A stretch of 64,000 bases of DNA, from contig JAOLYB010000002.1 of the NCBI GenBank assembly GCA_028343215.1, forward strand, positions 83,868 to 147,867, given 5' to 3'. The notes under the pieces were generated by a model. It did not search any database. It worked only from the letters and a program-made list of their open reading frames with translations, and was not told the DNA's origin. This stretch comes from Candidatus Nitrosopelagicus sp. (lineage in GTDB: Archaea > Thermoproteota > Nitrososphaeria > Nitrososphaerales > Nitrosopumilaceae). Below, piece by piece: positions 1 through 64,000 of the stretch (positions within the stretch are counted from its first letter, which is position 1; every line of letters starts with the position of its first letter). Made by a program: the position numbers and the translations under genes.

Positions 1-76
1 TTTCTTTAGTATCAGCACTCATTTTCAAAAATCAATATTTAATGTGGTTTATTAATTATGGAGCATTTTACCCAAT

Positions 77-463
77 ATGGATAGTCGTTCATGGGCAAAA
101 ACAGTCACACAGAATAGGAAGAAATGTGAAAAAATTTTAGAGAGTTCAAAGGATGTACGTTATGCAGGTGTTTTCAACGAATATGGACGTACAATATCTG
201 GAAAAATTAGACCTGGCGTGAAACCTATTTTTTCACCAGATTCCGTACGTCATGAATTTTTTGCAATTGCCACTATGATGAGATTAAGAGAAAAAACATC
301 AAAAACATTAGGCGATGTGGAGATTATTTCCATAACTCACAAAAAAATCAATATTTTATTATTTTATAAAAATAGGATAACATACTATGTCACTATCAAT
401 AAAAAAAATAAATTGAATACACTGTTGATAAATAAAATAAGGAAAATAATTACTCGGGCGTAA
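77..463 (+). CDS. Conserved hypothetical protein, paralogous to the ORF at 35941-36360 (DUF6659-like)
   Basis: ORF; shares the 'KxRYxGVxN...G' N-terminal pattern with the 35941-36360 protein. Confidence 0.6.
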   Translation: MDSRSWAKTVTQNRKKCEKILESSKDVRYAGVFNEYGRTISGKIRPGVKPIFSPDSVRHEFFAIATMMRLREKTSKTLGDVEIISITHKKINILLFYKNRITYYVTINKKNKLNTLLINKIRKIITRA

Positions 464-869
464 ATCCTACATATCCGGAAGTTTGTCTGTCTTTATTTTC
501 TGAAAAATCAGGTTCAAATAATGAAATCATATATCCATCAGGATCTAAAATTATTGCATTTTTTCCTGCTTGCCGTTCTTGGACATCTCGGTATACCTCT
601 ATGTTTGCAGAAGATAACTCATCTATTGCAGAATTTAAGTCGCCCACAGTTAATCCAATTAAAATTCCATTTTCTTTTGATGAACTTGTATGCGACGTGG
701 TAATAGATGCTGGATGTAAACTTAATACGCCTCCAGATTGCTGCCCTAAATCTACCCAATTACGCCTTTCATTTTTTATTGGCATTCCTAAAATTTCGTG
801 ATAAAACTTAATCGAGACATCCAGATCTTTCACTTCCAATATTATATTCCCGATGCGTTTAATGTTCAT
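450..869 (-). CDS. VOC (glyoxalase/bleomycin-resistance) family protein
   Basis: ILEVKDLDVSIKFYHEILGMP...DPDGYMISLFEP is typical of VOC proteins. Confidence 0.85.
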   Translation of the reverse strand: MNIKRIGNIILEVKDLDVSIKFYHEILGMPIKNERRNWVDLGQQSGGVLSLHPASITTSHTSSSKENGILIGLTVGDLNSAIDELSSANIEVYRDVQERQAGKNAIILDPDGYMISLFEPDFSENKDRQTSGYVGFTPE

Positions 870-901
870 ATCCCCTAAACATCATTATTGGTTATAAGAT
901 T

Positions 902-1123
902 TTAGGGATTTACTTCGACCATAGTCTCAGTTCTCTCTACTCCAGGAATTTTTTGTATCTCGGTTGTGACATCTTTTATTTCTGATAATTCTTCAACCTC
1001 AATTACGGCTACGGCATCAAATTGGCCACTAACAGGAAATGATTCCGTTATTTTATTTATTTTTCTTAATCTTGCAGCTATCAATTTCTTTGGAGATTTT
1101 ACAAGTATAACTGCTCTTACCAA
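902..1123 (-). CDS. Stand-alone Lrp/AsnC ligand-binding (RAM) domain protein
   Basis: 73 aa; PVSGQFDAVAVIEVEELSEIKDVTTEIQKIPGVERTETMVEV; no HTH. Confidence 0.75.
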   Translation of the reverse strand: MVRAVILVKSPKKLIAARLRKINKITESFPVSGQFDAVAVIEVEELSEIKDVTTEIQKIPGVERTETMVEVNP

Positions 1124-1356
1124 CCTAAATCCACCTCTACTTCGATTAATGTTTCCGTGTTTACAATTTCTTTCACATTTTTTAAATCAATAACAACATT
1201 GTTGATGTCATCTATTGATGAGTTTAAAATTACCGATATGTCTGCTCTGCCTGTAACAACCATGATGTCTTTTGAGATTTTTCTTTTTTTCCTTAAAATT
1301 TGAACTACTTTATCCACCATACCCGGTTTTACAGTAATCATGCATAATGCTTTCAT
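1117..1356 (-). CDS. Stand-alone Lrp/AsnC ligand-binding (RAM) domain protein
   Basis: 79 aa; VTGRADISVILNSSIDDINNVVIDLKNVKEIVNTETLIEV; overlaps the next gene by 7 nt. Confidence 0.75.
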   Translation of the reverse strand: MKALCMITVKPGMVDKVVQILRKKRKISKDIMVVTGRADISVILNSSIDDINNVVIDLKNVKEIVNTETLIEVEVDLGW

Positions 1357-1390
1357 GTATTAGACATCATATTGTATGTGAAAAGGATTT

Positions 1391-1615
1391 CTAATCAGAA
1401 CTTGCTTCTTGAGAACGAGCCTCTTCTAAATATGCACGTCTTTCTTCCAACTCACTTTCTTTATCTACGGATAAATCATCATCAACTATAACTATTCCAG
1501 AATCTAAAGATTCAGATTCTGATTTTTTCTTAGATGCCTTTTTTGTTGTCTTTTTGGCGACTTTTTTTGTTGTCTTTTTGGCGACTTTTTTTGTTGTCTT
1601 TTTCTTTTCTGCCAT
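1391..1615 (-). CDS. Small lysine-rich protein with KKTTKKVA repeats (histone H1-like tail)
   Basis: MAEKKKTTKKVAKKTTKKVAKKTTKKASKKK...; ATG at 1613-1615 preferred to the longer ORF start. Confidence 0.6.
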   Translation of the reverse strand: MAEKKKTTKKVAKKTTKKVAKKTTKKASKKKSESESLDSGIVIVDDDLSVDKESELEERRAYLEEARSQEASSD

Positions 1616-1803
1616 GTGATTCGATGAAAATCCGAATATCATCTTATTAAATATTTCATTATGAAGAATTATAATGCCGAGGGGGAGATTCCGTCAACCT
1701 GTTCAATGCCGACATGCCTAATCAACTTCGATCTATACTGGTGATGTCATATTTGACATCTTTATGACTAGAAAATGATGTTGATTCTACAGAATTATTG
1801 AGT

Positions 1804-2187
1804 TTAATATTTTGGAATATACATTCCCTTCCCTTTACATTTCTGCCAAATCTCTTGCAGAATATGTAGGGTGTGATCTAGTTTGTCCATTCGTTTTCGA
1901 TTGGTTTCAACATCTTCCTTTAATTTTCTATATTCTTCAAATGTAAAATCCCAATCAATACCAGCTTTACGTGCCTCATTAGCAATTTGTAACTCCATTA
2001 GCTGTTCTATGGTTTGTTTTTCATTTGCACCTTTTCGATAAATATTGATGTACTTTTTTTCGTTGTTAACATGAGGGACCATTTCATCATGTTTTTTTGC
2101 GAGAGTTTCAATTTTCTTCCGTAACTCTCTTGATTCTTTTGCTAATTCATCATATTTTGATGTGAGAGTTTTTTCAAAATTATCCAT
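1804..2187 (-). CDS. Hypothetical coiled-coil protein
   Basis: ORF; charged heptad-rich sequence; 3-nt gap to upstream gene. Confidence 0.6.
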   Translation of the reverse strand: MDNFEKTLTSKYDELAKESRELRKKIETLAKKHDEMVPHVNNEKKYINIYRKGANEKQTIEQLMELQIANEARKAGIDWDFTFEEYRKLKEDVETNRKRMDKLDHTLHILQEIWQKCKGKGMYIPKY

Positions 2188-2190
2188 AAT

Positions 2191-2973
2191 CTAAAATCCT
2201 GGTTGGAATCCTGCATCCATGAATCCGCCGCCGTCACCTGAATCTCCAAAATCACCCCCTTCAGCAGGTAAAACACCACCGGCATCAGTATAACCTTGAT
2301 CATACGCCATGTTCATGTCTTGCATGTACATTTCAGAATTCATACCCATGTTTCCCATCATCATTGCCATCATGGAACCATTTACGAATCCCATTATGAT
2401 GAACAATGGAAAATAACTAATGTTGTTTTCAACTTTTTTCTGAAACAATTGTTTATTTTTACTGTCATAAGCAGAACTCATCTCTTTCCATACACTCTCT
2501 AATTCTTTACGTTTTTTCTCAAGAATCTGCTTTCCTTTCTCAGTCAATTCAAAAGGATCGTCTACCTTTCGTAATCCAAGATTTGCTTGATATTCCCTAA
2601 TTCTTTGTTCTGCTTCTGAATCCATTATTCGTTGTAGTCTTGCAACGTATTGTTTGAATTGTGGCGTATCTTTTTGTCTCTCTAGTTTTTCCTTTTCACT
2701 AAAAGTTAATTTTCTATCAAGTTTCTTTATCAAACCCAAGCGATATAATTTTTCAGTACTATCCAACCCTTCCATCAACCCAACATTCAAACTCAAGAGT
2801 AGATTCTCTCTCCGTTCAGATTCTAGCAAAGTATAGTCAACAGTGTTAAGATTTTCAATTTCTTTTGAAAATTCCCTCTCTTTCTCTATCTTTTCTTCCT
2901 CTGATGGTTCTTTCTTTTTTTCTAATTTTTCAAGATATTCTTTTTCATATTTTTCGAGGTCTTCTTTATCCAC
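2191..2973 (-). CDS. Hypothetical membrane-associated protein with Met/Gly-rich C-terminus
   Basis: The 296-aa ORF-track start lies inside tRNA-Phe; GTG at 2971-2973 (VDKEDLEKYEKE) is a more plausible start; ISYFPLFIIMGFVNGSMMAMMMG hydrophobic segment. Confidence 0.55.
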   Translation of the reverse strand: MDKEDLEKYEKEYLEKLEKKKEPSEEEKIEKEREFSKEIENLNTVDYTLLESERRENLLLSLNVGLMEGLDSTEKLYRLGLIKKLDRKLTFSEKEKLERQKDTPQFKQYVARLQRIMDSEAEQRIREYQANLGLRKVDDPFELTEKGKQILEKKRKELESVWKEMSSAYDSKNKQLFQKKVENNISYFPLFIIMGFVNGSMMAMMMGNMGMNSEMYMQDMNMAYDQGYTDAGGVLPAEGGDFGDSGDGGGFMDAGFQPGF

Positions 2974-3047
2974 GCATGTTATTCGTGTAGTTTTTGATAA
3001 GATTTTCTGTGTTGGAGGAACAGGGGGGCTTTGAACAAGATGTACAA

Positions 3048-3121
3048 TGCCGAGGGGGTGATTTGAACTCCCGACAGCCACGTCTTCAGCGTGGTGCTCT
3101 CCCAGGCTGAGCTACCTCGGC
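3048..3121 (-). tRNA. tRNA-Phe (GAA)
   Basis: Acceptor GCCGAGG/CCTCGGC, D-arm, anticodon stem CCACG-CTGAAGA-CGTGG, T-loop TTCAAAT, discriminator A. Confidence 0.93.
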
Positions 3122-3162
3122 ATGAAAAACTTGCGAATTAATTGAAATTAAAGCGTATCCTT

Positions 3163-3699
3163 TCAAGGATTCCAAACTATGTCTGGTATTTTCTTTCGGT
3201 TGTTAATTGAACGTGCTAATACGAACATTAGATCTGAAAGTCTATTCAAGTATATTGCTGCATCACTGTTTATTTCTTCATTTTTAGACAATGCCACTAC
3301 ATGAGTTTCTGCTCTTCGAGATATCGTTCTAGATAAATGAATGATTGATGCCAATAGCGTGCCCCCCGGAAGAATAAAACTAGTCAAAGGTTCTAACTGA
3401 GGTTCCAATAAATCAATTTTTTGTTCTAAGAATGTGATCATTTCAGGAGTCGTCCTAATTTTTTTATCGGACATGTTTGGATTTGCAAGATCTGAACCAA
3501 CGATAAATAAATCATTTTGAATTTTAATCAAAATGTCTTTAATTTCAGGATCCAATTCTAGAGATAGTGCAATTCCTAGTGACGAGTTTAATTCATCAAT
3601 TGCGCCGTATGACATTATTCGTTCATCAGATTTCCAGACTCTCGAATTATCGAATAGTGATGTTTTACCTTCATCTCCTGTCTTTGTGTATATCTTCAT
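3163..3699 (-). CDS. ATP:cob(I)alamin adenosyltransferase (PduO-type)
   Basis: MKIYTKTGDEGKTSLFDNSRVWKSDERIMSYGAIDELNSSLG. Confidence 0.92.
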   Translation of the reverse strand: MKIYTKTGDEGKTSLFDNSRVWKSDERIMSYGAIDELNSSLGIALSLELDPEIKDILIKIQNDLFIVGSDLANPNMSDKKIRTTPEMITFLEQKIDLLEPQLEPLTSFILPGGTLLASIIHLSRTISRRAETHVVALSKNEEINSDAAIYLNRLSDLMFVLARSINNRKKIPDIVWNP

Positions 3700-3745
3700 A
3701 AAATTTTGGATAACGCATACGTATTAAGGGTATGTTAAAATTTAC

Positions 3746-4348
3746 ATGGTGCCAACTCTATTCATCATGATTGAAGTGGATGAAGGAAATGAATTATTTC
3801 TTAAAAAAAAATTTAAAGAATCTATTGAAAAATATGAAATAGTTTTAGAGCAGGAACCAAATAATTTAATCGCTTTAAACAATAAAGGATATTCATTAAG
3901 TAAATTAAAAAAATATTCTGAAGCATTATCTTGTTATGATGAATTCCTAAAAAATCACCCAGATGATAAAACCGTATTGATAAATAAAATTTCGATATTC
4001 AGAAAAACCAATGAATTTCATAAAGCGATAGAAATTTGTGATTATTTATTGGGAAAAAATCCTGATGAGACAATTGTATTATATCATAAATTACGCATTT
4101 TGAAAAAATTAGACAAGTTTACCGAATCTAACTCAATTTGCATAAAATTACTGAATATTTATCCTGAAAATGCGGATGTTTTGTATGATATGGCATCAAA
4201 TTTTTTAAAACTAAACAATATTGAACAATTTTTCAAATTTCTTCAAAAAGCGGTAAATGTAATGCCCAATTTGAAAAATAAATCTAAAAACAATAAAGAA
4301 TTTGAAAAAGTTTTCATGAATGAGAGATTTAGGGATATCACATCATAG
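3746..4348 (+). CDS. TPR repeat protein
   Basis: Repeated NNKGYSLSKLKKYSEALSCYDEFLKNHPDD-type motifs; start may be the Met of MIEVDEGNELF. Confidence 0.8.
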   Translation: MVPTLFIMIEVDEGNELFLKKKFKESIEKYEIVLEQEPNNLIALNNKGYSLSKLKKYSEALSCYDEFLKNHPDDKTVLINKISIFRKTNEFHKAIEICDYLLGKNPDETIVLYHKLRILKKLDKFTESNSICIKLLNIYPENADVLYDMASNFLKLNNIEQFFKFLQKAVNVMPNLKNKSKNNKEFEKVFMNERFRDITS

Positions 4349-4385
4349 CAAAGAACCTTATTAAAAAGAAATTGAATAAAGTGTT

Positions 4386-4910
4386 ATGATTTCTGAATTC
4401 TTTTTTCAGATTGCGGAATTAAAAAAATTACCGCGGTCCGGATGGAAAATAAAAGTAGGGTTAAAGGATTCAGAGTCGGTTGCAGAACATTCCTACATGA
4501 TGTCTGTAATGTCAATGGTATTATCCGATATGAAATCTCTTAATTCTGAAAAAGTGCTTAAAATGGCCATCTTACATGATTGGGCTGAATCAAAAATAGG
4601 TGACTTTATGCCTGAACAAATTGGATATGATAAAAAATCTGAATTAGAAAACTATGCAATGAATGAAATTTTAGAATCACTCCCACAAAAAATTCAGAAG
4701 GATTATACGAATATCTGGAATGAGTTTTTGGGTAGAAATACACCTGAATCAAAATTGGTCCATGAATTAGATAAACTAGAGATGGCACTACAGGCAAAAA
4801 TATATGAAAAAGATACAGATCCTGAAAAAGTCAAACCATTCATCATTTCTGCAGTTGAGCAAATAATGGATCCGGATGTAAAGAAGATCTTAATGGACAT
4901 CTTAAAATAA
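4386..4910 (+). CDS. HD-domain hydrolase (YfbR/HDDC2-like)
   Basis: SVAEHSYMM...LHDWAESKIGDFMP. Confidence 0.85.
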   Translation: MISEFFFQIAELKKLPRSGWKIKVGLKDSESVAEHSYMMSVMSMVLSDMKSLNSEKVLKMAILHDWAESKIGDFMPEQIGYDKKSELENYAMNEILESLPQKIQKDYTNIWNEFLGRNTPESKLVHELDKLEMALQAKIYEKDTDPEKVKPFIISAVEQIMDPDVKKILMDILK

Positions 4911-4938
4911 ATACAAATTTAGTTTTTAGTATAGAATT

Positions 4939-5172
4939 ATGTCTGAAAACAATGAGGAATTGATTAAAGCACAAAATGAATTAATTGGAATTTTATTTGA
5001 GATTATAAAACGTCTTCAATCCAATAATGATTTGGATGCAGAGTATTTTCAAATTATTAGTAAAAAAATTAGAACTGAAAATGAAAATTCAAGATTGGAA
5101 AAAATTACCAAAGAGCGTGAAGATAATGCAGAGATTGTTTCAAGATTGTTAAAACAGATAGAATCTAATTAA
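4939..5172 (+). CDS. Hypothetical protein
   Basis: ORF, 77 aa. Confidence 0.5.
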   Translation: MSENNEELIKAQNELIGILFEIIKRLQSNNDLDAEYFQIISKKIRTENENSRLEKITKEREDNAEIVSRLLKQIESN

Positions 5173-5483
5173 TTACCGCAACTACACGAGTCGCCATCAT
5201 TACAAGTATCATCTACAATTCTAAACTTGTTTGTTTGCTCAAATTTTGATTGAGCATAATGTGAAATATTCACAATTCGTGATCTAACCTCTTTTACATT
5301 CCAACTACCTTCATTTTCAAACCATGATTCAATTTCATCAACGTCATACCTTTCGCCGTTTTCATTAATTTCTTTAAAAATTTGTTTTATGAGCGATTCA
5401 TTTTCAGATGTTAAATCAGATTTATCTTCAACCAATGTTGTAATTTCGTTTAAACGCATTATTGTTGTATTTAGTAGTGGCAT
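5169..5483 (-). CDS. Hypothetical protein with Cys-rich C-terminus (DTCNDGDSCSCGN)
   Basis: ORF, 104 aa. Confidence 0.55.
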   Translation of the reverse strand: MPLLNTTIMRLNEITTLVEDKSDLTSENESLIKQIFKEINENGERYDVDEIESWFENEGSWNVKEVRSRIVNISHYAQSKFEQTNKFRIVDDTCNDGDSCSCGN

Positions 5484-5524
5484 AGAATTGTTAATTTATA
5501 TCGCTTTTATAATATTTCTATCAT

Positions 5525-5872
5525 ATGCAATATTTCCAAGCGTTAAAGATGGGTCAAAAAAGAGTTGAGGCGTCACGTGCATATCTGAACTCAATATCTA
5601 ATGATAGAGCAATGCCTGCATTAGCATTAAGAGATAACAAAACTAACGTATGGGAACCTGTTGGGGAAGAAAATCTCTATGCAGTAGTTGATGAATCATC
5701 CGGATTCGTGTTAACTGACTCTAGTGGATATATTATTGCAATATGTGATTCAAAAGGCACCTCAAAATCACTAGTTCAGAGTCTTAACCAAGAACAAAAA
5801 GATAACATTGTAGAATTATTGAAAAAAGATAACATTGTAGAGTACAAAGGCAAAGTAGCTTTACCTGTGTAG
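5525..5872 (+). CDS. Hypothetical protein
   Basis: ORF with downstream continuity, 115 aa. Confidence 0.6.
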   Translation: MQYFQALKMGQKRVEASRAYLNSISNDRAMPALALRDNKTNVWEPVGEENLYAVVDESSGFVLTDSSGYIIAICDSKGTSKSLVQSLNQEQKDNIVELLKKDNIVEYKGKVALPV

Positions 5873-5904
5873 ATTTTATTAATGCCGTCTATTATCATAC
5901 TAAG

Positions 5905-7128
5905 ATGAACAAATATTCTAAAATCATCGAGGTTAGAGGTCATCTCATAGATTCATTGGTTTTAACAAAAATCTTTGATAGAGTGATGGATCTCGAAGGA
6001 AAATTTGAAGTTATGAGAATAACTGTTGGAAAACTGAAAACAGATGAAAGTTATGCAAAATTACGAGTTATTGGAAAAAATAGTTCACATCTGAATGAAA
6101 TAATGACTGCATTACACAGAGAAGGTGCAACTACAAAAACCCAGAAAAAATGTAAGACAAAAACAGCTACAAAAAATATGGTATTTCCAGATAATTTTTA
6201 CAGCACCACAAATAATCATACATCAATTTATCACAATGGAAAATGGATTAATGTAGATAACATGATGATGGATAAGTGCATCATAGTAAAAGGAAACAAG
6301 GCAGCTTGTGTTCCAATTAGAGAAGTTAGAAAAGGAGACAAAGTTGTTGTAGGGGAAGATGGAATTAAAGTTACAACCCCTGAACGTCCAAGAGAGGGAA
6401 TGAATGTTTTCCAATTCATGGGGAGTGGAAGTTCTAGTGAAAGGCCAACTCAACACATTGCACGTAAAGTTGCAGAAGATATCATCCGAACAAAAAAACA
6501 AGGTGGGAAGATTGTGTTAGTTGGAGGTCCAGCAATCGTACACACAGGTGCAGCTGATGCCGTTGCAAAATTGGTTAAATCAGGACACATAAACGCGGTA
6601 TTGGCAGGAAATGCACTGGCAGTACATGATGTCGAATATGCAACACTTGGTACTTCATTAGGAATGAAAGTTAAAGATGGAACACTGGCAGTAAGAGGTC
6701 ATAGAAATCATATGGATGCGATAAATTCAGTATTCAAAGCAGGCTCATTAAAGAAAATGGTGCAGCAGAAAAAATTAACACGTGGAATAATGTATGAATG
6801 TATTAAGAAAAAAATTCCATTTGTCCTAGCAGGCTCATTGAGAGATGATGGACCGTTACCAGATGTAATTACAGATATCGCAGTAGCTCAAAAAGAATAC
6901 AAGAAAGTTCTGAAGGATGCAAACATGGTCATCATGGTATCTACAATGCTACATTCAATTGCTACAGGCAACATGCTTCCAGCAAATGTCAAGGTAATCG
7001 TAATTGATATCAATCAACCAACTGTGACGAAACTTATGGATAGAGGAACGTGGCAAGCATTAGGAATTGTATCTGATGTAGGTGCATTTCTACCAATGGT
7101 CGCAAATCAAATTGGAGGTAAGAAATGA
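5905..7128 (+). CDS. Archaeal LOR/SDH-family ornithine cyclodeaminase (TIGR00300-like)
   Basis: SKIIEVRGHLIDSLVLTKIFDRVMDLEGKFEVMRITVGK plus GG(P/S)AIVHTGA...LAGNALAVHDVE. Confidence 0.85.
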   Translation: MNKYSKIIEVRGHLIDSLVLTKIFDRVMDLEGKFEVMRITVGKLKTDESYAKLRVIGKNSSHLNEIMTALHREGATTKTQKKCKTKTATKNMVFPDNFYSTTNNHTSIYHNGKWINVDNMMMDKCIIVKGNKAACVPIREVRKGDKVVVGEDGIKVTTPERPREGMNVFQFMGSGSSSERPTQHIARKVAEDIIRTKKQGGKIVLVGGPAIVHTGAADAVAKLVKSGHINAVLAGNALAVHDVEYATLGTSLGMKVKDGTLAVRGHRNHMDAINSVFKAGSLKKMVQQKKLTRGIMYECIKKKIPFVLAGSLRDDGPLPDVITDIAVAQKEYKKVLKDANMVIMVSTMLHSIATGNMLPANVKVIVIDINQPTVTKLMDRGTWQALGIVSDVGAFLPMVANQIGGKK

Positions 7129-7457
7129 CAGTAAAAGAAATTGAAAATATTGATTTTGAAAAAGGAGATGGACTTGTTCCAGTAATTGTTCAAGATTCAG
7201 ATTCAAAAGACGTACTTACCCTAGCATATACAAACAAAGAATCACTAGAACTAACTAAAAAAACTGGAAATTCATGGTTTTGGAGCCGTTCTAGAAATAA
7301 ACTATGGATGAAAGGTGAAGAATCTGGAAATACACAGAAAGTGAAAAAAATACTAGTGGATTGTGATTCAGATGCAATAATTTACTTGGTGGAACCATCA
7401 GGTCCTGCATGTCATCTTGGAGAACAAACTTGTTTTCATAACGATATGAAATCTTAG
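7125..7457 (+). CDS. hisI: Phosphoribosyl-AMP cyclohydrolase
   Basis: VIVQDSDSKDVLTLAYTNKESLELT...WSRSRNKLWMKGEESGNTQKVKKI..DCDSDAIIYLVEPSGPACHLG. Confidence 0.95.
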   Translation: MTVKEIENIDFEKGDGLVPVIVQDSDSKDVLTLAYTNKESLELTKKTGNSWFWSRSRNKLWMKGEESGNTQKVKKILVDCDSDAIIYLVEPSGPACHLGEQTCFHNDMKS

Positions 7458-8341
7458 AATTCTTTGATTTGTTTTAACAATTCTTTACTCTTATGAAGTA
7501 CATTTTCAGGATAACAGTTTAACATCCACCCATTATCTATCTTTGAAAACTTCATGTCTTCACACGTTACATCATATTCTTCAATACTGTTATCAAATTT
7601 CCAATCAAATCCATTTCTTATTGTGATTTCGGGGTAATTATGTCCCCTTACCAAAGATATCTCCCACAATTCCTCATCAAAATTAACTTCTGCATACAAT
7701 GCGTTTGGGTATAGATAGATTACATTTGGATGCGATAATATTGCATCAAATTCTATTGACGTAACATATTCGTTATGTAGTAAAATAATTTTTTCATATG
7801 TAGAAAGAATTTCAGGATTCTGATGAATTGAAATATCTGTTATAATTTCATAATCTAAGAGATTTAAAACTTGAAGACCATTAGCACTTGATGTGAATAG
7901 AGGATTATACTCATCTTCCAGTTTCACGGTCAAGCAATCATCATCACGAAATAATACTCCGTGAAATTCCCTATCACAGTCTCCACGATAAAATGTATAA
8001 AACCCAGGTTCAGAATAGGCAGCTGCCGTAAAGATTGGAAAAACAACAGCAGTTTTTTTATCATTTCTTAAATCATCATAAATCATAGTGTTTGATTCGT
8101 CGAGTTCATAGAGAACATCACGCCAAATTTTCTCCCCATTAATAATTTCAAAATCATTTTCATATGCCATTACTTTGAATAATGATTTAACATTTGTTTG
8201 AATTAACGTTTGAGAATTTTCAGATTTTGGAATTTGTTTTATTTCAATAATTTCAGCAGTTTCATTAGAGAATACTACGAAATATCCACCAATTGCAATT
8301 ATTAAAATTACAATTGGAATTATGATTAAGATTAGATTCAT
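7454..8341 (-). CDS. Membrane-anchored protein of unknown function
   Basis: N-terminal TM segment LILIIIPIVILIIAIGGYFVVF. Confidence 0.6.
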   Translation of the reverse strand: MNLILIIIPIVILIIAIGGYFVVFSNETAEIIEIKQIPKSENSQTLIQTNVKSLFKVMAYENDFEIINGEKIWRDVLYELDESNTMIYDDLRNDKKTAVVFPIFTAAAYSEPGFYTFYRGDCDREFHGVLFRDDDCLTVKLEDEYNPLFTSSANGLQVLNLLDYEIITDISIHQNPEILSTYEKIILLHNEYVTSIEFDAILSHPNVIYLYPNALYAEVNFDEELWEISLVRGHNYPEITIRNGFDWKFDNSIEEYDVTCEDMKFSKIDNGWMLNCYPENVLHKSKELLKQIKEF

Positions 8342-9744
8342 TGATTTAATTTTGATTTAATTAATTCAAGAGTTTTGACAGGATCAGCTTTACCTTTTGT
8401 TTTCTGCATTACTTTTCCAACTAGGAAATTCACTGTTTCAGGACGTTCTTTTGCATCAATTACTGCCTGTTTTTCTTCTTCAAAAATTTGAGATATTATG
8501 GTATCAATTTCCGATGAATCAGAAACCTGACCCAAGTCCATTTCGTCCAATACCTCTTTTGTATCCTTGCCTGATTTCATAATTTCTTGAAGTGCAACCT
8601 TTGCAGAATTGCGAGTTATTGTTTTAGAGTTTATTGCATCAACCAAGTCAGATAGGTGTCTAGAAGTAATCTTTGAATTTTGTTGTTTTTCTTTAGTATC
8701 TATGAAACCTATCACATCAGTTGTTATTAGATTTGCAATATCTTTTGCATTATGATCAGAGTATGCATTTTCAAATAATTTTGAATAGTATCTGTCTGAT
8801 GCTATAATATCTGCAACCTGTGGTGCGATATCGAATTTTTGAATATATCTTTCTTTTTTAGAACTAATACTTTCAGGCATATTTTCTTTTAATCTATCTC
8901 TTGTACTTTGATCAATTGTTACCCAAGGTATGTCATTTTCTAAGAAGTATCTGTAATCTTGGTCTTCTTCTTTACTTCTAGAACTAACTGTTATCTTTCT
9001 TCTATCATCCCAGTGTCTGGTTTCTTGAGCAATTTCGATATCTCTTTCAAACAAACTTTGTTGTCTTGTAATTTCAAAGTGTAATGCTTTTTCCAGGTCA
9101 TGGAATGAACCTATATTTTTAATTTCAACTTTATTTCCTCCTTCGATTGAAACATTTCCATCTGCACGCATTGCACCTTCTAAACCAGGTTCTGCAACCC
9201 CTAGGTTTTCCAGTAAATCCGATAAAATATTCAAAAATACTCTAACTTGACGTGGGCTTTCAAAATCAGGGTCTGTCACAATTTCAACTAACGGAGTTCC
9301 TGCACGATTGTAATCTACAAGCGTGATTTTAGTTCTTTCAGATGCACCCTCGTAAATTATTCGTCCAGGGTCTTCTTCTAATTGAATACGTCTAATCTTG
9401 ATTTTTTTATCTTCAACACTGACATATCCCTCTCCTCCCACACTCATATCTCCATAAACATTGAGTTGTGTAATTTGAAAATTTTTTGGTAAATCTGGAT
9501 AAAAATAATTTTTTCTAAAAAATGCAATTTTTTCAGGAGTATCACAAGTTAATGCAAGTGCAATACTGGTTGCAGATTCAACTGCTTTTTGATTTAATCT
9601 AGGTAATGAGCCGGGTAACCCCATACATACAGGACAAATGTTATGGTTTGCTTCAAACTCCCGGTAATTTGCCTTACATGAACAAAATAATTTACTTTCT
9701 AACTTTGTTAATTGACAGTGGATTTCCAGTCCTATTTTTGTCAT
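8338..9744 (-). CDS. gatB: Asp-tRNA(Asn)/Glu-tRNA(Gln) amidotransferase subunit B
   Basis: IGLEIHCQLTKLESKLFCSC...NHNICPVCMGLPGSLPRLN. Confidence 0.97.
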   Translation of the reverse strand: MTKIGLEIHCQLTKLESKLFCSCKANYREFEANHNICPVCMGLPGSLPRLNQKAVESATSIALALTCDTPEKIAFFRKNYFYPDLPKNFQITQLNVYGDMSVGGEGYVSVEDKKIKIRRIQLEEDPGRIIYEGASERTKITLVDYNRAGTPLVEIVTDPDFESPRQVRVFLNILSDLLENLGVAEPGLEGAMRADGNVSIEGGNKVEIKNIGSFHDLEKALHFEITRQQSLFERDIEIAQETRHWDDRRKITVSSRSKEEDQDYRYFLENDIPWVTIDQSTRDRLKENMPESISSKKERYIQKFDIAPQVADIIASDRYYSKLFENAYSDHNAKDIANLITTDVIGFIDTKEKQQNSKITSRHLSDLVDAINSKTITRNSAKVALQEIMKSGKDTKEVLDEMDLGQVSDSSEIDTIISQIFEEEKQAVIDAKERPETVNFLVGKVMQKTKGKADPVKTLELIKSKLNQ

Positions 9745-11189
9745 AATGGAACCTCCGGTAAATTGGTCTTTGATTCTAATGCATATGCAGATTGGAATAG
9801 TGACTTTTCGTTCAAACTATTTGCCATAATCTGCATTCCTATAGGAAGTCCATTAATCACACGGTATGGAACGGAAATTGCAGGCTTGCCAGTAAGATTT
9901 GCAGTAACGGTATTGTAATCTAACAACATTAGCGTTACAGGATCATCAATTTTTTCTCCAAATTTAAATGGCTGTACAGGTGCAGTAGGTGAAATAAGAT
10001 AATCAAATTTTTCAAACGCTTTATTGATTTCAGAGATTAATTTTGATTTCACTTTTAGTGCCTTTAAGAAATATTTGCCTGCATGCCCTGCAGATGGTAC
10101 AAATCCTCCTAGAATAATTCTACGTGTTACTTCTGGTCCAAATTTTGCCCGTGATTTAGATATGTAAGAATTGTATTCATAGCCTTCCGATTCTAATTCA
10201 TAACCATAACGTATGTTATCATAACGTGCCAAATTACTACCCGCTTCAGTTGAAGTTATCGTATAATATGCAGCAACAGTGTAAGGGATGGTAGGAAGTG
10301 TTACTTCTTCACATGAAGCACCCAAACTTTCAAAATCTCCTATAGCATCTTTTGTAGCTATGGAAACTTCTGAGCTTAAACCTTCAGACGTGGTCATTTC
10401 TTTTATAATTCCAATTTTCTTGCCTTCAATTCCATCTTCAATATTTTCCAGATAATTCACATTATCATTATTAATTGTGGTATCATCATTAGCATCTTGA
10501 CCAGCAATTATGTTTAACAAAAATGCAGAATCTTTTACAGTTTTTGTCATTGGACCAATCTGTTCAATACTATTTGCATAAGAAATCAGACCATATCTGC
10601 TGATTAATCCATATGTTGGTTTTAGACCTACAACTGAACAAAAACTAGCAGGGTTTCTAACAGATCCTCCTGTATCAGAACCTAGGGATGCGAGACATTC
10701 ATTTGCAGCAACAGATGCAGCACTTCCGCCTGAAGATCCTCCAGGTACATAGTCAAGATTCCAAGGATTTTTTGTAGGACCAAATGCACTAAATTCAGTA
10801 GTCAAGCCCATAGCAAATTCATCCAAATTTGTTTTACCAGTAATTACTGCATCTTCATCCTGTAAGCGATTTATAACCGTGGCAGTGTATGGAGCGATAA
10901 AATTTTCTAATATTTTTGAAGCACATGTAGTTTTAGTACCTGTGATGCAAATGTTATCTTTGATTGAAATAGGGAATCCATAGCATTGCCCAATTTTATC
11001 TCCAGATGATATTTTTTGATCAATTAGTTTTGCATCGTTTAGTGCAGAATCATTTAATGATAGATATGCATGTACGTCACTATCTACATCTTTAATTCGT
11101 TGTAAAGTTTCAGCGGCAAACTCTTCAACAGTAAAAGTTCCAGATTTCACATCTTCGATGTATTTTAGAATAGAAGTGTTAAGGTTCAT
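9741..11189 (-). CDS. gatA: Asp-tRNA(Asn)/Glu-tRNA(Gln) amidotransferase subunit A
   Basis: Amidase signature PGGSSGGSAASVAA...LGSDTGGSVRNPASFCSVVGLKPTYG. Confidence 0.97.
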   Translation of the reverse strand: MNLNTSILKYIEDVKSGTFTVEEFAAETLQRIKDVDSDVHAYLSLNDSALNDAKLIDQKISSGDKIGQCYGFPISIKDNICITGTKTTCASKILENFIAPYTATVINRLQDEDAVITGKTNLDEFAMGLTTEFSAFGPTKNPWNLDYVPGGSSGGSAASVAANECLASLGSDTGGSVRNPASFCSVVGLKPTYGLISRYGLISYANSIEQIGPMTKTVKDSAFLLNIIAGQDANDDTTINNDNVNYLENIEDGIEGKKIGIIKEMTTSEGLSSEVSIATKDAIGDFESLGASCEEVTLPTIPYTVAAYYTITSTEAGSNLARYDNIRYGYELESEGYEYNSYISKSRAKFGPEVTRRIILGGFVPSAGHAGKYFLKALKVKSKLISEINKAFEKFDYLISPTAPVQPFKFGEKIDDPVTLMLLDYNTVTANLTGKPAISVPYRVINGLPIGMQIMANSLNEKSLFQSAYALESKTNLPEVPL

Positions 11190-11456
11190 CTAATTCATCT
11201 TTGGAGCACGAACATAATGTTCACGGAAGTTTTTTAAGGATTCAATTAGGTTTTTATCATTTGGAATAAATTCATCTTTTCGTAATTCGTTTAAGGATTT
11301 TTGTTGAGCAGTGATTTCTTCAGAAGATAGATCAATTTGGTCTAAAATATCAAAATATTCGAGCATTTTCTTTACACGGCTTACGTGTTCACCATGTTCT
11401 TCAAGATCAATTTTCATTAATTCTGCTACTCGGATTATTTCTTCTTCATCAACCAT
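11190..11456 (-). CDS. gatC: Asp-tRNA(Asn)/Glu-tRNA(Gln) amidotransferase subunit C
   Basis: Small ORF directly upstream of gatA; VAELMKIDLEEHGEHVSRVKKMLEYFDILDQID. Confidence 0.9.
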   Translation of the reverse strand: MVDEEEIIRVAELMKIDLEEHGEHVSRVKKMLEYFDILDQIDLSSEEITAQQKSLNELRKDEFIPNDKNLIESLKNFREHYVRAPKMN

Positions 11457-11500
11457 GTTTTGAAGTAAAATATCCCATAGATATTATTTTGCTAGGACGA

Positions 11501-12811
11501 TTAAGGCGTTAGTCTGTCGACATCTCTAGGGTAGAACGTTGTATCCCGAATATTTTCAGTTCCAGTAAGAGCCATCATTAATCTTTCAAGACCGATTCCA
11601 CATCCAGCATGAGGTGGAACACCGAAATCAAATATGTTAAGATGATAATCAAATGCCTCAGTTTTCATGCCTTTATTCTTCATTCTATCCTCTAATTCAG
11701 ATTTTTTTTCAATTCTTGTGCTTCCAGAAGATAATTCCAAATCTCCCCACATCAAATCAAATGATTCAGATATTTTTTCATCGTCTTTTTTCACCTTGAC
11801 ATAGAAAGGTTTTGGTCCCATTGGCCAGTCAATAATGAAGTAAAATCCAGTTAAACCGATTTTTTGTAGGTTTTTTGGATACAAATCATCACCCCATTGC
11901 GCCTTGACTCCTGCAGCCTGCATCTTTTCAATTAATTCTGCATATTTGTAACGTGGAATTTTATCAGGAATATCGGGAACGCTAAATTCAACATCTGGGT
12001 TTTCTTTTACAAAATTCTGAACCGTAGTGATACAGTTTTTGATTAGGTCTTCGATTCTGTCCATCACATCATTATAATCCACATATGCTTCTTCAAAATC
12101 AATAGAAATTGCTTCAGACAAATGTCGATTTGTTCTAGAGGGTTCGGCTCTAAATATTGGAGCGATTTCAAAAACTTTTTCAAAACTCATTGTCAATTGT
12201 TCTTTGTAAAGTTGGGGGCTCTGAGCTAAGAATGCTTCTTTATTGTAATAGAAGATTGGAAATAATGCTGCACCGCCTTCGGTAGCAGTAGCAATCATTT
12301 TTGGAGTATTAATTTCAACAAAATCTTCTTTTCCAAAATAATCTCGTAGTGCTTTTAGTGTGACACTTCTTGCAAGAAATATTTTTTGCAAAACATTTCG
12401 TCTAAGATCAATAGCCCTTACTTCTAATCGAGTATCAATATTTTTCACAGTTTTTGCATACGGTTCAAATGGCGGGATTTTTTCAACTTCTGAAAAAACT
12501 CTCATCTCACTTGGAACTACCTCGATTCCTGTAGGAGATTTTTCATTTTTTCTAGTTTTACCAATTACTGCAATTGATGAATGTTCTTTTAGATGTGATA
12601 GTTTTTCACGAATATCATCGTCACATTCTCCACTTTTTGTGATAATCTGAATATTTCCTAATTTGTCACGAATTGTGGCAAATACAATATTTCCATGACC
12701 TCGAACTGTTACGACCCAGCCCATTACAACTACATCTGTACCTTCAGCCAGAGAATTTAATTCAGTTGAATGATGTGTTCGTCTAAGATCTCCTAGTTCA
12801 GTTCCAATCAT
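11501..12811 (-). CDS. aspS: Aspartyl-tRNA synthetase (archaeal type)
   Basis: Class II motifs: FRAEPSRTNRHLSEAISIDFE; GCGIGLERLMMALTG. Confidence 0.95.
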   Translation of the reverse strand: MIGTELGDLRRTHHSTELNSLAEGTDVVVMGWVVTVRGHGNIVFATIRDKLGNIQIITKSGECDDDIREKLSHLKEHSSIAVIGKTRKNEKSPTGIEVVPSEMRVFSEVEKIPPFEPYAKTVKNIDTRLEVRAIDLRRNVLQKIFLARSVTLKALRDYFGKEDFVEINTPKMIATATEGGAALFPIFYYNKEAFLAQSPQLYKEQLTMSFEKVFEIAPIFRAEPSRTNRHLSEAISIDFEEAYVDYNDVMDRIEDLIKNCITTVQNFVKENPDVEFSVPDIPDKIPRYKYAELIEKMQAAGVKAQWGDDLYPKNLQKIGLTGFYFIIDWPMGPKPFYVKVKKDDEKISESFDLMWGDLELSSGSTRIEKKSELEDRMKNKGMKTEAFDYHLNIFDFGVPPHAGCGIGLERLMMALTGTENIRDTTFYPRDVDRLTP

Positions 12812-12886
12812 TTAGTTTAAAGTAATTTTTTGGGTTTATTTTACATTTGGTTTACAATTTTTATTTTAGAGTATAATTGACAGTAT

Positions 12887-13093
12887 ATGAATACGCGAGA
12901 GCAAGCTATTGCCTACATATCAGGGGCTATTGCCACATATTCTCTTAGAAAAGAACGTGGAGAATTGGAAGATCAGGCGTCAATGTATGATTTTCTAGCA
13001 AAAACCATTCCTGAAGATCTTGAATCTGAAGCAAAAATAGAGTTAATCGATGAGATCTTTCAATATGTTTCAAGAAAATTATCTAGGGAATAG
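12887..13093 (+). CDS. Hypothetical protein
   Basis: ORF, 68 aa. Confidence 0.5.
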   Translation: MNTREQAIAYISGAIATYSLRKERGELEDQASMYDFLAKTIPEDLESEAKIELIDEIFQYVSRKLSRE

Positions 13094-13127
13094 ATTCAAA
13101 AAGCCAATCGGATAAGAAAAAATACTC

Positions 13128-14153
13128 TTGACAAGCATTGCCACTTTAGGGTCTCACTGTTCATTACAAGTTTTGAAAGGTGCAAAAGATGAAGGATTCA
13201 AAACAATACTTGTTTGTGAAAAAAAACGTGAGAAATTATATAGACGATTCAAGTTTATTGATGAATTAATTATTGTTGATAAATTTTCCGAGATATTAGA
13301 TGCAAAAATACAAGATAAACTCAAACAACAAGATGCAATATTAATTCCTCATGGAACATTAATTGCTCAAATGAGCTCTGAAGAGATTGAATCTATCACG
13401 GTCCCAATTTTTGGCAATAAATGGATTTTGAGATGGGAATCGGATAGAACCATGAAGGAACAACTCATGAGAGAAGCAACCCTTCCAATGCCAAAACCCG
13501 TAACAGAACCAAAAGATATTGAAAAATTAGTAATTGTGAAAAGACAAGGAGCTGCTGGAGGTAAAGGATATTTCATGGCAGCTAATGAAGACGATTACAA
13601 TACAAAAAGAAATCAGTTAATTTCTGAAGGAGTAATTTCAAAAGATGAAACGCTTTACATTCAAGAATATGCAGCAGGCGTTCTAGCCTATTTACAATTC
13701 TTCTACTCCCCGTTAACTGGAGAATTAGAATTCTTTGGAGTGGATCAAAGACACGAATCAGACATAGAAGGTTTAGGAAGAATTCCATCAGAACAACAAT
13801 TAAAATCAAAAAAAGTTCCATCCTTTAATGTAATTGGAAATAGTCCTCTAGTTTTGAGAGAATCTTTATTGGATGAGGTGTATAAGATGGGTGAAAATTT
13901 TGTTGAAGCCGCAAAAAGAGTTGTATCTCCTGGCATGAATGGTCCATTTTGTATTGAAGGCGTATATGATGAAAATGCTAAATTTACATCATTTGAGTTT
14001 TCAGCAAGAATTGTTGCAGGAACTAACATCTACATGGATGGTTCACCCTACTATTCATTATTGTTCAATGAAAGTATGAGTATGGGAAAAAGAATTGCAA
14101 GAGAGATTAAGATTGCAGCAGAAAAAAATGAAATAGAAAAAATCGTTACCTAG
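13128..14153 (+). CDS. purP: Formate-dependent AICAR ligase (PurP-type ATP-grasp)
   Basis: LGSHCSLQVLKGAKDEGFKT...FCIEGVYDENAKFTSFEFSARIVAGTNIYMDGSPYYSLLF; TTG start. Confidence 0.92.
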   Translation: MTSIATLGSHCSLQVLKGAKDEGFKTILVCEKKREKLYRRFKFIDELIIVDKFSEILDAKIQDKLKQQDAILIPHGTLIAQMSSEEIESITVPIFGNKWILRWESDRTMKEQLMREATLPMPKPVTEPKDIEKLVIVKRQGAAGGKGYFMAANEDDYNTKRNQLISEGVISKDETLYIQEYAAGVLAYLQFFYSPLTGELEFFGVDQRHESDIEGLGRIPSEQQLKSKKVPSFNVIGNSPLVLRESLLDEVYKMGENFVEAAKRVVSPGMNGPFCIEGVYDENAKFTSFEFSARIVAGTNIYMDGSPYYSLLFNESMSMGKRIAREIKIAAEKNEIEKIVT

Positions 14154-14155
14154 AA

Positions 14156-14572
14156 TTATTGTAATGCTCTAGGAATTTTTTTGATTAGATGTGAGATAGA
14201 TATTCTACCTGGACCACTAACAATTATCACTAGACTTGCAGCAAGAAGAATCAAATCAAATTCATAACCCTTGTCACCCGTAAGACTAGTTGCACCTTTA
14301 ACAAGAAAGATTGCTCCAAGCATTACTATCGATAGTAATGCACCAGACAATCTTGTTAGAACTCCAATTAAGAGTAAAATTCCAGGTACAAATTCAGCTA
14401 GTGCTATAGGAATTTGCATTTCTGCAGGAATGCCCATACTAGATATCCATCCACCGAATCCAGGATTTCCAAATTTTCCAAATCCATGAACTATGAAGAT
14501 AACGCCAATAGTTGCACGCATACCCAAATGTGCAATGTCATGAAGTTTACTTGTAGAAAGTTCTGCATTCAT
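14156..14572 (-). CDS. DoxX family membrane protein
   Basis: LGMRATIGVIFIVHGFGKFGNPGFGG...ALAEFVPGILLLIGVLTRLSG. Confidence 0.88.
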   Translation of the reverse strand: MNAELSTSKLHDIAHLGMRATIGVIFIVHGFGKFGNPGFGGWISSMGIPAEMQIPIALAEFVPGILLLIGVLTRLSGALLSIVMLGAIFLVKGATSLTGDKGYEFDLILLAASLVIIVSGPGRISISHLIKKIPRALQ

Positions 14573-14625
14573 ATTTTCTGCATTTTTTTATGAGATAATA
14601 ATCAATCGGGTGTTTTCTAAATAGA

Positions 14626-15060
14626 CTAGAACGTTAACGACATTCGAATGTGATCAATTCCAACTCTTTGGAATATCTCTCCTTCTTCAATAAAACCACA
14701 CTTTTTGTAGAATCCCCTTACAGAGTAGATGGAATCCAATATCAGTTGAGAAAAGTTTTTTGTAGAATAATATTCCGTTATTTGTAAAATACAGTTTTTT
14801 CCATAATTTTTTGCTCTAAACTCTTTAAGGATAGCCATCCTCTCGAGCTTTATTGTATTTTCTATACGACGAATTCTTACAGAACCAGCGATTTTTTTTC
14901 CATCAAATATTAAAAAATGATCACATGTTTCATCATGTTTATCAAATAATTCAGATTCCAAAATTCCTAATTCAGTGTTAAAGACAGATTTACGTATATT
15001 TCGTATATGTGAAAAGTCCTCATCATTGAAATTTAATTTTAATATATTAATTTCAATCAT
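14626..15060 (-). CDS. GNAT family N-acetyltransferase
   Basis: GSVRIRRIENTIKLERMAILKEFRAKNYGKNCI...GFYKKCGFIEEGEIF. Confidence 0.88.
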   Translation of the reverse strand: MIEINILKLNFNDEDFSHIRNIRKSVFNTELGILESELFDKHDETCDHFLIFDGKKIAGSVRIRRIENTIKLERMAILKEFRAKNYGKNCILQITEYYSTKNFSQLILDSIYSVRGFYKKCGFIEEGEIFQRVGIDHIRMSLTF

Positions 15061-15069
15061 AAATGAACA

Positions 15070-15450
15070 TTATTTCTTATTAGAGCTGTTTGGATAGAGA
15101 TGTAAAGTTGCATCATTATTGTCAAATGTGATTTCAGCTCTTCCAATTCTACTCTTGTATAGTTTAACTTTTTTACCTTCCACAAAATTAAATTTTTCAA
15201 TTTCCACTAATGTTAATTCTTCAAGTTTTACCAAAGTTTTGTAAACGGCAGATAAGGATATGTTTAACTCTTCAGCGATTTTTGGGGCATCTTTTGAATC
15301 TTTAGTTATTGAAAATAATACTGAACGATGACATGCATTAGTTAATGAATCCATGATTTTTTGAGTTATGTCATATTCACTTAATTGTAAAATATTTGGC
15401 TTAGGAAGCGCCTCACGAACAATACTTTTCTTTATATTATTTGGGGTCAT
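15070..15450 (-). CDS. Winged-helix transcriptional regulator (paralogue 1)
   Basis: APKIAEELNISLSAVYKTLVKLEELTLVEIEK HTH. Confidence 0.75.
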   Translation of the reverse strand: MTPNNIKKSIVREALPKPNILQLSEYDITQKIMDSLTNACHRSVLFSITKDSKDAPKIAEELNISLSAVYKTLVKLEELTLVEIEKFNFVEGKKVKLYKSRIGRAEITFDNNDATLHLYPNSSNKK

Positions 15451-15775
15451 TTGGAGTCAAGGTTAATGATGCCTCAGGTTTTTTTATACTTATCTCGGCG
15501 TCCTTTATTCTACTCCGGTAAACCTTGAATCTACGACCTTTTTCAGAAATTTGCCAGCTGTCTACATGGATTAATGTTAGCTCTTCCAAATCAGAGATTT
15601 TTTTATAAACGGAGCTTAAAGGAATTTTATGTTTTTCAGATAATTCCGCAGCAGTTTTTCCTTTTCGGATAATTGAGAAAATAATTGCACGGGATTCTGC
15701 ATCGGCTAACATTTCAATAACTTTCTGAGTTACATCATATTTTTTTAATTGAGGTAAAGTTATTCGTTTAGTCAT
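15437..15775 (-). CDS. Winged-helix transcriptional regulator (paralogue 2)
   Basis: TAAELSEKHKIPLSSVYKKISDLEELTLIHVDS; aligns end to end with the neighbouring ORF. Confidence 0.75.
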   Translation of the reverse strand: MTKRITLPQLKKYDVTQKVIEMLADAESRAIIFSIIRKGKTAAELSEKHKIPLSSVYKKISDLEELTLIHVDSWQISEKGRRFKVYRSRIKDAEISIKKPEASLTLTPNDPK

Positions 15776-15849
15776 GAATGTTTCTAAAATAAACTATATT
15801 TAACACACATTATATATTCTTAGAATTTAGAATGAGATTATAGAATGAA

Positions 15850-16062
15850 TTAATGGCAAGGGAAACCAGCGGCATGTCTCATATCATGTGTTAATTCATG
15901 TATGAACATTTCATCAAATGCTTGTTCACCCATAACTACACTGAAAATATGTCCTTGGTCAAAACCTACTACGAATAATCCAAATCCAAATACAAGCGCC
16001 AATACAGCAATTGCAATTTTAGAAACACCCGAACTAGTAATTGTAGTTTGTTCTTGTGACAT
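15850..16062 (-). CDS. CbtB-like single-TM protein with His-rich C-terminus
   Basis: One TM followed by HELTHDMRHAAGFPCH, the CbtB hallmark C-terminus. Confidence 0.8.
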   Translation of the reverse strand: MSQEQTTITSSGVSKIAIAVLALVFGFGLFVVGFDQGHIFSVVMGEQAFDEMFIHELTHDMRHAAGFPCH

Positions 16063-16116
16063 TGATTTTTTGAAGAAACTTATCTATTTAAAAGTAATTA
16101 AAAACCGGCTCATTGT

Positions 16117-16767
16117 ATGAAGATCTATTTTTTAGCAATACCAATCATTGTTGGAGTACTTATAGGAATTGGGCTTGTTAGTAACTTAGATCAAGATTCC
16201 GGTAATTCATCAGTTTTAACCAAAGAGAATCTAATCGAAGGAACTATCATAATGGGCAATCCGAATGCCAAGATTACAATAATTGAATTTGGAGACTACC
16301 AGTGTACTTTTTGTTATAAATTTCATGATGAAACAATGAAGAAGATTACCGACAAATATATCAAAACAAATAATGTGAATTTTATCTATAAAGACTTTCC
16401 ATTAAATGGTGAACAATCGATTTTGGCATCTGAAGCAGTCTATTGTGCGCAAAAACAAAACAAGTTTTGGGAATATCACAATACATTGTATAATAATTGG
16501 GGAGGGGAAAATACAGGATGGATAACTGAAAATGTTTTACTAGGATTTGCCAGAGATTTAGAAATGAATCCGGATGATTTTAGTCAATGTTTAGGAAAAT
16601 CGGAGTTTAGACAGAAAGTTCTGGATAATGAAAAATTTGGTCGAGAAATTGGCATCAATGCAACACCGTCATTTTTGATATTTAATGACAATGAGATATA
16701 TCGAATAATCGGTGCACAGCCATTTGAAAAATTTGAACAGGCATTTCAAAAACTTGGAAACTCATGA
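16117..16767 (+). CDS. DsbA family thioredoxin-fold protein, membrane anchored
   Basis: GNPNAKITIIEFGDYQCTFCYKFHDETM...GINATPSFLIFND. Confidence 0.92.
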   Translation: MKIYFLAIPIIVGVLIGIGLVSNLDQDSGNSSVLTKENLIEGTIIMGNPNAKITIIEFGDYQCTFCYKFHDETMKKITDKYIKTNNVNFIYKDFPLNGEQSILASEAVYCAQKQNKFWEYHNTLYNNWGGENTGWITENVLLGFARDLEMNPDDFSQCLGKSEFRQKVLDNEKFGREIGINATPSFLIFNDNEIYRIIGAQPFEKFEQAFQKLGNS

Positions 16768-16812
16768 AATTGATATTTTAACTCAAAAAAGGTTACATAA
16801 AATTAATAGAAT

Positions 16813-16995
16813 TTAGCAATCATAACCAATAGTTTTCATACCATAACAAGGCTTGTTTCCCTTACTCCAGCATTTACAAGAACAAGAAACGGCTTTTCCA
16901 GTTTCTAAATCTTTCACAACTTTATGAAATACTCCTTCTCTAACTTTTGATTCAATAGATATTGTTTCATATCGTTCATCATCCGAATTAGTCAT
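16813..16995 (-). CDS. Small Cys-rich protein
   Basis: 60 aa with VSCSCKCWSKGNKPCYGMKTIGYDC. Confidence 0.6.
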   Translation of the reverse strand: MTNSDDERYETISIESKVREGVFHKVVKDLETGKAVSCSCKCWSKGNKPCYGMKTIGYDC

Positions 16996-17113
16996 TATTC
17001 TTAGATATTATATCCCCTAAAAAAAGTTAAAAAAATAGGTATGTTAGTTAAATGATCAATCATGGATAAGAAATCAGCACATGGAATATTAACGTCACAT
17101 TCTAAAATCACCT

Positions 17114-17317
17114 ATGGATGGAGAAACAAAATATGTGGCTTTGGAAGAATTCTTAATGAATAAAACCGAGAATATTACTCTAACATTCATAGAAATTAAC
17201 GAAATAATTGGAAAAAAACTTCCAGTACCAAGTGATTCAGCAGTATTCAAAGCAGGTTACAAAGTTGAGAAGATTGATTTTAAAACAAAATCAGTGATAT
17301 TTTCAAAAATTGAATAA
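17114..17317 (+). CDS. Hypothetical protein (possible DUF7662-like)
   Basis: YVALEEFLMNKTENITLTFIEINEIIGKKLPVPSDSAVF. Confidence 0.5.
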   Translation: MDGETKYVALEEFLMNKTENITLTFIEINEIIGKKLPVPSDSAVFKAGYKVEKIDFKTKSVIFSKIE

Positions 17318-17386
17318 TCAACTAAAAATCCGTTAAGCTGCGAACAATCACTAATGTTAATATTCTGAGTCAAGGACTATTAGAAA

Positions 17387-18664
17387 ATGGGAAAATTTGA
17401 GGTTCAAAATGTAGATTCTGTAAAAATGTACAAGATTAGAAAAACATTAGAAGAGTTAACTCAACATTCAGGTCGTGGAACTGAACTTATCACGGTGTAT
17501 ATTCCAAAAGGTCAACAACTTCATGAAGTAATGACACAGTTAAGAGAAGAACAAGGTACTGCAGACAATATAAAATCAGATTTGACTAGAACTCATGTGG
17601 TAGATTCATTGTCAAAAGTACAACAAAGATTGAAACTGTACAAAAAAACACCAGAAAAAGGGTTAGTAGTATTCTGTGGTGCACTTCCAAGAGAAGGAGG
17701 AGGTCCACCAGGAAGTGAAGTTGTAAAAATATATGAAATAGACCCACCTAAAGATTTGACCACATCATTATACCGATGTGATGATCATTTTCATACCGAT
17801 ATTTTGAAAGACATGTTACAAGATGACAATATTATTGGGCTATTGGCAATTGATGCAAAAGATGCAGGATGGGGATTATTGCACGGAGACAAACTAGAAG
17901 TTTTAAAACAAACAGGTTCAGGAGTTGCAGGAAAACACAGACAAGGAGGACAATCAGCAAAACGATTTCAAAAATTAAGGGAAATGGAATTACAATACTA
18001 TTTTAACAGAGTTGCAGAAATAACTAGAGAGTATTTTATTGACATCTATAAAGTAAAAGGATTGATTGTATCAGGTCCAGGTCCAACAAAAGAAGAATTT
18101 GTGAATAAAGAGTATTTAGAATACAGATTACAAAATAACATAATCGCTACAATTGATGCATCATATTCAGGTGCAGAAGGAATCAGAGAAGCGTTTTCAA
18201 AGTGCTCAGATATTTTATCAAATTTCAGAATGGTAGAAGAGAAAAAAATAATTGAAAAATTATTTCAAGAAATTAATACAAATTCAGGGTTAGGAAGTTA
18301 TGGTCTAAAAGAAGTAATTGAGATGTTAAAAAATAACATTGCTGGAATGGTGGTTATCTCAGACGATATCAATATGAGTCGAATTCAAAAGACATGTAAA
18401 AGATGTTCAAAGGTAGAAGATGAACTGATTGAATTTGGAAAAAGAATTGCAAGAAAAACAGAAATGAAGAATATAGCATGTTCAGAATGTAAATCAACAG
18501 ATTTTGAAATAATTGATCAAGATCTTGTAGACTATATTGCATTAACTGCAGCTCAAACGGGAACTAAGGTGGAGGTTGTTTCAGGAAAAACAGAACACGG
18601 AGTAATGTTAGGCAGTTTAGGAAATATAGCAGCTATACTTCGTTATAATCCAAATCGCAGTTAG
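17387..18664 (+). CDS. prf1: Peptide chain release factor aRF1
   Basis: GRGTELITVYIPKGQQLHEV; GGQSAKRF (GGQ loop); C-terminal CxxC pairs. Confidence 0.96.
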   Translation: MGKFEVQNVDSVKMYKIRKTLEELTQHSGRGTELITVYIPKGQQLHEVMTQLREEQGTADNIKSDLTRTHVVDSLSKVQQRLKLYKKTPEKGLVVFCGALPREGGGPPGSEVVKIYEIDPPKDLTTSLYRCDDHFHTDILKDMLQDDNIIGLLAIDAKDAGWGLLHGDKLEVLKQTGSGVAGKHRQGGQSAKRFQKLREMELQYYFNRVAEITREYFIDIYKVKGLIVSGPGPTKEEFVNKEYLEYRLQNNIIATIDASYSGAEGIREAFSKCSDILSNFRMVEEKKIIEKLFQEINTNSGLGSYGLKEVIEMLKNNIAGMVVISDDINMSRIQKTCKRCSKVEDELIEFGKRIARKTEMKNIACSECKSTDFEIIDQDLVDYIALTAAQTGTKVEVVSGKTEHGVMLGSLGNIAAILRYNPNRS

Positions 18665-19065
18665 AAAGAATCTTTAATCTTTTGTTGTAAATTAGACAAT
18701 TCATCGTCAGCAGGAATTTCTCTCTTTGTCCACATGGTGGCCTTGTCTGCATATCGAGGAATAATATGTATGTGAACATGAGGAATGATTTGTTTTGCCT
18801 CTTTACCATTATTTTGTGCAATACTAAAAGCAACAGCTCCCGTGGCTTTAAGAATGGCATTTGCAATTTCAGGAACCAGAGAAAATAATTCAGCCACTTC
18901 ATTTTTTGGCATATCTATAATTTTCTCATATGGTTTTTTTGGGATAACTAAAGAATGTCCAGTATCAATAGGATATTTATCTAAAATGGCGACATGGTTT
19001 TCATCTTCAAAAATAACATAACCAGGCCTCGTTCCTTCAATAATTTCTGTGAATAGGGTCATCAC
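18661..19065 (-). CDS. HIT family protein
   Basis: IPHVHIHIIPRY histidine triad. Confidence 0.93.
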   Translation of the reverse strand: MMTLFTEIIEGTRPGYVIFEDENHVAILDKYPIDTGHSLVIPKKPYEKIIDMPKNEVAELFSLVPEIANAILKATGAVAFSIAQNNGKEAKQIIPHVHIHIIPRYADKATMWTKREIPADDELSNLQQKIKDSF

Positions 19066-19132
19066 AGATGATTAGACTTGTAGATAGTATAAACGATATT
19101 GATTTATTTGGTCGATAAATTTGGAATGAACA

Positions 19133-19732
19133 ATGGGTAAGAATAGACGTGAAAAGAGAGAAGAAGAACGTGAAGGATTTGCAAGTAAAAGATCATCACA
19201 ATATCGAATGAGAAATCTCAAAGCGTTAGGAATTTTATCTATGATTGGAGTTATTGTTGCATTTGCTTGTTACGAATTTGTTACTTCAACAAACAATGTC
19301 CCAGGAGCCCCAGAAAATGCTGGAAAATTGGGAGATGAGCATATTCATGCATCGCTATTAGTCAGCATATTTGGCGATAAATTTGACTTTTCAACACCAA
19401 ACTATCAGGTAAAAACACCGTGGATTCACTTTGAAAATCAAGATGGCGATACAATACACAGACATTCTACAGGAGTGGAACTTGAATTTTTATTCAATTC
19501 AATGAGTGTTGGTGTTGACGAAAATTGTTTTATTTTCCCAGATGGAAGACAGTTTTGTAATAATGAGGATTATTCATTAAAGTTTTACATTAATCAACAA
19601 TTGATTGAAGACATACGACAATATATCATCCAAGAAGATGATAGAATTCTAATCACATATGGAAATGAAGATCAATTAGCTATCGACAAACAGCTAGCAG
19701 AGTTAAATGCACAAGCAATCAATAGATTGTGA
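19133..19732 (+). CDS. Conserved membrane protein with His-rich ectodomain
   Basis: Basic N-terminus, one TM, then [10 protein letters not shown]...[23 protein letters not shown]. Confidence 0.65.
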
Positions 19733-21417
19733 GTAAAATGAAAATTTCAAGTAGGAATGTTGTTGAAGGTACAGCTCGAGCTCCACATCGTGCAATGTAT
19801 AAGGCAATGGGACTTACAAATGAAGATTTAAGCAAATCATTTGTTGGAGTATGTCATACAGGTAATGAGGCAACTCCTTGTAACATACATCTTCCAAATC
19901 TTGCACAACAAGCAAAACAAGGAGTAACTGATGGAGGTGCAACACCAAGAGAATTTAGTACAATTGCAGTGAGTGACGGAATTGCAATGGGTCACGAAGG
20001 AATGAAATCATCATTAATCAGCAGAGAAGTGATTGCAGATTCAATTGAACTAATGGTAAGAGCTCATCAATACGATGCATTAGTTGGAATAGCAGGATGT
20101 GACAAAAGTCTTCCAGGTACAATGATGGGGATGATAAGACTCAACATACCATCAGTATTTGTGTATGGAGGAACTATCATGCCAGGAATGTTAGATGGTA
20201 GAGAGTTAACCGTAGTAGATGTTTATGAAGCCGTAGGTTCGTATGATGCAGGAAAAATTTCTGCAGAAGAGTTGGAAAATATTGAAAATGTCGCATGTCC
20301 TAATGCAGGATCATGTGGTGGAATGTTTACCGCAAATACAATGGCATCAATTTCCGAAGCGATTGGATTATCATTGCCAGGAAGTGCAAGTCCACCTGCA
20401 GAAGATGAAAGACGAAATAAAATAGTCTTTGAGACTGGAAAAGCATGTACAAATCTTCTACAATTAGGCATAAAACCACTAGACATTGTAACGTTTGAAG
20501 CATTTGAAAATTCAATCACAATGTTAAATGCAGTAGGAGGTTCAACAAATGGAATTTTGCATTTATTGGCAATGGCAAATGAAGCAGGAATTAATCTCAC
20601 GTATGATGATTTTGAGAGAATAAGGAAAAAAACACCACACCTTGCAGACATGAAACCTGGTGGAAATTATGTAATGAACAGTTTAGATAAAATTGGAGGA
20701 ATTCCATTGATCATGAAAAAATTATTAGACAAAAATTTGATACATGGAGATTCGATGACAGTTACAGGTAAAACTATTAAACAGAATTTAGATGAATTAG
20801 CAATTACAGAAGTTCCAGAACAACAAATTGTCAAATCAGTTGAACAGCCAATACACGAAGTGGGTACTGCAGTAATTCTAAAAGGCACACTAGCGCCAGA
20901 AGGTGGAGTGATTAAAACTGCAGGAGTTGAAATGAAAGAATTTACAGGAACTGCAAAGGTTTACGATAGAGAAGAATATGCGTTTGAAGCAGTTTCAAAA
21001 GGCGAGATAGATGAAGGAGATGTAGTAGTGATCAGATATGAAGGACCAAAAGGAGGTCCAGGAATGAGAGAGATGTTGTCGACAACTGCAGCCCTTGTAG
21101 GTCAAGGACTGGGAAAGAAAGTTGCAATGGTAACAGATGGTAGATTTTCAGGAGGAACGCGTGGATTTATGGTAGGACATGTTGCACCAGAAGCATTTGT
21201 TGGAGGACCGATAGCACTTGTAAAAAATGGAGATGAAATATCAATTAAATTAGAAGATAATTCACTCAACCTAAACATATCTGAAGAAGAATTATCTTCT
21301 AGGAAAGAACAATGGAGAAGACCCGCACCAAACTACACCACAGGTGCACTTGCAAAGTTCGCATCACTTGTAGGATCAGCAGCAAATGGTGCCATTACAA
21401 AACCTGCACAGTATTAA
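19729..21417 (+). CDS. ilvD: Dihydroxy-acid dehydratase
   Basis: [22 protein letters not shown]...[26 protein letters not shown]. Confidence 0.97.
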
Positions 21418-21633
21418 TTATTCAAAATGCTTTTCACATAACATTATATTTTTTGAATCTAGAGTTTTTGCAGTAAGAGAAGTTCCATCCTGAATTCCTT
21501 TTTTGCAAACATAACAATTCATTTCATGTGCATCAGTTCTCAAAAATACAGGTTCTGTCTTTAAAATAAAATCCTGAATTAAAGCAGATTTTCCAGAATA
21601 TACTAATTGGCTCATATCCCACGTAGAATACAA
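21418..21633 (-). CDS. Small CxxC...CxxH protein
   Basis: MNCYVCKKGIQDG...IMLCEKHFE; start possibly MSQLVYSG. Confidence 0.6.
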   Translation of the reverse strand: MYSTWDMSQLVYSGKSALIQDFILKTEPVFLRTDAHEMNCYVCKKGIQDGTSLTAKTLDSKNIMLCEKHFE

Positions 21634-21677
21634 TATGATATAAAGGTACCGTACTTTACTGTAATATCTATTTAGAG

Positions 21678-21685
21678 TTTAAATA
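21678..21685 (+). promoter_or_regulatory. Putative TATA box (TTTAAATA) for the trp operon
   Basis: AT-rich TATA-like octamer about 30 nt upstream of the trpE GTG start. Confidence 0.45.
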
Positions 21686-21710
21686 CCGTATTCTAATAGC
21701 ATGCCTATGG

Positions 21711-23066
21711 GTGAACACCTTTGGAAAACACAGCATTACTAAGATTCCTCTAGTGTACACTGAAACCCAACCATTTGACGTTTACAATAAAATATCAAGA
21801 AACTATACACATTCTTTTTTGTTTGAATCGCTTGAAGGGCCAGATGAACTTTCAGAGACATCCATCATGGGATTTGATCCGGAATTGGTCGTTAAAGGTT
21901 ACTTTAACAAAATAACAATTCAAGACAGAGATGGAAAAATTGAAACAATTCAAACAGATACACCTCTAGATGAAATCAAAAAATTAGTAAAGAAAACCGA
22001 CGATATGTCTTATCGATATTTGGGCGGAGCTGTAGGAAATATCGATTATGACGCCATAAGATTATTTGAAAATATACCAGGAAATAGAGATTTGGAAAAA
22101 CCAATAATGGAATTTGGGATTTACAATGACGGTATCCTATATGACAATAAAAAGAAACAATTTTTTTATTTTTATTATGATGAAAATAGAAAAGATACGA
22201 TAAAGAAAACAGATGGAGATATGGGCATTTTTGAAATGTCAGATATTAATCCAAATCTAAATGAAGGTGAATTTGAAAACATCGTAAAAAAAGCAAAAGA
22301 ATATGTTCATAGTGGAGATGTGTTTCAAGTTGTACTTTCTAGAAGATTTTCATTTGAAGGGAAAGGAGATTATCTTAAAGTGTATGAAAAACTTCGAGAA
22401 CTAAATCCTTCACCATACATGTTTCACCTTAAAATGAAAGATGACACAATTATTGGATCAAGTCCAGAGATGTTACTAAGAGTAACTGGAAGAGATGTTG
22501 AGACATTTCCAATAGCAGGTACAAGAAAAATTACAGATGACGAAGAGAAAAATCAAAAATTAAAAGTTGAATTATTGAACGATGAAAAAGAACTTGCAGA
22601 ACATACAATGCTTGTAGATTTAGGTAGAAATGATATTGGAAGAGTCTGTGAATATGGAACTGTGAAAGTAAAAGAATTAATGAAAATCAAGAGATTTAGT
22701 CATGTGCAGCACATAGTGACACACGTAGTGGGTAAATTGAATGAGAAACATGACATGTATGATGCTTTTCAAGCAGTTTTTCCAGCAGGAACAGTGTCAG
22801 GAGCACCAAAAGTAAGGGCGATGGAGATAATTCAAGAATTAGAACCAACAAAAAGGGAAACATATGCAGGAGCCGTAGGTTATTTTTCATATAACGGATG
22901 CTGTGATTTTGCAATAGCGATTAGGAGTATTTTTGCAGAGGGAGATAAAGGATTCGTACAAGCAGGAGCGGGAATTGTATTTGATTCAATTGCAAAAAAT
23001 GAATTCAAAGAAACAGAACATAAAGCAAATGCAATGATTACCGCATTGAAGGAGGCTTCAGAATGA
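21711..23066 (+). CDS. trpE: Anthranilate synthase component I
   Basis: YVHSGDVFQVVLSRRF...PEMLLRVTGRDVETFPIAGTRK...VFPAGTVSGAPKVRAMEII. Confidence 0.96.
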   Translation: MNTFGKHSITKIPLVYTETQPFDVYNKISRNYTHSFLFESLEGPDELSETSIMGFDPELVVKGYFNKITIQDRDGKIETIQTDTPLDEIKKLVKKTDDMSYRYLGGAVGNIDYDAIRLFENIPGNRDLEKPIMEFGIYNDGILYDNKKKQFFYFYYDENRKDTIKKTDGDMGIFEMSDINPNLNEGEFENIVKKAKEYVHSGDVFQVVLSRRFSFEGKGDYLKVYEKLRELNPSPYMFHLKMKDDTIIGSSPEMLLRVTGRDVETFPIAGTRKITDDEEKNQKLKVELLNDEKELAEHTMLVDLGRNDIGRVCEYGTVKVKELMKIKRFSHVQHIVTHVVGKLNEKHDMYDAFQAVFPAGTVSGAPKVRAMEIIQELEPTKRETYAGAVGYFSYNGCCDFAIAIRSIFAEGDKGFVQAGAGIVFDSIAKNEFKETEHKANAMITALKEASE

Positions 23067-23662
23067 AATTTCTAATTATTGACAATTATGATTCTTTTGT
23101 ATACAATATTGCTCAGAGATTAGGTGAATTGGGTGTAACATCAGATGTTATTAGAAATGATAAAGTGACAATAAAGAATATTGAAGATTCGGATTATGAT
23201 GCCATAATTATTTCTCCCGGACCAGGAACTCCTGATGATGAAAGATATTTTGGAATTTGTAAAAAAGTAATTACCGAACTGGGATCAAAAAAACCAATTT
23301 TGGGAGTTTGCCTTGGACATCAAGGAATTATTTCATGTTTTGGTGGAAAGGTTGTCAATGCAGAAAATATTCGTCATGGAAAAACAAGTCAAGTTACACA
23401 TACTAACGAATCATTATTCTTAGGAGTAAAAAATCCATTTAGAGCAACTAGATATCATTCACTCGTAGGAGAAAAAACTATCATACCAAATTCCTTAAAA
23501 ATTACTGCCATTGCAGAAGATGACGGAGAGGTGATGGGGGTAAGTCATAAAGAATATCTTATCGAAGGAGTTCAATTCCATCCTGAATCTATATTAACAG
23601 ATGAAGGATCAAAGATATTTTCAAATTTTATAAAAAAGGTAGAAAAATATGAAAAAAATTAA
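23063..23662 (+). CDS. trpG: Anthranilate synthase component II (glutamine amidotransferase)
   Basis: IIDNYDSFVYNIAQ...GVCLGHQGI...GVQFHPESILTDEG. Confidence 0.95.
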   Translation: MKFLIIDNYDSFVYNIAQRLGELGVTSDVIRNDKVTIKNIEDSDYDAIIISPGPGTPDDERYFGICKKVITELGSKKPILGVCLGHQGIISCFGGKVVNAENIRHGKTSQVTHTNESLFLGVKNPFRATRYHSLVGEKTIIPNSLKITAIAEDDGEVMGVSHKEYLIEGVQFHPESILTDEGSKIFSNFIKKVEKYEKN

Positions 23663-24668
23663 CGGGGATTTAACATTTGATGAAATGTCATCAGTGATGA
23701 GTGAAATTCTAAATGGCAAAAATAGTGATGATGAAATTGCAGAATTTCTCAAAGAATTATCAAAAAAAGGTGAAACAAATGAAGAATTACGTGCAATGTT
23801 TACAAAAATGAAAGAGTATTCAGTTAATATCAATCCACTATGCCATGGAAACTTAATTGATGTATGTGGTACAGGAGGAGATAATTTGCAGACGTTTAAC
23901 ATTTCCACAACGGCATCATTTGTTATTGCAGGAGCCGGAGGAAGTGTTGCTAAACATGGAAATCGTTCGGTTTCAGGCATATCAGGCAGTGCAGATATTT
24001 TCGAATATTTTGGATTTGATTTGAATTCAGAACCATGGGTAGTAGAAGAAATGATTGAAAAAATAGGAATAGGATTCATGTTTGCACCAAAATTTCATCC
24101 TGCTATGAAAAATGTTGCTCCAGCTAGAAAAATAATTGGTAAAAGAACAGCATTTAATCTCTTAGGGCCATTATGCAATCCAGCAAAAGTAAGACATCAA
24201 ATGATAGGAGTTTTTGCAGATAATTACATTGAAAGAATTGCAAAGATTATGCAAAAGAATTTTTCAGATACAGTGTTAACAGTAAGATCTGATGATGGGA
24301 TGGATGAACTTTCAACAACATCAAAAAACAAAGCATGTTTATTAAAAAATGAAGAAATTACAGAGTTCATTATTGATCCTAGCAAATATGGCATGAAAAA
24401 AGGAAACATATCAGATATTCAAATTACAACAAAAAAAGATGCCATAGATTCATTTGTCAAAGTATTGAATAATACATCAAATAAAACAATGAAAGAAATT
24501 ACAATATTAAATTCTGCAGGAGGACTTCTTGTAGGAGGAATATGTAACAAGTTTGAAGAAGGCATAGAATTAGCTCGACAGACAATAGATAACGGAAAAG
24601 CATTTGATAAATTAAAACAGTTTACAAAAGAAAATAATGCATCAGATAAATTAGAGGAGTTTGAATAG
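23649..24668 (+). CDS. trpD: Anthranilate phosphoribosyltransferase
   Basis: DVCGTGGDNLQTFNISTTASFVIAGAGGSVAKHGNRSVSG. Confidence 0.97.
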   Translation: MKKINGDLTFDEMSSVMSEILNGKNSDDEIAEFLKELSKKGETNEELRAMFTKMKEYSVNINPLCHGNLIDVCGTGGDNLQTFNISTTASFVIAGAGGSVAKHGNRSVSGISGSADIFEYFGFDLNSEPWVVEEMIEKIGIGFMFAPKFHPAMKNVAPARKIIGKRTAFNLLGPLCNPAKVRHQMIGVFADNYIERIAKIMQKNFSDTVLTVRSDDGMDELSTTSKNKACLLKNEEITEFIIDPSKYGMKKGNISDIQITTKKDAIDSFVKVLNNTSNKTMKEITILNSAGGLLVGGICNKFEEGIELARQTIDNGKAFDKLKQFTKENNASDKLEEFE

Positions 24669-24669
24669 T

Positions 24670-25443
24670 ATGGAAAATATTTTAGAGAAACTTGTCAATA
24701 ACTCAAGAAAAGCAATTGATAATGGAGTTTATAATATTTCAGAATCATTATCAAATTCAGGAATTGATTTAGGTGAAACTATAGTTAATTCACAGAATGC
24801 ACCGTTGATTACAGAAGTAAAATTTTCATCACCCGCATTAGGTAATATTAGAAAAGTATCAGACCCAGTAGATATTGCAATGCAAATGGTTAACGGAGGA
24901 GCATCTGCATTATCAGTATTAACTCAACCATTTTTGTTTGATGGATCACCTGAACTTTTTATGAAAGTTAGAAAAGTAGTTGAAATTCCAATGGTGATGA
25001 AAGACATAACAATCGATAAAATACAAATCGATGCAGCTAAAAAAATAGGCGCAGATTATTTTTTACTCATACAATCTCTTTTTGATAAGAAAATGGTGGT
25101 TGAAATGGATGAATTAATCGATTATGGGCACAAGAATGGGGTAAAAGTGATTGTCGAAGCACATACTTTAGATGAATTTGAAAATGCATGTAAAACCAAT
25201 GCAGACATTGTTGGAATAAATAATCGTAATTTAGATACCTTGAAAATTGATCTGAACACAACTAAAAACATACTAGAAAAATCAAATCCATCTAAAATCA
25301 TTATCTCTGAGAGTGGGATTGAGTCAAAAGATGATATTCGATTTCTTCATAAATGCGGTGCAAAGGGGTATCTTATAGGTACAGCAATAATGAAAAATGA
25401 TAACATTGAACAAACAGTTAGAGGATTAGTGAATTCTATATGA
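24670..25443 (+). CDS. trpC: Indole-3-glycerol-phosphate synthase
   Basis: [16 protein letters not shown]...[16 protein letters not shown]...IISESGI; ATG at 24670 preferred to upstream TTG. Confidence 0.95.
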
Positions 25444-26636
25444 AGATAGGAATACCAAAAGATGGGCGTTTTGGCGAATTTGGTGGAAAATATATTCCAG
25501 AAACGCTTGCACCTGCAATAGAAGAATTAGAAAAAAATTATCTCAAGATTAGAAATGATAAAAATTTCAAAAAAGAACTTGGAAGATTATTAATTGATTA
25601 TGCAGGTAGACCAACTCCAATCTATTTTGCAAGAAATCTTACAAAAACAATCGGGGGAGCAAAAATCTATTTGAAAAGAGAAGATTTGCTACACGGAGGA
25701 GCTCATAAAATCAATAATACGTTAGGACAAGCATTACTTGCTAAACGTATGGGTAAAAAAAGAATTATTGCAGAAACGGGAGCAGGACAACATGGAGTAG
25801 CAACTGCAATGGCATGCGCAAGTTTAGGATTAAAAGCTGAAATTTACATGGGGTATGTAGATACATTACGTCAAAAACAAAATGTTTTCAGAATGGAATT
25901 ATTAGGTGCTAAAGTACACGCAGTGAAATCAGGTTCAAAAACATTGAAAGATGCAATAAATGAAGCAATGAGAGATTGGATTACAAATGTGGACTCAACA
26001 TATTATTTGTTAGGTTCTGCAGTAGGACCACACCCATATCCTCTGATGGTAAGAGATTTTCAAGCAGTAATTGGAGTAGAGATTAAAAAACAAATGAAGA
26101 AAATTCCAAATGCAGTAATTGCATGTGTAGGAGGAGGCTCTAATGCAATAGGAACATTTTATCCATTAATAGATACAAATGCCAAAATTATAGGAATAGA
26201 AGCAGGAGGAAAAGGTGTAAAAACAAAATTACATTCAGCTCCTCTCACTGCAGGTAAAAAAGGAGTTTTACACGGAATGATGACATATCTAATGCAAGAT
26301 AAAGATGGCCAAATTAGTGAAACGCACAGTATTTCTGCAGGACTGGATTATCCAGGAGTTGGACCAGAGCATGCATTTTTAAAAGATGAAAATCGAGTTG
26401 AGTATAAAGCAGTAACTGATGACGAAGTAATTGATGCATTTTTAATTCTAACAAGAACTGAGGGAATCATTCCTGCATTAGAATCGGCACATGCAATAGC
26501 ACATGCAATTAAAATTTCAAAGAAGATGAAGAAAACAGAATCAATTGTAGTTACCCTATCAGGTAGAGGTGATAAAGACATCGATATTGTAAAGGAGTAT
26601 TTGGCCAAAAATGTCAAGAATAAAAGAAAAATTTAA
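25440..26636 (+). CDS. trpB: Tryptophan synthase beta subunit
   Basis: [14 protein letters not shown]...[45 protein letters not shown]. Confidence 0.97.
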
Positions 26637-27411
26637 TCAATTAAAATCAAAAAATGAGAGTGCTTTAATCTCCTATATTATGGCAGGATATCCATCAGAA
26701 AAAATAACACTTGAAGCAGCAAGAGGCCTAATTCAAGGCGGTGCAGATATTATCGAGTTAGGATTCCCATTTTCAGATCCAATTGCAGATGGACCAACGA
26801 TTCAGATGGCAAGCACAGAATCACTGAATAGTGGAACAAAAATTGAAAATTTCTTTACAATTGTAAAAAAAATACGTAAAGAATCAAACATTCCGTTAGT
26901 TTTAATGACATATACAAATATCTTATATAATCAGACGTATCTGAAATTTATTTCACGAGCTAAACAAGCAGGTATTGATGGATTGATTTTACCAGACATG
27001 GCGATAGAAGAATCAAAAGAATATGTCAGAGCTGCTAAAAAAATAGGAATGGATACAATATTTCTTGTATCACCAAATACTGAAAAAGATCGATTAAAAC
27101 AAATTATCAAATCCACATCAGGATTTCTTTACATGGTCGCAGTTTTTGGTACAACAGGAGTTCAAACTAAAATTCACAAATATACACTAGATGCACTCAA
27201 GAATACAAAATATGCTGCAAAAGGAAAAATTCCTGTAGGAATAGGATTTGGAGTGTCTACCGAAAAGGATGTTCAAAAATACGTTTCGTCAGGGGCAGAT
27301 GCAGTAATAGTAGGTAGTGCGAACATAAAGATTATTGAAAACACGCCTACAAATAAGGTTCAAACACGAATTGCGACATTTACAAAAAAACTAAAGAACA
27401 AAACCAGATAA
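26611..27411 (+). CDS. trpA: Tryptophan synthase alpha subunit
   Basis: [16 protein letters not shown]...[22 protein letters not shown]. Confidence 0.97.
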
Positions 27412-27436
27412 CGAAATAAACGAATAAAAACTAGAA

Positions 27437-29053
27437 GTGTTTAAGAAAAAAATGCAGACAAAGTTTATTTTTGTTACAGGTGGAGTTATGTCAGGATTAG
27501 GAAAAGGGGTAGTTTCATCATCAATTTGCAAATTATTACAGTTATCAGATCAAAAGGTTTCATGTATCAAAATTGATCCATATCTAAATTATGATGCAGG
27601 AACAATGAACCCAATTGCACACGGAGAGGTCTTTGTGACAGATGACGGAGGGGAATGTGATATGGATATAGGAAATTATGAGAGATTTTTGAATCAAGAT
27701 ATACCAAAATCACACAATATTACAACTGCCCAAATCTATTCAAGCGTAATAGAATCTGAGCGAAAAGGAGAATATTTGGGAGCGTGTGTTCAAATTATTC
27801 CACATGTCACAGATGCAATAAAAGATCGAATTAAAAAAATTGCTGCAGATGAAGAATTAGAAATACTAGTGGTAGAGTGTGGAGGAACAGTAGGAGATAT
27901 TGAAAGTTTGCCATTTTTAGAGGCATTAAGACAAATCAGAGTAGAAGAAGGTTCTGAGAATGTAATTTTTGTTCATGTTACATTAGCCCCATCATTAGAT
28001 GTAGTAGGGGAACAAAAAACTAAACCTACACAACATAGCGTTCAAGAATTAAGAAGAATTGGAATTCAACCAGATTTACTTTGTGTGAGATGTTCCATGC
28101 CATTACAAGATAAAACAAGAAATAAAATTTCAATGTTTACAAATGTTACAAACAACGACGTATTCTCATGTCACGATGTTGATTCAATTTTCCAAGTTCC
28201 TGAAATTTTGTATGGTCAAGGTTTGGTAGATGTAATTTTCAAAAAATTCAATAAGATGGGATATGTTAATGCATCTCAGAATTGGGACACATGGAATAAG
28301 ATAGTTAATTCATTACAAAATGAAGGAGATCCAATCAATATTGCAATGGTAGGAAAATACGTGACACTTGCAGACAGCTATGTTAGTGTAAATCATGCAT
28401 TAAAACATGCAGCGGCTTCACTTGGGAAAAAAATTACAATAGATTGGATTGATTCAGAAAATATTAACGGAAACGTGGATACATTATCCAAATATAATGG
28501 AATATTAGTGCCAGGAGGATTTGGTACCAGAGGCTCAGAAGGAATAATAAAAACTGCAAATTTTGCAAGAGAACAAAATATACCATATCTTGGAATATGT
28601 TTTGGATTCCAATTAGCAGCAGTATCATTTGCAAGAAATGTTTGTGAACACGTAGATGCAAATTCAACAGAAATTGAACAAAATACCAACAATCCAATAA
28701 TAGATTTACTCCCAGAACAGGATGGAGTTACAGATATGGGTGGTTCATTGAGATTAGGTGCAAATGATATTAATGTGAAACCAAATACAATAGCAAATAA
28801 AATTTATGGGCAAGATAAAATTTCAAAAAGACATAGACACAGATATGAATTTAATACAAAGTATTTAGATGAATTTGCACAAAAAGGTATGATCTTTTCA
28901 GGTGAAAGTGATGAAGGAAGGAGAATGGAAATTTTAGAAATACCATCTCATAAATTTTTTGTAGGAGTTCAATTCCATCCAGAATTTAACAGTAGACCAG
29001 GATACCCAGAACATGTATTCAAAGCATTCACTACTGCTGCAAATCAGAATTAA
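27437..29053 (+). CDS. pyrG: CTP synthase
   Basis: KFIFVTGGVMSGLGKGVVSSSICKLL...VGVQFHPEFNSRP. Confidence 0.97.
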   Translation: MFKKKMQTKFIFVTGGVMSGLGKGVVSSSICKLLQLSDQKVSCIKIDPYLNYDAGTMNPIAHGEVFVTDDGGECDMDIGNYERFLNQDIPKSHNITTAQIYSSVIESERKGEYLGACVQIIPHVTDAIKDRIKKIAADEELEILVVECGGTVGDIESLPFLEALRQIRVEEGSENVIFVHVTLAPSLDVVGEQKTKPTQHSVQELRRIGIQPDLLCVRCSMPLQDKTRNKISMFTNVTNNDVFSCHDVDSIFQVPEILYGQGLVDVIFKKFNKMGYVNASQNWDTWNKIVNSLQNEGDPINIAMVGKYVTLADSYVSVNHALKHAAASLGKKITIDWIDSENINGNVDTLSKYNGILVPGGFGTRGSEGIIKTANFAREQNIPYLGICFGFQLAAVSFARNVCEHVDANSTEIEQNTNNPIIDLLPEQDGVTDMGGSLRLGANDINVKPNTIANKIYGQDKISKRHRHRYEFNTKYLDEFAQKGMIFSGESDEGRRMEILEIPSHKFFVGVQFHPEFNSRPGYPEHVFKAFTTAANQN

Positions 29054-30050
29054 TTAATTTCGATATTTCATATATTTTCTGGCGTGAATCTCTAATGGAA
29101 ACTTTCTTTTTGACATACCCTTTTTCTAATAAATGGCTCATAGCCAATCTCACAGTTCTATCAGGCAATAATGTTTTTTTTACAAGTTCTTTTTGGCTCA
29201 TAGAACCCTCATACTCTAAAATCTTAAGAAGTAATTTTGAGCTTGGCGGCATATTAAATAATTCTTCAGCAAGTTTAACTTTTTTAGCAATAGCAGAAAT
29301 TGCTGTCGTATCTTTTTTTAAACGAATAATATTGGCAGAAGGTTCATAATTTGTAGCTTCTACAGAATTTTTTACTTTGTAACGATCCAACCCATCTAAA
29401 ACAACTTCACAATGTAATCTTGATGATATTTCATCAACTTCAATTACACTTGCATTAGATACAATCAATGGTCTTCTAGTAATATCAAGAGAATTTACAG
29501 AAATTATTCCAAATACATCAGAATCTTGGAAAATTACAGGACCACCTGCAGACATAGAATATGCAGAAGAACCAATAGGAGTTGAAATAATCACACCATC
29601 ACTGCTGTCATGCCATACCTCATCACCATTGACTCTCAAAGTATGTTCCATCAACATAGCACTTCGAGATGAAAATACTGCAACATCGTTTAAAACAGGA
29701 TAAACATTTTTTCCATCAATTTTCACACCCAATCTAGTTACCTGTTCAGTCTCAAAATCTAGTTTCTTTATACGAGAAATTAATGATGGAAGCTGTTTCA
29801 AATCAAGTTGTGAAAGAAATCCATCAGATTCAGATTCGTTTATTCCCAAAACAGGAATTGACGAATCAAAAGTTCTATGGAAATAATTTCGAACACCTTT
29901 ATCCCCTCCGAGAACAAATATGCAATCAGATTTTTTATTCTTAGATTTTGTTCCAATTTTTGACGATGAAATATTATTTTCATCTAAAATTTTTTTAAGG
30001 AATTTTTCAGATGAATCCGTTAGTCCAGTTCCAAAGATTCCAACATGCAT
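29031..30050 (-). CDS. NAD kinase with C-terminal winged-helix domain
   Basis: FVLGGDKGVRNYF; TPIGSSAYSMSAGGPVI; C-terminal SMSQKELVKKTLLPDRTVRLAMSHLLEKGYVKKK. Confidence 0.88.
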   Translation of the reverse strand: MHVGIFGTGLTDSSEKFLKKILDENNISSSKIGTKSKNKKSDCIFVLGGDKGVRNYFHRTFDSSIPVLGINESESDGFLSQLDLKQLPSLISRIKKLDFETEQVTRLGVKIDGKNVYPVLNDVAVFSSRSAMLMEHTLRVNGDEVWHDSSDGVIISTPIGSSAYSMSAGGPVIFQDSDVFGIISVNSLDITRRPLIVSNASVIEVDEISSRLHCEVVLDGLDRYKVKNSVEATNYEPSANIIRLKKDTTAISAIAKKVKLAEELFNMPPSSKLLLKILEYEGSMSQKELVKKTLLPDRTVRLAMSHLLEKGYVKKKVSIRDSRQKIYEISKLINSDLQQ

Positions 30051-30081
30051 AGATAGATTATTTTGTTATGCACAATATATG

Positions 30082-30963
30082 TTAGATCTGCTTAAACTCC
30101 ACTATATTATAAAAATAAGAACCATTAGTTTCTAGCGCATTTTTTTCCGGAACTTTCTCAAGACCAAATGCCTTTGATTCTAAGGCAGATTGAGCGGCTC
30201 CGCCTGCAAAGGATAGAGCCCATAGAAAGTCTTTTTCTTTTAACATAGTGCAAACAAATGTAGAACAAAAAATATCTCCAATTCCAGTTGTATCAGTCAG
30301 ATTAATTTTTGGTAAGTGAATTGTATACAATTTATCTTTTACAAGTAAAGATATTTCTTGTTTATTTGTATAAATTACATATTCAATTCCAAGTTTTTGT
30401 AATTGTTTAATTCCATCATTACCTGTAAGACCAGTTAGCGCATGTAATTCATCAGGATTCATCTTGATAGCATTTATGTTGTTAAGATCAAGCGAAGTTC
30501 TTTTTAGAGAGATTTCATTGTTGGAATTTTTTTCTCTTAGAAAACCTTGAGGATCTAAAAAGGTGAAATTATCAGAATTTTTAATTTGCGAATATGTTTC
30601 TAAAGAAATTTCATTAAATACAGGACTGATTATTACTCCATCATTATCATTTTCTATAAAATTAATTTTATCACACATATTTTCTACGAAGAGTTTTCTA
30701 TCAGAACCATTTAGTTCAATTTTAAATCGAGTAGTAGATTGGGAAGACAATGCATCAGGAATATTGATTTTATTTTCTTTGAAAAATTCCTCTAAAGGAT
30801 AATTTGGACCGAATTTGGTGTATAGATTAACATCATGTTTTTGTTTTCGTGCAGTTAATGAGCAATAACTAGCAGGACCTCCAGGCGCATCATATTGTTC
30901 ATTTTCATAAATAATTGTGTCCATCGTACAATGAGAAAATATTCCAACTTTCATAATGAGCAA
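30082..30963 (-). CDS. PfkB/ribokinase family sugar kinase
   Basis: C-terminal TDTTGIGDIFCSTFV; N-terminal GGPASY. Confidence 0.82.
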   Translation of the reverse strand: MLIMKVGIFSHCTMDTIIYENEQYDAPGGPASYCSLTARKQKHDVNLYTKFGPNYPLEEFFKENKINIPDALSSQSTTRFKIELNGSDRKLFVENMCDKINFIENDNDGVIISPVFNEISLETYSQIKNSDNFTFLDPQGFLREKNSNNEISLKRTSLDLNNINAIKMNPDELHALTGLTGNDGIKQLQKLGIEYVIYTNKQEISLLVKDKLYTIHLPKINLTDTTGIGDIFCSTFVCTMLKEKDFLWALSFAGGAAQSALESKAFGLEKVPEKNALETNGSYFYNIVEFKQI

Positions 30964-30978
30964 AAATTGTGTTTTGTA

Positions 30979-31083
30979 CTACTTATTTGAATCCTTATTT
31001 GCACAATCAGAGCAAAGTGTTTTTCCTTTAACAAATTTAACTTCAATATTAGAAGCAAGACAATTTTCACACAGTCCAGTCAT
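30979..31083 (-). CDS. 34-aa zinc-ribbon-like microprotein (two CxxC)
   Basis: Manual translation: MTGLCENCLASNIEVKFVKGKTLCSDCANKDSNK*. Confidence 0.6.
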   Translation of the reverse strand: MTGLCENCLASNIEVKFVKGKTLCSDCANKDSNK

Positions 31084-31137
31084 AATTCGTAATTATTCTT
31101 GATCTTTAAATTGTTTTTTTGAGAGATAATATCTCAC

Positions 31138-31145
31138 TTTATATA
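31138..31145 (+). promoter_or_regulatory. TATA box (TTTATATA) upstream of rps26e
   Basis: Centre about 26 nt upstream of the ATG at 31167, consistent with leaderless transcription. Confidence 0.65.
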
Positions 31146-31166
31146 TCGAAGATTTGAATTTCTAAC

Positions 31167-31457
31167 ATGCCATCAAAACGTGCAAGTAGAGGTAGACGAA
31201 AAGGAGGAAAAGGTTCGTCAGGTACAATCCAATGTGTAAATTGCGCAGGAACTGTTCCAAAAGATAAAGCAAAAAAAGTTACTTCACGTCTAAGCCTAGT
31301 AGAACATCAATTAGCGAAAGAATTACGTGCACAAGGAGCATACATTGCTGCACCGAAAGTTACAAAATGGTATTGTATTTCATGTGCAATACATTTCAAA
31401 GTTCTAAAGATTCGTTCAGCAGATCAGAGACGTAAACATACAAAACTTCGTGGATAA
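31167..31457 (+). CDS. rps26e: 30S ribosomal protein S26e
   Basis: CVNCAGTVPKDKAKK...WYCISCAIHFKVLKIRSADQRRKH. Confidence 0.93.
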   Translation: MPSKRASRGRRKGGKGSSGTIQCVNCAGTVPKDKAKKVTSRLSLVEHQLAKELRAQGAYIAAPKVTKWYCISCAIHFKVLKIRSADQRRKHTKLRG

Positions 31458-32024
31458 TTATCTATTTTTCATTAAAACTAAAATTCTTTGAGCTAAAGTT
31501 ATTCCTGCAATAATTATTACAATTATTACTGCAATCTCCATAAAACCAATCATTCCTATTATAGCAATAACAAGTAACCTTTCTGCACGTTCACCAATTC
31601 CAATTCCTTGCATCTTTATTCCTGCAGCATCGGCCTTTGCACGTGCATAACTAACCAATAACGAAAGAGTGATGGCTGCAAATACCAAATATGGTTCAGT
31701 ATAATTTCCGATTAAAATTCCAAAAAAGATTGCAACTTCGGCAATTTTATCAAATATAGAATCTAGAAACCCACCAGATTTTGACATTTTATTTGCATAA
31801 CGAGCAACCTGGCCATCAACAATATCAAAGAAACCAGAAGCCAATAATGCAATTCCACCTAAAAGTAATGAATATTCAAATCCAATTCCATAAATTATTG
31901 ATGCAACAAATGCTAATGCAAGACCTATGCCAGTAAATACATTTGGAGACAATCCCGTAGCTGCAAAAGATTTTCCAATTTTTTGTAATACCGGTTTTAA
32001 AGAATCACGTAAGTTATTTAACAA
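31458..32024 (-). CDS. CDP-alcohol phosphatidyltransferase (archaetidyl transferase family)
   Basis: DIVDGQVARYANKMSKSGGFLDSIFDK signature. Confidence 0.92.
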   Translation of the reverse strand: MLNNLRDSLKPVLQKIGKSFAATGLSPNVFTGIGLALAFVASIIYGIGFEYSLLLGGIALLASGFFDIVDGQVARYANKMSKSGGFLDSIFDKIAEVAIFFGILIGNYTEPYLVFAAITLSLLVSYARAKADAAGIKMQGIGIGERAERLLVIAIIGMIGFMEIAVIIVIIIAGITLAQRILVLMKNR

Positions 32025-32033
32025 TACATTTCC

Positions 32034-32900
32034 TCACTTTTGATTCATTGCAAGTATTATTGAAATCATTCTTGCAGCTAAAGACGCAGTAGCACCATTA
32101 TCAAACATAGGATTCAATTCAACAATATCCGTAGCTTTAATTTTTTTATTTTTTAAAGCAACTACCATATCATGTAATTCACGAGAAGTAATTCCAATTG
32201 CTTCAGGATTTCCAACACCAGGAGCAAAAGCCGGATCTAAGACATCAAGATCAATACTAACATATAGATTTTCAAATTTTTCAGTTAATTTTTCTAATAA
32301 TTTTGGACCATTACCATGTTTGATTTCAGAGTCAGATATAGTTTGAATGTTATTTTCAGTAAGAAATTCTAATTCTTCTTTTACAAATGCACGAGCTCCA
32401 ACGTGAATTATATTTTCAGGACCACGTTCTTCAACAATTCTTCTCAAATATGCAGCATGACTTAATTTAGTACCGGCATATTCATCTCTCAGATCATAAT
32501 GTGCATCAAACACAACATATCCGGTATCTTTAGGATAGCTCAAGTAACTACCATAAGTAAGTGAATGTTCACCTCCAAGAATTATTAATTGATTTGATGT
32601 ATCTTTCAATTCACTCGTAGTTTTTCTAACCATATCAATCATATTTTGAGCAACAACTGTATGTTCTAGATTTCCCAAATCTTTAATGTTAACTTGTTCT
32701 AAATCAACACCAAACTCTGGCATAAAAATTTCAATATTGTTAAACGCATCACGAATTACATCCGGGCCAAAACGACATCCAGGTTTGTATGAATGAGTTG
32801 AATCAAATGGAATTCCAAATAATGTTGCTATAGGTTCAGAATCATCTGCAGGAGAAATAATCTTTGGAGAACTAGTTAGATACAAATCAGAGTAACTCAT
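32034..32900 (-). CDS. speB: Agmatinase/arginase (ureohydrolase) family protein
   Basis: GGEHSLTYG...VVFDAHYDLRDEY...SIDLDVLDPAFAPGVGNPE. Confidence 0.9.
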   Translation of the reverse strand: MSYSDLYLTSSPKIISPADDSEPIATLFGIPFDSTHSYKPGCRFGPDVIRDAFNNIEIFMPEFGVDLEQVNIKDLGNLEHTVVAQNMIDMVRKTTSELKDTSNQLIILGGEHSLTYGSYLSYPKDTGYVVFDAHYDLRDEYAGTKLSHAAYLRRIVEERGPENIIHVGARAFVKEELEFLTENNIQTISDSEIKHGNGPKLLEKLTEKFENLYVSIDLDVLDPAFAPGVGNPEAIGITSRELHDMVVALKNKKIKATDIVELNPMFDNGATASLAARMISIILAMNQK

Positions 32901-32941
32901 TATACAGATTTCAATTCACTTTAAAATAAAGTAATGCCCAA

Positions 32942-33028
32942 TTAATCAGACTGGCATGAAGAATCATCACATAAACAAAAATTATGAGATTCGCCACAAT
33001 CAGTGCAGATTAGTAACTTTCCATGCAT
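32942..33028 (-). CDS. 28-aa Cys-rich microprotein
   Basis: Manual translation: MHGKLLICTDCGESHNFCLCDDSSCQSD*. Confidence 0.4.
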   Translation of the reverse strand: MHGKLLICTDCGESHNFCLCDDSSCQSD

Positions 33029-33084
33029 AAGTTATATTTACAGAATTTGTATTTAACCGCAAAGAAGGAATGATAAATCATCCA

Positions 33085-34956
33085 TTAAACTTGGATAATT
33101 GGTCTTTTTGATAGAAGTGGAGGCAAGTTTAGAGTTGAATGGGGTTTGCCATCATTTTGTTTAGTGATTTCTTCTACAAAATTATCAAATGATATTTCTC
33201 TTACATCACGTTGCGTTCTATCACGAACACTTAGATTCTCAGAGCCAACCTCTTTTTCTCCAATTACAAGTACATATCTAATCCATTCTTTTTCAGATTC
33301 ACGAATGCGTTTTCCAATGGATTCATTTCGGTCATCAATGTCTACACGAATATTTTGTGCAGTTAGTTTTTCAGAAAGTTTTTGTGAAAATTCTAAGAAA
33401 TCATCTGTTAGAGGAATTATGCGGACTTGCGTTGGAGCAAGCCACAATGGGAACATTGGTTTTCTTCCTTCTTTAGCATCAGTAGCACATTTTTCAAGTA
33501 ATGTATACATTACACGTTCAATTGCACCACTAGGAGAATTATGTAAAATAATTGGATTTATTGTTGAGTTATTTTCATCAACGAACTCAATTCCATATCT
33601 TTTACCATTTTCAACATCAATCTGATCAGTAGATAATGCAGATGCTTTTCCTGAGTTGTCTACATAGTTGAATTCCCATTTTAAGACAAAATAGAAAAAT
33701 CGTTCCTTCCACATTTCAATAAGTACTGGTTTATCTAATTTTTTTACCATCTCTAGTATCAAATCTTTATTTTCATTGTAGAAATCTTCAGTGAAACGAA
33801 TTGCCATTTCATAATCTTCATGTTTAATTCCCACATTTGATAAAACATCACGGGATAGATCAAACCGTTTTCTAAATTCAGATATAGCTTGTGGGATATC
33901 TTTACAGAAAGCATGACAGTCAGGCATTGTAAATGCACGTAACCGTCTAAGACCAACTAATTCCCCAGACTGTTCACGTCTAAAGCTGTAACGAGTTAAT
34001 TCATACAATCTATACGGTAAATTTTTGTAAGACATTTGAAAGTCATGTGCCATTAAAAATTGTCCAAAACATGCTGCAAATCTTAGAAATAGTTTTTTTC
34101 CATCGGCATCAATATTGTATTGTCTTGCAGGAAATCGATTGAAATAACTTTCCATACTAGGATGATGTGAGTCATACATTATCGGAGTCTCAACCTCATA
34201 ACCACCATATTCTTTAACTTTATTTGTAACGAATTGTTCCAATAGTCCTTTTATCAAACGACCGTTTGGAAAGTAGCGCATATTCCCATGATCAGATGCA
34301 GATTCATAATCTGCAATAGCCAATTTTTTCATTAATGCTACATGTGGAGGAGGTTCATCAACCTTTCGTTTTTTATCAGATTCATATTTTGCAAGAATTT
34401 CTAATTTTTTATGTTTTGAAAAGTTGAACTTATCAAACTCGACCATTGTTCCATCAGGAGATAGAATAAACCAGTATGATTTTATTTTTGATTCAGATTC
34501 TAATGCAGTAGAAGTTTGTTCTTTTTTATCACTTGCAGTAATTACTTTGGAACTCTCAGCAAGAGGGTGACCTTTTACTTTTACATTGTATGATTTTGTC
34601 CAACCAAAAGGTGCACGACTGACTTCTAGTTCAGATGAGTTAATTTCCATTAATTTAAGCAAAGACAATGCAGTCGATGGAGCAGACAAATCAGAGCTTA
34701 GATGCGCATATGGATACAGTAATAATTTCTTACAACCAATTTTTTCCATAGACTCTTTTATTTGCGAAATTGCATCAAGAGCTACGTTATCATCATCTCC
34801 ATTTTCAACAGCTACAAAACAAACAACAACCTCATCTATTGATACAGGTTTTGGATCAATATCTTCAGCGGATTTTATTTCTTTTTTTGTAGCCTCATAT
34901 GAGATATTATCACAATGTAGTTGCAAGATTCGCATAATGACTGGAATATTTGCCAC
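33085..34956 (-). CDS. thrS: Threonyl-tRNA synthetase (archaeal type)
   Basis: N-terminal archaeal editing domain MRILQLHCDNISYEA; class II motifs; LAPTQVRIIPL anticodon-binding domain. Confidence 0.95.
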   Translation of the reverse strand: MANIPVIMRILQLHCDNISYEATKKEIKSAEDIDPKPVSIDEVVVCFVAVENGDDDNVALDAISQIKESMEKIGCKKLLLYPYAHLSSDLSAPSTALSLLKLMEINSSELEVSRAPFGWTKSYNVKVKGHPLAESSKVITASDKKEQTSTALESESKIKSYWFILSPDGTMVEFDKFNFSKHKKLEILAKYESDKKRKVDEPPPHVALMKKLAIADYESASDHGNMRYFPNGRLIKGLLEQFVTNKVKEYGGYEVETPIMYDSHHPSMESYFNRFPARQYNIDADGKKLFLRFAACFGQFLMAHDFQMSYKNLPYRLYELTRYSFRREQSGELVGLRRLRAFTMPDCHAFCKDIPQAISEFRKRFDLSRDVLSNVGIKHEDYEMAIRFTEDFYNENKDLILEMVKKLDKPVLIEMWKERFFYFVLKWEFNYVDNSGKASALSTDQIDVENGKRYGIEFVDENNSTINPIILHNSPSGAIERVMYTLLEKCATDAKEGRKPMFPLWLAPTQVRIIPLTDDFLEFSQKLSEKLTAQNIRVDIDDRNESIGKRIRESEKEWIRYVLVIGEKEVGSENLSVRDRTQRDVREISFDNFVEEITKQNDGKPHSTLNLPPLLSKRPIIQV

Positions 34957-34989
34957 AACTTATAATTTGCTTAGAGAATATCATATATT

Positions 34990-35115
34990 GTGAAAGAAAA
35001 GAAAGATAAGAATCACAAACATTTTGCAAATGATGATCCCACAAAGTTTGATGAAAAAAGTGCAGAAGATATAGCAAAAGAAGCAATAAAAAAATTCAAA
35101 TCATTAAACAGTTAA
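34990..35115 (+). CDS. 41-aa charged microprotein, GTG start
   Basis: Manual translation: (V/M)KEKKDKNHKHFANDDPTKFDEKSAEDIAKEAIKKFKSLNS*. Confidence 0.4.
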   Translation: MKEKKDKNHKHFANDDPTKFDEKSAEDIAKEAIKKFKSLNS

Positions 35116-35360
35116 CTAAACCCTGCACCAAATTCATCACCTTTGGTTAAAGGATCAATATCTTTAGCATTTTTCATTGCAATGTACAAAAATGCTTCAT
35201 TAACTACCTCTTCAGTATTTGAAATATCTACACCCAAAGTAATTGCAAATTTTTGTAAATACTCAAGCGTTTCAGAGGATGGTTCATCTGTAGGAATTTT
35301 TTCTTCAGTGATCTTTAATGCAATTTTATCAATACACTGATTCCTAAAACTGTCGTCCAA
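35112..35360 (-). CDS. Hypothetical protein
   Basis: ORF, 82 aa, convergent 4-nt overlap with previous. Confidence 0.5.
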   Translation of the reverse strand: MDDSFRNQCIDKIALKITEEKIPTDEPSSETLEYLQKFAITLGVDISNTEEVVNEAFLYIAMKNAKDIDPLTKGDEFGAGFS

Positions 35361-35393
35361 CGTAAAGATATAAAATCACTGTGTAATAAACAA

Positions 35394-35561
35394 TCAAGAT
35401 TCGTTTTCATCATGTCCAATAACATGTTTTTCACAATAATAGAGATCATTCATGTTACAGTAATATGAACAATCATTATCACATAATGCACATTTTGGTT
35501 TTTTATCATCAGTAGATAATTTGTAATGATAGTTTTTACTTTTCAATTTTTTCAAGTTCAT
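35394..35561 (-). CDS. 55-aa Cys/His-rich microprotein
   Basis: Manual translation: MNLKKLKSKNYHYKLSTDDKKPKCALCDNDCSYYCNMNDLYYCEKHVIGHDENES*. Confidence 0.55.
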   Translation of the reverse strand: MNLKKLKSKNYHYKLSTDDKKPKCALCDNDCSYYCNMNDLYYCEKHVIGHDENES

Positions 35562-35883
35562 TTTTTAATGAAATTAAACTACGAAGTATTAATCCAGATA
35601 AACCTAAATTTTGTATAAGCATAGTTGCAGAATCATTTAATGCATCATCCCCTCTATAACCCTCATCATAAAGTATTTCGATTTGGCCTTGATCTGTATC
35701 AACTAACGCAGTGATAATTGAATATTCCCCCAAATTTTGATCTGTTTTGATTCTATAGTGTAACAACTCAATTTTTTTAATCTCCACGCCATCTTGTGTT
35801 ATTTTTCCATCAGAAAAAATCAAATTTCTATCATCAGGTTCACGTTCAATTCTTTTTGAATCAGGAATATCGACAAATTTCAT
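35536..35883 (-). CDS. Hypothetical protein
   Basis: ORF, 115 aa. Confidence 0.55.
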   Translation of the reverse strand: MKFVDIPDSKRIEREPDDRNLIFSDGKITQDGVEIKKIELLHYRIKTDQNLGEYSIITALVDTDQGQIEILYDEGYRGDDALNDSATMLIQNLGLSGLILRSLISLKNELEKIEK

Positions 35884-35940
35884 ATTTTAAAATTATAAAT
35901 TAACGTATTAAAAGAAATGAAAAGCTTATAACGCATTTAC

Positions 35941-36360
35941 TTGTTAAACTCTTTTGTTATGGACTACGGTAAACTTTGTAATGCATTACTAGATTCAAAT
36001 GAAAAGATCCGCTATGTAGGTGTATACAATTCCTTCAGTGGAGATGTTTATGAGAAAATGCAGAATGGGACAGCACGGCATTTTGATAAAGATCAAACAA
36101 AAAAATCCATGACTCAAGCAATTATGCGATGGAAAACACGTAAACAATTTTCATCAGAAATTGGAGAACCAGAATTTGCTATGACAAGATATGAAAAAGT
36201 GAATAGAATAACCATGGCATGTGGAAAAGACGGACTATTGATGTTTAGTACAGAAGTTGATGTACACCTTTGCGATATAATCGATGATGTGACAAAGATG
36301 GTAAAAGAACACGTTGGAGAATCAGATAACGATGACGGTTCACGTAACATTAGATCCTAA
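35941..36360 (+). CDS. Conserved hypothetical protein (DUF6659-like), paralogue of 77-463
   Basis: DYGKLCNALLDSNEKIRYVGVYNSFSGDVYEKM. Confidence 0.65.
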   Translation: MLNSFVMDYGKLCNALLDSNEKIRYVGVYNSFSGDVYEKMQNGTARHFDKDQTKKSMTQAIMRWKTRKQFSSEIGEPEFAMTRYEKVNRITMACGKDGLLMFSTEVDVHLCDIIDDVTKMVKEHVGESDNDDGSRNIRS

Positions 36361-36393
36361 AAGCTTATTTTAGTTATATTACAAAATTTTTAT

Positions 36394-37500
36394 GTGAATC
36401 ACCACCATTTTGAAGGAAAAGACATACCTCACATCAAACTTGATTCTAAAACAACAGTAAAAGAATTAGTTGAAATTTATGCAAATTCAGGATTTAACGC
36501 AAGACAATTAGGAGAGGCTGCAAAATTATATCAAAAAATGATTCACGAGAATGCAACTATTTGTTTAACTGTTGCAGGTGCAATGACACCCGTAGGATTT
36601 GGGGGAATTATTAAAACACTTTTAGAAAAAGGATTTGTAGATTGGATTGTTACAACAGGTGCAAATGTATATCATGAAGATCATTTTGCATGGGGATTGC
36701 CAGTAAAACAAGGTCATTTTGAAGTTGACGATAACATATTGTATGAAAAAGAAATTGTGAGAATTAGAGATGTGTATGTTAAATTTTACGAGACATTAGA
36801 ACTAGAAGATAATATAATTCAGAATATGTTTAAAGACAAATTTTCAGAAAAATCATTTACAACTGCAGAATTTTGTAACGTATTAGGAAGAATTAGTAAA
36901 GAAAAATCAAAATTTCCTGAAAAAAGTTTCCTTACAACCGCGTATGAATTAGACGTTCCAGTATACGTATCAACACTAAAAGATTCATCTCTTGCAATGA
37001 ATTTAGCAGTACATAGATTAAAAAATAAACAATTCAATTTAGACTTCGTTAGAGAGATTATCGAACAAGCAGCAATTGTTTACAATTCAAAAAAATCAGG
37101 CATTTTAGAGCTTGGAGGAGGAGTTCCAAAAAATACAGCGCAGCAAACTGGCCCATTGTTAGATCAAATTTTAAGAAAAGATCATGGAGGGCAAAATTAC
37201 ATTATTCAGATTACAGACGCGCGACCAGATACAGGAGGATTGTCAGGTGCAACATTACAAGAAGGAAAGAGTTGGGGGAAAGTAAAAGATTCACATGAAG
37301 ATTTGATTACAGTGTACACAGATTCTACAATTGCATTTCCCATGTTAGCACTTTATGCATTATCAAATGAGGAACCTAGAGAACAAAAAAGAATTTATAA
37401 AAAATTAGGTAATTATTATGATACACTACAAGAATCAGCTAATAATACTCCAGACAAATTTGCTGATATTCTAAAAAAATCCGATATAAACCTGGATTAA
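36394..37500 (+). CDS. dys: Deoxyhypusine synthase family protein
   Basis: LTVAGAMTPVGFGGIIKTLLEKGFVDWIVTTGANVYHEDHFAWG. Confidence 0.88.
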   Translation: MNHHHFEGKDIPHIKLDSKTTVKELVEIYANSGFNARQLGEAAKLYQKMIHENATICLTVAGAMTPVGFGGIIKTLLEKGFVDWIVTTGANVYHEDHFAWGLPVKQGHFEVDDNILYEKEIVRIRDVYVKFYETLELEDNIIQNMFKDKFSEKSFTTAEFCNVLGRISKEKSKFPEKSFLTTAYELDVPVYVSTLKDSSLAMNLAVHRLKNKQFNLDFVREIIEQAAIVYNSKKSGILELGGGVPKNTAQQTGPLLDQILRKDHGGQNYIIQITDARPDTGGLSGATLQEGKSWGKVKDSHEDLITVYTDSTIAFPMLALYALSNEEPREQKRIYKKLGNYYDTLQESANNTPDKFADILKKSDINLD

Positions 37501-37577
37501 GATTTTTTGTTAGCTTTTCTACGTGCTGCTTTCTGATCTGCAAATCGTGCATGTTTTCCATCTTTTCTTTTACCCAT
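37497..37577 (-). CDS. 26-aa basic microprotein
   Basis: Manual translation: MGKRKDGKHARFADQKAARRKANKKS*; overlaps the dys stop codon. Confidence 0.35.
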   Translation of the reverse strand: MGKRKDGKHARFADQKAARRKANKKS

Positions 37578-37641
37578 GAACAATCGAGAATCTTTTTCAA
37601 TGTAAATGATTCGGTATGAAAAAAATTAAAAGTCCTTATTT

Positions 37642-37968
37642 TTGAAACATTTTATGGGAAAAATGTTTTCAATCATAATAATTGCAGTAGCAATTATTGG
37701 ATTTTCATCTTCAGCATATTTTTTCAGCGAGACAAATATCACTATAGAAAGTCCCATATCCATGGAATTTCAAAATAATAGTTCCTTAATGCAAGAAATA
37801 GAATCCTGTATTGAACAGAATTTAGCAGGTGAAAGCTCCGTCGCATTAAATTCATTCAATACAAACATGTTGTTGACGTTAAAACAGACTGCAATGGAAA
37901 CTGATGATGAAAATGAGTTAGAGCAAATTAAACAGAAACTTTACACACTAACTAATTGTGAACCTTAG
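37642..37968 (+). CDS. Hypothetical secreted/membrane-anchored protein
   Basis: N-terminal TM SIIIIAVAIIGFSSSAYFF. Confidence 0.55.
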   Translation: MKHFMGKMFSIIIIAVAIIGFSSSAYFFSETNITIESPISMEFQNNSSLMQEIESCIEQNLAGESSVALNSFNTNMLLTLKQTAMETDDENELEQIKQKLYTLTNCEP

Positions 37969-37969
37969 A

Positions 37970-38182
37970 TTAACCTCTATCATATCTGGCACGTTCCAGT
38001 GAACGGTCATCTTTTGTTGCTTTTTTCCATTCTTTGTAATGTTCTTTACATAAACCGGATTTCTTACCAGATGAGTTAAGACGTAATCCAGCATCCTCAA
38101 CTTTTTTTGTATTAAGAGAACGTGCCGCATCAGCATCACAGCCATCTACATTACATTTTGTGCCTTTTGAAACAATACCCAT
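37970..38182 (-). CDS. Small zinc-finger-like protein
   Basis: KCNVDGCDADAARSL...GLCKEHYKEWKKATK. Confidence 0.6.
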   Translation of the reverse strand: MGIVSKGTKCNVDGCDADAARSLNTKKVEDAGLRLNSSGKKSGLCKEHYKEWKKATKDDRSLERARYDRG

Positions 38183-38238
38183 TGTAATAACAACAATTCA
38201 ACTCTTAATAAAGTTGAAATAAAGAAAAATTTTGTTCG

Positions 38239-38248
38239 TTTATAAATA
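38239..38248 (+). promoter_or_regulatory. TATA box (TTTATAAATA) upstream of rps25e
   Basis: Centre about 26 nt upstream of the ATG at 38269. Confidence 0.65.
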
Positions 38249-38268
38249 GCAATTATTGATGTGAGAAT

Positions 38269-38568
38269 ATGGGAAGTAAGAACAAATCCGTCTCATCAAA
38301 TGAGAAATCACAAAGTGGAAAGGATAAGACAAAAAAAGATAAGAAAGATCATAGTGAGAAAAAAGAGGTCGATGTATTCATCAACGAAGAACAAGCTAGT
38401 AAGATAGTTAAATCATCGAAAGTAATTACGATTCAAGATTTAGCAAGACAAGCGAATGTAAAAATTTCAACTGCCAACGCATTTCTTAAAAAAGCATTAT
38501 CAGAAGGAACTGTCAAAAAGGTAGGTGGATTTAGTGGTCACTATATCTATCAACCAGTTTCACAATAG
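38269..38568 (+). CDS. rps25e: 30S ribosomal protein S25e
   Basis: Lys-rich N-terminus; SSKVITIQDLARQANVKISTANAFLKKALSEGTVKKVGGFSGHYIYQ. Confidence 0.9.
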   Translation: MGSKNKSVSSNEKSQSGKDKTKKDKKDHSEKKEVDVFINEEQASKIVKSSKVITIQDLARQANVKISTANAFLKKALSEGTVKKVGGFSGHYIYQPVSQ

Positions 38569-38936
38569 ATAGAAACTTCATCACCAGAATTAACATTCAA
38601 TAATTCATCACTATTTTCAATAATTTTTCCTATCGGGATTAGATCTTTTCCAACCTTTGCATCCTTATAGAAAAAACAAAATGCATGACCTACAGATAAG
38701 AATGCAATATCACCTTTTTTGAATTCTTTTCGTGTGCGTTCACCACCAGATTCAATATGAGATTCAACGTAAACACCACTAGTACCAAGCTTGTGAATTG
38801 TCCCATTTACTGGCAATGAGCGAATTATTGTTCCAACTAAAGAAGGAGAAAGATGACGTTTTAGTTCACATTTGATTTTAGATTTACCGGTTATTTCCAA
38901 AATTACTTGTGATTTTGATACAGATCCACCATCCAT
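38550..38936 (-). CDS. Cyclophilin-like fold protein (TM1367/DUF369-like)
   Basis: IIRSLPVNGTIHKLGTSGVYVESHIE...FKKGDIAFLSVGHAFCFFYKD...LIPIGKI. Confidence 0.6.
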   Translation of the reverse strand: MDGGSVSKSQVILEITGKSKIKCELKRHLSPSLVGTIIRSLPVNGTIHKLGTSGVYVESHIESGGERTRKEFKKGDIAFLSVGHAFCFFYKDAKVGKDLIPIGKIIENSDELLNVNSGDEVSIYCETG

Positions 38937-38942
38937 TATGGA

Positions 38943-39533
38943 ATGTACAGCTTTGGATTATATATTGGCATTTTTCAATTAGTTTACTTGTCTGAGCCTG
39001 AAGAAACACCAATTACAACTGAAAAAAAAGAAGAAGAACCAGCTCCATTAGTTCCAGAAGCAAAAATTGATGAAATAATACAACCAGATACGGAAGAGAT
39101 TGATCCTGATGCAGAAGTTAGCATTCATGCAACAATGGAAAAAGCAATTGAAAATTATAGAAAAATCAAAGAAGGAAAATTAGAATTAACAGATAAACAA
39201 CTAGAGGATTTAGAAAAAGAATGTGAAGTAATACGACAAAGAGACATTATTGACGTTGACGTGCAACATGAATCAATTGAATTAAGTTCAGATGGAAAAA
39301 TATTGATGGGACCACCAACATTGACGAGATTTGAAAAAGCAAGAATTATGGGAGCACGAGCATTACAATTATCATTAGGGGCACCACCATTCATAGACAT
39401 ACCTGTAAACGCTGCAACATCGCTAGACATATCAATGAAAGAATTAGAGGAACGAGTCATTCCAATTACAATAAGACGTGTTTTGCCTAATGGTGATTAC
39501 CAAAACATACCATTGTTAGATTTTAAAGAATAG
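38943..39533 (+). CDS. rpoK: RNA polymerase subunit K (Rpb6/omega) with long acidic N-terminal extension
   Basis: C-terminal TRFEKARIMGARALQLSLGAPPFIDIP...DISMKELEERVIPITIRRVLPNGDYQNIPL; true start probably near SEPEETPITTEK. Confidence 0.85.
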   Translation: MYSFGLYIGIFQLVYLSEPEETPITTEKKEEEPAPLVPEAKIDEIIQPDTEEIDPDAEVSIHATMEKAIENYRKIKEGKLELTDKQLEDLEKECEVIRQRDIIDVDVQHESIELSSDGKILMGPPTLTRFEKARIMGARALQLSLGAPPFIDIPVNAATSLDISMKELEERVIPITIRRVLPNGDYQNIPLLDFKE

Positions 39534-39582
39534 ACGAATCGTCTATATCATTTAAAAGAAGTCCAGCAAAATTATAATTAAT

Positions 39583-39882
39583 ATGGAATTAGAAGAAGTG
39601 AAACGATCAGAAAATAATTTAGATAAAGACGCTTATTTTGTAAAAAATGAATCAGTCATGACCAGTGCTTTAGATGTCATAACTGCAATGTCAACAACCA
39701 AAAGAATTGTTTTGAAGGCTAAAGGAGATCTGATTCCAAATGCCGTAGCTGTTGCAAATATTGTAACAGAAAATATGTTAAAAGGAAATTCAAAAATTCA
39801 AGATATTAAATTAGACAGTATAATTTCAGAAGAAGATGGACAAATGATTTCAAATATAGTTATTGTTTTAATAAAAAATTAG
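39583..39882 (+). CDS. albA: Alba family chromatin protein
   Basis: VMTSALDVITAMSTTKRIVLKAKGDLIPNAVAVANIVTENML. Confidence 0.88.
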   Translation: MELEEVKRSENNLDKDAYFVKNESVMTSALDVITAMSTTKRIVLKAKGDLIPNAVAVANIVTENMLKGNSKIQDIKLDSIISEEDGQMISNIVIVLIKN

Positions 39883-40295
39883 TAAACGCTGCCAGGTCCT
39901 TTTAGAAGCATATTTTCACATTCTTTGCAAATTGCTTCATCTATATCAGATTCTAAATTATGATGAATGTCACAAATTAAGAGACTGGTCTTGATATAAT
40001 TACAAAGACCAATGAATTTAGATAAACTTGAAGGCGAATATGCCATGTCAGATGAAAGATCAATTGCTATTTCATTAATCATTTCAGATACTTGTTTTTC
40101 AGCAGATAATTTTTTAATTAATTCAGGATCACCGCGTGTTCCACGAATGTAATTACTAATTGCAGCTTGTGTAACACCTAGCATTTTTGAGATCTCATCT
40201 TCACGAACGTTGTGATTCTCAGCCAAGTTTTTTGCAAGTATTGCACGAAGAGCTGGGATCAAAGTCTTTGATTCAATTTCTGCAGGAAGTAACAT
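39879..40295 (-). CDS. HTH transcriptional regulator
   Basis: VREDEISKMLGVTQAAISNYIRGTRGDPELI; start MLLPAEIESKTLIPALR preferred to the 40367 ORF start. Confidence 0.8.
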   Translation of the reverse strand: MLLPAEIESKTLIPALRAILAKNLAENHNVREDEISKMLGVTQAAISNYIRGTRGDPELIKKLSAEKQVSEMINEIAIDLSSDMAYSPSSLSKFIGLCNYIKTSLLICDIHHNLESDIDEAICKECENMLLKGPGSVY

Positions 40296-40398
40296 GGAAT
40301 ATCTTATCATAATTACTTTATAAGTTCCGCTGAAATTAGCTGAAACTATCTCTTTCTTAATTAACAAATTTTTATTTGAAATGTATTCTAGTTAGATT

Positions 40399-41346
40399 AT
40401 GAAAACCGACACGGATCAATGTATGTCAATTTTACAAAATGCAGTTAGTGAATGTGATTCAGAATGGATTGCATTATCAGGTGGATTAGATAGCAGCATA
40501 CTCGCACATCTAAGAAAAGATCAAAGACCACAAGCAATAACAATAATCACAAAGGATTTTTTAGGAACAGATCTTACTTTTGCACAATTCATTGCCAAAC
40601 ATACGGGTTTGACTCTATCTTTGATGCAAGTAAACATGGAAGAAATTCTGGATTCTATTAGCGAGACAATCAAAATTTTAGATAATTTTAACGATATAGA
40701 GATACGTAATTCAATCGTTCCACATCTCTATCTAAGTTCATTGAAAGAAAAAGGAGTTGATTCAGTGATTACAGGAGATGGAGCAGATGAAATTTTTGCA
40801 GGGTATAATTTTCTATTAAAGAAATCTAATGACGAATTAGATCAAGAATTAGAGCGAATTAAAAAAATCATGCACTTTCCATCAAAAAATATTGCCGAAT
40901 CATTAAACATGAAAGTTGAAACTCCATTTTTGAATGAAGATGTAATAAAATTTTCAAACAGCATTCCAATTTCAAGAAAAATTAATGTTAAAGAAGATAA
41001 AAAATATGGAAAATGGATACTTAGAGAAACATTTGAAAAAGATCTTCCAAAAAATATCATTTGGAGAGAGAAATCACCTATGCAAGATGGATCAGGTACA
41101 AATAACCTAACAGGATTGTTCAATACAATAATTACAGACGATATTTTTTCACAGAAAAAAACAAAAATCTTGGAAGAGGATGGAGTGTATATCAGAACTA
41201 AAGAATCACTGCATTACTACGAATGTTTTAGAAAGTCTAGTTCAGTTAAAAAATCAAATTCAGATAGAAAATGTCCAGATTGTGATTACGAGATTAATTT
41301 AAATTCAAGATTTTGCAGAATGTGTGGTAAATTTCCTATTAATTAG
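40399..41346 (+). CDS. Stand-alone asparagine-synthetase-type ATP-PPi domain protein with C-terminal zinc ribbon
   Basis: WIALSGGLDSSILAHL; VITGDGADEIFAGYNF; C-terminal CPDCDYEINLNSRFCRMCGK. Confidence 0.85.
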   Translation: MKTDTDQCMSILQNAVSECDSEWIALSGGLDSSILAHLRKDQRPQAITIITKDFLGTDLTFAQFIAKHTGLTLSLMQVNMEEILDSISETIKILDNFNDIEIRNSIVPHLYLSSLKEKGVDSVITGDGADEIFAGYNFLLKKSNDELDQELERIKKIMHFPSKNIAESLNMKVETPFLNEDVIKFSNSIPISRKINVKEDKKYGKWILRETFEKDLPKNIIWREKSPMQDGSGTNNLTGLFNTIITDDIFSQKKTKILEEDGVYIRTKESLHYYECFRKSSSVKKSNSDRKCPDCDYEINLNSRFCRMCGKFPIN

Positions 41347-41491
41347 ATTTTTTCGACCATTTCTTTGGTTTTTTGATAAAGATCTTTTTACAGCCATCAC
41401 AACAAAAATGATATTTTTTTGAATTATAATCATGCGTGACAGATAAATCCTCATCAAATTCAAGACCACAAACTGGATCTGTAACCTTCAT
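41339..41491 (-). CDS. 50-aa YHS-domain microprotein
   Basis: Manual translation: MKVTDPVCGLEFDEDLSVTHDYNSKKYHFCCDGCKKIFIKKPKKWSKKSN*. Confidence 0.8.
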   Translation of the reverse strand: MKVTDPVCGLEFDEDLSVTHDYNSKKYHFCCDGCKKIFIKKPKKWSKKSN

Positions 41492-41587
41492 GGTTTTTTG
41501 CAATTAGAGTCGTATTTCTATTTATCTAAACAGTGAGAACTCATTAATCATAAGAATATCTTATATGGAAAAAAATGAATCCAGTAC

Positions 41588-41755
41588 ATGAAAAAACTTT
41601 TTGGTTTATGTCCTGAATGTAAAAAGCAGGAATTATTCATGACAGAATACAAATGTCTAAAAATCATAATGAAAACAAAAAATTGGATTGTGTGTAAAAA
41701 TTGTGATTATGCAATACAAATCGAGAAATTAAAAAGTAGTTTATGTTGTGTTTGA
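41588..41755 (+). CDS. 55-aa zinc-ribbon microprotein
   Basis: Manual translation: MKKLFGLCPECKKQELFMTEYKCLKIIMKTKNWIVCKNCDYAIQIEKLKSSLCCV*. Confidence 0.6.
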   Translation: MKKLFGLCPECKKQELFMTEYKCLKIIMKTKNWIVCKNCDYAIQIEKLKSSLCCV

Positions 41756-42850
41756 TTAAGATACTAATTTTTTAAGAAATTCATCATATTCGGATTGATT
41801 CAATGAATTAATTTTCATTACTTCTAGATTTTCATTGACATGTATGCTAGATTTTTGCCCAATTAATGGAGCAAGAACTCCAGGAGTTGAACGAATGAAT
41901 TGTAAAAGTCCAACAGAAGGGGAGGATGTTGTAAAGAGGGGCTTTGATTTTGCCCATTCCAAAAGTTTACCTTGCATTAATGGAACACTTGTGAAAACAC
42001 CAATTCCTAATTCATTTGCAGAGTCTAGAATAGATTTTCGTGTTCCAGATACAGTTTGATTTTTCAGTAACATTGCTTGATCAAAATGTAAATTGAAAGG
42101 AAGTTGTATGAATCTAAATCCATGATCACTTCCACCAATATCTTCCGCAAGTTTTACTACATCTTCCAAAGATAGAAACATTGCATTATCAGAAGTTGCT
42201 CTAAAACAGTCCCATGTTGCCAAACCATAAAATCTAATCTTACCTTCTTTGCGTTTTTCTTCATAAAATTCAAAAACTTTTTTGAGATTTTCTAAAAATT
42301 GAGATTTTGACATTTCAGGATGGCCTTCAACAGCATTATGAAGATACATTAAATCAATACATTCAAGGTTGAGATTTTTTAAACTTCGTTCTAATTGATC
42401 CTGCAAGTATGGAATAGTCATACAATGATAACCAGATGATATATCACCCTCTTTGACAATTCCAGGTTGACCTAATTCACGCATCACATATTGCATGAAA
42501 TCTTCTTGTATATCTCCATCATTAGTTACATAGCCATTTTTTGTACAAATGAATACTTCATCTCTTTTGACTAAATGTTCATTAATTAATTCAGATAATG
42601 CCAAACCAATACTTCGTTCAGATTTTTGTGCACGATAATTTATTGCAGTGTCAATCACATTTACACCAGACATGATAGATTTTTTTACAGCATCTTTGAC
42701 TATCATATCTGTTTGAGAATCAGGCTCTCCAAGATAGGTTCCAATTCCAATATTTGATAAATACAAATTTTGAAAGGAATTGTAATTTCCAGTGAGAAAC
42801 TTTTCAGAGAAGGTTTTGGTTCCAGTAGATGTTGCAAAGCCTGAAATCAT
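41756..42850 (-). CDS. Aldo/keto reductase
   Basis: GVNVIDTAINYRAQKSERSIGLALSEL...LECIDLMYLHN. Confidence 0.92.
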   Translation of the reverse strand: MISGFATSTGTKTFSEKFLTGNYNSFQNLYLSNIGIGTYLGEPDSQTDMIVKDAVKKSIMSGVNVIDTAINYRAQKSERSIGLALSELINEHLVKRDEVFICTKNGYVTNDGDIQEDFMQYVMRELGQPGIVKEGDISSGYHCMTIPYLQDQLERSLKNLNLECIDLMYLHNAVEGHPEMSKSQFLENLKKVFEFYEEKRKEGKIRFYGLATWDCFRATSDNAMFLSLEDVVKLAEDIGGSDHGFRFIQLPFNLHFDQAMLLKNQTVSGTRKSILDSANELGIGVFTSVPLMQGKLLEWAKSKPLFTTSSPSVGLLQFIRSTPGVLAPLIGQKSSIHVNENLEVMKINSLNQSEYDEFLKKLVS

Positions 42851-42875
42851 TCTAAATTATATCGAAAATCATTAC

Positions 42876-43760
42876 TTAAAATCCTATCAAAAATGAAATA
42901 ATGAAAAGTGCACCTGCAATTCTACTAAAGTAAAGGGTATTGCTCATAGAACTAATCAGAATATTTTCAGATTTTTCTAAATCTTTCAAATGCAATATAG
43001 CTAAAATAAGAAATGGCTTAGCTAGAAGAACAATTAGACTATAGATTGGGAATAATCCAGATATGACGCCATAAATTATAATTCCATATGCCAATATTGG
43101 AAAAATTAAGAAAGTTCGGACTGCATTTGATTTACCAAAAATAATTATCAACGTTCTTCGACCTTTTTCTTTATCCACATCATGATCAGGAATTGAAGTT
43201 ACAAACAAAACTAATGAAGAAAGTATTCCCACTACAATACCTGCAAGAATTGTAAAATCATCAATATTTTGAGTTTGAATAAAATATGTTCCAATTATAA
43301 TTAATGCGCCCTTAATTGTAACAAATACTTCTGCTAGCCCCCAATTAACAATCTTTGTTGAATAGAAATAAACAGAAAGAATGGCAAATCCTAAAATCAA
43401 CCCAATTGTAATTCCAAATATAGTTACAAAATAGATGCCAATGATTGCACCTAAAATTAAAAATCCAATACCAACAAGATATACGGATTTTGGTTTGAGT
43501 AATCCTTCAGGTAAAACTCCTGTACCACCACTCATCTTAGTACGTTTTGTTTTTGTATCAATTCCACGCTTAAAATCCCAATAATCATTTAGTAGATCTA
43601 CACTAGCATGAAGTGAAATAACACCTGCAAATGTGAGCATTGCATGAAAAATATCAATCGAATATCCAGCATACCATGAAAGAGAAAGCCCCAGTGAAAC
43701 TGCAATTACAGACGCTAATAGAAATTTTATTCGAATTGCACGTAGCCAGACAGATAGCAT
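42876..43760 (-). CDS. UbiA/MenA family prenyltransferase
   Basis: DLLNDYWDFKRGID; multiple TMs; TSIPDHDVDKEKGRRTL. Confidence 0.9.
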   Translation of the reverse strand: MLSVWLRAIRIKFLLASVIAVSLGLSLSWYAGYSIDIFHAMLTFAGVISLHASVDLLNDYWDFKRGIDTKTKRTKMSGGTGVLPEGLLKPKSVYLVGIGFLILGAIIGIYFVTIFGITIGLILGFAILSVYFYSTKIVNWGLAEVFVTIKGALIIIGTYFIQTQNIDDFTILAGIVVGILSSLVLFVTSIPDHDVDKEKGRRTLIIIFGKSNAVRTFLIFPILAYGIIIYGVISGLFPIYSLIVLLAKPFLILAILHLKDLEKSENILISSMSNTLYFSRIAGALFIISFLIGF

Positions 43761-44161
43761 TAGATTAATGACTCTGCATCTACACTAACTGGTTTTCGTC
43801 CATTAAATCCAGAGTCTTTTTCATGCCAAAATTTTATTTCAGTTTCACCTTCTTTCCAACAAAGCCATACTTCTTCATCAAATCTTTTTGAAGGAAAATC
43901 AAGTAAACCTTGATCTAATCCTTTCATAACAACTCCAGTTTCTTCTAGTTCTTGAATAGTTTTATAAAATTTTGATAATTCTTCATTTAATTTTTGTTTT
44001 AAAACAACATATTTTTCAAATGTATTATTATCAGTCAAAGTAACCTGAAGTTCCTGTTCTGCTTTTATTACTTCATTTTTTTGCTTTTTGATATTTGCGT
44101 ATCTTTCAATAACAAGAGGCAAGGTTTCATTTGCAGTTTGTACAGTGAAATATTTGAACAA
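43760..44161 (-). CDS. DUF2203 family protein
   Basis: YFTVQTANETLPLV...VMKGLDQGLLDFPSKRFDEEVWLCWKEGE. Confidence 0.85.
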   Translation of the reverse strand: MFKYFTVQTANETLPLVIERYANIKKQKNEVIKAEQELQVTLTDNNTFEKYVVLKQKLNEELSKFYKTIQELEETGVVMKGLDQGLLDFPSKRFDEEVWLCWKEGETEIKFWHEKDSGFNGRKPVSVDAESLI

Positions 44162-44237
44162 TATCCAGATGTTTGAATTGTTTAATTAAAAGATATCTTG
44201 CGCAAATTACTTATTTATCTAAAAATATTGAGAAATG

Positions 44238-44526
44238 TATGAGCGCAGAAGAACAATTACAAGCAATGGTAGATCAAACAATTGACATGGCACTCATGAA
44301 TGTTGAGGCATATTATAAGGAAATAGAAGCTAGCAATGAAATTTTGAAAATTGAAAATCCTAAAGAATTTGTTTTTGGGTTAATAATGGGTCAGATTTTA
44401 GGATTAGGTGTTGCAGCACTTGCACAAATGAAACAAGGAAATCCTACACCCCAGGATCAAATGCAAGTAAGAGATATGGCATACAAACGAGTTCCACAAA
44501 TTAGAGAGAGGATTTTTGATAAATAA
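44238..44526 (+). CDS. Conserved hypothetical protein
   Basis: ORF with ATG near 44238 (MSAEEQLQAMVDQTID); overlaps the parvulin start. Confidence 0.6.
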
Positions 44527-44801
44527 TGGCTCAAAAAGTAAAATGTTCACATATTTTAGTTGAAAAACAAAGTCAAGCTTTGCAAATACTAGATGAAATT
44601 AAAAAAGGAAAAAAATTTGGTGCAGCAGCTAAAGAAATATCATCATGTCCAAGTGCAAAAAAAGAAGGAGATTTAGGATATTTCACAAAAGGTCAGATGG
44701 TAAAAGAATTCGAAGATGTCGCATTCAATTTAGAAATTGGAGAAGTGTCAGCACCAGTTAAGACGCAATTTGGTTATCACATCATCAAGCGACTTGGATA
44801 A
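44526..44801 (+). CDS. Parvulin-type peptidyl-prolyl isomerase
   Basis: CSHILVEKQSQALQIL...GDLGYFTKGQMVKEFEDVAFNLEIGEVSAPVKTQFGYHIIK. Confidence 0.95.
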   Translation: MAQKVKCSHILVEKQSQALQILDEIKKGKKFGAAAKEISSCPSAKKEGDLGYFTKGQMVKEFEDVAFNLEIGEVSAPVKTQFGYHIIKRLG

Positions 44802-44834
44802 TTAGATCTTAAATACAAATTTTACAATAGAGGT

Positions 44835-44889
44835 TGGAGTGAGAGCATATTGACTTCAGTATTTAGAACAACATCTCTCTTTTACTCCA
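44835..44889 (+). ncRNA. Candidate structured intergenic RNA hairpin
   Basis: TGGAGT-GAGAG ... CTCTC-tttt-ACTCCA pairing (6+5 bp) in a non-coding gap. Confidence 0.35.
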
Positions 44890-44979
44890 CTAATTATCTT
44901 CTTTAATGGATTTTTAGCAACACTGATCGAGACAATTTTTTACTAAAATTATGAAATACCAGTTAACATTGTAGTCTGT

Positions 44980-45138
44980 ATGCCTGAAGTAACAGTTTTT
45001 TCTACAAAAGACATTGAGAACATAATCTCATGGTTTGAGAGAATCTATAGCAGCGACGAAGAGATATCTGATTTTGAACGTGAGACATATCTCAAACTTG
45101 CAAAATACTTCATTCTCGAAGAAAAAGCGATGTGTTAG
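44980..45138 (+). CDS. 52-aa hypothetical protein
   Basis: Manual translation: MPEVTVFSTKDIENIISWFERIYSSDEEISDFERETYLKLAKYFILEEKAMC*. Confidence 0.5.
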   Translation: MPEVTVFSTKDIENIISWFERIYSSDEEISDFERETYLKLAKYFILEEKAMC

Positions 45139-45162
45139 AAACTCGCATATTCTCTTTTTAAT

Positions 45163-45921
45163 TTATGGAAATGATTTTATCGTTTTTGCATAGCTTGCAA
45201 ATCGGTGATTTTGTGGACGTACTTGTTTTTGAACATATTTTGGACAAGTAGTTCCTAATGCACCACGATAGCCTATTGGAGATTCAACCCATTTTTCATC
45301 ATGAGCAGCTTTTAGTACATCATCATAAGGACTGTAATGATTAACGATTTTCTTATTTACGATTTTTTGAAATTTGTTACCATGGATTTTTGGTTTCATT
45401 GAATCAGCAGGGATAGATGCACCAAAGAAATGTACAGATTCAATAATTCCTTTATTTTTTGGATTTTTTGCTAGTGATTGAATTGTTGATAAAATAACTT
45501 GAGCACCAAGAGAATGCCCCATTAATCTAATTTTGAGTGAAGGGTTTTTTGATTTTGCATCTAAAATAAATTTTGAAAGATTTTTTCCATTCTTTTTTGC
45601 AATTAAAACCCCAATTTTTAATGCAGATAATGCCGTGGATTTGTATTGCACGCCGGCAGTATTCGAATCATAACTATAACCAACCACATCGTGTTGATAG
45701 AGTAATGATTTCAAGCGTTTTTCAGCTATCACATATTTTGCAAGGGCACCAGATTTGTTATTCCTTAAACCATGAATCATTATGACAATTTCAGAGTTTT
45801 GTAATATTTTTTGAAAAGTAGTCTTAGGATAGATATCATACGAAGTATTTTTGATAGTTTTTCCAGTTTTTAGATCATAATATCCTCTAGTAGATATTTT
45901 TGGAAATACCTTACCAATCAT
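45163..45921 (-). CDS. Alpha/beta hydrolase family protein
   Basis: IVMIHGLRNNKSG...IRLMGHSLGAQVIL. Confidence 0.8.
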   Translation of the reverse strand: MIGKVFPKISTRGYYDLKTGKTIKNTSYDIYPKTTFQKILQNSEIVIMIHGLRNNKSGALAKYVIAEKRLKSLLYQHDVVGYSYDSNTAGVQYKSTALSALKIGVLIAKKNGKNLSKFILDAKSKNPSLKIRLMGHSLGAQVILSTIQSLAKNPKNKGIIESVHFFGASIPADSMKPKIHGNKFQKIVNKKIVNHYSPYDDVLKAAHDEKWVESPIGYRGALGTTCPKYVQKQVRPQNHRFASYAKTIKSFP

Positions 45922-45922
45922 T

Positions 45923-47572
45923 CTAATTTCCTAGTTTTGATTGCTCTTTTTCAATGTCAGATAATTCTACTTTGGAAAATATCGGTTCAACGGTTCCAAT
46001 TTTATGCCCGGTCTTTAATTTCAACTCAGACATTTCATTCCAAGGTATATCTGAAACATTTCCTTCAAGCCCTAGTTGTGACCAAATTTTTTGAGAGGAT
46101 TTTGGTAAAAATGAATGCAGACAAATTGCAATTGAACGTACAGCATTAACTGACAGATAGATACAAGCATTTGTTCCAGGTTCTTTTTTCCAAGGTTCTT
46201 TGTGTTGAAAATACTGATTGAAATGAGCTGAAAATTCCATCAATTGTTTTAATGCACGGTCTAAATGGTTTTCTTGCATTAATTTTCCAACATCATCAGC
46301 GAGAGATTTAATTTTTCTCTCAGATTCAGAATCTTTTTTATCAAAATCTTCAGGCTCAGGCACAACGCCATCAAAAGCTTTGTTTGTAAATCCAAGAGCA
46401 CGATTAACTAGATTTCCCAAATTACCAATTAATTCAGAATTAATTTTTGTTGAAAATTGTTCCCAATCAAAATTAAGATCATCCTGGGAGTAAGGATTTA
46501 TCGAAACAAGATAAAATCTCAAATAATCAGCAGGAAATTTCTCTAAAAAATCTTTTAGGCCAATATACCAATTTCGGCTTTTTGATATTTTTTTACCTTC
46601 AAGTGTAAGGTGGCCGCGAGTTGGAATATAATCAGGTAATTTGAATTCATTATTAATTCCCAATCTCATTGCAGGTAAAAACAGATAGTGATGATAAACA
46701 ATGTCTTTCCCAATGAAATGATAAATGTCAGCTTCATTCCAAAAAGTTTTTCCATCTATTTTTTTATCATTTAAGAATTTCATTGTAGAAGAAATGTATG
46801 CCAAATGATTATCAAACCAACCATAGAATACTTTATCCGTTAATCCATCAATTGGAATTGGTACACCCCATGAGATATCACGGGTAATATCCCAATCAAT
46901 CAAGCCTTCTTTAATCCAATTTTCAACATATTTTTTTACATCTTTTTGGAGATATGGTGCATTAGACAAATATTCTAAAAGTGAGTCAGAGAAATTTTTT
47001 AGTTTAAAGAAATAATGATTTGTAGATTTCTTAACAGGAGTTTGACCACATATTGAACAATGAGGATTGTCAATTTCTTCAGGTACACGACCGCATTTTT
47101 CACATAAATCAGAGTATTGGTCTTCAGCATTACAGTATGGACAAGTTCCTTTTACAAATCGATCTGGAAGAAATTTTTGATCATTTTCACAAAAGAATTG
47201 TATAATTTCTTTTTCATAGATATGTCCATTTTCTTGTAGTTTTTTGAATACATCTTGTACAAATAATATATTTTCAGATGAACTGGTCTTATAGAAAAAA
47301 TCAAATGCAATATCAAAAGCAGTAAAATCTTCATAATCACGTTTATTCCAATGTTCGACATATTCTTGAGGAGTTTGACCAAGTTTTTCAGATTGTATTA
47401 GAATTGGAGTTCCAAAATCATCAGATGCACAGACATAATATGCTTCGACGCCATTTTGTTTTAAGAAACGAGTAGTAACATCCGCAGGAAGATATGTTGA
47501 TGCTACATGACCAAGATGGATTTCACCATTAGAATACGGTAATGCACTTGTGATTATTGCTTTTTTATTCAT
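45923..47572 (-). CDS. metG: Methionyl-tRNA synthetase
   Basis: ITSALPYSNGEIHLGHVASTYLPADV; GKKISKSRN; ATG at 47570-47572 preferred to the longer ORF. Confidence 0.96.
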   Translation of the reverse strand: MNKKAIITSALPYSNGEIHLGHVASTYLPADVTTRFLKQNGVEAYYVCASDDFGTPILIQSEKLGQTPQEYVEHWNKRDYEDFTAFDIAFDFFYKTSSSENILFVQDVFKKLQENGHIYEKEIIQFFCENDQKFLPDRFVKGTCPYCNAEDQYSDLCEKCGRVPEEIDNPHCSICGQTPVKKSTNHYFFKLKNFSDSLLEYLSNAPYLQKDVKKYVENWIKEGLIDWDITRDISWGVPIPIDGLTDKVFYGWFDNHLAYISSTMKFLNDKKIDGKTFWNEADIYHFIGKDIVYHHYLFLPAMRLGINNEFKLPDYIPTRGHLTLEGKKISKSRNWYIGLKDFLEKFPADYLRFYLVSINPYSQDDLNFDWEQFSTKINSELIGNLGNLVNRALGFTNKAFDGVVPEPEDFDKKDSESERKIKSLADDVGKLMQENHLDRALKQLMEFSAHFNQYFQHKEPWKKEPGTNACIYLSVNAVRSIAICLHSFLPKSSQKIWSQLGLEGNVSDIPWNEMSELKLKTGHKIGTVEPIFSKVELSDIEKEQSKLGN

Positions 47573-47639
47573 TTGTGATGTTTGGATTTTTTTGACTATT
47601 AAGGTATGGTTTTTAAATAGATTTGGAAGATTATAAAAT

Positions 47640-48878
47640 ATGAGTAAAGTCAAAAACCCAAAATTAGCAAAAGAAGGAAAGATCTCATACGAATGGGCTC
47701 GCACTCATATGGATATTTTAGATAACACATTAACCAGATTAAAAAAATCAAAGCCACTCAAGGGAGTTACAATTGCATTTTGCCTACATATTACAAAAGA
47801 AACCTCAGTTTTGTTAATGGGCGCTAAAGAATTAGGTGCAAATGTTGCAGTGTGTGGTGGAAACCCATTAACAACACAGGATCATATTGCAGCATATCTT
47901 GCAACTCAAGGAATTCATATCTACGCATGGAATGGTCAAACAAACAAAGAATATGATTGGTGTCTAGATCAAGTACTAAAACACAAGCCAAGTTTGATTT
48001 GTGATGACGGTGCAGACATGAATGTTAAGGTACATTTTGATAAAAAATTCAAATCATTAGAAATTCTTGGCTCTACAGAAGAAACTACAGCAGGAGTTAC
48101 AAGAGTACAAGCCATGGAGAAACAAGGGAAATTGAAATATCCAGTAGTTATTGTCAACGATGCAGATACAAAACATATGTTTGATAATAGATATGGTACA
48201 GGTCAAAGTACAATTGATGGATACCTAAGAGCAATGGGATTACTATTCACATCAAAGAAAATTGTTGTCGTAGGATACGGCTGGGTAGGAAGAGGAGTTG
48301 CAGAAAGATCCAGAGGAATGGGTGGAAAAGTAATTGTTACAGAGATTGACCCGGTAAAAGCTCTAGAAGCACATATGGACGGATATGATGTAATGCCAAT
48401 GTCACAAGCTGCAAAAATTGGACAAATTTTCATTACAACTACAGGAATGACTAGCGTTATCAGAAAAGAACATCTTCTTGCTATGAAAGATGGTGCAGTA
48501 GTTGGAAATGTAGGACATTTTGATGTAGAAATAGATACGAAATTCCTATTGGAGAAATCAAAATCAGTTAGAGAAGTAAGACCATCATTAGATGAATGCA
48601 TCCTAAGAAATGGAAGAAAAATCTACTTAATCGGTAAAGGCAGATTGGCAAATCTTGTTGCAGCGGAAGGACACCCACCAGAAGTCATGGCACAATCATT
48701 TTCAAATCAAATATTATCATTATTGTATATCTTGAAAAATCATAAAAAGATGGGTAAAAAGACCATGATTGTTCCAAAAGAGATTGACAGACAAATTGCA
48801 GTTGATGCATTAAGAGCAATGGATATCAAGATTGACAGTTTAACAAAAGAACAAAAAAAGTATGCAGATAGTTGGTAA
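47640..48878 (+). CDS. ahcY: Adenosylhomocysteinase
   Basis: EETTAGVTRVQAMEKQGKLKYPVVIVNDADTKHMFDNRYGTGQST; VVVGYGWVGRGVAERSRGMG. Confidence 0.96.
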   Translation: MSKVKNPKLAKEGKISYEWARTHMDILDNTLTRLKKSKPLKGVTIAFCLHITKETSVLLMGAKELGANVAVCGGNPLTTQDHIAAYLATQGIHIYAWNGQTNKEYDWCLDQVLKHKPSLICDDGADMNVKVHFDKKFKSLEILGSTEETTAGVTRVQAMEKQGKLKYPVVIVNDADTKHMFDNRYGTGQSTIDGYLRAMGLLFTSKKIVVVGYGWVGRGVAERSRGMGGKVIVTEIDPVKALEAHMDGYDVMPMSQAAKIGQIFITTTGMTSVIRKEHLLAMKDGAVVGNVGHFDVEIDTKFLLEKSKSVREVRPSLDECILRNGRKIYLIGKGRLANLVAAEGHPPEVMAQSFSNQILSLLYILKNHKKMGKKTMIVPKEIDRQIAVDALRAMDIKIDSLTKEQKKYADSW

Positions 48879-48920
48879 CAAGAATAACTATAAAAGAACA
48901 TTATTTCAAAACCAATCAGA

Positions 48921-49225
48921 TGACATGGACTAAAGTTGCTGAAAAAGGCGATATTCAATCTGGTTCAAGTAAAGAATTTGAAGTGGATGGAAAAAAAATT
49001 GCAGTTTTTAATCAAGATGGATTTCATGCATTAGATGGAATTTGCCAGCATCAAGATGGTTCAATTGCACCAAAAGGAAAAATTGAAGGAGACATAGTAG
49101 AATGTCCATTACATTTCTGGCATTACAATATCAAGACAGGTGAATTAATGGATTATCTGAAAGGTGTAAAATTGAAAAAATATGAAGTAGATATCAGAGA
49201 CGATGGTATTTATGTCGATGCATAA
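48921..49225 (+). CDS. Rieske [2Fe-2S] ferredoxin-like protein
   Basis: ICQHQDGSIAPKGKIEGDIVECPLHFWHYNIKTGE (CxH...CxxH); start at MTWTKVAEKGD. Confidence 0.93.
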
Positions 49226-49264
49226 TTCTGGTAGACTTTTTATGAGATTAGTTTAAGAAAAACT

Positions 49265-50047
49265 GTGAACCAAGATATTTTACAAAAAATAACAAATCAA
49301 GATTATAGCAGTATTGCAACTAGAATTCAAAACGGATTACAAGAAAAAATTGAAGAGACCCATTCAAAAGGCGTGATCTTGGGGTTAAGTGGAGGAATTG
49401 ATTCAGCAGTTATCGCATATCTATGTAATAATGTTGTAAAAGAAAAAACACTTGCGCTAATAATGCCAGACTCTAAAATTTCACCAGAATCAGAAACTAG
49501 TGACGCAATAAAGATCATCGATACACTAGGAATGGATTACAAATTACTTGACATTAATTCAATTCATAAAGAATTCAGCATGGTGTTGGAACCAGAAGAT
49601 AGAGCATTAGGAAATTTACGAGCGAGAATTAGAATGAATATATTATATTATTATGCAAATTTAAAAAATCTAGTCGCATTAGGTTCAAGCGATAAAAGTG
49701 AATTCAACATAGGATATTTTACAAAATTTGGAGATGGTGCTGCCGACGTATTACCAATTGTTTCATTATACAAAACACAAGTAAGAGAATTAGCCAGACA
49801 TTTAGGAATAGATGAAAAAATTATTACAAAGAAAAGTAGCCCACATTTATGGCCCAACCATGAAGCTGAACATGAAATAGGCGTAGATTATGAACAAATT
49901 GACGTTATTCTATATTGTTTAATTGATAAAAAACTGTCATTGGAAGATACCATAAAAGAATCACAAATAGATAAAGAAATAGTTGAAAAAATCTATCATA
50001 TGTATAAGAATAGTGAGCACAAACGAATTAATCCAAAAGAGCTTTGA
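49265..50047 (+). CDS. nadE: NAD+ synthase
   Basis: LGLSGGIDSAVIAYL; GSSDKSEFNIGYFTKFGDGAADVLPI. Confidence 0.95.
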   Translation: MNQDILQKITNQDYSSIATRIQNGLQEKIEETHSKGVILGLSGGIDSAVIAYLCNNVVKEKTLALIMPDSKISPESETSDAIKIIDTLGMDYKLLDINSIHKEFSMVLEPEDRALGNLRARIRMNILYYYANLKNLVALGSSDKSEFNIGYFTKFGDGAADVLPIVSLYKTQVRELARHLGIDEKIITKKSSPHLWPNHEAEHEIGVDYEQIDVILYCLIDKKLSLEDTIKESQIDKEIVEKIYHMYKNSEHKRINPKEL

Positions 50048-50104
50048 ATGAAGATTATTTTTATACAAATAAGATAAATGACACGCCATATCTGATATTA
50101 ACAA

Positions 50105-51499
50105 ATGAAGATATCTGACACATTAACAAATCAAAAAAAAGAATTAGAATTTTCAGATAAAGTACGAATCTATCTTTGTGGAGTTACAGTGTATGATCAA
50201 TCTCACATAGGACATGCCAGAACTATAATAGTATTCGATACATTAAGAAGATTTTTGGAAGCAAATAATATTCCTGTAGAGCTTATTCAAAATTTTACAG
50301 ATGTTGATGATAAGATAATAAATCGTGCAAAGGAGCAGGGAGAATCAGCAAGTGGGCTATCAACAAAATACATTCAAACGTACTTTGAAGATTCAGATAG
50401 ATTAAACATCAAAAGAGCAACAAACTATCCAAAAGCAACCGAACATATCAAAGATATGATAAATTTAATCGAAGAATTAGTTACCAAGGAATCAGCATAT
50501 GTCTCAAAAAATGGTGTTTATTTCCGTGTTTCAAAGTTTTCAGAGTATGGAAAATTATCAAAAAAGAAAACCGAAGATCTAGAAAGTGGTTCTAGAATAG
50601 GAATAGATGAATCAAAAGAAAGCCCTTTAGATTTTGCATTATGGAAATTTTCAGATACACAGCCAAATTGGGAAAGTCCATGGGGTAAAGGAAGGCCAGG
50701 ATGGCACATAGAATGCTCTGCAATGAGTATCAAGTATTTGGGTAAAAATTTTGAAATACATGGCGGAGGACGTGATTTGATTTTCCCTCATCATGAAAAT
50801 GAGATTGCACAATCAGAATCATTTACTTCAGAACAATTTGCAAAAATTTGGATGCATGCAGGAATGATTACAATAAATGGTGAAAAGATGTCAAAATCAG
50901 TTGGAAATGTTAAATCAATAAATCATGTATTGGAATCCTGGGGACCAAATGTAGTAAGGTTATTTTGTATTTCAGGACACTATTCAAAACCAATTGATTA
51001 TACTGAAGATCTCTTAAAAGAAAATTTAATCAGATTACGACAAATTGAAACATGCTATTATGAATTAAGACTAGCAGACAAAACAGAGGAATTAGAAGAT
51101 ATTTCCTCGTTACTTAAAGAATCAAGAGAGAAGTTTGATGCTGCATTAAATGATGATTTTAATACGTCTTTAGGACTGTCTGTCTTTTTCAACATGGTTA
51201 AAACCATAAACAGTTTAGCATCAGATGAAAAAATTAGTAAAAATATTTCAGAGCAAGTACTACCTGTTTTAGAATACATGTTAGAAGTGTTAGGATTAAA
51301 AGTTCAAACCGTTTCAGATGACGAAATAAAAACTATTTTTGATTTAATTGATAAGAGAGAGAAATTAAGAGATGAGAAAAAATTTGAAGAAGCAGATAAA
51401 ATTAGAGACCAGATTGCCAGTTTAGGGATATCACTAATTGATCATAAAAATAAAACATTATGGATGAAAAAAGAGGCAATCAAAGCCGAAAAACAATAA
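50105..51499 (+). CDS. cysS: Cysteinyl-tRNA synthetase
   Basis: YLCGVTVYDQSHIGHARTIIVFDTLRRFL...GEKMSKSVGN. Confidence 0.97.
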   Translation: MKISDTLTNQKKELEFSDKVRIYLCGVTVYDQSHIGHARTIIVFDTLRRFLEANNIPVELIQNFTDVDDKIINRAKEQGESASGLSTKYIQTYFEDSDRLNIKRATNYPKATEHIKDMINLIEELVTKESAYVSKNGVYFRVSKFSEYGKLSKKKTEDLESGSRIGIDESKESPLDFALWKFSDTQPNWESPWGKGRPGWHIECSAMSIKYLGKNFEIHGGGRDLIFPHHENEIAQSESFTSEQFAKIWMHAGMITINGEKMSKSVGNVKSINHVLESWGPNVVRLFCISGHYSKPIDYTEDLLKENLIRLRQIETCYYELRLADKTEELEDISSLLKESREKFDAALNDDFNTSLGLSVFFNMVKTINSLASDEKISKNISEQVLPVLEYMLEVLGLKVQTVSDDEIKTIFDLIDKREKLRDEKKFEEADKIRDQIASLGISLIDHKNKTLWMKKEAIKAEKQ

Positions 51500-51559
51500 G
51501 ATGATTTGTGGATAATATTTAATAATCATTTTGTCATAATAGAATTCCATTAGTGAAAG

Positions 51560-51598
51560 TGCCGTTTTTGGCAAAAATGAGATGGACCTTTTTTTCCT
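51560..51598 (+). terminator. Candidate U-rich terminator after cysS
   Basis: TGCC-GTTTTT-GGCA hairpin followed by CCTTTTTTTCCTCTC pyrimidine tract. Confidence 0.35.
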
Positions 51599-51616
51599 CT
51601 CTTTTTTACTAGTGGA

Positions 51617-52048
51617 TTATTTTATGATTAATACGGAAGGTTTTGATTTGTGAAGAACAAATTGAGATGTACTTCCAAAGAATAATTCTTTTGCAGAACT
51701 TCTTCCCCTTGAACCAATTACAACCATGTCAATTTTGTTTCGTGACATATTTGCAAATTTAGCAATTTCATAACCAGGATTTCCATATACAATTTTTTGG
51801 TCAAATTCAACTCCTGCTTTTTCGCATTGATCTCCTGCGATATCCATCATAGAATCTAGTTGTTTTTTGTGGTTTTTGTTGAATTTACCAGAAGTATCAA
51901 AGTCACCTTTTGGAGGTGCATAAACTGCATGAAGTACAATAATTTTAGCATCACAATTTTTTGCAAGATAGATTGCAGACGATAAACCTCTAAAGGAGTT
52001 TTTTGAATTATCAAGCGGGACAAGAATTTTGTTTATGGATGTAGCCAT
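51617..52048 (-). CDS. Universal stress protein (UspA) family
   Basis: ILVPLDNSKNSFRGLSSAIYLAK...VVIGSRGRSSAKELFFGSTSQFVLHKSKPSVLII. Confidence 0.93.
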   Translation of the reverse strand: MATSINKILVPLDNSKNSFRGLSSAIYLAKNCDAKIIVLHAVYAPPKGDFDTSGKFNKNHKKQLDSMMDIAGDQCEKAGVEFDQKIVYGNPGYEIAKFANMSRNKIDMVVIGSRGRSSAKELFFGSTSQFVLHKSKPSVLIIK

Positions 52049-52110
52049 AAGAAGAATAATTTCAAAGCTATTTAAAAAAGAGGCGCTGCTACCTATGTTC
52101 TTCCATTAAC

Positions 52111-52407
52111 TCATGATGAATCGTTAGATTCTTCAGATTTATCATATTTTTCATGCCATTCTTTAGATTCTTTATTGAACTCATCCGAAATTTGCTTCAT
52201 TTTCTCTAATAACGTGCGATAATTCTTTGTGTGATTTTGTATCTTTGTCAAATCGTGAATCATTTTATCAAACATTTCATTCATAGGGTTATTTTGATCT
52301 ATACTGGTAAGACGGGTTTTAATTTCATGCCAATTTTTGAGCATATCCATTAACAGCAATTCTTGTTCAGTTACTAGTTCATCTAAAGCGTCTTGTTTTA
52401 CACTCAT
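52111..52407 (-). CDS. Hypothetical coiled-coil protein
   Basis: ORF, 98 aa. Confidence 0.55.
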   Translation of the reverse strand: MSVKQDALDELVTEQELLLMDMLKNWHEIKTRLTSIDQNNPMNEMFDKMIHDLTKIQNHTKNYRTLLEKMKQISDEFNKESKEWHEKYDKSEESNDSS

Positions 52408-52438
52408 AATATTTCAAAATTAAAGGAAGATATCAATT

Positions 52439-52467
52439 TTTAGAAAAATAAGTGCCGAGAGAGGAAT
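52439..52467. repeat. Partial direct repeat of the tRNA-Ser 3' end plus flank (other copy 54607-54635)
   Basis: tttagaaaaataag[t/c]gccgagagagg[a/g]at: 27/29 identical by direct reading. Confidence 0.8.
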
Positions 52468-52493
52468 CGATAAAAGAGTAAACATAATTTTTT

Positions 52494-52527
52494 GACAGAA
52501 ATTAGTCATACATTAATAATTTCTGTC
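52494..52527. promoter_or_regulatory. Perfect 11-bp inverted repeat upstream of the 52544 gene
   Basis: gacagaaatta-N12-taatttctgtc, ending 16 nt before the ATG. Confidence 0.6.
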
Positions 52528-52543
52528 TAACATATCAATCAGA

Positions 52544-54601
52544 ATGCACCATAATAATCCGAGGATTTTATTATTTACAGCATTATTGACGGGAATAATT
52601 GTAGGTGGGATTCCAATTGCATCAGGCGAAAATGTTCCAGATTGGGTAAAGAATACAGCTGGATGGTGGGCTGTTGATTCAATATCTGAAACAGAATTTG
52701 TTAATGCAATAGAATTTTTAGTAAATAATGACATTATTCAGGTTGATACAACCCAATCAACGACAACTTCACTTATAATTCCAGATTGGGTAAAGAATAC
52801 AGCTGGATGGTGGGCTGTTGATTCAATATCTGAAACAGAATTTGTTAATGCAATAGAATTTTTAGTAGACAACGGAATTATTTCATTAGAAAAACAATGT
52901 TCCAGGGATTTAGATCCAAATGGAAATAATATTCCGGATGAATTAGAAATACAGGCAGTATTTGATCCAAGTTCAAATAAAATAATCGAGGATAACTTGC
53001 AACCGCAGATCATAATATCCAGGAATTATAATAATTGTGATTTTCCAAATGAAATGTCACATTATGAATTTAGAGAAGTAGATTTTTCTAATTCCGATCT
53101 CTCAAACAAAAATCTATTTAATACGAAATTTACAAGTAGCATATTTAATAATACAGATTTTTCAAATAGTAAACTTCATGGAATAATTTTTTATGAATCA
53201 AGTTTAGAAAATGTAAAATTTGAAAATAGCGAGTTTTCAATAATGCCAAAGAGTTTTGATAGAGTAATATTTTCAGTTTATAGTACAGAAAATTATCATC
53301 ACTGTACTTTTCTACCTTGTAGATTACACACAAGCACATTTCCAGGATTAGAGACAACCAACATACAACAAAAATTATTCGGTAAAGAGACATTACCGTT
53401 AAATTTGGTGTTTGAGAAACAAGTTTTAGATTTAAGCGATATAAGAGTTTCATACATTCTTTCCCCTTCATTCATTTTTAACAGCTTTGAGAATATTGAT
53501 TTTCAAAAAGCAAATCTTACGTACTCTATTTTTGGAAATAATAATTTTAATAATGTAGATTTTTCAGAGAGTGAACTTTCAGAAGCAATTTTCTATAATT
53601 CAAATTTTTTCAAAACAAAATTTCAAGAAACATTTTTTGATAACAAAACCGTCAATATGAAAGATGATTTCAAAACTAGTAAAAAATATAATGAATCTAT
53701 ACCTAAACTAACTTTTCACACAGATATTTTTAAAAATTTACAGATTAATCACGTCATAGATTTTCCATCTATTAATTGGAGTATGGGAATGTTGATTGAT
53801 GATGATGAAAATATACTAATGATTGCAAATACTGATGACCATACTATCGATACTTTTAGCCTAGATAATTTTGAATTACTACAATCATTTACATCTCCAA
53901 TTCAATTTGAGTGTGAAACAACTAACACGTGGACAAAAATAACTGATTGTTTAAATGAACATCGTAATCTACCAACTTCCATTGCAAAGTTAAATGAAAA
54001 AATATTTGTTGCTTATGGATGGCAAAATGAAATACAGATTTTTAACTCTGAAGGAGAATATTTATACAAATTTGGTCAAAAAGGAAACAAATCAGGAGAA
54101 TTTATCGACCCGTTTAACATCAATGTATGGGAAGAAAAATTATACGCTTTAGACTCGGGAAATAATCGAATTCAAATTTTTGACGAGAATTCTAATTATG
54201 AAGACGAATTTTCGACAAATTATTTACAAGAAAACAATTCAAGTCCAGTTGATTTTTCAATATATGACAAACAGATTTTTGTTACAAATGATTTGAATTC
54301 AAATGTGTCACGTTTTGATTTAGAAGGTCAATTAATAGATACAATTGACTTATCAACATATGTTGATTCCGGTTCAATATCATCCATTTATGTTAATGAT
54401 GGCATGATGACGATTACTGATTCGTCTCAACATCAAATAATGGTCTTTGATTTATCAGGTCAACCACAACTAAGTTTTGGAGAAATGGGTAATGAATATG
54501 GACAATTTATGAATTCAAAAGATGTGATTTTCGATGATAATATGTTCTTTATTTCTGACACTAATAATTACAGAATTCAAATTTTTGAAATTATAAGATA
54601 A
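52544..54601 (+). CDS. Secreted multidomain protein: two PDWVKNTAGWWA repeats, pentapeptide-like region, C-terminal NHL-type propeller
   Basis: Signal-like N-terminus; PDWVKNTAGWWAVDSISETEFVNAIEFL x2; FSNSDLSNKNLFNTKF; KFGQKGNKSGEFIDPFNINVWEEKLYALDSGNNRIQIF. Confidence 0.8.
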   Translation: MHHNNPRILLFTALLTGIIVGGIPIASGENVPDWVKNTAGWWAVDSISETEFVNAIEFLVNNDIIQVDTTQSTTTSLIIPDWVKNTAGWWAVDSISETEFVNAIEFLVDNGIISLEKQCSRDLDPNGNNIPDELEIQAVFDPSSNKIIEDNLQPQIIISRNYNNCDFPNEMSHYEFREVDFSNSDLSNKNLFNTKFTSSIFNNTDFSNSKLHGIIFYESSLENVKFENSEFSIMPKSFDRVIFSVYSTENYHHCTFLPCRLHTSTFPGLETTNIQQKLFGKETLPLNLVFEKQVLDLSDIRVSYILSPSFIFNSFENIDFQKANLTYSIFGNNNFNNVDFSESELSEAIFYNSNFFKTKFQETFFDNKTVNMKDDFKTSKKYNESIPKLTFHTDIFKNLQINHVIDFPSINWSMGMLIDDDENILMIANTDDHTIDTFSLDNFELLQSFTSPIQFECETTNTWTKITDCLNEHRNLPTSIAKLNEKIFVAYGWQNEIQIFNSEGEYLYKFGQKGNKSGEFIDPFNINVWEEKLYALDSGNNRIQIFDENSNYEDEFSTNYLQENNSSPVDFSIYDKQIFVTNDLNSNVSRFDLEGQLIDTIDLSTYVDSGSISSIYVNDGMMTITDSSQHQIMVFDLSGQPQLSFGEMGNEYGQFMNSKDVIFDDNMFFISDTNNYRIQIFEIIR
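52635..52723 (+). repeat. Exact 89-nt direct repeat, copy 1 (copy 2 at 52779-52867)
   Basis: ttccagattgggtaaagaatacagctgg...atagaatttttagta identical in both copies, offset 144 nt. Confidence 0.95.
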
Positions 54602-54620
54602 AAAAATTTAGAAAAATAAG

Positions 54621-54720
54621 CGCCGAGAGAGGGATTTGAACCCCCGTGTGCAGAGCACAGACGCTATCCTGTTTTGAGATTTCGAGGCGTCCGCCTTGGA
54701 CCAAGCTTGGCTATCTCGAC
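54621..54720 (-). tRNA. tRNA-Ser (CGA) with predicted 15-nt intron (54666-54680)
   Basis: Acceptor GTCGAGA/TCTCGGC, discriminator G, anticodon stem GACGC/GCGTC interrupted by ATCTCAAAACAGGAT, variable arm GTGC-TCT-GCAC, T-loop TTCAAAT. Confidence 0.88.
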
Positions 54721-54791
54721 ATCAAAAGTAAGAATTTCTAGTATAAAATCGAATCAGTAAATAAAAAAAGCAGCAAATATAGAATATCATT

Positions 54792-55814
54792 ATGGGATTA
54801 GATCTAAAACCATTACTAGTCAGAGAAAAAACACAGCTTGAATCATTTACAAATAAAGTTGTAGCAATCGATGCATACAACGCAATTTATCAATTTTTAG
54901 CTATAATCAGAGGACCTGAAGGACTCCATCTAACAGACTCACAAGGAAGAGTGACAAGTCACATTACAGGATTACTATTTAGAAACATAAATTTTCTCAC
55001 AATGGGAATAAAGCCAGTTTACGTATTTGATGGCAAACCACCTTCACTAAAATCAGCCGAAATTGAAAAAAGAAAACAAATTAAAAAAGAAGCTACAGTA
55101 AAATATGAAAAAGCAATTACTACAGGAAACATGGAAGATGCAAGAAAATATGCACAACAAACCACATCAATGAGAGATGGAATGGTAGAAGATTCGAAAA
55201 AATTATTAGATTTATTTGGAATACCTCACATACAAGCACCTTCAGAAGGAGAAGCGACAGCTGCAAATCTTACAATTACAGGACAAGCATTTGCATCAGC
55301 AAGTCAAGATTTTGATTCAATTTTATTTGGTGCAAAAAGATTAGTGAGAAATTTTACAAATAGTGGAAGAAGAAAATTACCGAATAGAAATTCCTACATC
55401 GAAGTTTTACCAGAGATGATTGAGTTTCAAAAAAATTTAGAAAGTATGGGATTAACTAGAGAAGAATTAGTAGATACAGGAATATTGATTGGGACTGATT
55501 TTAATCCAGATGGATTTGAAAGAGTAGGACCAAAAACCGCCATTAAGATGATTAAACAGCATAAAAGACTAGAAGATATCCCTCAAATTCAAGAACAATT
55601 AGAACAGATTCCATTTGACGAAATAAGGAAAATTTTTCTTGAACCAAATGTAGCTAAGATAGATAAAATTGAATTTGGTGAAACGGATTTTGAAGGAATT
55701 GTAAAATATTTGTCAGAAGAACGTGATTTTTCTAAAGATAGAGTGGAAACATCAATGAACCGATTAAAGAAAAGCCTTGAGAAGAAAAGTCAAACATTAG
55801 ATCAATTCTTTTAA
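54792..55814 (+). CDS. fen: Flap endonuclease FEN-1
   Basis: [36 protein letters not shown]-terminal PIP-box-like SQTLDQFF. Confidence 0.96.
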
Positions 55815-55952
55815 TTATGAGAAATGTCAAATTGAGTAATTGGTCAGGGTTGGGAATATATCGAATACCAAACAATTCCATCTCGTGTTGATGGACTTGC
55901 TGAACGGCCAATGTCTAAACTATATTAAATCAAATAACACCTAACAAAATGT

Positions 55953-56186
55953 ATGACAGATAATGAACAAATCAAGCATAATTTATTATTAAATATCAAA
56001 CGTTTAGAAGGAATTTTAGAAAGAATTGATAAATTTTGTCATAATTATGATCAAGAAAAAGTTGATGCATCAGTTGCAGTTCTAAAGATAAAAAGTGCAA
56101 TAGAAAATCTCCGAGAAGTAATACCTGAAATGAGTAAAGATGCTGAATCAATAAATCAAGAAGTAAGTGAAGAAGAAAAAGATTAA
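55953..56186 (+). CDS. Hypothetical protein
   Basis: ORF, 77 aa. Confidence 0.5.
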   Translation: MTDNEQIKHNLLLNIKRLEGILERIDKFCHNYDQEKVDASVAVLKIKSAIENLREVIPEMSKDAESINQEVSEEEKD

Positions 56187-56211
56187 CTAACGTAAAAATG
56201 GTAAAAAAGTC

Positions 56212-56388
56212 ATGAGTTTTGAAGAAGATGTAGATGTTTATGGAGAATGTAGAAACTTCATCAAGTTTTGTAAAGAGCAAGGAATACAAGTTACATCCGA
56301 AGCAGTTGCTACAATTTGGGCAGCATTTCAGACTAATGTGGCATTAGATGAAGACGAAGATGAAGAAACAACACTAGACGATTATTAG
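56212..56388 (+). CDS. 58-aa acidic-tail hypothetical protein
   Basis: Manual translation: MSFEEDVDVYGECRNFIKFCKEQGIQVTSEAVATIWAAFQTNVALDEDEDEETTLDDY*. Confidence 0.55.
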   Translation: MSFEEDVDVYGECRNFIKFCKEQGIQVTSEAVATIWAAFQTNVALDEDEDEETTLDDY

Positions 56389-58310
56389 TTGTTTTTTTGA
56401 TCTTTGATATTTTTTTGTAGTTCTTGGAATGCAGATTGAATCTCACTTACTGCAGCACCATCTTCTAGAGTACTAACATCGCCAATTTTTTCATTTTTTG
56501 CAATTGCTTTTAGTAATCGACGCATGATTTTTCCACTTCTAGTTTTTGGCAATTTATTAACAATGTAAAATTGACTTGGAGTCGCAATAGGTCCAATTTG
56601 TTTTCTAATGGTATCACGCAATTCAGAACGAAGTTCATCTTCAGTAGTGCTAACATTTTCCTTTAACATAACAAATGCAATTATTGATTCACCTTTTACT
56701 TCATCAGGTATACCGCATACTGCAGATTCTGCAACATCACGATGTGAAACAATACTACTTTCTAGTTCCGCAGTTCCAATTCTATGACCTGCAACTTTCA
56801 ACACATCATCTGAACGACCAAGTAACCACAAATATCCATCAGAGTCTTTGATAGCATAATCTCCAGGATAGTAAAGTGATTCAAACTTGGACCAATAGAC
56901 ATCTTTGTATTTTTCAGTATCTTTCCACAATCCAAGAAGCATTCCAGGCCAAGGATTTTTAATTATTAGTGAACCTTTTGTTTCAGATTCAACTTCATTT
57001 CCATCTTCATCGACAACTTCAATATTTAATCCAGGAATAGGTAATGTTGCAGAACCGGGTTTCAATGGAATTGTTTCAATTCCAGGTAAAGGACTGATTA
57101 ACATTCCTCCCGTTTCAGTTTGCCACCATGTATCAATAATCGGACATTTCTTTTTTCCAATTACATTGAAGTACCATTTCCATACTTCAGGATTTATTGG
57201 TTCACCTACAGTTCCAAGTAGACGTAAAGTTGAAAGATTAAACGAATTTGGAATGTCATCACCAAATTTCATTAGCATACGAAGAGCAGTTGGAGTTGTA
57301 TAGAAAATCGTTACACCGTATTTTTGAATTATGTCCCACATTCGAGATGAATCAGGATGATCAGGTGCACCCTCATACATTACCTGTGTTGCACCATGTA
57401 GCAATGGACCATAAACTACGTAACTATGACCTGTAACCCATCCAATGTCGGCCGTACAAAAATAGACATCGTCATCTTTGATGTCAAATGCCCATTTGTA
57501 GGTTGAATGAAGATGTGTTAGATAACCACCAATTCCATGTAAGACGCCTTTGGGTTTTCCAGTGGTGCCAGAAGTATACAAAATGTATAAGGAATCATTA
57601 CTGTCTAGTATTTCTGCATCACATTCTTGAGATGAGTTCTGCATTACCTCATGCCATAGTAAATCTTTTTCATTCAATCTTATTTTCTGACCAGTTCTTT
57701 GGTAGACAATCACATTTTTGACAAATTGTACAGATGAGGCTTCATCATCAACTATTTCTTTAAGATTGATTATCTTCCCTTTTCTGTATCCACCATCAGC
57801 AGTTATGATGATTTTTGATTGTGAATCTTCTACTCGGTCTGAAAGAGATTTTGAGCTGAATCCAGAAAATACAACAGTGTGAATTGCACCAATTCGAGCA
57901 CATGCAAGCATCGATATGGGCAATTCAGGAATCATAGGAAGGTAAATCGTGACTCGGTCACCTTTTTTAACACCTAGAGATTTAAGGACATTTGCAAGTT
58001 TTTTGACTTGGACAAACATTTCATTATACGTGATTTTTCTATCAGTTCCATCTTCACCTTCCCATAAAATTGCCGGTTTCTCAGATTTAGATTCTTGATG
58101 TATATCTAATGTATTATACGATGCATTAATTTTTCCACCAACAAACCATCTTGCAAAAGGAGGATTCCATTGCAAAGTTTCAGTCCAAGGTTCAAACCAA
58201 GATAAAGATTTTGCACATTCATTCCAAAATGACACATAATCATTTTTTGCAGAAGATCTAATTGTGGAATCATCGTTCCCTAATCCAATATCAAATTCTT
58301 CAGAATGCAA
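56385..58310 (-). CDS. acs: AMP-forming acetyl-CoA synthetase family
   Basis: ILYTSGTTGKPKGVLH; WWQTETGGMLISPLPG; LGRSDDVLKVAGHRIGTAELE; KTRSGKIMRR. Confidence 0.93.
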   Translation of the reverse strand: MHSEEFDIGLGNDDSTIRSSAKNDYVSFWNECAKSLSWFEPWTETLQWNPPFARWFVGGKINASYNTLDIHQESKSEKPAILWEGEDGTDRKITYNEMFVQVKKLANVLKSLGVKKGDRVTIYLPMIPELPISMLACARIGAIHTVVFSGFSSKSLSDRVEDSQSKIIITADGGYRKGKIINLKEIVDDEASSVQFVKNVIVYQRTGQKIRLNEKDLLWHEVMQNSSQECDAEILDSNDSLYILYTSGTTGKPKGVLHGIGGYLTHLHSTYKWAFDIKDDDVYFCTADIGWVTGHSYVVYGPLLHGATQVMYEGAPDHPDSSRMWDIIQKYGVTIFYTTPTALRMLMKFGDDIPNSFNLSTLRLLGTVGEPINPEVWKWYFNVIGKKKCPIIDTWWQTETGGMLISPLPGIETIPLKPGSATLPIPGLNIEVVDEDGNEVESETKGSLIIKNPWPGMLLGLWKDTEKYKDVYWSKFESLYYPGDYAIKDSDGYLWLLGRSDDVLKVAGHRIGTAELESSIVSHRDVAESAVCGIPDEVKGESIIAFVMLKENVSTTEDELRSELRDTIRKQIGPIATPSQFYIVNKLPKTRSGKIMRRLLKAIAKNEKIGDVSTLEDGAAVSEIQSAFQELQKNIKDQKNN

Positions 58311-58353
58311 TTATAGATATTTGAATTAGGAATGTTTTAAGAATTTTGAACGA

Positions 58354-59190
58354 TTATTGAGAATTCATTCGTTTAATCCAGTCAGATTCAGGTTCTGCTG
58401 GAATTTGTTGTGGTTGAGGAACGGTCATCAACTGAGTTTCAGGTAACTTTGAAGATGAGGACTCATTACTAGGAGGTTCTGGCAAACGAGTCTCAGTTGG
58501 CTCACCTTCAGAAGGGTCTGGTAGATAAGTTCCTGGCATCGCTGATGGTGATACCTGTGGAAGCATATCTTCGAGTGAGAGATTAGATAGTCTGGATTTA
58601 ACTTTACTAATCTCATCTTTCTCATGTTTCATATGTTGAAGCATTTCGTCTGTTTCTTTTTGAACATGATCGAAGGTCTCCTGAGAAATTTCGTTACTTT
58701 TGAGTTGAACTTTTGCGTCAAACAAAAGAACTTTGACAGATTTTTCCTGTTCTTCAATTTCGACGACACGATTATCTAATTCAGAACTAATTTCAAATTC
58801 AGTACGTTGAAGTGTCATTAATTTAGTGTTGTACTTTTCATGAATTATTTCTGCATCAGACTTCATACTGTCGTTGTCAGAGACAATTTCCATCAATGCG
58901 TTAAGACGTCGGATTACAAGTTCTTTCTGTTTGAGTAAACGTTGTGAATCCAATCTCCACTTTGGAATGAAAATTACTACTTCAGATTGAACTACGAGTT
59001 GATCAAAAGCAATTTGTTTTAGGCCTTCAGATCCGCAATTAATGCCGACTGTCTGTATAGAACCATCAACATCAGTTGAGGTACCTAAAATTTTGCCCAT
59101 TGGTGCGCCGTACATGTCTTTTACAGCTTTTCCAATAATTTCAACTTCACAGTTGCTCATGAATGGAAGTTGACAGATCGGTATAACCAA
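58354..59190 (-). CDS. cdvA: CdvA-like cell division protein (PRC-barrel plus coiled coil)
   Basis: CEVEIIGKAVKDMYGAPMGKILGTSTDVDGSIQTVGINCG followed by coiled coil and Pro-rich tail; start likely MSNCEVEIIG. Confidence 0.75.
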   Translation of the reverse strand: MVIPICQLPFMSNCEVEIIGKAVKDMYGAPMGKILGTSTDVDGSIQTVGINCGSEGLKQIAFDQLVVQSEVVIFIPKWRLDSQRLLKQKELVIRRLNALMEIVSDNDSMKSDAEIIHEKYNTKLMTLQRTEFEISSELDNRVVEIEEQEKSVKVLLFDAKVQLKSNEISQETFDHVQKETDEMLQHMKHEKDEISKVKSRLSNLSLEDMLPQVSPSAMPGTYLPDPSEGEPTETRLPEPPSNESSSSKLPETQLMTVPQPQQIPAEPESDWIKRMNSQ

Positions 59191-59293
59191 CCAAGTGTTA
59201 ACAAGGTTGACAATTTTAGTACAAAGAAATTAACCAAATTAAAAATTCACGACTAAACGTAATTTTATTATTATAATTAAATGAAAAAATAAT

Positions 59294-59605
59294 ATGATTG
59301 ATAAAGAAGAATTAGGACAAATTATGAAATTTGTATCCGAATACTGGGAAAAATTAAAAAATGATTCAGACAATGATGCGTTGAAAATTCTTCCATCAAA
59401 ATTTTGGATGAAATCACTTGGAGGACCCGTTGGAAACGAGAAAGGTGTCAAAGGAAGATGGGTAACAACTTTGATGTATCTTGAAGATGAGGAAATGGAA
59501 AAATCATTTCGGGATGTTTTAACAAGATGGCAAGCAAAAGGTCAGCAAACTGCAACTGATCTTCCAACTAAATCACCCGATCTAATTCAAATTGGTAGAA
59601 GATAA
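59294..59605 (+). CDS. Conserved hypothetical protein
   Basis: ORF, 103 aa. Confidence 0.6.
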   Translation: MIDKEELGQIMKFVSEYWEKLKNDSDNDALKILPSKFWMKSLGGPVGNEKGVKGRWVTTLMYLEDEEMEKSFRDVLTRWQAKGQQTATDLPTKSPDLIQIGRR

Positions 59606-59635
59606 AGATAAAACCAATCATGAAAAATAATATTA

Positions 59636-61246
59636 TTGTCCGAATTTTCTAAGAATGAAAGAAAAATTTTAGAAAAACATTTTTCAAATTCAGATAAAAA
59701 TGTCTTTGCAGTAATTACACCAAGACAAGTTGATCGTGGTGCATTGATGTCACGATATAGTAGAACCGATAAGAGTATGAGGAAAATTTTCTTAGATGAG
59801 TTTTTAAAAAATAAAAATCGGGGAGAAGAATTCTACGATAGGGTTTTGTTGGAATATGGAGATGATTCAGTTGCAGAATTAGGAATTGGTCAAGTCGCAA
59901 TAGAAGGACTCTCAAATATAGCAGTTAAAAAAATAGAAGATAGAAGAATTGGTTTTTCATATTTAGAAAAATCGTCGAGATATGTATCGTGGGATAAAAA
60001 AATTAAAGGAAAATACAAATTTTTGTATGAACCAAAAATAATGAAAACTAAATTTGCAGACGAATATGTTAATGCATGTAATTTAGATTTTGAAATATAT
60101 TCCAAAAATATAGATCCAATGTTAAAATTAATCAGAGAAAGAGATTCAATTGATAATTATAAATTTAAAGATAAAGATGGAAAAGAGAAAAAGTTTAGTG
60201 CGATAAACGATGATGCGATAATAAAATCATCAATGAGGATATACAATGCTGCAACTAAAGCAAAAGCACTAGATGCGTTAAGAAGTTTACTTCCTGCATC
60301 AACGTTAACAAATGTCGGAGTTACAGGAAACGGAAGAGCTTTCGAATATTTATTATCAATATTATTTGCATCTGAATTAAAAGAAGAAAATTATTTAGCA
60401 TCTCAAATCAAACATGAGCTTGATACTACAATCAAATCATTTGTTAGAAGATCAGATGATAAGTATGGAAAAGTTTTACAGAATTATCTCAATAGTGTAA
60501 AAAAATCCGCTCAAAATATTACAAAAACATCAATATCAGGCACGCCAATCAATGGAAAATCAGTAAAACTTGTGGAAAGTGAAAATGAGATTAAGGTAAT
60601 CAATAGTGTAATATCTGCAATAATTTATGAACAGTCTCCAGGAATAGTATTTGAGAAAATATTACAACAGGTTAAGAAAATTCCAATAAATAAAAAAAAG
60701 AAGATCATTATGGAAATGACGAATCTAAGAAAAAATAGAAGACATAGACCATCACGTGCATTTGAAATGGCAGAATATACGTTTGATTTAGTCACAAATT
60801 TTGGAATGTTTAGAGATTTTCATAGGCATAGAGCATTAACATTGGAACGACAATTGCTTACAACATTACATGGATTTGATATGCCACAAGAAGTGAAAGA
60901 CCTCGGAATGCAAAAAGAATTCAAAGAATGTATGAAAAATTCAGAAAATGTATTCAAAAAAATTCAGAAAAAAAATCCAGAAGAAGCACAGTATGTCGTA
61001 AATTTTGCATACAACTATCCATACATGATGAAGATGAATATGAGAGAAGCGGTGCACATGATTGAATTGCGCACAGTTCCACAAGGACATCAAGATTATA
61101 GAATCGTAGCACAAAAAATGTATCAGGCAATTAATAAAAAACATCCAATTCTAAGTAATATAATGAAATTTGTGGATATGAATAAATATGAATTAGAAAG
61201 ATTTGAATCAGAAAAAAGAACAGAAGAAAAGAGAAATAAAAAATGA
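59636..61246 (+). CDS. ThyX-like (FAD-dependent thymidylate synthase family) protein, apparently double-domain
   Basis: N-half [19 protein letters not shown]-half [22 protein letters not shown]. Confidence 0.7.
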
Positions 61247-61641
61247 CTGAAAAAATTACAAAAACAGATGAAGAATGGAAAAAAGAATTGACTGCAGAAG
61301 AATATGAAGTTTGTAGAATGAAAGGTACAGAACAAGCATTTACCGGAATGTATTGGGATTGCAAAGATGATGGAGTCTACAAATGTAGAACATGCGGAGT
61401 AGAATTATTTTCATCCGATGCAAAATTTGATTCAGGTACTGGGTGGCCAAGTTTTTTCAAACCTGAAGATGATGAACAAATTGAATACATAGAAGATAGA
61501 AGTTATGGAATGGTTAGAGTTGAAGTTAATTGTAAAAAATGTGGTTCACATTTGGGACACGTATTTGATGACGGTCCTGCTCCATCAAAACTCAGATACT
61601 GTATTAACTCAGTATCGCTCAAATTAGACAAGTCAAATTAA
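61243..61641 (+). CDS. msrB: Peptide-methionine (R)-S-oxide reductase
   Basis: [29 protein letters not shown]...[24 protein letters not shown]. Confidence 0.97.
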
Positions 61642-61666
61642 ATAATCGACTTGATTTTACGATACT

Positions 61667-62677
61667 ATGAGAATAATACTATGTGGATTTGGGGTAGTGG
61701 CACAAAGTTTTTCAGAGCTTTTAGAATCACGTACACATGATCTTTATTCCAAATTTGGATTAAAACCAAGAATCGTGGGCGTTTTTGACAGTAAGGGATG
61801 TGCATATGATGAAACAGGGCTGGATTTAAAAAAATTAAATAAAATTAAAAAACAATCAGGTTCAGTAAGAGGATATGACAAGTCAGTAAGACAGATTTCA
61901 GGTAAAAATATTATTGAAAACATGGATGCTGATGTTTTAATTGAAACTACAGCAAGTAACTACAAAGATGCAGAACCTGGAATGAGTCATATCATTTCTG
62001 CAATGAAAAGAAAAATGCACGTTATATCAGTAAACAAAGGACCATTGGCACTTGCATTTCCATCATTAATGGAATTAGCAACATACAATCAAGTTATGTT
62101 GAGATTTAGTGGAACTGTTGGCGGGGGAACTCCAATTTTAGATTATGCAAAAAATAGTTTGAGAGGAGAAAGGATATTATCATTTCAAGGAATTCTCAAT
62201 GGTACAACAAATTACATACTAACAAACATGGCAGAGGGAATGTCATTTGACGATGCATTGAAAGATGCTAAATCAAAAGGATACGTTGAAGCTGATGAAG
62301 CACTTGATCTGGATGGATTAGATGCAGCTGCTAAACTGGTTATTCTAGCAAATTGGATAATGGGTATGAAAGTTACAATGCCAGATATAATCAAAAAAGG
62401 AATTCGTAAAGTTAATACCAATGATATCAAAAATGCACAAAAAAATGGATCTGCAGTGAAATTGATTGCGTCGTGTGAAAAAGAACTAACAGTATCACCT
62501 GTAGAAATAAAAATTAGTGACCCATTGTGTGTAAATGGAACATTAAATGCAATATCATTCACATCAGAACATTCTGGCACTCAGACAATTATTGGAAGAG
62601 GTGCAGGAGGAATAGAAACTGCAAGTGCAATATTACGTGATTTGATAGACATTAGAAAAGAGATTACTAAATCTTGA
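61667..62677 (+). CDS. hom: Homoserine dehydrogenase
   Basis: VISVNKGPLALAF...GTVGGGTPILDYAKNSLRGERILSFQGILNGTTNYILTNM. Confidence 0.94.
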   Translation: MRIILCGFGVVAQSFSELLESRTHDLYSKFGLKPRIVGVFDSKGCAYDETGLDLKKLNKIKKQSGSVRGYDKSVRQISGKNIIENMDADVLIETTASNYKDAEPGMSHIISAMKRKMHVISVNKGPLALAFPSLMELATYNQVMLRFSGTVGGGTPILDYAKNSLRGERILSFQGILNGTTNYILTNMAEGMSFDDALKDAKSKGYVEADEALDLDGLDAAAKLVILANWIMGMKVTMPDIIKKGIRKVNTNDIKNAQKNGSAVKLIASCEKELTVSPVEIKISDPLCVNGTLNAISFTSEHSGTQTIIGRGAGGIETASAILRDLIDIRKEITKS

Positions 62678-63144
62678 AAACTAATCTAATTTCAAAAAGT
62701 GAGACAACACAATTACTAAAAATTGTCTCAGAAAAATGGAAAATTGACATACCAAAAGTCAAGAATCTAAAAGTGTATGAAATCGACAATGAAACACAAT
62801 TAATCACAGGTAATGAAATTAAGATTTTAAAGATAAAAGATGAACATATTCCATTCCTTAGTGAAATTTCAACATTAGAAAAATTTCCATACGTCCAAGT
62901 AGATATGGGTGCAGTGAAATTCATGTGTAAAGGTGCAAATCTGATGAGACCTGGAATCAAAAAAAATTCCGAGTTTTCTAAAAATGACATCGTGTGTATT
63001 GTAGAAGAATCACAAAACAAATTTCTAGCAGTGGGAAAATCAGAGGTGGATAGTTCAGAGTTGAAAAATATGGATAAAGGAGAAGTTTTGAAGAATTTAC
63101 ACTATATTTCAGACAAGGCGTGGGAAATTTCTAAAACACTATAA
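62674..63144 (+). CDS. PUA-domain protein (MCT-1/Tma20-like)
   Basis: VQVDMGAVKFMCKGANLMRPGIKKNSEFSKNDIVCIVEESQNKFLAVGKS. Confidence 0.85.
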   Translation: MKTNLISKSETTQLLKIVSEKWKIDIPKVKNLKVYEIDNETQLITGNEIKILKIKDEHIPFLSEISTLEKFPYVQVDMGAVKFMCKGANLMRPGIKKNSEFSKNDIVCIVEESQNKFLAVGKSEVDSSELKNMDKGEVLKNLHYISDKAWEISKTL

Positions 63145-63146
63145 AA

Positions 63147-63740
63147 TTATTTTACATCTTCAGTGAATTCATTGATTCCATCTTTGTTAACAACTAAGAC
63201 GTCAATTCCATCACCACTGAATGAATCTCTCATAGTTGCAGAACGAACTGCTTTTACAGCTAAATCTACAGCATCTTTTTCAGTCATATTCTCTTTGAAT
63301 TGAGGATCCAACACACCTAATGCCATTTCAGCACCAGTACCAACTGCTGCATATTCATCAGGTAAAACAGAACCAAGAGGATCTAAAGTATAGATTACAG
63401 GTTTGTCAGTCATACCACCAACAATTACTTGAGTTAACAATGGAAAGTATCTTCTTTCGTACATCATGTTCGACATCATTTTTGCAATTGTATTTGGTGG
63501 GACATCACGTTTCAAATCCATTTTTCTAATTTTTGCTAAAGCGGAAATTTGTAATGATAATAATTGCATGTCAGCTACCAAACCTGCACAAGTAGCACCG
63601 ACTTTGGGAGTTATTGGAAAAGTTTTCTTTGTGGACTTACTAACTAGAAAGTTACCATATGCGATTCTTTTTTCGCTTGCAAAAACAACGCCTTGATCAA
63701 ACGTAATACCTACAGCGGTTGCACCTGGCATGTAACTCAT
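63147..63740 (-). CDS. psmB: Proteasome beta subunit
   Basis: ATAVGITFDQGVVFASEKRIAYGNFLVSKSTKKTFPI; DPLGSVLPDEYAAVGTGAEMALGVLD. Confidence 0.95.
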   Translation of the reverse strand: MSYMPGATAVGITFDQGVVFASEKRIAYGNFLVSKSTKKTFPITPKVGATCAGLVADMQLLSLQISALAKIRKMDLKRDVPPNTIAKMMSNMMYERRYFPLLTQVIVGGMTDKPVIYTLDPLGSVLPDEYAAVGTGAEMALGVLDPQFKENMTEKDAVDLAVKAVRSATMRDSFSGDGIDVLVVNKDGINEFTEDVK

Positions 63741-63823
63741 GATATCACTCTGAAAATAGACAATAAAAGCATTAGTAAAAATTTGTGAATACCCACAGTT
63801 AGGGTGGTATCTAAAAAACGGTA

Positions 63824-63889
63824 GATCGTTAATTGCCGAGAACGCATCAGCGTGTTACCGCGGTCACGTTACTGACAGGATTTTCGATC
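63824..63889 (-). ncRNA. Candidate GC-rich structured intergenic RNA
   Basis: Local GC island closed by GATCG...CGATC, with an internal ACGC-ATCA-GCGT hairpin, in an otherwise AT-rich intergenic gap. Confidence 0.3.
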
Positions 63890-63892
63890 AGT

Positions 63893-64000
63893 TTAACGAC
63901 GACGTCGTTTTGGAGCTGCTTTTCGCTTTGCTGCTTTACGTTTTGGAGCTGCCTTACGTTTTGCTGCTTTACGTTTTGCTGGTGCTTTACGTTTTGCTGC
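63893..64000 (-). CDS. C-terminal end of a Lys/Arg/Ala-rich DNA-binding-like protein (truncated by window edge)
   Basis: Manual translation: ...AAKRKAPAKRKAAKRKAAPKRKAAKRKAAPKRRRR*. Confidence 0.7.
   Translation of the reverse strand, partial: AAKRKAPAKRKAAKRKAAPKRKAAKRKAAPKRRRR

Follow-up and report, generated by a model that had tools for sequence, protein, structure and literature searches.

The locus described here lies within a 64-kb stretch of a Candidatus Nitrosopelagicus genome, referred to below as the window, in an assembly (G000) that is 75% complete. An intact tRNA-Ser(CGA) gene and a FEN1 gene stand on one side of the site and a conserved coiled-coil gene on the other, and between them two copies of a short direct repeat bracket a single open reading frame (Table 1). 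The tRNA gene has a 15-nt intron at the canonical position in the anticodon loop; ARAGORN recovers it when introns are allowed and misses it by default because of that intron. Its place beside FEN1 is kept across 75 Nitrosopumilaceae loci.

Table 1. Features of the tRNA-Ser(CGA) site and of a second cassette in the window (window positions).
Feature	Position	Strand	Evidence
98-aa coiled-coil gene, conserved, distal-side neighbour of the site	52111..52407	-	
Distal repeat, attR-like, 25/26 identical; runs on into native flank seen in sisters	52439..52464	-	
Inserted cassette, 2142 bp, between the repeat copies	52465..54606	no strand	
Inverted repeat GACAGAAATTA-N12-TAATTTCTGTC, just inside the distal repeat, within the 79-bp leader	52494..52527	no strand	
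Cargo gene, 685 aa	52544..54601	+	ORF; Pfam
Proximal repeat, attL-like: 11 nt of tRNA 3' end, discriminator G, 14 nt of trailer	54607..54632	-	sequence; sister empty-site alignment
tRNA-Ser(CGA), intact, attachment gene	54621..54720	-	ARAGORN with introns; Rfam tRNA match
FEN1 gene, tRNA-side neighbour of the site	54792..55814	+	
Second window cassette, at tRNA-Phe(gaa); 127-aa and 260/296-aa ORFs, no integrase	1673..3063	-	

The inserted DNA is almost entirely coding, as the 685-aa frame occupies 2058 of the 2142 bp (96%), with 79 bp before it and only 5 bp between its stop codon and the proximal repeat; its GC content is 28%, against 32% for the window. Besides an apparent signal peptide at its N-terminus, the encoded protein carries two WWA repeats (PDWVKNTAGWWA...), pentapeptide repeats and, at the C-terminus, a beta-propeller of the NHL type (Pfam matches PF00805, 3e-13; PF17170, 9e-6; PF01436, 3e-5), and is probably secreted or held at the cell surface. 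No full-length homologue was found among 151 genomes of the family and no relative in IMG/VR; a plasmid search with the cargo returned distant propeller and pentapeptide matches only, and PADLOC gave it no defence match. The WWA repeat (PDWVKNxAGWWA...EFVxAIexLVxxGII), which no Pfam model matched, is abundant in secreted proteins of the genus. Genes related to it are common there, with 21 matches in G000 (window positions 52544-52900 and 20 other places). A gene of WWA - SGNH-like - pentapeptide make-up in G015 (L056 6300-8530) is inserted between nadE and the Rieske gene with no seam and no direct repeats, and probably represents another route of gene gain.

According to the ORF list and Pfam, the cassette holds this one ORF and no integrase homology, and its 84 bp of non-coding DNA leave no space for an integrase or its remains. 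Terminal inverted repeats are absent from the cassette (the best end match was equalled by 51% of shuffles), and no packaging or transfer signal was identified in it. The inverted repeat in the leader is a candidate site for a recombinase or an accessory factor, or could be an operator of the cargo gene. In the 75% complete assembly no match to the tyrosine integrase model PF00589 was found, a weak absence, given that the G015 integrase discussed below escaped this search too; a tblastn scan for divergent integrases covered 428 kb of the assembly. The archaeal SSV-type integrase model PF16795 has no match in the genus, and Cas1 is missing from G000 and represented in the 31 genus genomes by one broken fragment only (G007).

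The original prediction held that the 3' end of tRNA-Ser and its flank are duplicated around one gene without an integrase, and both parts are borne out: the 29-nt direct repeat (52439-52467 and 54607-54635) is identical at 27/29 positions in the same orientation, and the 685-aa ORF fills the insert. The solid block of this repeat is 26 nt long, with 25/26 positions matching, and consists of 14 nt of flank (tttagaaaaataag), the discriminator position and 11 nt of the tRNA (gccgagagagg), the last covering the 3' strand of the acceptor stem and part of that of the T-stem. The sole mismatch in the block is at the discriminator position (T vs C). Inside the window the second-best match to the 29-mer reaches 20/29, and when the distal region was compared by BLAST with the whole assembly the two repeat sites were the only matches at E<=0.001; the repeat is thus confined to two places and is not scattered over unrelated sites.

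Close relatives keep the gene order nadE - cysS - USP - 98-aa gene - [site] - tRNA-Ser - FEN1. In G014, G015, G018 and G020, all Candidatus Nitrosopelagicus with ~95% nucleotide identity, the DNA runs from the 98-aa gene through one repeat copy to the tRNA with no 685-aa gene, and when the filled site is aligned with the empty one at tRNA-Ser, the overlap in the subject is the repeat. It had been anticipated that some relatives would lack the gene and one repeat as a unit, and the four closest genomes do have such a single uninterrupted site; the gene is not syntenic, as vertical inheritance in the relatives would have made it. It is also missing here in more distant congeners and at all other genus loci examined, which, together with the lack of a full-length homologue in the family, makes the insert a lineage-specific gain. 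The insertion is precise and lineage-specific. Alternatively, the gene could be ancestral and deleted in relatives between short repeats, or gained by homologous recombination beside a chance repeat, given that deletion between direct repeats can leave one copy and that WWA genes are common, one of them lying seamlessly in G015 without repeats. This seems highly improbable, because none of the relatives examined, whether close or distant, has the gene, part of the repeat is tRNA 3'-end sequence and ~4e-8 matches of at least 27/29 would be expected in the window, and a control scan upstream of tRNA genes contains no such repeats.

That scan looked for tRNA 3'-end fragments within 10 kb downstream of the tRNA ends and used the upstream side as the control. 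Fragments were found downstream of 2/27 tRNA ends in G000 (Ser, Phe), 3/33 in G020 (Phe, Met and Lys, the last with two fragments in tandem), 0/42 in G018 and 0/42 in G001, where the denominators are tRNA ends scanned and not distinct tRNA genes because overlapping loci were counted; upstream there were none in any of these four genomes. Empty-site alignments show insertions at tRNA-Phe of G000 and at tRNA-Phe, tRNA-Lys and tRNA-Met of G020, and filled and empty alignments overlap by the repeat at Ser (G000, G009, G223), Phe (G000, G020), Lys (G020) and Met (G020). No ORF resembling any of three genus integrases is present in the G000 Ser and Phe cassettes or in the G020 Phe, Lys and Met cassettes. 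For the second window cassette, the tRNA-Phe 3' end core at 3046-3063 is repeated at 1673-1690, and the same site is empty in G018 and filled differently in G020. Cargo is diverse: a 2.17-kb tRNA-Lys cassette of G020 has a 680-aa secreted PsbP-like protein as its sole gene, a 6.4-kb one carries a TFIIB-like protein with TPR and pentapeptide genes, and the G020 tRNA-Met cassette encodes a 333-aa protein. A candidate fragment near tRNA-Val(cac) (score 13) was not counted, being outside the tRNA core and recurring in G018. At the end of contig G000:C1 (L104 616-2317), the DNA downstream of tRNA-Met is unlike the conserved region beyond the G020 cassette, and its first ~22 nt resemble the G020 Met cassette end; this is possibly a third cassette in G000, cut by the contig end.

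The tRNA-Ser site also receives elements with an integrase. For example, G017 has a different 4.3-kb insertion between USP and tRNA-Ser of the same locus (L061 7730-12000), bracketed by a 12-nt tRNA core. It encodes a 440-aa tyrosine integrase adjoining tRNA-Ser (PF00589, 1.5e-12), an 87-aa two-TM protein and a 382-aa protein without a Pfam match, which is a probable HUH-type replication protein judging from its PHFHCVVYG motif. Related Reps are found near integrases of G020, G024 and G010, which suggests a family of small Nitrosopelagicus plasmids or viruses; relatives of the G017 integrase were not found in IMG/VR. Since the same tRNA-Ser 3' end holds an integrase-bearing element in G017, the earlier reading of the locus as integration into a tRNA gene is strengthened. 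Among 75 FEN1-linked tRNA-Ser(CGA) loci surveyed in Nitrosopumilaceae, stretches bracketed by tRNA fragments occur at L163, L182 (two fragments), L209 and L215, and G009 and G223 also have bracketed tRNA-Ser insertions. A 12-nt match at L055/L154 was left out of this count, covering only the last few tRNA bases and the trailer. Integrase remains at L182 (truncated; PF00589, 0.0027) and at L209 (a fragment, 32% over 124 aa against the integrase of G002) show that decay also occurs at the tRNA-Ser site. In L209 (Thaumarchaeota NORP47; 6178-10000), ~3.8 kb separate FEN1 from the tRNA-Ser 5' end; most other loci have tens to hundreds of bp.

Cassettes with different cargo have ends in common. The left ends of the two tandem tRNA-Lys cassettes of G020 are alike at 81/83 nt, although their cargo differs; the pair also has at least 36 nt in common inside the right att, and the single-gene cassette retains both ends of its neighbour. 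A stretch of 19-20 nt from this left end, TAACTAGACCCCAATTCACA, occurs at only three places in the 31 genus genomes, two of them in the G020 cassettes and the third in G015, at the same offset (15-16 nt) from the tRNA-Lys(ttt) 3' end and just before a 454-aa ORF. Over its full length this ORF is homologous (E 3e-28) to the G002 integrase, itself a match to PF00589, and a D5-type primase/helicase gene follows it (L287 12761-20000, G015:C7); the ORF has no convincing Pfam or PHROGs match and no relative in IMG/VR. The G015 element looks autonomous and, bearing one end of the tRNA-Lys cassettes, is a candidate for the helper of those in G020; the other end of the element was not located. Similarly, the tRNA-Phe cassettes of G000 and G020 differ in cargo and have CGGCATTGAACAGGT in common beside the distal att, a sequence found nowhere else in the 31 genomes. 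The window and G009 tRNA-Ser cassettes have in common the inverted-repeat arms ACAGAAA-N18/19-TTTCTGT, which lie inwards of the distal att by about 30 bp in the former and 16 bp in the latter; the pattern has no further occurrence in 3.75 Mb of DNA scanned, a rarity to be taken as a post hoc measure because the motif was noticed by comparing these two cassettes. Moreover, the outer boundary of the repeat, +13/14 nt past the tRNA end, is common to the tRNA-Ser cassettes of G000, G009 and G223. Searches of IMG/VR found neither a copy of the tRNA-Lys end nor the tRNA-Ser core with the inverted repeat, and the ends of the tRNA-Ser cassette were not found on any integrase element, whether in IMG/VR or in the genus data.

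The shared ends are the main argument for mobilisation in trans, and we consider it probable that the feature is a non-autonomous integrative one-gene cassette, joined to the chromosome by a tyrosine-type site-specific recombinase supplied by another element. A small circular DNA would hold a single gene for a surface protein together with the tRNA-Ser 3' end and ~13 nt of its trailer (attP), and the recombinase would join this attP to the identical chromosomal sequence (attB), so that an intact tRNA would stand at one end of the insert and a 3' fragment at the other. The enzyme would have come in trans from an integrase-bearing element, as suggested by the tRNA-Lys cassettes of the genus. Another view is that a formerly autonomous, integrase-bearing element was stripped to one gene and two att sites and is now immobile, which would agree with the decaying integrases at the tRNA-Ser hotspot in relatives (L182, L209) and with the failure to find an integrase in the host genome. 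Such a relic is unlikely, however, as the cassette is 96% coding with both ends intact, and deletion would have had to stop 5 bp from the stop codon and leave untouched exactly one whole gene, both copies of att and the distal end motif. In addition, cassettes without an integrase are found repeatedly, at Ser, Phe, Lys and Met, and the single-gene tRNA-Lys cassette of G020 has both ends of its neighbour. The original prediction had left the choice between a relic and a cassette mobilised in trans; the small non-coding remainder, the shared ends and the integrase-bearing element with the tRNA-Lys end favour the cassette.

In G000 the duplicated trailer has the sequence of the host lineage, down to a run of A5 in place of the A6-A7 of sisters, and the duplicated trailers of G009 and G223 likewise match their own host lineages. 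The element therefore last resided in the same lineage, or insertion duplicated the target. This observation fits plain att recombination uneasily, and target-site duplication is the simpler explanation of it. In that case a casposon-like or other integrase would have transposed the cassette with a 24-28-bp staggered cut in the tRNA trailer; casposons make target-site duplications (PMC6563490), and in the tRNA-Ser cassettes of G000, G009 and G223, three independent cases, the repeat stops 13-14 nt beyond the tRNA. Even so, transposition appears improbable, since the cassette lacks terminal inverted repeats, the genome lacks Cas1 and only 1/31 genus genomes has a broken fragment of it, and the distal repeat copies have differences of their own. 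Furthermore, in the insertions at Phe, Lys and Met and in that of G017 the cores are short and confined to the tRNA and the flanks are non-identical, as in site-specific recombination, and these insertions speak for recombination.

More broadly, we tentatively propose that streamlined open-ocean ammonia-oxidising archaea may swap surface-protein genes by means of integrase-less cassettes of one to a few genes, with many tRNA 3' ends as docks and the integrases of co-circulating plasmids or viruses acting in trans. If true, this would be the archaeal equivalent of gene cassettes, docked at tRNA ends. A population study of Nitrosopelagicus brevis reported that basin-specific genes are not strongly organised into islands and suggested that the mechanism of gene gain and loss differs from the one in Prochlorococcus (PMC9239043). 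Cassettes of a single gene, docked at tRNAs and matched to a helper in their ends, would give a concrete and testable mechanism of gene turnover in this abundant marine ammonia oxidiser, and more of them could be found by a simple rule, a tRNA 3' fragment plus an empty site.

Several known systems resemble the window cassette in part. Thaumarchaeal cryptic integrated elements insert at tRNA 3' ends between direct repeats with a median of 17 bp (8 to over 25) and have empty sites in relatives (Krupovic et al. 2019, PMC6563490); the cassette is alike in its att-like repeats at a tRNA 3' end and its empty site. The integrase is by definition the most conserved protein of those elements, the smallest reported has 2.6 kb and four genes, and none was reported in Nitrosopelagicus brevis CN25 (PMC6563490), whereas the cassette has no integrase and a single gene within its 2142 bp. 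A survey in which an integrase defines the integrated element will overlook cassettes of this kind. Tycheposons of Prochlorococcus and Methylophilaceae, which measure 4-200 kb and carry a recombinase (PMC10872708), are alike in their tRNA anchoring and represent tyrosine-recombinase-based cargo exchange in streamlined ocean plankton; the window cassette differs in its 2.1 kb, its one gene, its lack of a recombinase and its archaeal host. Casposons also target gene 3' ends and leave direct repeats, and the 26-bp repeat can be read as att or as a target-site duplication, but the cassette has neither Cas1 nor terminal inverted repeats. Many phage satellites retain their own integrase. Phage satellites and other hitcher elements depend on a helper (PMC11389934), and the likeness here lies in ends common with a helper-like element, in the case of the tRNA-Lys cassettes. 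Helper-matched ends link those cassettes to the G015 integrase element, and none were found for the tRNA-Ser cassette, which shows the traits of a helper-dependent cassette in having no recombinase of its own and an inverted repeat common with the G009 tRNA-Ser cassette only. As it falls outside the integrase and size definitions of thaumarchaeal cryptic integrated elements and tycheposons, the window cassette behaves as a satellite or cargo cassette of these two systems rather than as a member of either as defined.
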